Virus record (IMG/VR): IMGVR_UViG_3300042896_000430 | Span: 1 to 36,709 of that record | Source: a virus | DNA: 36,709 nucleotides | Strand: one strand, 5' to 3' | In this document: positions 1 through 36,709 of the stretch, piece after piece | Numbering within the stretch: the first letter of the stretch is position 1 | Layout: every line of letters begins with the position of its first letter | Position numbers and translations under genes: made by a program | Notes under the pieces: generated by a model | What the model was told of the DNA's origin: nothing | Databases searched by the model: none | Seen by the model: the letters and a program-made list of their open reading frames with translations, nothing else

Positions 1-609
1 TACTGGCCTTGGGTTCAAGTATTAGAGCCAAACACTAACCAATTAACATGGATTCCAGCATCAACTGTTATCCCAGGTGTTTATGCTTATAATGATAGTG
101 TTTCTTACCCATGGTTCGCACCAGCAGGTTTAAATCGTGGTAGTTTAAGTCAAGTAATTGGAGCTGAAAGAAATTTATCTCAAGCTAATAGAGATACTTT
201 ATATAATGGTAAAGTAAACCCAATCGCTACACTTAATGGGCAAAGAGTAGTTTATGGTCAGAAAACATTACAAACTAGAGCAAGTGCTTTAGATCGTGTG
301 AATGTTCGTCGTTTGTTAATCGCTCTTAAGAGTTATATTTCTCAAGTAGCTAATACATTAGTATTTGAACAAAACACAGCTACAACAAGAAATAACTTCT
401 TAGCTACAGTTAACCCATACTTAGAATCAGTTCAACAACAACAAGGTTTGTATGCTTTCCGAGTAATTATGGATGATAGTAATAATACAGCATCAGTAAT
501 TGACCAAAATCAATTAGTAGGTCAAATATATGTTCAACCAACTAAAACAGCTGAATTTATTTACTTAGATTTCATTATCACACCAACTGGAGCTACTTTC
601 CCAGCGTAA
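1..609 (+). CDS. Tail sheath protein, C-terminal part (T4 gp18-like)
   Basis: The reading frame is open from the first base, so the gene is truncated at its 5' end; only the last 202 residues are present and the first methionine inside the frame is not the start. The segment has hallmarks of the C-terminal domain of contractile sheath proteins: PWFAPAGLNRG near residues 41-51, a region reading GQKTL, then RVNVRRLLIALK and a final strand with YVQPTKTAEFIYLDF. This domain forms the inner sheath layer that contacts the tube and carries the arms linking neighbouring subunits. The tail tube gene follows after 37 bases, the usual sheath-tube order. Family assignment is strong; which T4 subgroup it belongs to cannot be told from this part. 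Confidence 0.93.
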   Translation, partial: YWPWVQVLEPNTNQLTWIPASTVIPGVYAYNDSVSYPWFAPAGLNRGSLSQVIGAERNLSQANRDTLYNGKVNPIATLNGQRVVYGQKTLQTRASALDRVNVRRLLIALKSYISQVANTLVFEQNTATTRNNFLATVNPYLESVQQQQGLYAFRVIMDDSNNTASVIDQNQLVGQIYVQPTKTAEFIYLDFIITPTGATFPA

Positions 610-624
610 TTTTTAAAAATTGAA

Positions 625-633
625 TATTTATAA
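625..633 (+). promoter_or_regulatory. Late-type motif TATTTATAA upstream of tail tube gene
   Basis: TATTTATAA lies 13 bases before the tube ATG in an A/T-rich gap. The same 9-mer or a near copy occurs before most tail transcription units (see 1191, 2330, 3390, 5780, 12475, 18826) and before two mobile-looking genes (22810, 35674). No TTTG box lies 20 bases upstream, unlike the second promoter class in the window. I read it as the phage late promoter; this is inference from recurrence and position. Confidence 0.6.
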
Positions 634-646
634 CAAATAAAAAGAC

Positions 647-1135
647 ATGGCAATATTAGACGCAAACGAAATATTCTTCACAGCCTTTGAACCAAAACAG
701 GCTAATAGATTTATCCTATATATGGATGGTGTACCTAGTTATATAGTAAAAGGAGTGAATGCTGTAACTGTATCACAAGGTGAAGTAATGTTAAACCATA
801 TTAATGTTTATAGAAAAGTTAAAGGTAAAACCACTTGGGGTGATATTCAAATGACATTATTTGACCCAATCACTCCATCTGGAGCTCAAGCTGTAATGGA
901 ATGGGTTCGTTTACATCACGAATCTGTAACAGGTAGAGATGGTTACTCTGACTTCTATAAAAAAGATTTAGTATTGGATGTTTTAGGACCTGTAGGAGAT
1001 GTAGTTAGTGAATGGATTATTAAAGGCGCATTTATTAAAGAAGCTAATTTTGGTGATTATAACTGGGATACAGCAGATACCGCTGTAAATATCACAATGA
1101 CAGTCGCTATGGATTACTGCGTATTGAATTTCTAA
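647..1135 (+). CDS. Tail tube protein (T4 gp19-like)
   Basis: At 162 residues the protein matches the T4 gp19 size class and directly follows the sheath gene. The N-terminus (AILDANEIFFTAFEPKQANRF) followed by VNAVTVSQGEVML and a VYRKVKGKTTWGDIQMTLFDP strand is typical of the beta-barrel tube protomer that stacks as hexamers to form the channel for DNA ejection. The C-terminus (ITMTVAMDYCVLNF) is the usual closing strand. There is no Shine-Dalgarno sequence; the start is fixed by the conserved N-terminus and the late motif 13 bases upstream. A strong intrinsic terminator follows, as expected for a very highly expressed structural gene. Confidence 0.93.
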   Translation: MAILDANEIFFTAFEPKQANRFILYMDGVPSYIVKGVNAVTVSQGEVMLNHINVYRKVKGKTTWGDIQMTLFDPITPSGAQAVMEWVRLHHESVTGRDGYSDFYKKDLVLDVLGPVGDVVSEWIIKGAFIKEANFGDYNWDTADTAVNITMTVAMDYCVLNF

Positions 1136-1156
1136 TATTCACTACTTAACAATAAA

Positions 1157-1188
1157 AGAGCTCGCATTTTGCGAGCTCTCCTTTTTTT
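1157..1188 (+). terminator. Rho-independent terminator after tail tube gene
   Basis: A perfect 9-bp stem (AGAGCTCGC / GCGAGCTCT) closes a 5-base loop ATTTT and is followed after CC by seven T residues (1182-1188). It is the strongest intrinsic terminator visible in the window. It separates the sheath-tube unit from the next gene, whose late motif starts three bases after the T-run. Confidence 0.92.
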
Positions 1189-1190
1189 AA

Positions 1191-1199
1191 TATTTATAA
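1191..1199 (+). promoter_or_regulatory. Late-type motif TATTTATAA upstream of the 365-residue protein gene
   Basis: TATTTATAA lies just after the terminator T-run and 9 bases before the ATG at 1209. The terminator directly followed by this motif is the clearest case of a new transcription unit starting at it. Confidence 0.62.
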
Positions 1200-1208
1200 T
1201 AAAATAAT

Positions 1209-2306
1209 ATGGGTTTAAAACAATTATTAGAACAAGGAGCTACTCAATTAAGTGCTGGTAGTTTTCCTGGAGATGCTCCAATTAATGATCCACAATCTGG
1301 ATTTGTTCAACAAAATTCTCCTGATAACACATATGAAGATGAAGTTATTGGAACACCTAATAATGGTAGTACTTTAATAAACACATTAGGTAATACTGCT
1401 TTAGATAATACTCAACCATTATTTGATACTTCTACTTTACCTCCAAACACTATCACTGATTATCCCGCGCTAGCTAGTGGAGAATTTAACGGCGCTTCAA
1501 CTCAATACCAAACTGTATATAGTCCTAATAATACTTATTTAAACTCAATATCTATTCAAGATCCTAATAGCCCACAAATATCTACATTAGACCAAACCGG
1601 ATTAGATAACAATGATACTAATAGTGTTCTAACTACTACCATACCTAATAGTACATCTTACCCTAATAACTACCCCCAATTAGCTTCAGGTGAATTTGGG
1701 GGAGCCCCATCACAGTATGAGTCCCCATATAATTTTGATAACACATATTTAAACTCAATTTTTAATATAAATGATACTCCTCAAGTTAATACTTTAAATC
1801 AAACAGGATTAGATAATACTAATAATAATACTGCTCCAACAACTATAGTACCTAATAGTATTACCTCTCCAACAAATTATGGAAATGTACCTAACTCACC
1901 AAATGTGAAATTAGGAGAATATGGAGGAGCACCATCGCAATACAATAATGAATATACTCCAAATAACACATACTTAGAACAAATAGACTCCCCTGAATTT
2001 GCTGGAATACAAACAACATCAATATCTGGCTCAGGATTAGACTCTGATTTAACAACAGCAACATCAACAACATTTGCAGTACCAAACCCAGATAGTATCA
2101 CAACATATCCAGCTTCTGATGTTACTCATAACACTTTATCATCAGGATTTAATTCTGCTCCTCAACAATTTAATCAAATTTGGAATGGACAAAACAAATA
2201 CTGGAGTTTTTTTAGAACTAATCCAACAGTATTTAATCCTCAAGGTACTAACACAACTGGAAGACCAGGTATATTAGAAAGTCTTATTAATAGAATTGTA
2301 GGATAA
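1209..2306 (+). CDS. Repetitive N/T/P-rich tail-associated protein, function unknown
   Basis: I do not recognise a family. The 365-residue product is low in charged residues and rich in N, T, S and P. It contains four repeats starting near residues 88, 158, 235 and 310, of the form (L)xSGE(F/Y)xGAPSQYxxxYxxNNTYLxxI; the last copy is degenerate (SSGFNSAPQQF...NKYW). Between them lies a second recurring block xLxQTGLDN followed by a T/S/N-rich stretch. The C-terminus (GRPGILESLINRIVG) looks like a short amphipathic helix. The N-terminus MGLKQLLEQG resembles that of the small protein at 5811 (MGLLNKLTTQG). Its place between tube and chaperone genes argues for a virion or tail-assembly role. It has its own late motif and lies after a terminator, so it is probably expressed separately. 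Confidence 0.8.
   Translation: MGLKQLLEQGATQLSAGSFPGDAPINDPQSGFVQQNSPDNTYEDEVIGTPNNGSTLINTLGNTALDNTQPLFDTSTLPPNTITDYPALASGEFNGASTQYQTVYSPNNTYLNSISIQDPNSPQISTLDQTGLDNNDTNSVLTTTIPNSTSYPNNYPQLASGEFGGAPSQYESPYNFDNTYLNSIFNINDTPQVNTLNQTGLDNTNNNTAPTTIVPNSITSPTNYGNVPNSPNVKLGEYGGAPSQYNNEYTPNNTYLEQIDSPEFAGIQTTSISGSGLDSDLTTATSTTFAVPNPDSITTYPASDVTHNTLSSGFNSAPQQFNQIWNGQNKYWSFFRTNPTVFNPQGTNTTGRPGILESLINRIVG
1470..2215 (+). repeat. Four coding repeats (about 70-77 residues each) in the 365-residue protein
   Basis: Repeat units begin near bases 1470, 1680, 1911 and 2136, giving spacings of 70, 77 and 75 codons. The shared core is SGE(F/Y)xGAPSQY then xNNTYL. Copies 1-3 are clear at the protein level; copy 4 keeps only the glycine, APQQF and an aromatic block. 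The DNA is diverged, so this is an old tandem duplication. Confidence 0.75.
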
Positions 2307-2329
2307 TTTAAGAAAACATATTTTGTATA

Positions 2330-2337
2330 TATTTATA
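2330..2337 (+). promoter_or_regulatory. Late-type motif TATTTATA upstream of gp26-like gene
   Basis: TATTTATA (followed by TAA) lies 30 bases before the ATG at 2368, a longer leader than at the other late motifs. It is the only copy in this 61-base gap. Confidence 0.5.
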
Positions 2338-2367
2338 TAAGACATAAAGTTATAATAAATAAAATCT

Positions 2368-3099
2368 ATGAGTGAAAACAAATTAAAAATCCCAACAGAA
2401 GTTGTTGACCTACCATCTCAAGGTCTAGTTTACCCAGAGTCATCTCCTTTATCAAGTGGTAAAATTGAAATGAAATATATGACCGCTAGAGAAGAAGATA
2501 TTTTAACCAATCAAAACTACATCAGCAATGGTACAGTAATTGATAAATTAATGCAATCACTTATTGTATCTGATATTGATTATAATAATTTAATTGTTGG
2601 TGATAAAAATGCTATTATGGTAGCAGCTCGTATTTTAGGATATGGTAAAGAATATAAATTTGACTATAGAGGAGAAGAATATAGTATTGATTTATCGCAA
2701 CTAGAAAATAAAGAAATAGATAAATCTTTATTTAAAGCAAGAGAAAATGAATTTTCATTTACACTTCCATCAACAAATGTTTTAATCACATTTAAATTAT
2801 TAACTCATGGTGATGAGAAAAAAATTGATAGTGAAGTAAATGGATTAAAGAAAATCAATAAAGATGCCTCCCCAGAATTATCAACTCGTTTAAAATATAT
2901 GATAACTTCTGTTAATGGTGATAGAGATATAAAAAACATTAGAGAATTTGTAGATAATTATTTATTAGCTCGTGACTCTAGAGCATTAAGAGAATACATT
3001 AGAAAAATCCAACCAGATGTGAATTTAACATTTACAGCTAATAGCGGTGAGGAGGTCGCTATCCCAATTGGGATTAACTTTTTTTGGCCTGACATCTGA
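2368..3099 (+). CDS. T4 gp26-like baseplate hub / tail assembly chaperone
   Basis: The N-terminus matches the gp26 family of T4-like phages: IPTEVVDLPSQGLVYPE, then LSSGKIEMKYMTAREEDIL and a later LIVGDKNAIMVAARILGYG. The 243-residue protein ends in the FFWPDI tail seen in this family. In T4, gp26 takes part in hub assembly. Here the gene sits directly before the tape measure gene, the position of the tail assembly chaperone in most long-tailed phages (lambda G/GT). Its last 53 bases overlap the next frame, and a run of seven T (3079-3085) lies inside the overlap, so a fraction of product may be extended by frameshifting into a protein of about 334 residues. Family call firm; chaperone role inferred from position. 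Confidence 0.82.
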   Translation: MSENKLKIPTEVVDLPSQGLVYPESSPLSSGKIEMKYMTAREEDILTNQNYISNGTVIDKLMQSLIVSDIDYNNLIVGDKNAIMVAARILGYGKEYKFDYRGEEYSIDLSQLENKEIDKSLFKARENEFSFTLPSTNVLITFKLLTHGDEKKIDSEVNGLKKINKDASPELSTRLKYMITSVNGDRDIKNIREFVDNYLLARDSRALREYIRKIQPDVNLTFTANSGEEVAIPIGINFFWPDI

Positions 3100-3373
3100 T
3101 GTAACACCTCAAGTTAGAGCTAATTTATTTTCCCAAATTCATGAAATTGTTTTTCATGGTCAAGGTGGTTATGATTGGGAGACAGTCTATAATATGCCTA
3201 TTTGGTTACGTAAATTTACTTATAATAAATTAAGAGAATACTACGAAAAACAAAACAAACAACAAAATGAAGATTTAGCTACTCAATCTCAAAAAATTAA
3301 AGAAGGAAAAGTAGATTTACCATCTCATTTTAAAGGAAAAATAAATAACAATAAAAGAATAGCCAAGTATTAA
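3047..3373 (+). CDS. Overlapping downstream frame, probable frameshift extension of the gp26-like chaperone
   Basis: The frame is +1 relative to the upstream gene and contains a conserved-looking block, ANLFSQIHEIVFHGQGGYDWETVYNMPIWLRKFTYNKL, with a GY(D)W and MPIWLR signature like small proteins next to gp26 in T4-like phages. No ATG occurs before this block; the only in-frame starts are GTG 3047 and TTG 3068, the latter with GAGGAGG at 3049-3055 upstream. The alternative, which I favour, is entry by a +1 (or -2) shift at the T7 run 3079-3085, adding about 95 residues starting GLTSDV to the upstream protein. Position before the tape measure gene supports a G/GT-type arrangement. The stop codon lies in the loop of a terminator hairpin. 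Confidence 0.75.
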   Translation: MRRSLSQLGLTFFGLTSDVTPQVRANLFSQIHEIVFHGQGGYDWETVYNMPIWLRKFTYNKLREYYEKQNKQQNEDLATQSQKIKEGKVDLPSHFKGKINNNKRIAKY

Positions 3374-3386
3374 AACTTGGCTTTTT
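3361..3386 (+). terminator. Rho-independent terminator overlapping the end of the chaperone extension frame
   Basis: The 8-bp stem AGCCAAGT / ACTTGGCT encloses a 6-base loop ATTAAA that includes the TAA stop codon (3371-3373), followed by TTTT. The coding sequence for the last residues (AKY) forms the left arm. A late motif copy follows at 3390, so transcription likely restarts for the tape measure gene. Confidence 0.82.
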
Positions 3387-3389
3387 CCA

Positions 3390-3398
3390 TATTTATCA
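3390..3398 (+). promoter_or_regulatory. Late-type motif variant TATTTATCA upstream of tape measure gene
   Basis: TATTTATCA (one mismatch to TATTTATAA) lies directly after the terminator T-run and 13 bases before the ATG at 3412, the same layout as at 1157-1209. Confidence 0.55.
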
Positions 3399-3411
3399 CA
3401 TATATATCAAT

Positions 3412-5772
3412 ATGGCTATAACTTCTGAAGAACAAAAAAAGATAAATGCCCTTATTCAAGAAGGCATTGAATTAGCTAAAAAACTAGGATCAGCTGCTGA
3501 TGAGGCTAGTCTAAGAAATTTTACTGGTGATTTAGTACAAGCTGAGAGATTAGTAAATTCTTTAAAAAAAGACTGGCAAGATTTAACAGGAGATATAGGA
3601 TATGCATTCCAAGGTTTTAAAAACATTGTTTCAGAAATTAAAAAACAAAATGTTGGTTTACTTGAAAGTGTTAAAGGATATAATAATTTAGCTTCTATAG
3701 CTCAAAAAATTCAAAACCACCAACGTGGTATTAGTAGTCTTTCTTCTGATGAAATTAAAAAATTAAGACAAAAAGCTCAAGAAGAAAAATTAAGATTAGA
3801 AAATGCTCGAGATTTACTAGCCAGTAGAGAAAAAGATTTAATACAAGAAAGAGCAATCCTAGCCCAAAAACTTAGAGCCGGTACCATCAGTGAAAATGAA
3901 AGAAAAACACTTCGTAAAATATTTAATGATTTAAAAGAAACAAGAGATGCTCAATCAAATATAAATGGTTTATTACAAGAACAAGATGAATTATATCGTG
4001 GTCTTGAAAAAACTTTAGATAGAACTGAAGAACAAGTCAAAAATATTGAAAAGGCATTAGGTTTAGGTGGTAACGCAGCTAAAGGATTAGAAAAAACATT
4101 AAGTTCTTTAGGCTTAGGAGACTTTGCTAGATCATTAGGTTTAGATGAAGTTAATAAGAAAATGGATGAAACCGCTAAAAAGCTAACTGATAATGGTGAT
4201 AAAGCAGCTACTTTAGGTACTAAGTTTAGAGTATTAGGGGCGGGAATGAAAGAAATGGGTAAACAATTAATGGATAATTTGTTTGACCCAATGGTTATTT
4301 TAGGGATGATCCTTAAAGGTTTTTTAGCGTTAGATAAAGCTCAAACTGAGTTTACACGTGAAACTGGAAGAAGTGCAGATTTAATGGATCGAGCAAACAC
4401 TAGCGCTACTACTATGGCTCAACAAATAGGCCAAATGACTGAATTAACTAAACAATTTGGTGCTGCCGCTGATGTTATATTTACTCCTGAGACTATTACT
4501 GAAGCTACTGAGATGACTAAGATGATGGGGTTGAGTAGTGAAGAAGCAGGTAAATTAGCTAGGTTATCTAAAGTAACAGGAACTGAGTTAAAGGCTAATA
4601 ATGAAAAAATTATAGCTTCATATAATAATTTTGTTAAATTAAATAAAACAGGTATAAGTGCTAAATCTGTATTTAAAGATGTAGCCAATGTATCTAATAC
4701 TATAGCATTATCATTTAAAGGCAACACCGTAGCTATAGCTAAATCAGTAATGGAAGCTAGAAAATTAGGATTAAGCCTAGAACAAGTAGATAAAATAGCT
4801 GAATCATTACTTAATTTTGAAGATAGTATAGCAGCTGAGTTAGAAGCTGAATTACTAACTGGTAAGCAAATTAATCTAGAACAAGCCAGATCATATGCTT
4901 TAGCTAATGATATGGATAATTTAACTAAAGAAATAGGTAATAACCAAGAAATAATAAATGCTTTTGCTAATGGTTATCGTGTTGAACAAGAAGCTATAGG
5001 TAAATCTTTAGGATTAAGTAGAGAAGAAATGGCCAAAATGATATTTGACCAACAAACACTTAAGGGGTTATCTGAGGAACAAGCAGCTAAAATGGCGGGT
5101 CTAGAATTATCAGACATGAAACGTTTAGAGATTCAAGAACAAATTAATAATGCTATAGCTAAAATGAGTGAAGCTTTAGCTGGTCCATTATCTGCATTTG
5201 CTGAATTATTATCTAATGCTTGGGTATTAAAAAGTATCTTTGCCGCTATAGGAGTTATATTAGCAGCTAAAATTGTCACTAGTTTAGCTGATTTAGGTAG
5301 GGCTTTAGTCCCAATTATAGCTAGATTAGCTACAATGTTAGGTATAGAAACAGGTATAGCAGCTGCTAAAATATCTGGAGCTATGGCTACTACTATAGGA
5401 TTAGGAGCAGTAGCAATTATAGGTGGTATAGCAGCAGGTATAGGTGCTTTAACTAGTAGTGTAAACGCGGCTAAACAAACAAAAGATGGTATCATTAATC
5501 CTAATGGTGGTCTAGTTATATCAAAACCTGAAGGAGGAGTACTAACACCTATAGCACAAGGTATACCAGGCGATTATGCTTATTTAACAACAAACGGACC
5601 TCAACAAACCCAAGATGCTGTCATCTCCCCAGCTAATAAAGGAGCTGTAAGCTCACCATCACCAGCTGCTCCTCAAACTATTACAATACATACTCATGTT
5701 ATGTTAGATAAAAAAGAAATAGCATCAGCTATTAACCAAACTAACCTCCAAACTGAAGTTAAAACTCAATAA
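3412..5772 (+). CDS. Tail tape measure protein
   Basis: The 786-residue protein has the composition and layout of a tape measure. It has long alpha-helical, K/E/Q-rich coiled-coil stretches in residues 1-250 and a Gly/Ala-rich helical middle. A hydrophobic segment around residues 600-690 (GVILAAKIVTSLADLG, then LGAVAIIGGIAAGIGAL) could cross or disturb the host membrane at ejection. The C-terminus ITIHTHVMLDKKEIASAI is a motif common at tape measure ends. It follows the gp26-like chaperone pair, which would coat it during tail assembly. At about 0.15 nm per residue it would specify a tail near 118 nm; that figure is an inference from the family rule. It replaces T4 gp29 functionally but is about 200 residues longer. 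Confidence 0.85.
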   Translation: MAITSEEQKKINALIQEGIELAKKLGSAADEASLRNFTGDLVQAERLVNSLKKDWQDLTGDIGYAFQGFKNIVSEIKKQNVGLLESVKGYNNLASIAQKIQNHQRGISSLSSDEIKKLRQKAQEEKLRLENARDLLASREKDLIQERAILAQKLRAGTISENERKTLRKIFNDLKETRDAQSNINGLLQEQDELYRGLEKTLDRTEEQVKNIEKALGLGGNAAKGLEKTLSSLGLGDFARSLGLDEVNKKMDETAKKLTDNGDKAATLGTKFRVLGAGMKEMGKQLMDNLFDPMVILGMILKGFLALDKAQTEFTRETGRSADLMDRANTSATTMAQQIGQMTELTKQFGAAADVIFTPETITEATEMTKMMGLSSEEAGKLARLSKVTGTELKANNEKIIASYNNFVKLNKTGISAKSVFKDVANVSNTIALSFKGNTVAIAKSVMEARKLGLSLEQVDKIAESLLNFEDSIAAELEAELLTGKQINLEQARSYALANDMDNLTKEIGNNQEIINAFANGYRVEQEAIGKSLGLSREEMAKMIFDQQTLKGLSEEQAAKMAGLELSDMKRLEIQEQINNAIAKMSEALAGPLSAFAELLSNAWVLKSIFAAIGVILAAKIVTSLADLGRALVPIIARLATMLGIETGIAAAKISGAMATTIGLGAVAIIGGIAAGIGALTSSVNAAKQTKDGIINPNGGLVISKPEGGVLTPIAQGIPGDYAYLTTNGPQQTQDAVISPANKGAVSSPSPAAPQTITIHTHVMLDKKEIASAINQTNLQTEVKTQ

Positions 5773-5797
5773 AGGTTAATATTTATAATAAACCTTT
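5771..5797 (+). other. Hairpin carrying the late motif in its loop
   Basis: AAAGGTT (5771-5777) can pair with AACCTTT (5791-5797), leaving a 13-base loop that contains TATTTATAA (5780-5788). The stem has only two G:C pairs and no T-run follows, so it is a weak terminator at best. The late motif sits 22 bases before the ATG at 5811. Confidence 0.4.
5780..5788 (+). promoter_or_regulatory. Late-type motif TATTTATAA upstream of the 94-residue protein gene
   Basis: Exact TATTTATAA 22 bases before the ATG at 5811. It would drive the unit 5811-12464, whose genes are separated by zero to a few bases. Confidence 0.58.
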
Positions 5798-5810
5798 AAA
5801 ACATACAATC

Positions 5811-6095
5811 ATGGGACTATTAAATAAACTCACAACACAAGGTTCAAGTTTAACACCATATGATGGAGTTACTCCAACCCCAAATCCATTATCTACACCA
5901 CAATCTCAACTTCAGATTTATTCATTAAATGGAGCGAATGTAGCTAATGTTAACAGTGCTTATCAACAGTATTTAGATGGTACTCAAAACAATTTACCAA
6001 CTCCGTCATTACTTGATTTAAATGGAAATACTCCATCTATATCCACAGCTAATCCATCACAAGCCCTACCATATATTAACAACCAACCAGGTTAA
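5811..6095 (+). CDS. Small N/P/T-rich tail-module protein, unknown
   Basis: The 94-residue product has no family I recognise. It starts MGLLNKLTTQGSSLTPYDG and is rich in N, P, S, T and Q with almost no charge after the first residues, which suggests an extended or disordered polypeptide. The opening resembles that of the repetitive protein at 1209. Its stop overlaps the next start (TAATG), so it is translationally coupled to the tube-initiator-like protein and is probably a baseplate or tape-measure-associated partner. That role is inferred only from context. Confidence 0.72.
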   Translation: MGLLNKLTTQGSSLTPYDGVTPTPNPLSTPQSQLQIYSLNGANVANVNSAYQQYLDGTQNNLPTPSLLDLNGNTPSISTANPSQALPYINNQPG

Positions 6096-8491
6096 TGCCA
6101 TTAATAACATCTAATACAGATCTTAAATCTTTGTCTTTTGGCCATGATAGGCCAGGATGGGCTAATAGTGGTCAACCTTTTTTATACTTTGGTTTTCCAA
6201 ACTTAAATATTGGTACCATACCATTAAGGACAGGAAACAATCCTTATGTAAATCTGTCAGTAGATAATTTTGTTTATAAACCTATAAATCCTATTCCTTA
6301 TTCTCAAAATAGTTTTTATAGTCCAAGTTTTCAAAGAGGAGTTAACCTTGAAATAGGTCTTATTAATTCCGCAAATAATTATATTGTAGAAGGAGTTGAA
6401 AATGTAATAGAAGGAGCAGCTAATCTTACTAACGTTGTAGGAAATGCTGTTGTTAGGGGAGCTATTAATGCACTTAACGGTGTTATAGGTGGTATAAACG
6501 CAACTTCTGATTATATCACAGAAACATTTGATCCTACACTTAGATCAAGTTATCCTGATTTTTTATGGAGAAAAAATAGATTTAACTTAGGTCATTCTTT
6601 TATTGATACTCAAAGAATAACAAGATTCTTTTTCACACCAGCTGGTCTTTTCTTTTTATTAAAACAAAATTTATTAGAAAGACAAAATGTTAAAGTTGAT
6701 GGAACAACACGTTTATATAGTCCTTTAAACACTATAGCACAAGTTGGAGTGAATGCTTATGGATATCACTTAAATAAATCAGGTTTAAATCCATTTGAAA
6801 GAAGTTATTATAAAGGTGGAAATGAAGGATATTTTAATAATACTAGAGACAATTTTGGAAGAAATCGTCTAGAATTATTAACAAAAAATAAGATTAATAA
6901 AAGAATTATAGGACCAGATAAATATGGTATAACAAATGTTCTTAATCGTAATGTTCTTCTTAGATATCTTAGTGGTCCTGGATCTACCTTAGGTATTGGG
7001 TTCACTGAGATTAGATTACAAAATGAAACTAGAACATTTACATTCAAAGACAGAAATTCAATCCCTGGAGTTTCTTTTAATAATAAAGATAAAAACCAAT
7101 ATAATTATCTAACACCAATAGGAAAACCAAATGTATATTGGTATTATAACCCATTAGATTCTTTTGGTACATTAGGTAATAGAAGTGTTTTCCAACAATA
7201 TAGACTTAGAAATGCGGATGAAGATTTAGGTACCCTTAGAACAACATGGTTTGGTTCAAATAATCCTACCCCAGTTTTAAATCGTGATACCAATATAATT
7301 TCAAGTAGTTTATATGCCCCATCAGGTTCATCTGCTACTATAAAAAGATTAGGAACAGAGCCTACTAAACCAGAATACTACACTCCAACAGGAAGTAGTG
7401 TTAATTGGAGTTACACAGCAGGTACTGGAGTAAGTTCAAAGTATGTTAGTGCTTTAAACATTAATAGTATTTCTACTTCTTCTTTTCCAACTTCTACAAC
7501 TATAATAGGCGAAGGATCAACTATTAACTCTAACACAAATATTTTTGGAAATAAAAATGATCAAGATAAAGATCTTTTTACTTTAAATGGTAAACAAATA
7601 ATAAATAAATCATCTTTAGGAAAAGCCAAAAATACAACATTTGGGACTAGTAGTATACAAGACTTTAGATACATTAATTTCTCTGGTAGTGTAGTTTCAA
7701 CAAACTATACCGAATTTAATCGAGAAAAAACATACCAAACTAGTCAAACTAGTTATAAAGGAAACTGGAGCATAGCAGCTAATAAAAGAGTTTTAGACCC
7801 AAATATTCCAATTTCTCCTGATCAAGAAAATCCAGAAAGAAGTAGTGATATTGTAGATTTTAATTTTACTTTACAATATCCTGGTGGTGATAAAAGATTA
7901 ATTGATTTTACTGCTTATATAGAAGATTGGAGTGATGGGGTTAGAGCTGATTGGAACGCTATTAAATACATGGGTAGAGCTGAAAGTTTTTATAAATATG
8001 GTGGGTTCTCAAGAGAAGGATCAGTTACATTTTTAGTACCAGCTTTATCAAGAAGAAATTTAATCGCTAATTACAAAAAACTAAACGCTTTAGCTTGGTC
8101 AGTAGCACCTTCTTATTCTGATATAGGTTTAATGAGAGGAATAATAACTAATTTTACAATGGGTGATTATTTTAGAAAAATGCCTATTTTAATTAAAAGT
8201 GTAGATTTTGTTGAGATAGCAGATATGGGTTGGGATATAAATAGGAAAGTAGATGGTGATGTGTGGCCAAGAACTGATAATAATTTTACAGGACAATTAC
8301 CTAAAGGTATTAAAGTAACATTACAATACACTGTGATTCATAATTACACCCCACAAGCAGGAGCAGAATTCATAGGATATGACCCAGATAATAGTAATAA
8401 AAACGTATTTATTCCTGAATTAACTAACCCGACAGGAAGTGACGCTATAACTAGTGGTGATTTCACTCCACTTTTGAAACAAGGCCAATAA
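6095..8491 (+). CDS. Large baseplate protein with a tube-initiator-like C-terminal domain
   Basis: The 798-residue protein is not closely recognisable over its N-terminal 580 residues, which are N/S/Y-rich and include a hydrophobic Gly/Ala helix near residues 100-145. The C-terminal 210 residues look like a folded tube-type domain: KRLIDFTAYIEDWSDG, YMGRAESFYKYGGFSREGSVTF, AWSVAPSYSDIGLMRG, KMPILIKSVDFVEIADMGW and GIKVTLQYTVIHNY. A strand pattern ending in an alpha-beta junction of this sort is seen in proteins that cap or start the tail tube (T4 gp48/gp54 role). It lies between the tape measure region and the LysM protein, where tube initiators usually are. The functional call is inference from domain pattern and order. 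Confidence 0.7.
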   Translation: MPLITSNTDLKSLSFGHDRPGWANSGQPFLYFGFPNLNIGTIPLRTGNNPYVNLSVDNFVYKPINPIPYSQNSFYSPSFQRGVNLEIGLINSANNYIVEGVENVIEGAANLTNVVGNAVVRGAINALNGVIGGINATSDYITETFDPTLRSSYPDFLWRKNRFNLGHSFIDTQRITRFFFTPAGLFFLLKQNLLERQNVKVDGTTRLYSPLNTIAQVGVNAYGYHLNKSGLNPFERSYYKGGNEGYFNNTRDNFGRNRLELLTKNKINKRIIGPDKYGITNVLNRNVLLRYLSGPGSTLGIGFTEIRLQNETRTFTFKDRNSIPGVSFNNKDKNQYNYLTPIGKPNVYWYYNPLDSFGTLGNRSVFQQYRLRNADEDLGTLRTTWFGSNNPTPVLNRDTNIISSSLYAPSGSSATIKRLGTEPTKPEYYTPTGSSVNWSYTAGTGVSSKYVSALNINSISTSSFPTSTTIIGEGSTINSNTNIFGNKNDQDKDLFTLNGKQIINKSSLGKAKNTTFGTSSIQDFRYINFSGSVVSTNYTEFNREKTYQTSQTSYKGNWSIAANKRVLDPNIPISPDQENPERSSDIVDFNFTLQYPGGDKRLIDFTAYIEDWSDGVRADWNAIKYMGRAESFYKYGGFSREGSVTFLVPALSRRNLIANYKKLNALAWSVAPSYSDIGLMRGIITNFTMGDYFRKMPILIKSVDFVEIADMGWDINRKVDGDVWPRTDNNFTGQLPKGIKVTLQYTVIHNYTPQAGAEFIGYDPDNSNKNVFIPELTNPTGSDAITSGDFTPLLKQGQ

Positions 8492-8492
8492 T

Positions 8493-8795
8493 ATGAATCG
8501 TTATAGAAATACTAAAATAATAAACCAACCAGATACTAATATAAAGTATTATAGGGACACAAAGTATCCTAGTATACCTTTATCTATAACAGACATATAT
8601 GTTATAACAGCTGATGGGGACAGATATGATAGATTAGCTCAATACTATTATAATGATCCTACATTATGGTGGATTATTTCTATAGCAAATGATAATCTAG
8701 TTCAAAATACTTTATACCCTTCAGCTGGTCTTCAAATACGTATACCACGTGATATAAGTGGTATTCTAGCCGCTTATAACTCATTAAATTCATAA
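8493..8795 (+). CDS. LysM-domain baseplate wedge protein (T4 gp53 / P2 gpX-like)
   Basis: This 100-residue protein consists mainly of a LysM-type fold: DIYVITADGDRYDRLAQYYYNDPTLWWIISIAN followed by PSAGLQIRIP. The YYxDPxLWWxIxxAN core is typical of the small LysM proteins that clamp the tube initiator or hub to the baseplate in contractile phages. It begins one base after the stop of the tube-initiator-like gene and stops three bases before the first hub gene, consistent with an assembly intermediate made of neighbouring gene products. T4 gp53 is larger, so P2 gpX may be the closer functional match. Confidence 0.82.
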   Translation: MNRYRNTKIINQPDTNIKYYRDTKYPSIPLSITDIYVITADGDRYDRLAQYYYNDPTLWWIISIANDNLVQNTLYPSAGLQIRIPRDISGILAAYNSLNS

Positions 8796-8798
8796 GTT

Positions 8799-11700
8799 AT
8801 GGCTACAAAGGTTTTAGGAAGTGAATTCAGTGATTGGGTTCAAAAACAGATTGATCAGAGGCAAAAAACTAATGCTTTAACCACTTCTAAAAGCACTAAT
8901 GATATTTTATATCAAAATGCTAATGATTCATTTATTAGACTAACATCTGCTGTCAATATTAAAGATGATCCATCTAACGCTAAAAACTTCCAATTGTTTT
9001 CAACTAGATTTGGAGGTGCTGGATCAGCTGGAAATTTTGCTTCTGGAGTAGGAACAGGGGCTAATTCAACATACGCTTACGGATTCTTATCAGATGGAAA
9101 ATATGGGTTTTCACCTCCACCTGGAATAGTGTCCGCTGATATTAAAGCTTTAAATCAAGGTTCATTTAAAGAGGCTACAATTGAGATTTTAGCTCATAAT
9201 ATGGATCAATTTGAAATAATTGAAGTACTATACCTTAGAGTTGGATATACAGTTTTACTAGAGTGGGGCCACAACATGTATTTTGATAACACAGGAGCTT
9301 TCATTAGATCTAATCCTCATGAAGTATACACAACTTTTTTAAATGGTAATAGTTCTCAATTAGATGTTCAAAATAAAATTATAGCTGAACGTTCAGGGTC
9401 TAATGGTAACTATGATGCTATGCATGGAATAGTTAGAAATTTTAACTGGGATTTAGAAAAAGATGGGAGTTATAAAATATCTGTTAGTATAGCTTCAGTA
9501 GGTGATGTTTTTGAATCTCTAAAAAGCAATACATCTCACCCTATTTCTGATGCTACTAAAATTGATGGAACCCAGGAAACTCCAGAAAATCAACCTCCAT
9601 TACAATTTAATGCTCAAAAAACCACAATAAATAAAATATTGTGGTATCTATCTCAAAAACTTCCTGTTTCTAAAGACATGAAAGTGGATGGGTCTCATAA
9701 ATTTTATTTACAAGGTAATGAGACAACTGCTTCTGATATAGCAGCAGGCATAGGCTTAAAAGCCAATCAATATAATGATAGTAAACCTGGAGCTCAAGGA
9801 GATGTGATAGGTTTTATATTTCCCCAATTAAACGGAGTTAACACTGGGGGAGCTGGGCTTAATGCTCAATATTTTATAAAACTAGGAGTATTATTACGTT
9901 GCATTCAAAATTTCTGTCTACTATACAACCCAGATAAAAACAATGAAGCTTTAATTAATATTAACACAGATGATGAAGAAAGTTTTTGCTTCACATACGC
10001 TAGACAAGGAAGTTTAGACCCTAGAGTATGTTTAATTGACATTGATAAAGAATTAAAACTAACTATTAATCCTGCTACTGGCGCAGCTATAGTTGCACCT
10101 CCTACTACTTCAGCTAATAATTATACTATTAATAATACTTACTATGAGTATAAATTTTTAAAAATTGAAGACACATATTATACAACCCCAGCATATGATG
10201 ATCTTTACAACCCAGAACAAGGACCATTCTTCACAGAAGCTCCTAATGACATAGACAGTTATGCTTTATCTGTACTTCCATCAAAAGGAGCTTGGTCAGA
10301 TGAATTTGAAAAATTTTTAAATGATCAATTTCCTGAAGCAGATAGCACAAAAATTGTTAAAAAAACAACAAACCAACCAGGTGGATTTGTTACTGATTTA
10401 AATAATATTAAACATTCTAACGCTACAGCTACATATTTACCTATTCTTGAAGACTACACTATAAAAGATAACGATCAAAACTATCAAGATTTTAAAGATA
10501 AATTCATTTATGATTCTAATTTGTCTGGAACATTTATCACATCCGCTGTGACTGAGGGGCAAAATTATTTAACTGATTATAATGTAGAAATTGGTAAAAT
10601 TGATAAAGTAATTGATGTTCCTACTGGTGGAGGTGCACCTAGAAAAATAACATTAACTGTGACTACTAAAAGAGCTATAGTATCAACATTTGTTAAAGCA
10701 TCTACTGGTTACACAGGAACTAATGTTGGAGTTGAAAATGAAGAAGATATAGATGTATCTAATAATTTATTTGATAGAATAAGACCAGGATCTAAATTTA
10801 GAGTAGACCCAGATAATTATCCATTTATAGGCCGAACTATGAACATTTACATTAATATGAATCATGCTGCTAGCATATTACAGAATAATGTTGATATATC
10901 AAGTGGAGCTATATCAATGTTTACTTTCTTAGATACATTAATGAAAAATGTTCAAAGGGCTTTAGGTAATCTAAATAATTTTTATATCCCATATGATGAA
11001 AAAACTAATGAATTTTCTATAATAGATAAAACAATAATTCCTCAATTAGGATCTTATTTGTTAGCTACAAAAGGAAAGAATCCATTTAACACTAACCCTA
11101 CAGAATTTTTAACTAACACTTTAGGAACAAGTGGAGGTAGTTTTGTAAGAGAAGCATCATTCAAAACTCAAATATCAAATAATTTTATGTCTCAAGTTAC
11201 TATTGGGGCTCAAGCTAATGGTAATGTTGTAGGTACAAATGCTACATTATTAAGTAAATTAAACGTTGGTTTAACAGATAGGATATTTTTTAAAAAAACT
11301 ACTCAAAATAATAAAGACGGGACAAAACCTGATGATATAGTGACTAACTTTCTTAGTAATGTTGGTATAGTACAAAACTTATATAACGCTATAAATGATG
11401 GTAACATTTCTGACCAACAAATTGATGGGGCTATAGATGCTGGTGTTGACTTATTCAACTATGAAGTAGGAGTATATGTTAATGAAGGTAGTATACCTGG
11501 AATAGGATTATTACCTATTAATCTAGAAATGACATTAGATGGATTAAGTGGAATGAACATAGGTGAGGTATACACAGCTGATGGAAAACTTTTGCCACCT
11601 TTATATAAAAATTCCACCCAATTTATTATTACAGGTGTATCTCATAAAATACAAAACAATGATTGGATAACTATAGTTCAAAGCATATCAGGCCCAAAAT

Positions 11701-12464
11701 ATGATGGAGTAACTGTAAAGTTACCTCCTAAACCTAAAACAGCTACTATTACTATTATTAAAGATCCAAGATGGAAACCATCAGCTCCTCCATCAGGAGC
11801 ACCAACCACCCCAGTAACACCAGGATCTTATCCTGGAGACTCTAGATATGATCCTTTAAAAACTATAATATTTAAAGGGGAAAGTTCTAATTATGATTCC
11901 TTATATCCTAGCACCACTTACACTACTGTATATGGTGTGTCTGCCACAACAAAAACTATTCAACAAATTATTGATGAAGGGGAACAACGTGTATCAACAG
12001 GATATAAAGGAAAAATATATGGAAGCTCAGCAGTAGGAAGATACCAACAGATAACAAGATATATAAGTAATAGAGCAGCAACAGTTGGCTTATCACTTAC
12101 TGATCTTTTTAATGAACTTAACCAAAATAAAATGGGTGAATCTATAATAGATACAAAAGATGGTGGTGGGATTGGAGACTACATTAAAGGAAAAAATGAA
12201 GGTAATCAAACTCAATTAGAAGAAGCTATTGATATACTTGGAAGAGGATGGACATCTAAACCTATGATTAATAAAGGTGGAAGTAAAGTAGGAAATGTAG
12301 TTAACGGAACTGGGACAGTTGGCAGCACATCCCCAGGTCCTGTAGCAGTAAATGTTGGCCAAGTAGTAAAGGCTCTTATAGAAACTCGAAAAAACTTTGT
12401 GAATAACAGTATAACAGGTATTGGTGGAAAACCAGTATTTATTCCAAGTTATATTACATATTAA
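8799..12464 (+). CDS. Baseplate hub protein A with C-terminal lysozyme-like domain
   Basis: The 1221-residue protein has an N-terminal hub region of about 990 residues with a late block reading INLEMTLDGLSGMNIGEVY and FIITGVSHKIQNNDWITIVQSISGP. That block is characteristic of gp27/gpD-type central hub proteins. A linker DPRWKPSAP plus a P/T/S-rich stretch (about 987-1010) leads to a C-terminal domain of about 200 residues. Here FKGESSNYD (Glu1028), a YGVSATTKTIQQIID stretch and SSAVGRYQQI resemble GH104-type phage lysozymes (lambda R class). It would cut peptidoglycan glycan strands during tail penetration. The gene is paired with a full-length paralogue at 12500 that shares the hub region but not the enzyme. 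The start is ATG within TAAGTTATG, three bases after the previous stop. Confidence 0.8.
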   Translation: MATKVLGSEFSDWVQKQIDQRQKTNALTTSKSTNDILYQNANDSFIRLTSAVNIKDDPSNAKNFQLFSTRFGGAGSAGNFASGVGTGANSTYAYGFLSDGKYGFSPPPGIVSADIKALNQGSFKEATIEILAHNMDQFEIIEVLYLRVGYTVLLEWGHNMYFDNTGAFIRSNPHEVYTTFLNGNSSQLDVQNKIIAERSGSNGNYDAMHGIVRNFNWDLEKDGSYKISVSIASVGDVFESLKSNTSHPISDATKIDGTQETPENQPPLQFNAQKTTINKILWYLSQKLPVSKDMKVDGSHKFYLQGNETTASDIAAGIGLKANQYNDSKPGAQGDVIGFIFPQLNGVNTGGAGLNAQYFIKLGVLLRCIQNFCLLYNPDKNNEALININTDDEESFCFTYARQGSLDPRVCLIDIDKELKLTINPATGAAIVAPPTTSANNYTINNTYYEYKFLKIEDTYYTTPAYDDLYNPEQGPFFTEAPNDIDSYALSVLPSKGAWSDEFEKFLNDQFPEADSTKIVKKTTNQPGGFVTDLNNIKHSNATATYLPILEDYTIKDNDQNYQDFKDKFIYDSNLSGTFITSAVTEGQNYLTDYNVEIGKIDKVIDVPTGGGAPRKITLTVTTKRAIVSTFVKASTGYTGTNVGVENEEDIDVSNNLFDRIRPGSKFRVDPDNYPFIGRTMNIYINMNHAASILQNNVDISSGAISMFTFLDTLMKNVQRALGNLNNFYIPYDEKTNEFSIIDKTIIPQLGSYLLATKGKNPFNTNPTEFLTNTLGTSGGSFVREASFKTQISNNFMSQVTIGAQANGNVVGTNATLLSKLNVGLTDRIFFKKTTQNNKDGTKPDDIVTNFLSNVGIVQNLYNAINDGNISDQQIDGAIDAGVDLFNYEVGVYVNEGSIPGIGLLPINLEMTLDGLSGMNIGEVYTADGKLLPPLYKNSTQFIITGVSHKIQNNDWITIVQSISGPKYDGVTVKLPPKPKTATITIIKDPRWKPSAPPSGAPTTPVTPGSYPGDSRYDPLKTIIFKGESSNYDSLYPSTTYTTVYGVSATTKTIQQIIDEGEQRVSTGYKGKIYGSSAVGRYQQITRYISNRAATVGLSLTDLFNELNQNKMGESIIDTKDGGGIGDYIKGKNEGNQTQLEEAIDILGRGWTSKPMINKGGSKVGNVVNGTGTVGSTSPGPVAVNVGQVVKALIETRKNFVNNSITGIGGKPVFIPSYITY
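9597..9638 (+). repeat. 42-bp tract identical in both hub genes (copy 1 of block I)
   Basis: This tract is identical to 13283-13324 and encodes PLQFNAQKTTINKI. The surrounding DNA of the two genes is clearly diverged, so the tract is unusually conserved at synonymous sites. Confidence 0.85.
10691..10732 (+). repeat. 42-bp tract identical in both hub genes (copy 1 of block II)
   Basis: This tract is identical to 14470-14511 and encodes VKASTGYTGTNVG. It marks the point where the diverged middle segment (about residues 445-630) ends and strong similarity resumes. Confidence 0.85.
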
Positions 12465-12474
12465 TAAAATAATA

Positions 12475-12483
12475 TATTTATAA
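12475..12483 (+). promoter_or_regulatory. Late-type motif TATTTATAA upstream of hub protein B
   Basis: Exact TATTTATAA between the two hub genes, 16 bases before the ATG at 12500, suggesting the second hub has its own late promoter and can be expressed at a different level from the first. Confidence 0.58.
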
Positions 12484-12499
12484 CAAATAGTACTAAATA

Positions 12500-15400
12500 A
12501 TGGCTAGAAGCATAATAGGAGCAGGTTTTGATGAATATGTCAAAGAACAAATTAATCTTAGACAAAAAAATAATGCTATAACAACTTCTAAGAGTAATGA
12601 AATAATCCTATATCAAAATACTAATGATGCTTTTTTACGTTTAACATCAGGTGTTGATGTTAATCATACAAACACTGACGCCTTTAATTTTCAATTATTT
12701 TCAACTAGATTTGGAGGATTTGGGTCGTCAGGAAACTTTGCTACTGGTGTTGGATTAGGAGCCAATTCAACATATGCATATGGATTTCTTTCAGATGGGA
12801 CATACGGATATTCCCCTCCTCCAGGTTTAATATCAGCAGATATCAAAGCTTTAAATAGAGGTTCTCTTAGAGAGGCTACTGTCCAAATGGTAGCCCACAA
12901 CTCAGCCCAATTTGAAATTATTGAAAGACTATACCTTAGATTAGGTTATTCTATGTTATTAGAATGGGGTCATAACATGTATTTTGATAATAGTAAAAAT
13001 TTTATTAGATCAAATACCCATGAAGTATGCAGTACATTTATAAAAACTAATTCTTATGATACTATTCTAACAAAAATTAGAGAACAAAGAGCAGCATCTG
13101 ATGGTAACTATGATGCTATGGTAGGTTTAGTAAAGAATTTTTCATGGGATTTAAAAAGAGATGGAAGTTATGATATAAGATTAGATATAATATCTACTGG
13201 AGATATAATAGAGTCTTTAAAAAGTAATACTTCTCACCCTATAAAAAATTCTTCTACAACAGAAGTACCTGAAGACCAACCACCATTACAATTTAATGCT
13301 CAAAAAACCACAATAAATAAAATACTATGGGAATTATCTCAAAAGATACCTGTGGTAGATATGAAAGAAGATGGTACCCATAAATTTTACTTACAAGGAC
13401 CAGAAACAACTGCTTCTAATATAGAAGCCATGACTGGTTTAGACGCTAATCAATATAATAATAGTGATCCATCAGCTCAAGGAGATGTAGTTGGATTTTT
13501 ATTCCCTCAACTAAATGGTGTCAATACAGGAAAACCTGGTTTTAATGCTCAATATTTTATAAAATTAGGAGTATTTTTAAGATGTTTACAAAACTTCTGT
13601 TTATTATACAATCCTGATCAAAATAATGAATCCATTTTTAAATTTAATTGGAATGAAAATGAAAACTTTTGCTTTACATATGCTAGACATGGTAGTCTAG
13701 ATCCTAGAGTATGTTTAATTGATATTGATAGAGAATTAAAATTAAATGTTAACCCTGTCACTGGTGTAGCTACCGCTACCCCTCCTACCGCCACGGCTGC
13801 TAATTATAATATAAATGAGACACAATATGAGTATAAAGAAATAAGAATATACCATTATAACGGATCTAATTATGATGAAGTATATAAAGGTGTTCTTGAT
13901 TTTAATAAAGGAGTGTATACAGATCCTGATGAATACCAAGATTTAGATAGTTATATTAATTTAGATATAATCACAACAATACCTGCTGGTCAAGCGTTTA
14001 TATCAAATAATTTTAATCAAAAATTTGCTATACCTTATTTAGCACCTCTTGCATCTCAACCCGCTATAACTAAAACTCCTACAACCACACTTTGTGCTAA
14101 TGCCGCAAATTTAAACAATGTAAAAGTTTATACTTATTCAGATATTGATTTACAGTATTTAAATCAATGGACCGGCCAAACTAATAAAGGACAAAAAATA
14201 AGTGTACCTTATATTGATAGAACATTAAATGATTATATAGATGGAGGATCACACCCAGAATTATATAATGACAGAATTATCATAACTGCTCTAGAAAATA
14301 CAGAATATATTGTTGAAGCTGGTAGACATGTGAAAAGTGAAGCTGTAACTAGTGGAGGTGATGCTGTTGATTGGAATCAGATAAAACAAGATCTTGCTAA
14401 TGGTAAAATTACTACTAATGCTAAAACAGTATTTGTTTTAGACACATACGCTATTGTCACTCACCAGTATGTTAAAGCATCTACTGGTTACACAGGAACT
14501 AATGTTGGAGTGACAGAAACAGAAGATATAGATGTGTCAAATCAATTATTTGATAAAATAAGACCAGGATCTAAATTCAGAGTAGATCCGGATAATTATC
14601 CTTTCATAGGTAGCACAATGAATATCTATATCAACATGAATTATATAGCTAAAATACTTCAAGATTATGTTGATGTAACTTCTGGCGCTATAGCTATGTA
14701 TGATCTTTTAGATAAACTAATGAAAGGAGTACAAAATGCTTTAGGAAATATTAATAATTTTAACATTACTTACGATGAGAACACTAACGAATTTTCTATA
14801 GTAGATAGCACATTCATACCTAATTTACCTAAATACTTAGACACTCTAAAAGCATCAGGAAAAATACCTGAAAATCCATTTAATAATAAACTTGTTGAGT
14901 TTATAACTCATACTTTAACTCCTACTGAAGGTAGTTTTATGAGAGATGCTTCTGTAAAAACTAAACTATCTAACAATTTCCAAACAATGGTAACTGTTGG
15001 AGCCCAAGCTAATAAAAATGTTGTTGGATCTAACTCAACAGGTTTGACACGTTGGAATGATGGTTTAACAGATAGAATCATAACTAAAAAAACATCAGAA
15101 AACAATAAAGATGGAACAAAACCTGATGAAATAGTTACTAATTTCCTTAGCAATGTTGGTATAGTACAGAACCTATACAATGCTATAAATGATGGTAACG
15201 TATCAGATCAACAGATTGATGGAGCTAAAGACGCAGGAATTGATTTGTTTAACTATGAAATAGGAACATACACTAATGAAGGAATTATTCCTGGTGTAGG
15301 GTTTATACCTATTGATTTAGAATTAACTATGGAAGGATTAAGTGGTATGAAAATATATGAGTCATATACTGCCGACACTAAACTACTTCCTCCTAGATAC

Positions 15401-16273
15401 AAAGACGCTATTCAGTTTGTTATAACTGGTATATCTCATAAGATACAAAATAATGATTGGACAACTACAATTCAGAGTATATCAGGGCCTAGATTTGATG
15501 GAAATATTGGATCTCCACCAAAAATTAAAACCAAAACTATTAATGTTATTAGAGACCCAAGATGGAAACCATCTGCACCTTCAACGTCAAGTAGTACTAG
15601 CATTAACTCAGGTGGAACTGGAGGAACACCTGGAGTAACTAGAATTAGAGTTGTTAGATCATATGCTGATTCAAATCAAGTTGTGTCTAGATTAGTATTG
15701 ATTAATGTAGATAGTAGTGGTAAAGAAACAGTATTAGATGATGACAAGTTTTGGATATTAGAAAATCCATGGCTTAATAACCAAAAAGCAGTTACAAAAA
15801 CTAAACAAGGTAGTTGTGTCCCATTAGGATTTTATAACGCCTACATTGAACCTGCGAATAAAAGAGGAAGAATAATTGTTGTAAATGGGTTTAGTGATGG
15901 AAGGGGTGGTTCTAACCCAATCACAGCTAGCGGAATCACTAGATCTAGTATATTATGGCACCCAGGAGGAAATACAAAATGGAATGGTGTTGAAAAACCA
16001 TGGTCTACTGGGTGTTTATTATTCGCTACAAAAGATATTATTAATAGCAAAGGTTCTAATGGCTATTTTACTCAAACTGCTAAATCTGCTCCTGGTGGTG
16101 GTTATGTTTCAAACACAGCGAGAGAAGATTTCTTTACATTTTTAGCTAATAATATGAATTTAAAAGATAATGATGAATTTGATTTTGAAATAGTAGTAGC
16201 GGGTACAGGTAACGCTAAAAATTACCCTAAATTAAACAACCACCTCCCAGCAAACGATAAGTATTTTGGTTAA
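12500..16273 (+). CDS. Baseplate hub protein B with C-terminal DUF5675-like (HxGGN...TGC) domain
   Basis: This 1257-residue paralogue of the upstream hub keeps the same order of conserved blocks (RSIIGAGFDEYVKEQINLRQ, QPPLQFNAQKTTINKILW, FRVDPDNYPFIG, IDLELTMEGLSGMKI, FVITGISHKIQNNDW) and the same linker DPRWKPSAP (about 1017-1045). After the linker the domain is different: SCVPLGFYNAYIEP, then SSILWHPGGNTKW with His1154 and STGCLLF with Cys1172. A PxGxY, HxGN, GC pattern fits DUF5675, a domain of phage and toxin proteins with an L,D-transpeptidase-like His/Cys arrangement. I infer action on peptidoglycan peptides or cross-links. Family recognition of this terminal domain is moderate; the paralogy is certain from sequence. 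Confidence 0.8.
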   Translation: MARSIIGAGFDEYVKEQINLRQKNNAITTSKSNEIILYQNTNDAFLRLTSGVDVNHTNTDAFNFQLFSTRFGGFGSSGNFATGVGLGANSTYAYGFLSDGTYGYSPPPGLISADIKALNRGSLREATVQMVAHNSAQFEIIERLYLRLGYSMLLEWGHNMYFDNSKNFIRSNTHEVCSTFIKTNSYDTILTKIREQRAASDGNYDAMVGLVKNFSWDLKRDGSYDIRLDIISTGDIIESLKSNTSHPIKNSSTTEVPEDQPPLQFNAQKTTINKILWELSQKIPVVDMKEDGTHKFYLQGPETTASNIEAMTGLDANQYNNSDPSAQGDVVGFLFPQLNGVNTGKPGFNAQYFIKLGVFLRCLQNFCLLYNPDQNNESIFKFNWNENENFCFTYARHGSLDPRVCLIDIDRELKLNVNPVTGVATATPPTATAANYNINETQYEYKEIRIYHYNGSNYDEVYKGVLDFNKGVYTDPDEYQDLDSYINLDIITTIPAGQAFISNNFNQKFAIPYLAPLASQPAITKTPTTTLCANAANLNNVKVYTYSDIDLQYLNQWTGQTNKGQKISVPYIDRTLNDYIDGGSHPELYNDRIIITALENTEYIVEAGRHVKSEAVTSGGDAVDWNQIKQDLANGKITTNAKTVFVLDTYAIVTHQYVKASTGYTGTNVGVTETEDIDVSNQLFDKIRPGSKFRVDPDNYPFIGSTMNIYINMNYIAKILQDYVDVTSGAIAMYDLLDKLMKGVQNALGNINNFNITYDENTNEFSIVDSTFIPNLPKYLDTLKASGKIPENPFNNKLVEFITHTLTPTEGSFMRDASVKTKLSNNFQTMVTVGAQANKNVVGSNSTGLTRWNDGLTDRIITKKTSENNKDGTKPDEIVTNFLSNVGIVQNLYNAINDGNVSDQQIDGAKDAGIDLFNYEIGTYTNEGIIPGVGFIPIDLELTMEGLSGMKIYESYTADTKLLPPRYKDAIQFVITGISHKIQNNDWTTTIQSISGPRFDGNIGSPPKIKTKTINVIRDPRWKPSAPSTSSSTSINSGGTGGTPGVTRIRVVRSYADSNQVVSRLVLINVDSSGKETVLDDDKFWILENPWLNNQKAVTKTKQGSCVPLGFYNAYIEPANKRGRIIVVNGFSDGRGGSNPITASGITRSSILWHPGGNTKWNGVEKPWSTGCLLFATKDIINSKGSNGYFTQTAKSAPGGGYVSNTAREDFFTFLANNMNLKDNDEFDFEIVVAGTGNAKNYPKLNNHLPANDKYFG

Positions 16274-16284
16274 TATTTAGATAA
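16274..16284 (+). promoter_or_regulatory. Weak late-type motif TATTTAGATAA
   Basis: TATTTAGATAA immediately follows the hub B stop codon and ends one base before the ATG at 16286. It has two extra bases relative to TATTTATAA and may be a degenerate copy. Confidence 0.3.
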
Positions 16285-16285
16285 G

Positions 16286-16825
16286 ATGTATATACCTAAA
16301 AATAAAATAAAGACAAACCTAATAGCTGGCCCAAACCAACTAATTGATATTAATGGTAATGAATACATAGGTAGTTATTATAAATTATCTACAGGAAGAA
16401 TCCAATCTGGAAAATTTCCAGGTGATGGTAAAAATATAGATTTATTTGAGGTAGGATCATTAACTCCCCCAGAATTAAATGCTCCCGCATTACCAACACC
16501 ATCAAATACAACAAATGTTTTACCTTTACATCCTACTCCTAAAGACTATGAGTATGGATCATTTATAAGATATTTTTCTAAAAAAAGAAATGAATATTTG
16601 TTTAAAGAAATATCTCAAACTGAATATAATGCTTTAAGTGAAAATACTACTAGATTATTTGATTTATATAAACCATTTTATATTAAATGGATGTTAACAG
16701 GAAATGTTACAACAGTAAGTGATTTTAATCGTTATTCTATACTAAGTACTGAAGAAAAAGAAAAAGTATATGGATTAAATGAGTTTTTAAAGATGAATTA
16801 TACACAATACTATAAAACAAACTAA
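16286..16825 (+). CDS. Conserved-looking baseplate-region protein, unknown
   Basis: The 179-residue product is not assigned to a named family. The N-terminal half is P/N-rich with NLIAGPNQLIDINGNEYIGSYYKLSTGR. The second half has HPTPKDYEYGSFIRYFSKKRNEYLFKEIS, then a Y/F/W-rich segment FDLYKPFYIKWMLTGN and a short helix at the C-terminus. The YGSFxRYFxKKRNEYLFxEI stretch reads like a structural protein of marine T4-like phages, but I cannot name it. It follows hub B after 12 bases and is followed after one base by a 50-residue gene, so it is part of the late tail operon, perhaps a baseplate periphery component. Confidence 0.75.
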   Translation: MYIPKNKIKTNLIAGPNQLIDINGNEYIGSYYKLSTGRIQSGKFPGDGKNIDLFEVGSLTPPELNAPALPTPSNTTNVLPLHPTPKDYEYGSFIRYFSKKRNEYLFKEISQTEYNALSENTTRLFDLYKPFYIKWMLTGNVTTVSDFNRYSILSTEEKEKVYGLNEFLKMNYTQYYKTN

Positions 16826-16826
16826 A

Positions 16827-16979
16827 ATGGCTGAGTATTTTCCTTTTGATGTTAACTTAACAAGTGGTCCTTACCTAATCACAGCCTCATTTTCTGATCC
16901 AAATCTTAATTTTATTAGTAGTAATAGTGGTTCATTTAATGTAGATTTAAGTAAATTAGTTGATGGAGGTAGATTCTAA
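16827..16979 (+). CDS. 50-residue tail-module protein, unknown
   Basis: A 50-codon frame starts one base after the previous stop and its TAA overlaps the next ATG (TAATG), so it fits a coupled operon exactly. The product begins MAEYFPFDVNLTSGPYLITA and ends FNVDLSKLVDGGRF. The end resembles the end of the adhesin-like protein at 17881 (TASFIDGGTF), which may mean a shared docking tail. There are no other clues to function. Confidence 0.7.
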   Translation: MAEYFPFDVNLTSGPYLITASFSDPNLNFISSNSGSFNVDLSKLVDGGRF

Positions 16980-17305
16980 TGAGTACAAGAATACCATTCC
17001 AGTGGGGTAACGCGAATTTCTCTTGGGAGTCGAATCCTTTCCCGAACCAAAGCGCTAATCCGTTTACCTGGGATGATTGCGCGCTTATAACCGAAGTAGT
17101 TCAAGCGTTAGGTGGTGGTTATACACCTGATGACTTCTTTGGTAAACAACCTGAAAAGAAAAAGAAATTCATCAAATTGCTTTGCAAAGTAGAAGGCAGA
17201 GAGTATAAAGAGACGAAAGAAGTACTAGAACGTAAAATACGTATATCGGACGTATCCCTAGTCGCTAAGGAAGTCTTAGGAATAAACATAAAAGTAGAAT
17301 TATAA
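16979..17305 (+). CDS. 108-residue protein of atypical base composition, unknown
   Basis: The protein starts MSTRIPFQWGNANFSWESN and contains PFTWDDCALITEVVQALGGGY followed by a K/E-rich helical C-terminal half (KKKKFIKLLCKVEGREYKETKEVLERK). No family is recognised. Both ends overlap neighbours by one base (ATG shared with the previous TAA, TAATG into the next gene), so it is translationally coupled. The first 120 coding bases contain about 48% G+C with many CpG steps, well above the surrounding third, which could mean recent acquisition or selection on mRNA structure. Probably a small virion or assembly protein by context. Confidence 0.78.
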   Translation: MSTRIPFQWGNANFSWESNPFPNQSANPFTWDDCALITEVVQALGGGYTPDDFFGKQPEKKKKFIKLLCKVEGREYKETKEVLERKIRISDVSLVAKEVLGINIKVEL

Positions 17306-17865
17306 TGTATAAATTATTTACGGATAAACCCGAAGTATTTGAGTGTAATATTAAACTTGAAGGAGCTTCATTAAAAAACAGTTCAGCACGACTAGTAATC
17401 GAATCAGAAGATGTTAGTCTTTTATTTGAAGGCACCATCAATAAAGATGGAAAATGTTCTATTCCTATTAAAAAATTAAAAGGTCTTTTGGAAGATAACA
17501 CCTCAGGTCAAATAAAGCTTGAAGTTATAGCAGAAGATACTTATTTTAATCCTTGGAAATCAGATTTTATAGTTGAAGCATCTCGTAAAGTGACTGTAGA
17601 AGTTAAATCAAATGATGCTGAAGTTATAAAAGAAAATACTCCTAAAATTCAAATTACAGGAATTGAAGAAGTAGACCCAGTAACTGAACATATTGTTAGA
17701 ATAGTTAAAATGTTAGTTAAAGAAGATATTAATGTTAAAAACTTAACTATTAAAAAAGATAAATTAAATAATATTGTAGGTACTTATTTACAAGAAAATA
17801 AAATTGACCAATCACAGGTTAAAGAAATTATAAATGGGATTATAGAAAAACTCCCACAGAAATAA
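17305..17865 (+). CDS. 186-residue beta-rich tail-region protein, unknown
   Basis: The N-terminal 100 residues read as a beta-sandwich: FECNIKLEGASLKNSSARLVIESEDVSLLFEGTI, GKCSIPIKKLKGLLEDNTSGQIKLEVIAEDTYFNPW. A charged linker and a helical C-terminal domain follow (VTEHIVRIVKMLVKEDINVKNLTIKKDKLNNIVGTYLQENKI). The pattern looks conserved and typical of phage structural accessory proteins, but I cannot attach a T4 gene number. The start codon overlaps the stop of the 108-residue gene, and the adhesin-like gene starts 15 bases later. A structural or assembly role is inferred from position. Confidence 0.78.
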   Translation: MYKLFTDKPEVFECNIKLEGASLKNSSARLVIESEDVSLLFEGTINKDGKCSIPIKKLKGLLEDNTSGQIKLEVIAEDTYFNPWKSDFIVEASRKVTVEVKSNDAEVIKENTPKIQITGIEEVDPVTEHIVRIVKMLVKEDINVKNLTIKKDKLNNIVGTYLQENKIDQSQVKEIINGIIEKLPQK

Positions 17866-17880
17866 AATTAAATAAAAGTT

Positions 17881-18825
17881 ATGGCTGGACCATTTGATTT
17901 TACTGGCCAAAATATAGAGGATACCTACCAACGAGTCCTACAGACTGATGGTACTGATGTATATGATGGTACAGGATCTTTATTTATATTACCTAGTGTT
18001 AATACTGGTAGTTTATTAACAACAGCTAGTTTTAATGCCTGGACAGGATCTAATTTAAGCCAATTTTCAGGTACTTCTAGTTTTGCTGCTACAGCGTCAT
18101 ATGCTTTAAATGGAGGAGTTACTCAAATCATACCAGGAGAAGGAATATTAGTTTCCCCATCTTCAGGTGTTGGTGATGTTACTATAACTGCTACAGCCGC
18201 TGCTTATAACACAGCTACAGGTTCATATGGTAGTTTTTATGATACTGGTTCTCAACTAGCGGTATCTGCTACTACTATATACTCAATGTCTATATCTACA
18301 ACAGACATTTCTAATGGAGTATATATAAGTGGATCTACAAACCCATATAACACATATGTTAAAGTTACTAACGCCGGAGTATATAACATACAATTCTCAG
18401 CTCAATTTAGAAATACAGGAAATGACCCAGTAGACGTAACTATATGGGTTAGAAAAGATAATGTATCATCTGTTAATGATATTACTGACTCATCAGGTAA
18501 ATGTACTGTACCCGCTAAAAAAGGAAATGTACCTGGTCATTTGATTGCTAGTTGGAATTATTATGTATCATTAGTAAATAATGACTTTATTCAACTGTTA
18601 TGGCATGCTGATACAAGTAATGAGGTAACTTTAGAAACCATAGCTGCGGGAACAAATCCAACACACCCTAGAATTCCATCTTTAATCTTAACAGCACAAC
18701 GTGTTGACACATTCTTAAGTAACACAGGTTCATTTAGTGGTTCATTTACTGGTACGTTAATAGGAACAGCGAGTTGGGCAACTCAATCCTTAACAGCATC
18801 ATTTATAGATGGAGGAACCTTTTAA
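17881..18825 (+). CDS. Adhesin/fibre protein with jelly-roll-like domain and GTAS repeat tail
   Basis: The 314-residue protein has an S/T/G-rich N-terminal part with FSGTSSFAATASYALNGG. A central beta domain (about residues 130-280) contains YVKVTNAGVYNIQFSAQF, DVTIWVRKDN, GHLIASWNYYVSLVNNDFIQLLWHA and SLILTAQRV, resembling the C1q/TNF-like jelly-roll modules of phage fibre tips. The C-terminus SGSFTGTLIGTASWATQSLTASFIDGGTF carries the same GTAS repeat as the next protein, so the two probably interact or trimerise through a shared stem fold. The start has the GTTATG context. Likely role: host attachment or decoration of the baseplate or fibre. Confidence 0.75.
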   Translation: MAGPFDFTGQNIEDTYQRVLQTDGTDVYDGTGSLFILPSVNTGSLLTTASFNAWTGSNLSQFSGTSSFAATASYALNGGVTQIIPGEGILVSPSSGVGDVTITATAAAYNTATGSYGSFYDTGSQLAVSATTIYSMSISTTDISNGVYISGSTNPYNTYVKVTNAGVYNIQFSAQFRNTGNDPVDVTIWVRKDNVSSVNDITDSSGKCTVPAKKGNVPGHLIASWNYYVSLVNNDFIQLLWHADTSNEVTLETIAAGTNPTHPRIPSLILTAQRVDTFLSNTGSFSGSFTGTLIGTASWATQSLTASFIDGGTF

Positions 18826-18834
18826 TATTTATAA
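18826..18834 (+). promoter_or_regulatory. Late-type motif TATTTATAA upstream of fibre gene
   Basis: Exact TATTTATAA starting immediately after the previous stop codon and ending 6 bases before the ATG at 18841, giving an almost leaderless transcript if it acts as a -10 element. Confidence 0.58.
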
Positions 18835-18840
18835 TAAAGA

Positions 18841-20844
18841 ATGGCTACAATAATAATAAAAAATAGTACCGGGTCAGGAGCAATACCTTCATCACTACAG
18901 CAAGGTGAATTAGCTATCAACACTAAAGATGGTCGTTTATTTTATGGTAGTGGCTCAGGTAATATTGTAAAAGAATTTACAGGTTCTGGAGGTGGAAGTG
19001 GAACAACTTTTCCATACACAGGAAGTGCTATCATATCTGGAAGTTTAGTAGTGACAGGTTCAATTACCTCAACAGGTGGTTTTACTGGTTCTTTATTTGG
19101 CACAGCAAGTTGGGCTAATAATGCTACATCAGCATCAATAGCAGGAACAGCAGTATCTGCTGACACTGGTAAAACTGTTCTCACAGTAGCTAATAGTACA
19201 AACGCTGATTTTTATCCTACATTTGTAGACTCTAATAATACACCTTCAGCTGCTTCTGAAGTTGTGTATACTTCAAATAGACTCGCATTTAATCCTTCTA
19301 CTCAACTTCTTTCAGTTTCTAATATTTTTTCTACATCAATAACTGCTTCAAGATTTACTGGATCATTTACAGGTAGTTTATTAGGAACAGCTTCTTATGC
19401 AAACCAAGCTTTATCAGCGTCATATGCTCCAAGTGCAGCTACTTTCCCTTATACTGGAAGTGCCATTATATCAGGAAGTTTAGTAGTGACAGGATCATTA
19501 CTAGTAGGTGTACCGGGTGTTAACAGCCCAGCTATTGATTCTACAGCTGGTACTTTAGGTAGAGGCACTCAAACTAAAATAGATTGGATAAACGCATATT
19601 TACAAGACTCTTCAGTAGTCTTATCAGTTGATTGGGAGAATAGAGCATTACATGATTCTACCAATACAATTCGAGTTGATTGGGCAGGTGGTGGATTAAA
19701 TGATGCTGCAAGTGGTATTAGTGTAGATTGGGAAAATAGATTCTTACATGACTCTACTGGGATCAAAGCATTAGATTATAACACACGAAATCTAATCTAC
19801 CCTAATGGAACAACAACAGCTATAAACTACGGAACACAAGACCAGATCTCAATGACTGGTAGTGTATCTGTTACAGGTTCATTTGTAGTATCAGGTTCAA
19901 GTACATTTAGAAACATAGGCCCAGCTGAATTTACAGGTAGTGTATCTAGTTTAAATGGATTTACAGGTAGTTTACAAGGCACAGCAAGTTATGCTACAAA
20001 TGCTTTAACAGCTTCTTTTTTACTAGGGTCAGTAACAAGCGCATCATACGCTGCGACAGCCTCAAACATACTACCAGCAATCACAAATAATACTAATGAT
20101 TACTTATTAACAGCTACTGGAAATGGATCAATAAATGGTGAATCACTTTTAACATTTGATGGCACTAAACTAAGCTTATTATATCAATCAGGTGATGAAG
20201 GAGGAGAAATATTACTAAATAAATCAGTTACTAATAACTCTCTTACAGGTAGTGGTATTACAATTGACTCTTATCAAAATAAACTTCGATTTTTTGAACA
20301 AGGTGGCGCGGCAAGAGGAGCGTATATTGATTTAACAGCATGTGCTGGAGGTGTAGGAACTAATCTAGCCCCAATACGAAATATTCAGAGCACAACAGAT
20401 GGTACTGCTGTAACTGGAACAACAAGTGGCACATTAACCACATCTATACTAATACCTGCTAATACAGTAGGTGTTAATGATGTAATATATGTAAAAACTC
20501 GTATTAGAAAAACCGGTACAGCAGGTACTGTAATAACACGTATGTATGTAAATACAAGTGCTGCTATAGGAGGATCATTAATAGCAACATCAGCTACAGC
20601 AGTCGCTACTACTCTTTATTTTCAATACTCACGAACATTAGCAGTTAAGTCAACTACTAACACTGAAACAATGGCAGGTAACTTAAACGTCAATGCTGAT
20701 GATAACACAAGTGTTACAACTGCAGTTAGCGCAAATAATATAGACTGGACAGTGGATCAATATCTTGTTGTAGCAGTTACAAATTCATCTACCGCTGACT
20801 CTTCTAGAAGTTCATTTGTTCACCTTCAAATAAATAAAGCATAA
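18841..20844 (+). CDS. Tail fibre protein with GTAS-type and DWENR-type repeats
   Basis: The 667-residue protein starts with a common phage fibre N-terminal module (SSLQQGELAINTKDGRLFYGSGSG). The stem has repeated segments FTGSLxGTASxAxxAxSAS near residues 80-105, 175-200 and 372-398 and a duplicated FPYTGSAIISGSLVVTGS. In the middle lies a run of about 16-residue repeats (SVDWENRALHDST, RVDWAGGGLNDAA, SVDWENRFLHDST, ALDYNTRNLIYPNG), probably a beta-helix. The last 150 residues, beginning near IRNIQSTTDGTAV, form a beta-rich tip (TSILIPANTVGVNDVIYVKTR) that would be the receptor-binding part. No intramolecular chaperone domain is evident. A 67-residue gene overlaps the stop by one base. Confidence 0.82.
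   Translation: MATIIIKNSTGSGAIPSSLQQGELAINTKDGRLFYGSGSGNIVKEFTGSGGGSGTTFPYTGSAIISGSLVVTGSITSTGGFTGSLFGTASWANNATSASIAGTAVSADTGKTVLTVANSTNADFYPTFVDSNNTPSAASEVVYTSNRLAFNPSTQLLSVSNIFSTSITASRFTGSFTGSLLGTASYANQALSASYAPSAATFPYTGSAIISGSLVVTGSLLVGVPGVNSPAIDSTAGTLGRGTQTKIDWINAYLQDSSVVLSVDWENRALHDSTNTIRVDWAGGGLNDAASGISVDWENRFLHDSTGIKALDYNTRNLIYPNGTTTAINYGTQDQISMTGSVSVTGSFVVSGSSTFRNIGPAEFTGSVSSLNGFTGSLQGTASYATNALTASFLLGSVTSASYAATASNILPAITNNTNDYLLTATGNGSINGESLLTFDGTKLSLLYQSGDEGGEILLNKSVTNNSLTGSGITIDSYQNKLRFFEQGGAARGAYIDLTACAGGVGTNLAPIRNIQSTTDGTAVTGTTSGTLTTSILIPANTVGVNDVIYVKTRIRKTGTAGTVITRMYVNTSAAIGGSLIATSATAVATTLYFQYSRTLAVKSTTNTETMAGNLNVNADDNTSVTTAVSANNIDWTVDQYLVVAVTNSSTADSSRSSFVHLQINKA
19009..19990 (+). 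repeat. Imperfect repeats in fibre gene stem
   Basis: A segment encoding FPYTGSAIISGSLVVTGS occurs twice (near 19009 and 19444). GSLxGTAS(W/Y)A units occur near 19087, 19372 and 19966, and again in the upstream gene near 18750. Copies differ at synonymous sites, so they are maintained as protein repeats and offer sites for recombination between fibre genes. Confidence 0.65.
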
Positions 20845-21047
20845 TGGAATATATAACATATACAAATGGAATCATTAATTGGAGAGGATTCGATTTTATT
20901 TTTCAAAGTGTAGAAAAAATAGATGATATGTGCGCTCATGTTTTTATGAGTGATGGATGGTATGCTTTTGTAGGAGGGGATGTAACCATTAATGGAGTAT
21001 TACAACCTGATGCTGATACTATTATAGCAACTTTAAATAATGGATAA
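20844..21047 (+). CDS. 67-residue fibre-associated protein, unknown
   Basis: This small gene overlaps the fibre stop by one base (TAATG). The product MEYITYTNGIINWRGFDFIF... is rich in aromatic residues and Asp/Gly (SDGWYAFVGGDVTINGVLQPDADTI) and looks like a compact beta domain. Small proteins directly after a fibre gene often serve as fibre assembly factors or tip proteins, but nothing in this sequence proves that. It is the last gene before the replication module. Confidence 0.7.
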   Translation: MEYITYTNGIINWRGFDFIFQSVEKIDDMCAHVFMSDGWYAFVGGDVTINGVLQPDADTIIATLNNG

Positions 21048-21079
21048 TTTGGCTTAAACAAATCTTTATATTATTTTAT
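21048..21079 (+). promoter_or_regulatory. Bacteroidota-type promoter for the DNA polymerase gene
   Basis: TTTG (21048-21051), 20 bases, then TATTTTAT (21072-21079), 15 bases before the ATG at 21095. The -7 box is a weaker match to TAnnTTTG than the others, but the spacing is the same. It stands at the switch from tail to replication genes. Confidence 0.5.
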
Positions 21080-21094
21080 TAGAAAATAAAGGTT

Positions 21095-22375
21095 ATGTTT
21101 TGGCTTATTGAAAATAAAGAACAATTAAGGGAATTTGTCAATCAAGACTATAAAGAAGTCTTTGTTGAACTTATTCCCTTCCATAACCATATACACCCTG
21201 CTTTAAATGATGTTTGTGCTGTTTATATAAGACCAACATATGATTCTAAAGGTTATATGATGTGTATAGATCATAGTGAAGCAGGAACTATAGCTAAAAC
21301 ATACATAGAAAAAATACTTCAACACATAGACACAGTATATGTTCGAGATAAAAAATCATTTCTATATTATTTTCAATTAAACAAAGTAATTGATATATCT
21401 AGTGTTAAAAGTGTAGATACTGTATTTGAACCTGTATTTGATGTACTCTATCGACTTCACCCAAATAATGCAAGTATTAACAAAATAATACCAATTTCTA
21501 AGCATTATGAGGTTTGTGAGAATATTTATAGTAAATTACAACAAGTAATTTTATACCCAAAACCTGAGTTTATTAAATTCTATAATAAAGGTGCTTTAGC
21601 ATTTTTTGGAATTGAAAAAAATGGAATTAAAATAGACAAAGATAAGTTTTTTAAATACTATGAACCAAACAATGAAAATTATTCGATATCTGATAATCGA
21701 ATTTACACTCAGTATAATCTTAACACTACAACAAGAAGACCGTCTAATGCGTATAACAGCATTAACTTCGCTGCTTTAAAGAAGGATAATCATTCAAGGT
21801 CTAGCTTTATACCCGAAAACAATGAATTTCTTGAAATCGACATTTCAGCATATCACCCAACATTGGCAGGACAACTGGTTGATTATGAATTTGATAGCCC
21901 TGATATTCATAATGATTTTGCACTTCTTTACAATGTAGATTATGCTAGAGCAAAAGAATTAACATTTAAACAGTTATATGGAGGTGTCTTTAAAGAATAC
22001 CAACATTTAGAGTTCTTCCAAAAAGTACAAAAGTATATTCAAGAACAGTGGATCTTATTTAATAATCAAGGTTATATTGAGACTCCTATTTCAAAGTATA
22101 GGTTTGAAAAAGACAAATTAGAGGATATGAACCCTCAAAAACTTTTTAACTATACCTTGCAAAATCTAGAAACATCCACTAACATACAGATATTACTTAA
22201 AATTCATAAAATACTATCAGGTAAAAATACTAAGATAGTATTATATACTTATGACTCATTCTTATTAGATTGGGATGAAGATGAAGAACAAGAATTAAAA
22301 GCAATAAAAAATATATTCAAAGAATTAAATTTATCAATAAAAATTAACAGGGGGAGGAATTATGACTTTAAATAA
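21095..22375 (+). CDS. Minimal family A DNA polymerase
   Basis: The C-terminal 220 residues carry the family A polymerase motifs. RRPSNAYNSINF is followed by motif A EIDISAYHPTLAGQL (catalytic Asp249). Motif B is RAKELTFKQLYGG, with Lys287, Phe291 and Tyr295 at the +0/+4/+8 spacing of K758, F762 and Y766 in E. coli Pol I. Motif C is LYTYDSFLLDW (Asp387). The conserved arginine is at K-2 rather than K-4. At 426 residues it is far shorter than Pol I or T7 polymerase. The N-terminal 170 residues could be a degenerate exonuclease domain, but I see no DxE motif, so no proofreading is apparent. T4 itself uses a family B enzyme. The start follows AAAGGTTATG. Confidence 0.85.
   Translation: MFWLIENKEQLREFVNQDYKEVFVELIPFHNHIHPALNDVCAVYIRPTYDSKGYMMCIDHSEAGTIAKTYIEKILQHIDTVYVRDKKSFLYYFQLNKVIDISSVKSVDTVFEPVFDVLYRLHPNNASINKIIPISKHYEVCENIYSKLQQVILYPKPEFIKFYNKGALAFFGIEKNGIKIDKDKFFKYYEPNNENYSISDNRIYTQYNLNTTTRRPSNAYNSINFAALKKDNHSRSSFIPENNEFLEIDISAYHPTLAGQLVDYEFDSPDIHNDFALLYNVDYARAKELTFKQLYGGVFKEYQHLEFFQKVQKYIQEQWILFNNQGYIETPISKYRFEKDKLEDMNPQKLFNYTLQNLETSTNIQILLKIHKILSGKNTKIVLYTYDSFLLDWDEDEEQELKAIKNIFKELNLSIKINRGRNYDFK
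22350..22357 (+). promoter_or_regulatory. Shine-Dalgarno sequence GGGGGAGG inside the polymerase gene end
   Basis: GGGGGAGG ends 4 bases before the ATG at 22362. It is one of very few classical ribosome binding sites in the window and decides the start of the 148-residue gene, which overlaps the polymerase stop by 14 bases. Confidence 0.7.
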
Positions 22376-22808
22376 TAAGTGTCATATGTATGATATGGAC
22401 ATCGATGTAATTTTTAAGGATTTGAATAATAAGTTATTTTGTACATTCACTAGTGCAGACGGATTAGAACCTCTAATCGAAGACATATCGCAATCATATA
22501 CTGTAATGTATAATAAAATGTTTGTACTGTTTGTTAAAAGTACAAATGAGTATGTTGTCACTTATAATGTTGATCAAGGTAACATTAATGAAATTCCTGA
22601 AAATACAATTCTAGTACATCGTAAAAAAGAAACCAATACACTTTATACTATTAACGCTTTAAATGAACTTATTAAAAAGTTAAATGAAGGTGTTGTAGAT
22701 ATTAATTATAGAGTAAGTTGGCCACATTATAAAAATTGCATATTATTAACTCAACATAATGAGTTAAAACAACTAAATACAAAGGTATTCAAGATCATTG
22801 AATTATAG
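22362..22808 (+). CDS. 148-residue replication-module protein, unknown
   Basis: No family is recognised. The product begins MTLNNKCHMYDMDIDVIFKD and has a beta-rich N-terminal part with YTVMYNKMFVLFVKSTNEYVVTYNV. The C-terminal part NTLYTINALNELIKKLNEG... ends ...KQLNTKVFKIIEL. It overlaps the polymerase gene by 14 bases and has its own Shine-Dalgarno sequence, so it is coupled to polymerase translation; a polymerase accessory or regulatory role is possible but unproven. The last 11 codons are duplicated about 785 bases downstream (23558-23593), on the far side of the next gene, which suggests that an insertion happened at the end of this gene. Confidence 0.78.
   Translation: MTLNNKCHMYDMDIDVIFKDLNNKLFCTFTSADGLEPLIEDISQSYTVMYNKMFVLFVKSTNEYVVTYNVDQGNINEIPENTILVHRKKETNTLYTINALNELIKKLNEGVVDINYRVSWPHYKNCILLTQHNELKQLNTKVFKIIEL
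22776..22807 (+). repeat. Direct repeat, left copy, flanking inserted cassette
   Basis: This 32-base segment at the 3' end of the 148-residue gene matches 23561-23592 at 28 of 32 positions. It encodes NTKVFKIIEL; the right copy encodes NTKVFRIIEL, also followed by a stop codon. Confidence 0.8.
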
Positions 22809-22809
22809 A

Positions 22810-22818
22810 TATTTATAA
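22810..22818 (+). promoter_or_regulatory. Late-type motif TATTTATAA directly before the inserted gene
   Basis: Exact TATTTATAA ends two bases before the ATG at 22821, within the replication module, where the other promoters are of the host type. It implies late or leaderless expression of the inserted gene. Confidence 0.5.
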
Positions 22819-22820
22819 TC

Positions 22821-23552
22821 ATGATTAAATTAATTGATATACTAAAAGAAATTACGGGAAATCAAAAAGTATTAAATGAGTATAATAAATCTCAATTAGA
22901 TACAATTGCGGTCAAATTAAATATTAAAGATCGTGAATCATTTAACTCATTAATGAATAAATTAGATTCTCAAGGTATTAAGTATAACGATTTAAAAAAT
23001 AAAATATCATCAGGGGAAATTAAATCTATAGAAGATTTAGAAAAACTAAAAACAGTATCTAAATCAGATGATAAAAAAACACAAAAAGAAGAAGGAGCTA
23101 ATAAACTTTTTGAAAATGACCATTTTCTTATAGTTGAACCATTAAACGAAAAAGCAAGTAAATTATATGGAGCTGGAACTAAATGGTGTACAACTGGTAA
23201 AGATGATGAAAGTACTGAGTTTAAATTTTATACATGTAAAGCAGGTAAAAGTGAAAAATATAAACAAAGACTTATTTACATTATAGATAAAACTAAACCT
23301 AGTACTGACAGAACCTATAAGATGGCTTATAGTCTTCAAATATCTGAGTATATTTTACCAATAGATCGAAAAGTTATACATATGGGTTTTATTCCATATT
23401 TATATGATGCTAAAGATAAAGAATACACATATAATACTCCATTTTTTAAAAAATATTTTAAATACATGGAAGAAAATGGAGTTCCAATAGATAATATATT
23501 TCCTATTAGAATTGAAAAATTTGAAAAAACAAAAAGAAAATCATCTTTTTAG
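22821..23552 (+). CDS. Inserted cassette protein with GAGTKWCTT motif, unknown
   Basis: The 243-residue protein starts MIKLIDILKEI and has a K/E/S-rich helical N-terminal half. The C-terminal half contains HFLIVEPLNEKASKLYGAGTKWCTTGKDD..., then RLIYIIDKTK and TYKMAYSLQI. I have the impression of a GxxTKWCT signature recurring in hypothetical proteins of many environmental phages, but I know no function for it. The gene lies between imperfect direct repeats of the end of the preceding gene and has a late motif rather than the host-type promoter of its neighbours. That suggests a mobile or recently acquired cassette. No GIY-YIG, HNH or LAGLIDADG motif is visible. Confidence 0.78.
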   Translation: MIKLIDILKEITGNQKVLNEYNKSQLDTIAVKLNIKDRESFNSLMNKLDSQGIKYNDLKNKISSGEIKSIEDLEKLKTVSKSDDKKTQKEEGANKLFENDHFLIVEPLNEKASKLYGAGTKWCTTGKDDESTEFKFYTCKAGKSEKYKQRLIYIIDKTKPSTDRTYKMAYSLQISEYILPIDRKVIHMGFIPYLYDAKDKEYTYNTPFFKKYFKYMEENGVPIDNIFPIRIEKFEKTKRKSSF

Positions 23553-23557
23553 TTAAC

Positions 23558-23593
23558 ATGAATACAAAGGTATTTAGAATTATTGAATTATAA
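23558..23593 (+). pseudogene. Duplicated 3' remnant of the 148-residue gene
   Basis: An 11-codon frame MNTKVFRIIEL with its stop lies after the cassette gene. It mirrors the last 11 codons (LNTKVFKIIEL) of the gene at 22362. It is too short to be a gene and is best read as the displaced original end, or as a duplicated end, of that gene after cassette insertion. Confidence 0.7.
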
Positions 23594-23654
23594 GGTACGT
23601 AACGTTAAGAAAAACACTACGATTAAAGGCATTTTAAAAGCTTGTATTAGCTAG

Positions 23655-23686
23655 TTTGGCCTATGTAAAATAATGTAGTATATTAA
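23655..23686 (+). promoter_or_regulatory. Bacteroidota-type promoter for the ssDNA-binding protein gene
   Basis: TTTG (23655-23658), exactly 20 bases, TATATTAA (23679-23686). The ATG of the gp32-like gene follows 28 bases later, giving this gene a real 5' leader, unlike most genes with this promoter type. Confidence 0.65.
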
Positions 23687-23714
23687 ATAGTAACAATTTA
23701 AAACCAAATAAAAA

Positions 23715-24563
23715 ATGGACATCAATGCGATTAAACAGAGATTAAATTCTCTACAAGCAACCGGAGCCAAAAAGGAAAAGGTTGATTATTCCAAGTACTA
23801 TTGGAAACCAAAACAAGAAGGTAAGTACCAAATCAGAATTGTACCTTCAGCTTTAAACAAAGAAAATCCGTTTCAAGAAGTGTTTGTACACTATGGATTA
23901 TCTAAATTCCCAACTTACGCTTTAACAAACTGGGGTGAAAAAGATCCAATTGTAGAATTTGCTAAGCAACTTCGCCAAACTAATGACAAGGAAAACTGGC
24001 AATTAGCTAAGAAATTAGATCCTAAAATGCGAATATTTGCTCCTGTAATTGTTCGTGGTGAAGAAGAAAAAGGAGTACGTTTGTGGGAGTTTGGTAAAGA
24101 AATCTATATGCAATTATTAGGTATTGCTGAGGATGAAGATTATGGAGATTTTACAGACATTAATGAAGGTCGTGACTTTACAGTTGATGCTACAATAGGT
24201 GATATTGGAGGCCGTCAAGGTATCAAATGTTCAATTCGTGTTAAACCAAAAACATCACCTTTAGGAACTGATAAAGCTGAAATTAAAGGATGGTTAACTG
24301 AACAACCTAATGTTTTAGAATTACAAAAGAAAAACAGTTATGAAGATCTTAAAGATATCTTAAAACGTTTCTTAAACCCAGATGAAGAAGAAGAGGAAGT
24401 AGAAACAGTTGAAGATGTAAAAGAAGAAGATCCAATCTTAGCTAAGGCAGAACAGCCAAAAGCAAACTACACACTTCAAGCAAAACCAAAAGCAACAAAA
24501 GCAGATAAGTTTGATGCTTTATTTGGTGATGATGAAGAAGAAAGCGAAGACGTACCATTTTAA
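23715..24563 (+). CDS. Single-stranded DNA-binding protein (T4 gp32-like)
   Basis: The 282-residue protein has the gp32 layout. A short basic N-terminal arm with INAIKQRLNSLQ would serve cooperative binding. The OB-fold core contains YYWKPKQEGKYQIRIVPS, VHYGLSKFP, MRIFAPVIVRGEEEKGVRLWEFGKEIY and an RDFTVDATIGDI strand. The tail is highly acidic (EEEEEVETVEDVKEEDP). It lacks the zinc cysteines of T4 gp32. The final residues EESEDVPF copy the DDxIPF tip of bacterial SSB proteins, which recruits host repair and replication proteins. It leads the recombination-replication operon (UvsX, nuclease, helicase). Confidence 0.88.
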   Translation: MDINAIKQRLNSLQATGAKKEKVDYSKYYWKPKQEGKYQIRIVPSALNKENPFQEVFVHYGLSKFPTYALTNWGEKDPIVEFAKQLRQTNDKENWQLAKKLDPKMRIFAPVIVRGEEEKGVRLWEFGKEIYMQLLGIAEDEDYGDFTDINEGRDFTVDATIGDIGGRQGIKCSIRVKPKTSPLGTDKAEIKGWLTEQPNVLELQKKNSYEDLKDILKRFLNPDEEEEEVETVEDVKEEDPILAKAEQPKANYTLQAKPKATKADKFDALFGDDEEESEDVPF

Positions 24564-24576
24564 TTAAAAACTAGTT

Positions 24577-25662
24577 ATGGCTAAAAAGAAAGAATCTTTA
24601 ATGACAGCGGTCTCAGCTGAAATGAAAGCTAGTTTTAATCTAGATAAATTTAAAGAGAAAAAACTACTTAACAATACTGTTAAGTTTAAAGAACAAAAAT
24701 GGATTCCATTCTCTGAAGCATTACAAGACTCAACTTCCCTACCAGGTGCAGCCATAGGACATATCAATCTATTAAGAGGACACAGTAACACAGGTAAAAC
24801 AACAGCTTTACTTGAGTTGGCAATAAATGCCCAGAAAATGGGCATTTTGCCTGTGTTTATCATAACTGAAATGAAATGGTCTTGGGAACACGCCAAACAA
24901 ATGGGATTCCAAGTTGAAGATATTGCTGATGAGACAACAGGTGAAATTATAGATTATAAAGGATTTTTCCTATACAACGATAGAAGCACATTAGGAACTA
25001 TTGAAGATGTAGCTGAATTTATCGCTGATTTGTTAGATGAACAAAAGAAAGGAAATTTACCATATGATTTATGTTTTTTCTGGGATTCAATTGGCTCTAT
25101 ACCTTGTAAGATGAGTGTTGAAGCAAATAAAAATAATCCAATGTGGAATGCAGGAGCAATGTCACAACAATTTGGAAACTTTATTAACCAACGCTTCCCA
25201 CTATCAAGAAAGGAATCATCACCTTACACTAACACAATGGTTGCAATTAATAAGATATGGATAGCACCAGCTGAAAATATCTTTGCTCAACCAAAAATGA
25301 AGATGAAGAATGGTGAAACAATGTTTTTAGATGCTTCAATTGTATTAACATTTGGTAATATTACTAATAGTGGTACAAGTAAATTAAAAGCAACTAAAGA
25401 TGGTAAAGAAGTAGAATTTGCAGTTCGTACTAAAGTAGCTGTAGATAAAAATCACGTTACTGGTTTACAAACTAAAAATACTGTTGTAGCTACAATTCAT
25501 GGTTTTATTCAAGATGATACTAAGGATGTAAACGAGTATAAGAAACAACATGCTCATGAATGGGTACATATCTTAGGTAGTTTAGAAGGTATTGGTCTTA
25601 CTGAAGACAAATCAGAATGGGAAGAAAGTAAAGAAGTGATTACCTTAATTGATGAAGAATAA
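24577..25662 (+). CDS. uvsX: RecA-like recombinase (T4 UvsX-like)
   Basis: The 361-residue protein has a Walker A motif GHSNTGKTT (residues 68-76) after NLLRGH. A Walker B-like strand YDLCFFWDSIGSIP is followed by SMSVEAN-type loop residues (KMSVEANKNNPMWNAGAMSQQFGNFI) that match the UvsX branch of RecA recombinases. It would form filaments on gp32-coated single strands and drive recombination-dependent replication. Its place between the ssDNA-binding protein and the 5' nuclease fits. The start is ATG in the context CTAGTTATG, 13 bases after the previous stop, without a Shine-Dalgarno sequence. Confidence 0.88.
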   Translation: MAKKKESLMTAVSAEMKASFNLDKFKEKKLLNNTVKFKEQKWIPFSEALQDSTSLPGAAIGHINLLRGHSNTGKTTALLELAINAQKMGILPVFIITEMKWSWEHAKQMGFQVEDIADETTGEIIDYKGFFLYNDRSTLGTIEDVAEFIADLLDEQKKGNLPYDLCFFWDSIGSIPCKMSVEANKNNPMWNAGAMSQQFGNFINQRFPLSRKESSPYTNTMVAINKIWIAPAENIFAQPKMKMKNGETMFLDASIVLTFGNITNSGTSKLKATKDGKEVEFAVRTKVAVDKNHVTGLQTKNTVVATIHGFIQDDTKDVNEYKKQHAHEWVHILGSLEGIGLTEDKSEWEESKEVITLIDEE

Positions 25663-25664
25663 AA

Positions 25665-26705
25665 ATGGATAAAAAGGACTTATTAGAGTTACTAAACAAC
25701 ATGGATAAACCAAGTAATCCTGTTGGAACGTTTAATAAACATAGTAGAGTATTGATTATAGACGGGTTAAACTTGTTTTTAAGAAACTTTGCTGTATTAA
25801 ACTATGTTAATCAAGATGGAGTCCATGTAGGTGGGTTAGGAGGGTTCTTACGCTCATTGGGATTCTTAATAGCCCAAAATAAACCTACATCTGTTTACAT
25901 TGTATTTGATGGGGTAGGTTCATCCACTAATAGGAAGAACCTACTCCCCGAATACAAATCAGGTCGAAATTTGTCAAGAATGACTAATCATTCTGCTTTT
26001 GAAGATCTAGATGAAGAACAAGATTCTAAAATAAATCAAATTTCACGCCTCATTCATTATTTAAGGTGTTTACCCGTCAATCTTATATCACTCGATAAAG
26101 TCGAGGCAGATGACATTATAGCGTATTTATCCCGTTATATGGCAACTAATTACGATAGTAAATGTGTGATTGTGTCGGCAGATAAAGACTTCTTACAACT
26201 AGTAGATGATAACATAACAGTTTACAGCCCTATAGTAAAAGAATATTACACACCTGAAACAGTAGAAGAAAAATTTGGCTTACCTGCTAAAAACTTTATC
26301 TTATATAAGACATTAATGGGTGATAACTCAGATAAAATACCTGGATTAAAAGGATTAGGACCTAAAAAGTTATTTAAATTCTTTCCAGAGTTACAAACAA
26401 AAGAGATGTCCTTAGAGTCTTTATATAATATTTGTGAAGGGAAGTATAAAGAAAATGTTATCTACTCGAGGTTAATATTTGAATACGAGACGTTACAGAA
26501 GCACTATAAGATAATGGATTTAGGTAACCCATTAGTAGATGATAATGAGAAACAGATAATAGAAGATGTTATCAGTAGTGAAGTAGAGCACACCAAAATA
26601 GTAGAGTTTCTAAACATGTATAATGAAGATGGTTTAGGACATACTTTAAAAAATGTAGACTATTGGATTAGAAATACATTTGCAACATTAAATAGTTTTA
26701 AATAA
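25665..26705 (+). CDS. 5'-3' exonuclease / RNase H of the FEN family
   Basis: The 346-residue protein contains the acidic metal-binding set of FEN-type nucleases. These are Asp33 in VLIIDGLNLFLRNF, Asp82 in VYIVFDG, Glu147/Asp149/Asp150 in VEADDIIAYL, Asp173/Asp175 in SADKDFLQL, and Asp220/Asp223 in MGDNSDKIPG. The last is followed by the helix-hairpin-helix GLKGLGPKKL. The T4 equivalent (rnh) removes RNA primers and flaps from lagging-strand fragments. The gene starts two bases after uvsX stops, so the two are coupled. Because the polymerase here is a short family A enzyme, this stand-alone nuclease probably supplies the Pol I-like 5' nuclease activity. Confidence 0.9.
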   Translation: MDKKDLLELLNNMDKPSNPVGTFNKHSRVLIIDGLNLFLRNFAVLNYVNQDGVHVGGLGGFLRSLGFLIAQNKPTSVYIVFDGVGSSTNRKNLLPEYKSGRNLSRMTNHSAFEDLDEEQDSKINQISRLIHYLRCLPVNLISLDKVEADDIIAYLSRYMATNYDSKCVIVSADKDFLQLVDDNITVYSPIVKEYYTPETVEEKFGLPAKNFILYKTLMGDNSDKIPGLKGLGPKKLFKFFPELQTKEMSLESLYNICEGKYKENVIYSRLIFEYETLQKHYKIMDLGNPLVDDNEKQIIEDVISSEVEHTKIVEFLNMYNEDGLGHTLKNVDYWIRNTFATLNSFK

Positions 26706-26712
26706 ATAAGTT

Positions 26713-28077
26713 ATGACATTAAGCACACTGTCGCAGTATGGAATTCATTTCCAGATCAAAGTTTTGTCCTCTTTACTTACCCGTAAAGAGTTTTTAATCA
26801 ACATTCATGACATTATAAGTGAGGAGTACTTCGATAACTCAGCTCACAAATGGATCATCAATGAAATACTTAAGTATTATGACAAATATCATACTACACC
26901 TAGTATGGATATACTTAAGGTTGAGATGAAGAAAATTGAGAATGAAGTATTACAATTAGCAATTAAAGAACAACTTCGAGAAGCATATACAGCATCTGAA
27001 GATGATTTAGCTTATGTAGAACAAGAGTTTTCTAATTTCTGTAAGAACCAACAATTAAAGAAAGCATTATTAACATCAGTTGATTTGTTAAAAGCAGGAG
27101 ACTATGATTCAATTAGAAATTTAGTTGATAGCGCTTTAAGAGGTGGTCAAGATAAAAACTTAGGATTAGAATACAATAAAGATATTGAATCTCGATATAG
27201 AGAAGAACATCGAATTGCTATTCCTACACCTTGGGATTTATTTAACAACTTATTTCAAGGTGGTATTGGACCAGGTGACTTTGGTTTAATATTTGGTAAC
27301 CCAGGAGGAGGTAAATCATGGACATTAATTGCTTTAGGAGCACATGCTGTTAAATTAGGATTTAATGTTATACATTATACTCTTGAGTTAGGTGAAGATT
27401 ATGTAGGAAGAAGATATGACGCTTGTTTTACAGGAGTACCTGTAAATACAATTATGGATTTTAAAGATAGAGTAGAATCAACTATAACTACACTACCAGG
27501 TAATTTAGTAATTAAGGAATATTCACCTGGTAAAGCGTCTATGTCCACATTAGAAGCACATATTAAGAAATGTATTGAGCAAGATTTCAAACCAGATTTA
27601 GTTATTATTGACTACGTAGATCTTCTTCGTTCTAAAAGAACAAATTCTGAAAGGAAGGAAGAGATAGATGATATTTATTTGAGCACAAAAGGATTAGCTC
27701 GTGAGTTAAAGATTCCAATTTGGAGTGTATCACAAGTTAATAGATCCGGTGCTAAAGATGACATTATTGAAGGTGACAAAGCCGCAGGCAGCTATGACAA
27801 AATTATGATTACAGACATTTCTATATCATTATCTCGTAAGAAAGAAGACAAAGTTGCCGGTACAGGTCGATTCCATATTATGAAAAACCGTTATGGTGGT
27901 GATGGAATGACATTTGGAGCTAAAGTAGATACATCAACTGGACATTTCGAAATATTTGATGACTACGAAGATAATGAAGAATCATATACACCTTCCAAAC
28001 CAGTAAATGATTTTAGTGACGTGAACGTCCAAGAACGAGACCTTCTTAAAAAGAAGTTTTTCGAATTACAATCCTAA
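26713..28077 (+). CDS. Replicative DNA helicase (DnaB family, T4 gp41-like)
   Basis: The 454-residue protein has a helical N-terminal domain and a RecA-like core with Walker A GNPGGGKSW (residues 195-203). A Walker B region FKPDLVIIDYVDLLRSKR is followed by a sensor/arginine-finger region LKIPIWSVSQVNRSG and ITDISISLSRK. This is the hexameric 5'-3' helicase that unwinds the fork and recruits primase. The start is ATG in ATAAGTTATG, 7 bases after the nuclease stop. The C-terminal acidic stretch (DDYEDNEESYTP) precedes a short helix. No loader (gp59-like) gene is visible nearby. Confidence 0.9.
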   Translation: MTLSTLSQYGIHFQIKVLSSLLTRKEFLINIHDIISEEYFDNSAHKWIINEILKYYDKYHTTPSMDILKVEMKKIENEVLQLAIKEQLREAYTASEDDLAYVEQEFSNFCKNQQLKKALLTSVDLLKAGDYDSIRNLVDSALRGGQDKNLGLEYNKDIESRYREEHRIAIPTPWDLFNNLFQGGIGPGDFGLIFGNPGGGKSWTLIALGAHAVKLGFNVIHYTLELGEDYVGRRYDACFTGVPVNTIMDFKDRVESTITTLPGNLVIKEYSPGKASMSTLEAHIKKCIEQDFKPDLVIIDYVDLLRSKRTNSERKEEIDDIYLSTKGLARELKIPIWSVSQVNRSGAKDDIIEGDKAAGSYDKIMITDISISLSRKKEDKVAGTGRFHIMKNRYGGDGMTFGAKVDTSTGHFEIFDDYEDNEESYTPSKPVNDFSDVNVQERDLLKKKFFELQS

Positions 28078-28088
28078 CATTATATTAA
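28057..28088 (+). promoter_or_regulatory. Bacteroidota-type promoter for ribonucleotide reductase genes
   Basis: TTTT (28057-28060) in place of TTTG, exactly 20 bases, TATATTAA (28081-28088). The ATG of the beta subunit starts 5 bases later, so the predicted transcript is essentially leaderless. The -33 box lies inside the helicase gene. Confidence 0.5.
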
Positions 28089-28092
28089 TAGA

Positions 28093-29043
28093 ATGATTAT
28101 TGAAGCAAGGAATTATTATAAGCCTTTCGAGTACCAACAGGCTTTTGATTTTTATAAAGATCAACATAGGGCACATTGGCTAGCAGATGAAGTACCACTC
28201 GCATCTGATTTAGGTGATTGGAAATTGAAATTAAATGAACCTGAAAAGAATTTGATAGGTAATATTTTAAAATCATTTGCCCAAACAGAAGTGCATGTAA
28301 ATGATTACTGGTCAACTAAAGTATCAGTTTGGTTCCCAAAACCAGAAATACAAGCAATGGCTAGAGCATTTGCTGATTTTGAATCAATACATGCTGAAGC
28401 ATATGCTCGTTTGAATGAAGAGTTAGGATTAGATGATTTTAGAGCATTTTTAGAAGATGAAGTATCAAAAGCTAAAATTGACCGCTTAGTTGAAACACCA
28501 GGTGAAACATTAGAGGAAAGAGCACTATCATTAGCTATATTCTCAGCATTTACTGAGGGTGTAAATTTATTTAGTTCATTTGCTATCTTAATGAGTTTCC
28601 AATTAAGAAACTTAATGAAAGGAACAGGCCAGATTGTTGAATGGAGTGTTAGAGATGAATCATTACATTCTAAAGCTGGATGTTGGTTATTCAGAACATT
28701 ATTAGCTGAAAATCTAAAACTAGATACTGAATTATTAAGAACTAAAGTTAGTGATGCTTGTCATTTATCAGTACAATTAGAATTTGATTTTATTGATAAA
28801 GCATTTGAAATGGGTAATGTTGAAGGTTTAACTAAAGATCAATTAAAGAACTTCATTAAAGCTAGAGCTAATGAAAAAATGATTGAATTAGGATACAAAG
28901 CAATATATAATGATATCGATCCGAATTTATTAAAACAGATTGAATGGTTTGGTCACTTAACAAGCGGTAAAACACATCAAGACTTTTTCGCAGGTCGAGT
29001 AACAAGTTATTCAAAATCAACAGCAGATTGGGACGATTTATAA
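28093..29043 (+). CDS. nrdB: Class I ribonucleotide reductase, beta subunit
   Basis: The 316-residue protein holds the di-iron and radical residues of class I beta subunits. Glu66 (FAQTEVH) stands at the first carboxylate position, Glu97/His100 and the radical-site Tyr104 lie in FESIHAEAY, Glu155 in TEGVNLF, and Glu189/His192 in RDESLHSKAG. It generates the tyrosyl radical passed to the alpha subunit for dNTP synthesis. The gene precedes nrdA by 9 bases, the reverse of the order usual in bacteria. The C-terminus FAGRVTSYSKSTADWDDL is the acidic tail that docks to the alpha subunit. Ligand assignments are by alignment in mind to E. coli NrdB. Confidence 0.93.
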   Translation: MIIEARNYYKPFEYQQAFDFYKDQHRAHWLADEVPLASDLGDWKLKLNEPEKNLIGNILKSFAQTEVHVNDYWSTKVSVWFPKPEIQAMARAFADFESIHAEAYARLNEELGLDDFRAFLEDEVSKAKIDRLVETPGETLEERALSLAIFSAFTEGVNLFSSFAILMSFQLRNLMKGTGQIVEWSVRDESLHSKAGCWLFRTLLAENLKLDTELLRTKVSDACHLSVQLEFDFIDKAFEMGNVEGLTKDQLKNFIKARANEKMIELGYKAIYNDIDPNLLKQIEWFGHLTSGKTHQDFFAGRVTSYSKSTADWDDL

Positions 29044-29052
29044 AAATAAAAA

Positions 29053-30774
29053 ATGAGCACAATAGACACAACAAATTGGATTAAAGGGAAACATTACCCT
29101 GAATTTATGGATGAGATTGCAGTAAGTATGATCTCAAAAGGATACTTACTAGCAGATGAAGATGTATTTGACGCATTTAAACGAGTTAGTAAGGCAGCAG
29201 CCCGTCGTTTACGTCGTAAAGACTTACAACCATTATTTTATGAAGCAATGGTTAAAAATTGGTTATGCTTAGCATCACCAGTATTATCAAACTTAGGTAC
29301 AGAACGTGGAATGCCTATTTCATGCTTTGGTATTGATGTTGGAGATAGTATTGAAGGCATTGCAGATGCTAACTCTGAGTTAATGAGACTATCATCTCAA
29401 GGTGGTGGTGTAGGTATTGGTTTATCTCGCATTAGAGGCCGAGGTAAAGCAATTAAAGATAATGGAGTATCTGAAGGTATTGTTCCATGGGCTAAAATTT
29501 ATGACTCAACTATTTTAGCTACTAACCAAGGTTCAGTTCGTAGAGGAGCAGCATCCGTTAATTTAAACATTAACCACCCAGACATTGAAGAATTTTTACA
29601 AATTCGTAGACCAAAAGGTGATGTTAATCGTCAATGTTTAAACTTACATCAGTGTGTTGTTATTGATGATGAGTTTATGAATAAACTTGAAGATAAAGAT
29701 CCTAAAGCATTAAAATTATGGGGTGAGATTCTTAAGACACGTCTTGAGACAGGTGAACCTTATATTATGTTTGAAGATAATATCAACAATGCTAATCCTG
29801 AAGCATATAAAAAGAATAATTTGAATGTTACTATGACTAACATTTGTTCTGAAATTGCTTTATACACAGACGAATTACATTCATTTATTTGTTGTTTATC
29901 GTCTTTAAATTTAGCTCGTTGGGATGAATGGAAAGATCATACATTTGAAAATGGAATGACATTACCTGAATTAACTTGTTGGTTTCTAGAAGGTGTATTA
30001 CAAGAATTTATTGATAGAGCTAAAAATATCAAATTCATGGAAAACACAGTTCGCTCAGCTACTAAAGGTAGAGCAATTGGAATTGGTGTTTTAGGTTGGC
30101 ATACATTTTTACAACAAAAGGAATTACCATTTGTAGGCATTCAAGCAACTGCTTATACAAGAATGATGTTTGACTTTATTGAGAAGGGTGCTTTAAAAGC
30201 ATCTCGTGATCAAGCTGAATTATATGGTGAACCAGAATGGTGTAAAGGTACAGGTATGAGACATACTCATCACTTAGCAATCGCACCTACAGTATCAAAT
30301 GCTCATATCTCAGGAGGTGTATCACCTTCAATTGAACCTATACCTGCTAATGTTTATAATTTAAAAACAGCTAAAGGTGTATTCATTAAACGTAATAGAA
30401 TTTTAGAACAATTACTTGAGTCTAAAGGATATAACATCGATAGTGTATGGGATCAAATCTTAAAAGACCAAGGTTCAGTTGTTAATTTACCTGATTATAT
30501 TTTAAGTGCTGAAGAAAAAGAAGTATTCTTAACATTCAAAGAAATTAACCAGTTAGAGATTGTAAAACAAAATGGTGTTAGACAACAATATGTAGATCAA
30601 GCTATTTCATTGAATTTAACATTTGACCCAAATGATACACCAAAATGGATTAGCCAGGTACATAAGGAAGCTCATAAATCTGGAGTTAAAACATTATATT
30701 ACTTACGTACTGAATCAGTATTAAGAGGAGACAATTTACAACGATTAAGTGATTGTATCTCATGTGAAGGATAA
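29053..30774 (+). CDS. nrdA: Class I ribonucleotide reductase, alpha subunit (short, no ATP cone)
   Basis: The 573-residue protein carries the catalytic set. Cys91 (MPISCFG) is the first redox cysteine. Asn263/Cys265/Glu267 lie in NICSEI, Cys280 in FICCLSSLNL is the second redox cysteine, and Tyr549/Tyr550 in TLYYLRT form the radical path. The C-terminal CISCEG (Cys568, Cys571) is the swinging dithiol. It has no N-terminal ATP-cone domain, so allosteric shut-off by dATP is probably lost, which suits a phage that needs large dNTP pools. Thioredoxin-like proteins encoded at 34126 and 36302 could reduce the C-terminal cysteines. It follows nrdB directly and ends 22 bases before the next promoter. 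Confidence 0.93.
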   Translation: MSTIDTTNWIKGKHYPEFMDEIAVSMISKGYLLADEDVFDAFKRVSKAAARRLRRKDLQPLFYEAMVKNWLCLASPVLSNLGTERGMPISCFGIDVGDSIEGIADANSELMRLSSQGGGVGIGLSRIRGRGKAIKDNGVSEGIVPWAKIYDSTILATNQGSVRRGAASVNLNINHPDIEEFLQIRRPKGDVNRQCLNLHQCVVIDDEFMNKLEDKDPKALKLWGEILKTRLETGEPYIMFEDNINNANPEAYKKNNLNVTMTNICSEIALYTDELHSFICCLSSLNLARWDEWKDHTFENGMTLPELTCWFLEGVLQEFIDRAKNIKFMENTVRSATKGRAIGIGVLGWHTFLQQKELPFVGIQATAYTRMMFDFIEKGALKASRDQAELYGEPEWCKGTGMRHTHHLAIAPTVSNAHISGGVSPSIEPIPANVYNLKTAKGVFIKRNRILEQLLESKGYNIDSVWDQILKDQGSVVNLPDYILSAEEKEVFLTFKEINQLEIVKQNGVRQQYVDQAISLNLTFDPNDTPKWISQVHKEAHKSGVKTLYYLRTESVLRGDNLQRLSDCISCEG

Positions 30775-30796
30775 CACGCCTCCCAGATAGATAGAG

Positions 30797-30828
30797 TTTG
30801 GCCTTCGGGCCATTCTTTATTATATTTA
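30797..30828 (+). promoter_or_regulatory. Bacteroidota-type promoter overlapping a TTCG hairpin
   Basis: TTTG (30797-30800), 20 bases, TATATTTA (30821-30828), the best -7 match of the set. The ATG at 30834 follows after 5 bases. The spacer contains a stable hairpin (see terminator entry), so the same 32 bases may both end the nrdA transcript and start the next one. Confidence 0.65.
30799..30818 (+). terminator. TTCG-tetraloop hairpin after nrdA
   Basis: TGGCC-TTCG-GGCCA forms a 5-bp stem with a stable UUCG loop, followed by TTCTTT. The T-run is interrupted, so efficiency may be moderate. It begins 25 bases after the nrdA stop and overlaps the -33 box and spacer of the next promoter. Confidence 0.6.
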
Positions 30829-30833
30829 GGTAT

Positions 30834-31355
30834 ATGGTTACAGTAGAACAAGTTTTAAAAGAATTTAATCCAACATTTGGTATTGAAGGTCCTGAAAAAC
30901 CACCTAAAATGGCTAAGTTTAATGTATTCTATTGGCATAGACGATATCCAACTCACAAACCATTAAAATCTAAAGCTCGTATTGATGAAAAAGTCAAAAA
31001 TGGTGATTTTGAATATTCACCTTATGCTAAGTATATCAATTATGAGTATTGGTGGATGGCTCAAGAAATAGCAGAAATTCGTAATTCTGATTTCACCCCC
31101 GGAACTAAATGGGAAAAAGAGCGAAACACTATTAAAATGTATAATAGACGTATTGAAAATCTAAGAAAAGATTTTGAACGTGATGAAAAAGATCGTATGG
31201 ATAGCCTTCAATATAGTCTAAGATATTGGTTTGGTGGTACTATAGAGCAAGTTAGAGATTTTATTCATAATCATGCTGAAGGTACAACTGAAGAATTAAT
31301 CAACCAATATAAAACATGGATAAAAAGTCTACCAGAAAATGATCTTCCTTATTAA
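30834..31355 (+). CDS. 173-residue protein, unknown
   Basis: I chose the ATG at 30834 because the upstream in-frame TTG (30798) lies inside the promoter -33 box and the hairpin; translation from it would give nonsense residues AFGPFFIIFRY. The product starts MVTVEQVLKEFNPTFG and is rich in aromatic and charged residues. It has a helical middle (EYWWMAQEIAEIRNSDFTPGTKWEKERNTIKMYNRRIENLRKDFERDEKDRM) and a C-terminal segment SLRYWFGGTIEQVRDFIHNH. No family is recognised. It has its own strong host-type promoter and a predicted leaderless message, so early or middle expression is likely. It precedes the DNA-modification cluster. Confidence 0.8.
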   Translation: MVTVEQVLKEFNPTFGIEGPEKPPKMAKFNVFYWHRRYPTHKPLKSKARIDEKVKNGDFEYSPYAKYINYEYWWMAQEIAEIRNSDFTPGTKWEKERNTIKMYNRRIENLRKDFERDEKDRMDSLQYSLRYWFGGTIEQVRDFIHNHAEGTTEELINQYKTWIKSLPENDLPY

Positions 31356-31364
31356 GAAAAATAG

Positions 31365-31396
31365 TTTGGCAACAACAATAAGTATATTTATATTAA
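31365..31396 (+). promoter_or_regulatory. Bacteroidota-type promoter for the DpdA-like gene
   Basis: TTTG (31365-31368), exactly 20 bases, TATATTAA (31389-31396); the ATG at 31404 follows after 7 bases. A TATTTATA string inside the spacer (31385-31392) also resembles the late motif, so the gene could be read by both promoter classes. Confidence 0.62.
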
Positions 31397-31403
31397 ACCA
31401 GTT

Positions 31404-32219
31404 ATGAAAATACCTCGCATCAAGTTATCACATGAAGTACCATTAGCAGTACTATCTGTATCAAAAACATTTAATGATTACGATTATTGTCTACCTCATT
31501 TATTAGACAAAGAATATGACTATTTCGCATATTTTGAAGAAGCTAAAAAAGAAGGTCGATATATCATTATGGACAATAGTTTACATGAACTAGGTCATGC
31601 TTATGATACTGATCGTTTATTACATTGGGTAAATTATTTTAAACCAAATGAATTCATTGTCCCTGATGTATGGCAGGATATGGAAGGTTCTATTAATAAC
31701 GCGGCTGAATGGGCTCATATTGAATTACCTGAAGAAACATTAAAAGTAGCAGTTGTACAAGCAACTTGTATTGAAGATGCTGCTGAATGCTATATGAAGT
31801 ATAAAGCATTAGGTTATAAGAAAATAGCATTCTCATATGGTGCTGAATATTATAAAGAACATTTTAATCATCCTAACCCAGCTATATCAACTGCTATGGG
31901 TAGAGTAAATGTTATTGGTACATTATACAAAGCAGAAGTAATTGAGGATAGTGATAGAATCCATTTACTTGGATGTGCTGTACCACAAGAGTTTATTCAC
32001 TATAAAGATATGAAGTTTATTGAAACAATAGATACTTCAAATCCAATTATGGCTGCTATGGAAGGTACATTATATACTAATCAAGGTTTAGATGAAAAAC
32101 CAATCACTAAAATTGATCATGTAATGAATAAACATGTAGAGTTAATTGATTGGGTTAAAATTCATACTAATGTAAATAAATTTAGAGAAATTAATCAGTT
32201 ACAAACAATTTTAAATTAA
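31404..32219 (+). CDS. DpdA-like guanine transglycosylase (DNA 7-deazaguanine insertion)
   Basis: The 271-residue protein reads as a TIM-barrel related to tRNA-guanine transglycosylase, of the short phage DpdA type. The candidate first catalytic aspartate is Asp57 in YIIMDNSLHELG, at the position of the DSGGF motif. Candidate nucleophile positions are Asp88/Asp92 in FIVPDVWQD. Later barrel strands are VAVVQAT, KIAFSYGAEYY, VNVIGTLYK and RIHLLGCAVPQEF, the last like the LG(V/I)G strand of the family. Such enzymes swap guanine in DNA for a 7-deazaguanine base. QueC-, QueD- and QueE-like genes follow within 4 kb, which strongly supports the call. The DpdA subfamily is not resolved. A related tRNA enzyme is the main alternative. 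Confidence 0.7.
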   Translation: MKIPRIKLSHEVPLAVLSVSKTFNDYDYCLPHLLDKEYDYFAYFEEAKKEGRYIIMDNSLHELGHAYDTDRLLHWVNYFKPNEFIVPDVWQDMEGSINNAAEWAHIELPEETLKVAVVQATCIEDAAECYMKYKALGYKKIAFSYGAEYYKEHFNHPNPAISTAMGRVNVIGTLYKAEVIEDSDRIHLLGCAVPQEFIHYKDMKFIETIDTSNPIMAAMEGTLYTNQGLDEKPITKIDHVMNKHVELIDWVKIHTNVNKFREINQLQTILN

Positions 32220-32227
32220 TAAGAGTT

Positions 32228-32380
32228 ATGGAAGAAACATGGTTTGGAGGTATTTCTCCCGTACAAGGAAATTTATATGAACAAGAATGGGATGAGGCTA
32301 TGAAAAAGCTAAAGAAAGGTCGTCTTAGATTGTCAAATGAAGATACAGATATTATATTACAAATAGCAAATAAATTATGA
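32228..32380 (+). CDS. 50-residue protein coupled to queC, unknown
   Basis: A 50-codon frame starts in the GAGTTATG context 8 bases after the DpdA-like gene and overlaps queC by four bases (ATGA). The product starts MEETWFGGISPVQGNLYEQE and has a basic helix KKLKKGRLRLSNED near the middle. Tight coupling makes it likely real and expressed with queC. No function is recognised. Confidence 0.7.
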   Translation: MEETWFGGISPVQGNLYEQEWDEAMKKLKKGRLRLSNEDTDIILQIANKL

Positions 32381-33237
32381 AGAAACAAGCAGTGTTATCA
32401 CTAAGTGGAGGAATGGATAGTTCCACTCTATTGCTTCATCTACTCGCCAATGGCTATGAAGTTACAGCATTATCATTCGATTATGGTCAAAAACATAATG
32501 TAGAATTAGAACGTGCTAAAGATTTAGTTAAGTATATTAATAATAATTCAAATAGATTTTTCTATAGTTCCGAATTAGCAGATGATAAAGTTCTTGAAAT
32601 TTATCCATTAGTTAAACATCAAGTAATTGAGCTTAAAGGACTATCTGAATTACTAAATTCAGCATTAGTAACTGGTGGGGAAGAAGTACCTGAAGGACAC
32701 TATGCTGAAGAAAATATGAAAGCAACAGTAGTTCCAAATCGTAATAAGATTTTTAGTTCTATTATTCAAGCAGTTGCATTATCAATCGCTGAACAAAAAG
32801 ATACTGAATGTGCTATCGCAATGGGTATTCATGCAGGTGACCATGCTATCTATCCTGATTGTCGTCAAGAATTTAGAGACATTGATTTTGAAGCATTTAA
32901 AGCAGGCAATTGGGGAGCTGAAAAAGTATATCATTATACACCTTATTTACATACTGATAAGTTTGGTATTTTAGAGGATGGTGATAATTGCTTAGGAAAG
33001 CTTGGCCTAGACTTTAATGAAGTATATTATCGCACTAATACAAGTTACAAACCAATTAAATACCAAGATGTATGGTACTCAGATTACAAATCAGCATCAT
33101 CAGTAGAACGAGTTGAAGCATTTATGAAACTTGGAAAACCAGATCCAGTTGAATATGCTGACCTAGAATTAGGTCCTGTAAGTTGGGAAACAGTAGTAGA
33201 ACATGTAAAAACAATTTTAAATAATCATAATAAATAA
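32377..33237 (+). CDS. QueC-like 7-deazaguanine enzyme lacking the zinc cysteines
   Basis: The 286-residue protein has the QueC PP-loop SGGMDSS (residues 10-16) and family motifs LSFDYGQKHNVELERA, VVPNRNKIFSSI and HAIYPDCRQEF. QueC converts 7-carboxy-7-deazaguanine to preQ0 with ATP and ammonia. Canonical QueC ends with a four-cysteine zinc site (TCY...CGxCxxC). Here the aligned region (residues 219-245, TNTSYKPIKYQDVWYSDYK, then SASSVERVEAF) contains no cysteine. The enzyme may be zinc-free, or may have changed chemistry (for example acting on the carboxyl group without nitrile formation). It overlaps the 50-residue gene by four bases. Family membership firm, exact product uncertain. Confidence 0.85.
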   Translation: MKKQAVLSLSGGMDSSTLLLHLLANGYEVTALSFDYGQKHNVELERAKDLVKYINNNSNRFFYSSELADDKVLEIYPLVKHQVIELKGLSELLNSALVTGGEEVPEGHYAEENMKATVVPNRNKIFSSIIQAVALSIAEQKDTECAIAMGIHAGDHAIYPDCRQEFRDIDFEAFKAGNWGAEKVYHYTPYLHTDKFGILEDGDNCLGKLGLDFNEVYYRTNTSYKPIKYQDVWYSDYKSASSVERVEAFMKLGKPDPVEYADLELGPVSWETVVEHVKTILNNHNK

Positions 33238-33242
33238 AAGTT

Positions 33243-33407
33243 ATGCCAGTATCAAGAAAACGTGGTGGTAAAAAATCCCACAATAAGCGTATTGCAAAAC
33301 GTAATGAAACAATCGCTAAAAATAGAATTATCATGGAACGTAAATTTATGTCCATGTTAAAAGAACAAATACAAAGACAAAATCCTGAAACTGAAGACAA
33401 TGCCTAA
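33243..33407 (+). CDS. 54-residue basic protein, unknown
   Basis: This frame begins 5 bases after queC in the AAAGTTATG context shared by many genes here. The product MPVSRKRGGKKSHNKRIAKR... is strongly basic in the first 35 residues, then forms a likely helix (RKFMSMLKEQIQRQN) and an acidic tail. It could bind nucleic acid. No family is recognised. The start context, spacing and codon pattern support a real gene. Confidence 0.7.
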   Translation: MPVSRKRGGKKSHNKRIAKRNETIAKNRIIMERKFMSMLKEQIQRQNPETEDNA

Positions 33408-33410
33408 AGA

Positions 33411-33442
33411 ATTGGTGTAATCCTTGTTTTTTAGTATATTTA
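33411..33442 (+). promoter_or_regulatory. Bacteroidota-type promoter for the GIY-YIG gene
   Basis: ATTG (33411-33414), exactly 20 bases, TATATTTA (33435-33442); the ATG at 33448 follows after 5 bases. The -33 box has one mismatch to TTTG. TATTTATTA here also resembles the late motif. Confidence 0.5.
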
Positions 33443-33447
33443 TTAAT

Positions 33448-34107
33448 ATGGAATACACTAAAATATACTTACTAACAAATTGTTATGGGGATCCTAATAA
33501 AGTTTATATAGGTAAAACTAAAAATAATAGAAAAAAAGATCATAAAAGAATATTTGGTTTTCAAATAGAATATTCTGAAATTGATAAAATAAACTCACTA
33601 TGTAAAAAAGATTGGGAACCATTAGAATCATATTGGATAGAACAATTTAAAGTTTGGGGTTTTGATGTTTTAAATAAAAATAAAGGTGGTGGAGGACCTA
33701 TTACTCATTCTGAAGAAACAAAACAAAAGATGAGTAAAAATAGAAAAGGTAAACCAAGTCCTTTAAAAAACAGAAAAAGACCAGAAATAAGTAAAAAACT
33801 AAAAGGAAGAAAAAGTTATATGACTCCTAAAGTAGCTTTAAAAATTAGTAAGATGTTAAAAGGAAAATCATTCACTGAAGACCATAAACATAAAATCAAA
33901 CAAACTCGAGGGTTTTTAAAAAACAGAAAAAGTACATGGCTTAATACTCCAATACTTCAATTTGATTTAAAAGGTAATTTTATCAAAGAATGGACATCCC
34001 AAACTGAAGCAACTAATTTTTTAAATAAAAATGGAGATGGAATTGGAGCATGTTGTAGGGGAAAACAAAAAAGTGCTTATGGATTTATTTGGAAATTTAA
34101 AAAATAA
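33448..34107 (+). CDS. GIY-YIG homing endonuclease with NUMOD domains
   Basis: The true start is taken as ATG 33448, since the upstream TTG (33424) lies in the promoter spacer. The 219-residue protein begins MEYTKIYLLTN...KVYIGKTKNN, a GIY-YIG core with the first motif as KIY and YIG at residues 20-22; Glu in PLESYWIEQF is the likely metal ligand. Two NUMOD3-type DNA-binding helices follow (SEETKQKMSKNRKGK and RPEISKKLKGRKS). A C-terminal NUMOD1/IENR1 domain reads ILQFDLKGNFIKEWTSQTEA...GFIWKF. It is a free-standing homing endonuclease lying between queC and the thioredoxin gene. It probably cuts phages that lack it at this place in the modification cluster. Confidence 0.88.
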   Translation: MEYTKIYLLTNCYGDPNKVYIGKTKNNRKKDHKRIFGFQIEYSEIDKINSLCKKDWEPLESYWIEQFKVWGFDVLNKNKGGGGPITHSEETKQKMSKNRKGKPSPLKNRKRPEISKKLKGRKSYMTPKVALKISKMLKGKSFTEDHKHKIKQTRGFLKNRKSTWLNTPILQFDLKGNFIKEWTSQTEATNFLNKNGDGIGACCRGKQKSAYGFIWKFKK

Positions 34108-34119
34108 TAATTATATTAA
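34088..34119 (+). promoter_or_regulatory. Bacteroidota-type promoter for the thioredoxin-queD-queE unit
   Basis: TTTG (34088-34091, inside the end of the GIY-YIG gene), exactly 20 bases, TATATTAA (34112-34119); the ATG at 34126 follows after 6 bases, so the message would be leaderless. It restores transcription downstream of the inserted endonuclease gene. Confidence 0.62.
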
Positions 34120-34125
34120 GATCAT

Positions 34126-34380
34126 ATGAAAGAAATTATGTATTACCACGCCGCATGGTGCAACCCATGCCAAACATTAGGTCCTACTATGGATGAAGTT
34201 GCTAGACAAATTCCTGTTCGTAAGCAAAATATTGACTATGTTGATCCTGCTATCCTAACTGAAGCTAAAGTTAAGAGTGTACCTACTGTTATATTAGTAG
34301 AAGATGGACAAGAGTTAAGACGTTTCGTAGGAGTGAAATCATATAATCAAATTATAGACTGGTTAAATTATGGGAACTAA
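34126..34380 (+). CDS. Thioredoxin-like protein with CNPC active site
   Basis: The 84-residue protein has the thioredoxin active site AAWCNPCQ (Cys12, Cys15) and the cis-proline segment VKSVPTVILVEDG. It ends RFVGVKSYNQIIDWLN, the usual last helix. It is close to T4 NrdC in size. Likely roles are reduction of the phage ribonucleotide reductase or support of the downstream enzymes. It overlaps queD by 11 bases, so the two are translated together. A second thioredoxin-like gene lies at 36302. Confidence 0.88.
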   Translation: MKEIMYYHAAWCNPCQTLGPTMDEVARQIPVRKQNIDYVDPAILTEAKVKSVPTVILVEDGQELRRFVGVKSYNQIIDWLNYGN

Positions 34381-34858
34381 AACAAGATATATATCAACTA
34401 AATTATTTGAAAACTACTCAGTAGCGATCAGACAATACAAAGCAGCTCACTCACACTGCCAGTTATTGCATGGTTATGCTTTAAAATTTAAAGTGTGGTT
34501 TGCATCTAACGAGCCTAACATTGATGAACAATTAGATGATATGAATTGGATTGTTGATTATGGTGGATTTAAAACTCCACCTCAAGGTAATGGCTTAAAG
34601 GATTGGATGAACCATATGTGGGATCATACAACATTAATTCAAGCTGATGATCCATATCGTGATTTGTTTGAACAAATGCAAATGGAAGGTATTTGTAAAG
34701 TGCATTTCCTTGAAAAAATGGGTGCTGAAAGTTGTGCTCGTTTAGTGTATGAATATTTTAATGAAGTATTATCTAAAACAGATGCTGGTCGTTGCAAATG
34801 CATTAAAGTAGAATGTTTTGAAAATGATAATAACAGCTCAATATATGAAGAAATATGA
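34370..34858 (+). CDS. queD: QueD-like 6-carboxytetrahydropterin synthase with altered zinc motif
   Basis: The 162-residue protein belongs to the 6-pyruvoyl/6-carboxytetrahydropterin synthase family. It has AAHSHCQLLHGYALKF with His27, catalytic-type Cys30 and His34, then MNWIVDYGGF, WMNHMWDHTTLI (Asp-His pair) and IKVECFENDNNSSIY with the substrate-binding glutamate. In the family the zinc site is His plus HxH in the sequence HGH; here the third ligand is Tyr36 (HGY). His29 might substitute. The enzyme makes the CPH4 intermediate from 7,8-dihydroneopterin triphosphate. It overlaps the thioredoxin gene by 11 bases and queE by four (ATGA), a tight queD-queE pair. Confidence 0.88.
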   Translation: MGTKTRYISTKLFENYSVAIRQYKAAHSHCQLLHGYALKFKVWFASNEPNIDEQLDDMNWIVDYGGFKTPPQGNGLKDWMNHMWDHTTLIQADDPYRDLFEQMQMEGICKVHFLEKMGAESCARLVYEYFNEVLSKTDAGRCKCIKVECFENDNNSSIYEEI

Positions 34859-35637
34859 AACCAGGTAGAATAGAAGATTATAATAAAAAATTACCTATTG
34901 TAGAGTTATATACAGCTGTACAATCTGAAGGTAGTAGAGCTGGAATGCCTACAGTAGTTATTAGAACCACAGGTTGTACTCATAGATGTTGGTTTGGAGA
35001 TGGCGGATGGTGTGATTCATGGTATACAAGTATTCATCCTGAGAAAGGAAAATATACATTTAATGATATTATAGCTATTTATGACAATAACCCATTTATT
35101 AGAGAAATGATGCTAACAGGTGGTTCACCTACAATGCATCCTGACCTAGTAAATGAATTAACTCATTTTGCAAATCAACGTGGCTTATTTATTACAATTG
35201 AAACAGAGGGCTCTCATTTTATCGAGACTGATTATCCTTTGGGTCTTATATCTCTTAGCCCTAAGTTCAGTAACAGTGTTCCTGCAATTGGGACTCTTAC
35301 TCCGCAAGGTAAAGTTGCTGATCAAAAGATGGTGGACCAACATAATAAACATCGTTTAGATAAAGAGACAATAAGAAAAACATTAGAGTACCATCATGAT
35401 TATCATTTCAAACCTGTTTGTAATCCTATCGAAATGCCTGAAGCATGGGCTGAGATTGAAGCATTTAGAGTTGAAATGGATATTCCAAAACGTAAGACTT
35501 GGTTAATGCCTCCTGGTGATACAAGAGATGAATTAATTCGAGTATATCCTATGGTAATGGATTTTTGTAGAGACAATGGTTATAATTTTACAGGTAGAGA
35601 GCACATTATAGCCTTTGATACGTTGAGAGGTGTTTGA
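34855..35637 (+). CDS. queE: QueE-like 7-carboxy-7-deazaguanine synthase (radical SAM)
   Basis: The 260-residue protein shows the QueE N-terminus LPIVELYTAVQSEGSRAGMPTVVIRTTGC. Its iron-sulfur cysteines are Cys41, Cys45 and Cys53 (GCTHRCWFGDGGWCDSWY), a C-x3-C-x7-C spacing instead of the usual C-x3-C-x2-C of radical SAM enzymes. LTGGSP replaces the common TGGEP SAM-binding motif, and ISLSPKFSNS matches the SxSPK strand of QueE. It converts CPH4 to 7-carboxy-7-deazaguanine. It is translationally coupled to queD. No folE is seen in this window, so dihydroneopterin triphosphate must come from the host or from a gene outside it. Confidence 0.88.
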   Translation: MKPGRIEDYNKKLPIVELYTAVQSEGSRAGMPTVVIRTTGCTHRCWFGDGGWCDSWYTSIHPEKGKYTFNDIIAIYDNNPFIREMMLTGGSPTMHPDLVNELTHFANQRGLFITIETEGSHFIETDYPLGLISLSPKFSNSVPAIGTLTPQGKVADQKMVDQHNKHRLDKETIRKTLEYHHDYHFKPVCNPIEMPEAWAEIEAFRVEMDIPKRKTWLMPPGDTRDELIRVYPMVMDFCRDNGYNFTGREHIIAFDTLRGV

Positions 35638-35673
35638 TCCTAAATAAAGAGTATATCTTAATATGTTTTAATA

Positions 35674-35682
35674 TATTTATAA
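35674..35682 (+). promoter_or_regulatory. Late-type motif TATTTATAA upstream of HNH gene
   Basis: Exact TATTTATAA ends 6 bases before the ATG at 35689. No TTTG box is correctly spaced upstream. Like the cassette at 22821, this mobile gene in an early/middle region carries a late motif. Confidence 0.5.
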
Positions 35683-35688
35683 TAAAAT

Positions 35689-36309
35689 ATGTATAAACAA
35701 ATATGTAAAGAATGCTCAATAGATTTTAAATCTAAAGGACCAAATAAAATATTTTGTTCTAAAGAATGTAAAATTAAATTTAATAGTAAAACATATACTT
35801 ATACTGAATGTTCTAACTGTAAAAATCAAGTAAGATATTTTCCAAATAGCGCTCATAAACATAATAAAGATGTTTTTTGTTCAAACTTATGTCAAGGTGA
35901 ATGGAGAAAAGAAAATATGAAGGATGAAAATATTAAGTTGGCATCTAAAATGAGGGAGAGTTGGAGTGAAGAAAGTTGGAAAAAAAGTATAGAAACTAGG
36001 AAGAAAAATGGTAATATAATCACTAACCATGATTGGAAACAATATAAAAAGAAATGTGATTATTTAACTAGAAAAATAAGGTCAAAAATGCTTGAAAATT
36101 GGGATGGGTTTGATTATATTGATGGAGAATACATCAAAGATAATTTAAGTTTACACTTTACTCATATTAATTACCCAACATTAGATCATATTAAACCTAG
36201 AAGTATATGTTTTAAAGAAGGATTAACCCCTGAAGAAGCAACTAAACCTGAAAATTTAAAATGGACTAAAAGAGTAAATAATAGCTCTAAAAGTAATAAA
36301 TATGGATAA
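35689..36309 (+). CDS. HNH homing-type endonuclease with two zinc-finger modules
   Basis: The 206-residue protein opens with two treble-clef-like Cys4 modules: Cys6/Cys9/Cys23/Cys27 (CKEC...CSKEC) and Cys41/Cys44/Cys64/Cys68 (CSNC...CSNLC). A basic linker follows. The HNH core near the C-terminus is YPTLDHIKPRS (Asp166-His167) followed by ENLKWTKRVNNSSKSNK with the distal Asn residues. It is a free-standing phage HNH endonuclease, inserted between queE and the second thioredoxin. Its end overlaps the thioredoxin start by 8 bases. A late motif precedes it. Confidence 0.85.
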   Translation: MYKQICKECSIDFKSKGPNKIFCSKECKIKFNSKTYTYTECSNCKNQVRYFPNSAHKHNKDVFCSNLCQGEWRKENMKDENIKLASKMRESWSEESWKKSIETRKKNGNIITNHDWKQYKKKCDYLTRKIRSKMLENWDGFDYIDGEYIKDNLSLHFTHINYPTLDHIKPRSICFKEGLTPEEATKPENLKWTKRVNNSSKSNKYG

Positions 36310-36577
36310 ACAATTATTAACAGAAACACTTAAAACCAAAGACACAGTCACATTATTTTATGCTGATTGGTGCGGTGGATGTAAGGTAGCAATGCCTATG
36401 GTGAATGAAATAGCAGATAAATTAAATTTTAAATTAATTAAAATTAATGAAGACGCTGATTTAGAAACAGAATTTGCTATAGATTATTACCCACATGTAA
36501 TATTATCAAGTGGAGGCAAAATCAAACATTACCCAGGATTACATTCAATAAAAGAGTTACATGAGAGTATTATTTGA
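36302..36577 (+). CDS. Thioredoxin-like protein with CGGC active site
   Basis: The 91-residue protein has the thioredoxin motif FYADWCGGCKVAMP (Cys24, Cys27) and cis-proline DYYPHVILSSGG. The CGGC pair differs from CGPC of classic thioredoxins and is nearer to some glutaredoxin- and NrdH-like redoxins. It overlaps the HNH gene by 8 bases and the next gene by 17. With the CNPC protein at 34126 it gives the phage two redox carriers, at least one of which probably serves ribonucleotide reductase. Confidence 0.85.
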   Translation: MDKQLLTETLKTKDTVTLFYADWCGGCKVAMPMVNEIADKLNFKLIKINEDADLETEFAIDYYPHVILSSGGKIKHYPGLHSIKELHESII

Positions 36578-36709
36578 AAAAGAAGTCATTGATGCAAGAG
36601 TAGATTATATCACTACTCAAATATTAAACCGCCATAAATCAGAAAAAATACCAATTGTATTAATATGTGTATTAAATGGTGGTTTTATGTTCTTTAATGA
36701 GATAGCTAA
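36561..36709 (+). CDS. Probable hypoxanthine/guanine phosphoribosyltransferase, N-terminal part
   Basis: The frame runs off the window end after 49 codons. The visible product MRVLFEKEVIDARVDYITTQ...KIPIVLICVLNGGFMFFNEIA matches the N-terminus of the hypoxanthine-guanine phosphoribosyltransferase family: EEI-type start, alternating helix, then the strand VLxGxFMF that forms the first active-site loop. It overlaps the thioredoxin gene by 17 bases. If correct it would salvage free guanine or hypoxanthine to the nucleotide. The PRPP-binding motif lies beyond the window, so the call rests on one conserved strand and is moderate. Confidence 0.6.
   Translation, partial: MRVLFEKEVIDARVDYITTQILNRHKSEKIPIVLICVLNGGFMFFNEIA

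Follow-up and report, generated by a model that had tools for sequence, protein, structure and literature searches.

A phage QueC homologue without the four zinc cysteines as a predicted preQ0 synthase

A zinc motif of four cysteines, C(x)8CxxCxxC, is a hallmark of canonical QueC; according to a 2026 survey, the clusters that lack it are all ones with other functions (PMC13329287). By mutagenesis, the same 2026 study identified Y35, R99, Y131 and Y189 as residues that E. coli QueC requires for preQ0 formation (PMC13329287). The QueC fold is shared by Cap9 and QatC, which belong to defence operons and act on protein substrates, and QatC retains the zinc cysteines (PMC13279940). Among phages, the DNA of Campylobacter phage CP220 carries dADG (PMC8306585), and dPreQ0 has been reported in the DNA of Pseudomonas phage Iggy, as stated in the title of Olsen et al. 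2023, cited in PMC11008142.

Here we describe a viral contig of 36.7 kb (the window, i.e. the whole stretch of DNA that was analysed) encoding a QueC from which all four zinc cysteines are gone. We put the probability at roughly three in four that this protein is a genuine preQ0 synthase with no need for structural zinc, acting in a phage DNA-modification pathway. The following features of the window bear on the argument.

31404..32219, + strand: DpdA-type DNA guanine transglycosylase, 271 aa (homology to phage DpdA, TGT-fold model)
32377..33237, + strand: zinc-less QueC, 286 aa, predicted CDG-to-preQ0 synthase (ORF, Pfam, PHROG, fold match)
33031..33120, + strand: former zinc site, residues 219-248, TSY...SDYKSASSVER against TCY...CGxCxxCxxR (translation, alignments)
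33424-34107: NUMOD3-bearing likely homing endonuclease, between queC and the thioredoxin and queD genes
34126..34380, + strand: thioredoxin-like protein, gene adjoining zinc-less queC in 30 of 31 loci
34370..34858, + strand: QueD (CPH4 synthase) homologue (Pfam PTPS; PHROG 2389, QueD-like)
34855..35637, + strand: QueE (CDG synthase) homologue, radical SAM (Pfam Radical_SAM; PHROG 2076, QueE-like)
35689-36309: probable HNH protein after queE, no Pfam match

The zinc-less QueC and its former zinc site

The open reading frame at 32377-33237 matched the Pfam QueC family (PF06508) with 127 bits (E 9e-37; cut-off 22) and belongs to the QueC-like PHROG 1550. Its score against the NCBIfam QueC equivalog TIGR00364 was 120, and the cut-off of 150.3 was not reached; annotation based on such cut-offs will miss zinc-less QueC enzymes. 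Searching the PDB by sequence gave QueC and, weakly, argininosuccinate synthase, and nothing else.

The first-pass annotation had claimed that this enzyme lost all four zinc cysteines with its catalytic motifs intact, and both parts of the claim were confirmed. The segment 33031-33120 is in frame with the gene and encodes residues 219-248, RTNTSYKPIKYQDVWYSDYKSASSVERVEA, with zero cysteines. C188, C197, C200 and C203 of E. coli QueC align with S223, D236, S239 and S242, so the zinc motif is absent, and the only cysteines of the whole protein are C145, C162 (in the YPDC motif) and C205. Present are SGGMDS, FDYGQKHxxE, VPNRN, YPDCR and the tyrosine of TSY. In E. coli this tyrosine (Y189) directly follows the first zinc cysteine, and the change from TCY to TSY retains it; the equivalents of Y35, R99 and Y131 are likewise kept in the alignment. 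In a comparison of 76 sequences with and without the zinc site, S10, G11, G12, D14, S15, Y36, E43, P120, R122, N123, Y159, D161, K195 and Y224 were among the positions that never varied. The window protein therefore has in common with canonical QueC (that of E. coli, B. subtilis 3bl5 and Erwinia 2pg3) the fold, the SGGxDS, YxQxHxxE, VPxRN and YPDC motifs, the Lys165 and Tyr189 equivalents and linkage with queD, queE and folE, but differs from it in having S/D/S/S in place of the hallmark motif and in scoring under the NCBIfam cut-off. In two bacterial members, from a Thiotrichales isolate and a Caedibacter bin (L404, L405), the cysteine of YPDC is replaced too, giving YPDT or PDT.

An AlphaFold2 model built from a 76-row alignment had a mean pLDDT of 93.9, with values of 95-97 in the former zinc region. 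The closest solved structures were Cap9 (Z 18.9), QueC 3bl5 (Z 17.8), QueC 2pg3 (Z 17.0) and QatC, all within Z 17-19. The QueC fold is thus predicted to be kept without zinc, a prediction that says nothing on metal content. With four ligands lost and high model confidence where zinc would sit, the earlier suggestion of zinc-free folding gains support.

Phage relatives and gene neighbourhood

At least 313 relatives of the window QueC were found in a scan of IMG/VR, and zinc-site residues were taken from the 80 best of these. The set S/D/S/S occurs in all 80 except L081, a copy truncated by a stop codon within the former zinc site (SDY*SAASVER). These 80 share the motif TNTSYKP...SDYKSASSVER with small variations, and a further query yielded 26 more members of the zinc-less family. 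The serines at the former zinc positions are encoded by TCN and AGY codons alike, which indicates selection at the protein level (the codon count used a pattern demanding part of the motif; the unfiltered sets of relatives are the better evidence for invariance). Given the constant residues in the best relatives, bar the truncated copy, and the mixed serine codons, cysteine loss is a property of a stable family and reflects neither chance nor sequencing error. Flavobacterium phage immuto (62.5% identity) is the sole named phage among matches above 60% identity, and the family probably represents a widespread environmental phage group in which guanine is replaced by a 7-deazaguanine. A second, different QueC doing the work in the same phage was ruled out, as 49 of 50 phage records have a single QueC and the two genes of the remaining record, G033 (L118, G033:C1:74000-78000), are both zinc-less.

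In the window, the neighbouring protein encoded at 31404-32219 is 37.5% identical to the annotated DNA guanine transglycosylase of immuto and 35% identical to a CP220 protein. Its AlphaFold2 model (pLDDT 94.8) best matched TGT structures in the PDB, with DpdA 7ui4 also listed, and the TGT fold together with homology to annotated phage DpdA places it among DpdA proteins. The zinc motif of TGT is CxCxxC, and this protein is without it. Of the clade's loci, 31 had full flanks; queD was present in all 31, queE in 29, dpdA in 28 and folE in 27. The folE gene lies downstream in relatives, mostly 3.2-6.4 kb from the queC start; its lack in the window can be explained by the contig end, 4.3 kb from the queC start, and by the two homing-endonuclease-like genes that occupy part of this space. 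No QueF was found in the 36.7-kb window, and no CD-NTase or qat genes were seen around zinc-less queC in the window or in the 31 loci of relatives. At the level of sequence, then, family membership, loss of the ligands, retention of the catalytic residues and gene context are all in evidence.

Two other enzymes of the cluster have unusual motifs. Canonical QueD carries LHGH, and three zinc histidines are usual; in the relatives that were read, QueD has HSHC or THC followed by LHGY, so that one zinc histidine seemingly became tyrosine. The window QueE, 57% identical to that of Cysteiniphilum, has the cysteine spacing Cx3Cx7C (CTHRCWFGDGGWC), similar to the Cx3Cx8C of the Cysteiniphilum protein.

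QueF was found in 3 of 50 related phage records, most of which are fragments. Immuto and two metagenomic phages, all with zinc-less QueC, encode a bimodular QueF with equivalents of Cys190, Asp197, His229 and Glu230, within a cassette that also holds folE, dpdA and a formyltransferase gene; the cassette as a whole may yield a formylated preQ1 base. At L087:5840-10924, L119 and L120 the genes are folE, dpdA, the formyltransferase gene, a gene like the annotated thymidylate kinase of immuto, and queF. Weak QueF matches (16-19 bits) to proteins of 212-239 aa in seven phage records were read as FolE, which has the same T-fold, on the basis of length and position.

Recurrent loss of the zinc site and bacterial carriers

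A second clade of zinc-less phage QueC comprises Iggy, HD01, MMDA13, RHEph04, Pan1 and R5C. As in the window's family, the four cysteines are lost, the tyrosine is kept, and the gene is linked to queD, queE, folE and dpdA; unlike in that family, the replacement residues are of another kind (T[SA]Y...PPT...H[AS]xxLR) and the tree position is separate. R5C carries queF two genes downstream of its zinc-less queC. The annotated QueF-like gene of MMDA13 had no Pfam match and was dropped as evidence.

Trees were built with the zinc columns left out. The zinc-less clade of the window was single (96/96), with a zinc-bearing sister of 47% identity (L335), while zinc-bearing relatives, L140 among them, fell between members of the Iggy clade. 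The cysteines are also gone from a third, small group (L212 and L234). The starred branches require at least four changes of zinc state in the careful tree, and five in the quick one. On the view that the zinc site is ancestral and that these changes are losses, it would have been lost at least three times independently.

A scan of bacterial genomes found the window's zinc-less type of QueC in Facilibium subflavum, several Cysteiniphilum species, two Thiotrichales isolates, a Caedibacter bin and Legionella gresilensis. In Cysteiniphilum, Facilibium, the two Thiotrichales isolates and L. gresilensis it is the sole full-length QueC (119-127 bits), other PF06508 matches in these genomes scoring 27 bits or less. 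These genomes have QueF, QueA and TGT, apart from a fragmentary bin, G056, which gave no QueA match. On the Cysteiniphilum chromosome, zinc-less queC is divergent from queE-queD and stands between housekeeping genes, without DpdA; in one gammaproteobacterial bin, queF lies directly upstream of zinc-less queC. The combination of a sole zinc-less QueC with QueF, QueA and TGT implies that preQ0 is made in these free-living bacteria unless it is salvaged, and they appear to depend on zinc-less QueC for queuosine. Recurrent loss of the zinc site with a complete catalytic signature, together with this apparent bacterial dependence, points to a structural and dispensable role for the zinc, and makes zinc-less QueCs natural test proteins for that role. 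Among 11 genomes of the genus Legionella, eight had only zinc-type QueC, two only the zinc-less type and one (L424) both, its zinc copy being identified by score, and queF was present in all six Legionella genomes tested for it.

Metagenome bins L317, L318, L328, L331 and L334, with dpdA beside zinc-less queC, have the look of phage contigs and were not counted as bacteria. Bins named as Pelagibacter, Flavobacteriales or Woesearchaeota (L316, L318, L328, L331, L334) hold a phage-like zinc-less queC, most with dpdA, on what are probably phage contigs binned along.

Proposed function and alternative readings

In the proposed pathway, CDG would come from QueD and QueE together with FolE, whose gene follows queE in relatives. 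The zinc-less QueC, in which fixed S223/D236/S239/S242 replace the Cys4 zinc knuckle and the fold and ATP/CDG active site are predicted to be kept, would use ATP to activate CDG and, with ammonia, form the amide ADG, and a further activation step would lead to the nitrile preQ0. The adjacent DpdA would then exchange guanine in the phage DNA for this product, presumably as protection from restriction. From bacteria and phages that have only zinc-less QueC together with queF, we infer that the nitrile is formed. These bacteria might salvage preQ0 instead, and for phages such as Iggy it might be supplied by the host; host-derived or salvaged preQ0 remains a caveat on the bacterial, QueF-phage and Iggy lines, each taken alone. 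For the window itself QueF provides no argument, since none was found there and so few related records have one, and activity could differ among sub-lineages.

The first-pass annotation had also raised the prospect of new chemistry, in the form of a stop at the amide or removal of the carboxyl group of CDG. In the former case, the zinc-less enzyme of phages without QueF would release ADG, and DpdA would insert it to give dADG in DNA. Homology of the window's DpdA to a protein of CP220, whose DNA carries dADG (PMC8306585), and the lack of a visible QueF in most clade records speak for such a stop, but CP220, which thus encodes a DpdA homologue like that of the window, retains all four zinc cysteines in its QueC, and zinc loss is thus neither required for the amide nor a marker of it. 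As the residues needed for preQ0 formation are all kept, and as the zinc-less form is the sole QueC of bacteria with QueF, QueA and TGT, we regard the amide stop as unlikely. Phage MED16 was of no use for comparing zinc loss with dADG, as it encodes DpdA and no preQ0 synthesis genes (PMC8306585). Bacillus phage BSP7 and Weizmannia phage Youna2 (L085, L086) encode a weakly similar DpdA-like protein and a zinc-type QueC. The decarboxylase alternative takes up a phage CDG decarboxylase activity known as DpdL, to which the first-pass annotation had pointed, and would yield plain 7-deazaguanine. Decarboxylation would not need the ATP pyrophosphatase loop or the rest of the QueC catalytic signature, which are nevertheless invariant, and conservation of the ATP site speaks against simple decarboxylation; with bacterial zinc-less members sitting in preQ0/queuosine genomes as well, we give this reading hardly any weight. 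Neither form of new chemistry is supported, therefore, and the presence of queF with zinc-less queC in one bacterium and several phages, the dPreQ0 named in the title on Iggy, and the pairing of dADG with intact cysteines in CP220 all weigh against it.

Two further explanations concern the protein itself. The protein might still hold a structural metal by means of different ligands, such as D236 together with C205 or residues close by; D236 is invariant and C205 is kept in 80 of 82 phage members, but no Cys/His cluster substitutes for the zinc site and S/D/S/S holds throughout the phage and bacterial members, so a protein that is not metal-free seems quite improbable. A protein-modifying enzyme of the Cap9/QatC kind, repurposed by phages, would accord with Cap9 as the best structural match of the model, which is closely followed by QueC. 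The neighbours are queD, queE, folE, dpdA and ordinary phage genes, however, and not a CBASS or qat operon with a protein partner, and QatC keeps its zinc cysteines (PMC13279940); we consider this origin extremely improbable. A zinc-independent preQ0 synthase remains our preferred reading.

More speculatively, QueC may exist in zinc-bearing and zinc-free forms, much like the C+/C- pairs of ribosomal proteins, with the zinc-free form spreading between phages and bacteria (Legionella, Fastidiosibacteraceae), enabling preQ0 synthesis under zinc scarcity and allowing a Legionella with both forms to switch between them; we hold this extension to be doubtful, if conceivable. Among 11 genomes of the genus Legionella, eight had only zinc-type QueC, two only the zinc-less type and one (L424) both, its zinc copy being identified by score, and queF was present in all six Legionella genomes tested for it.
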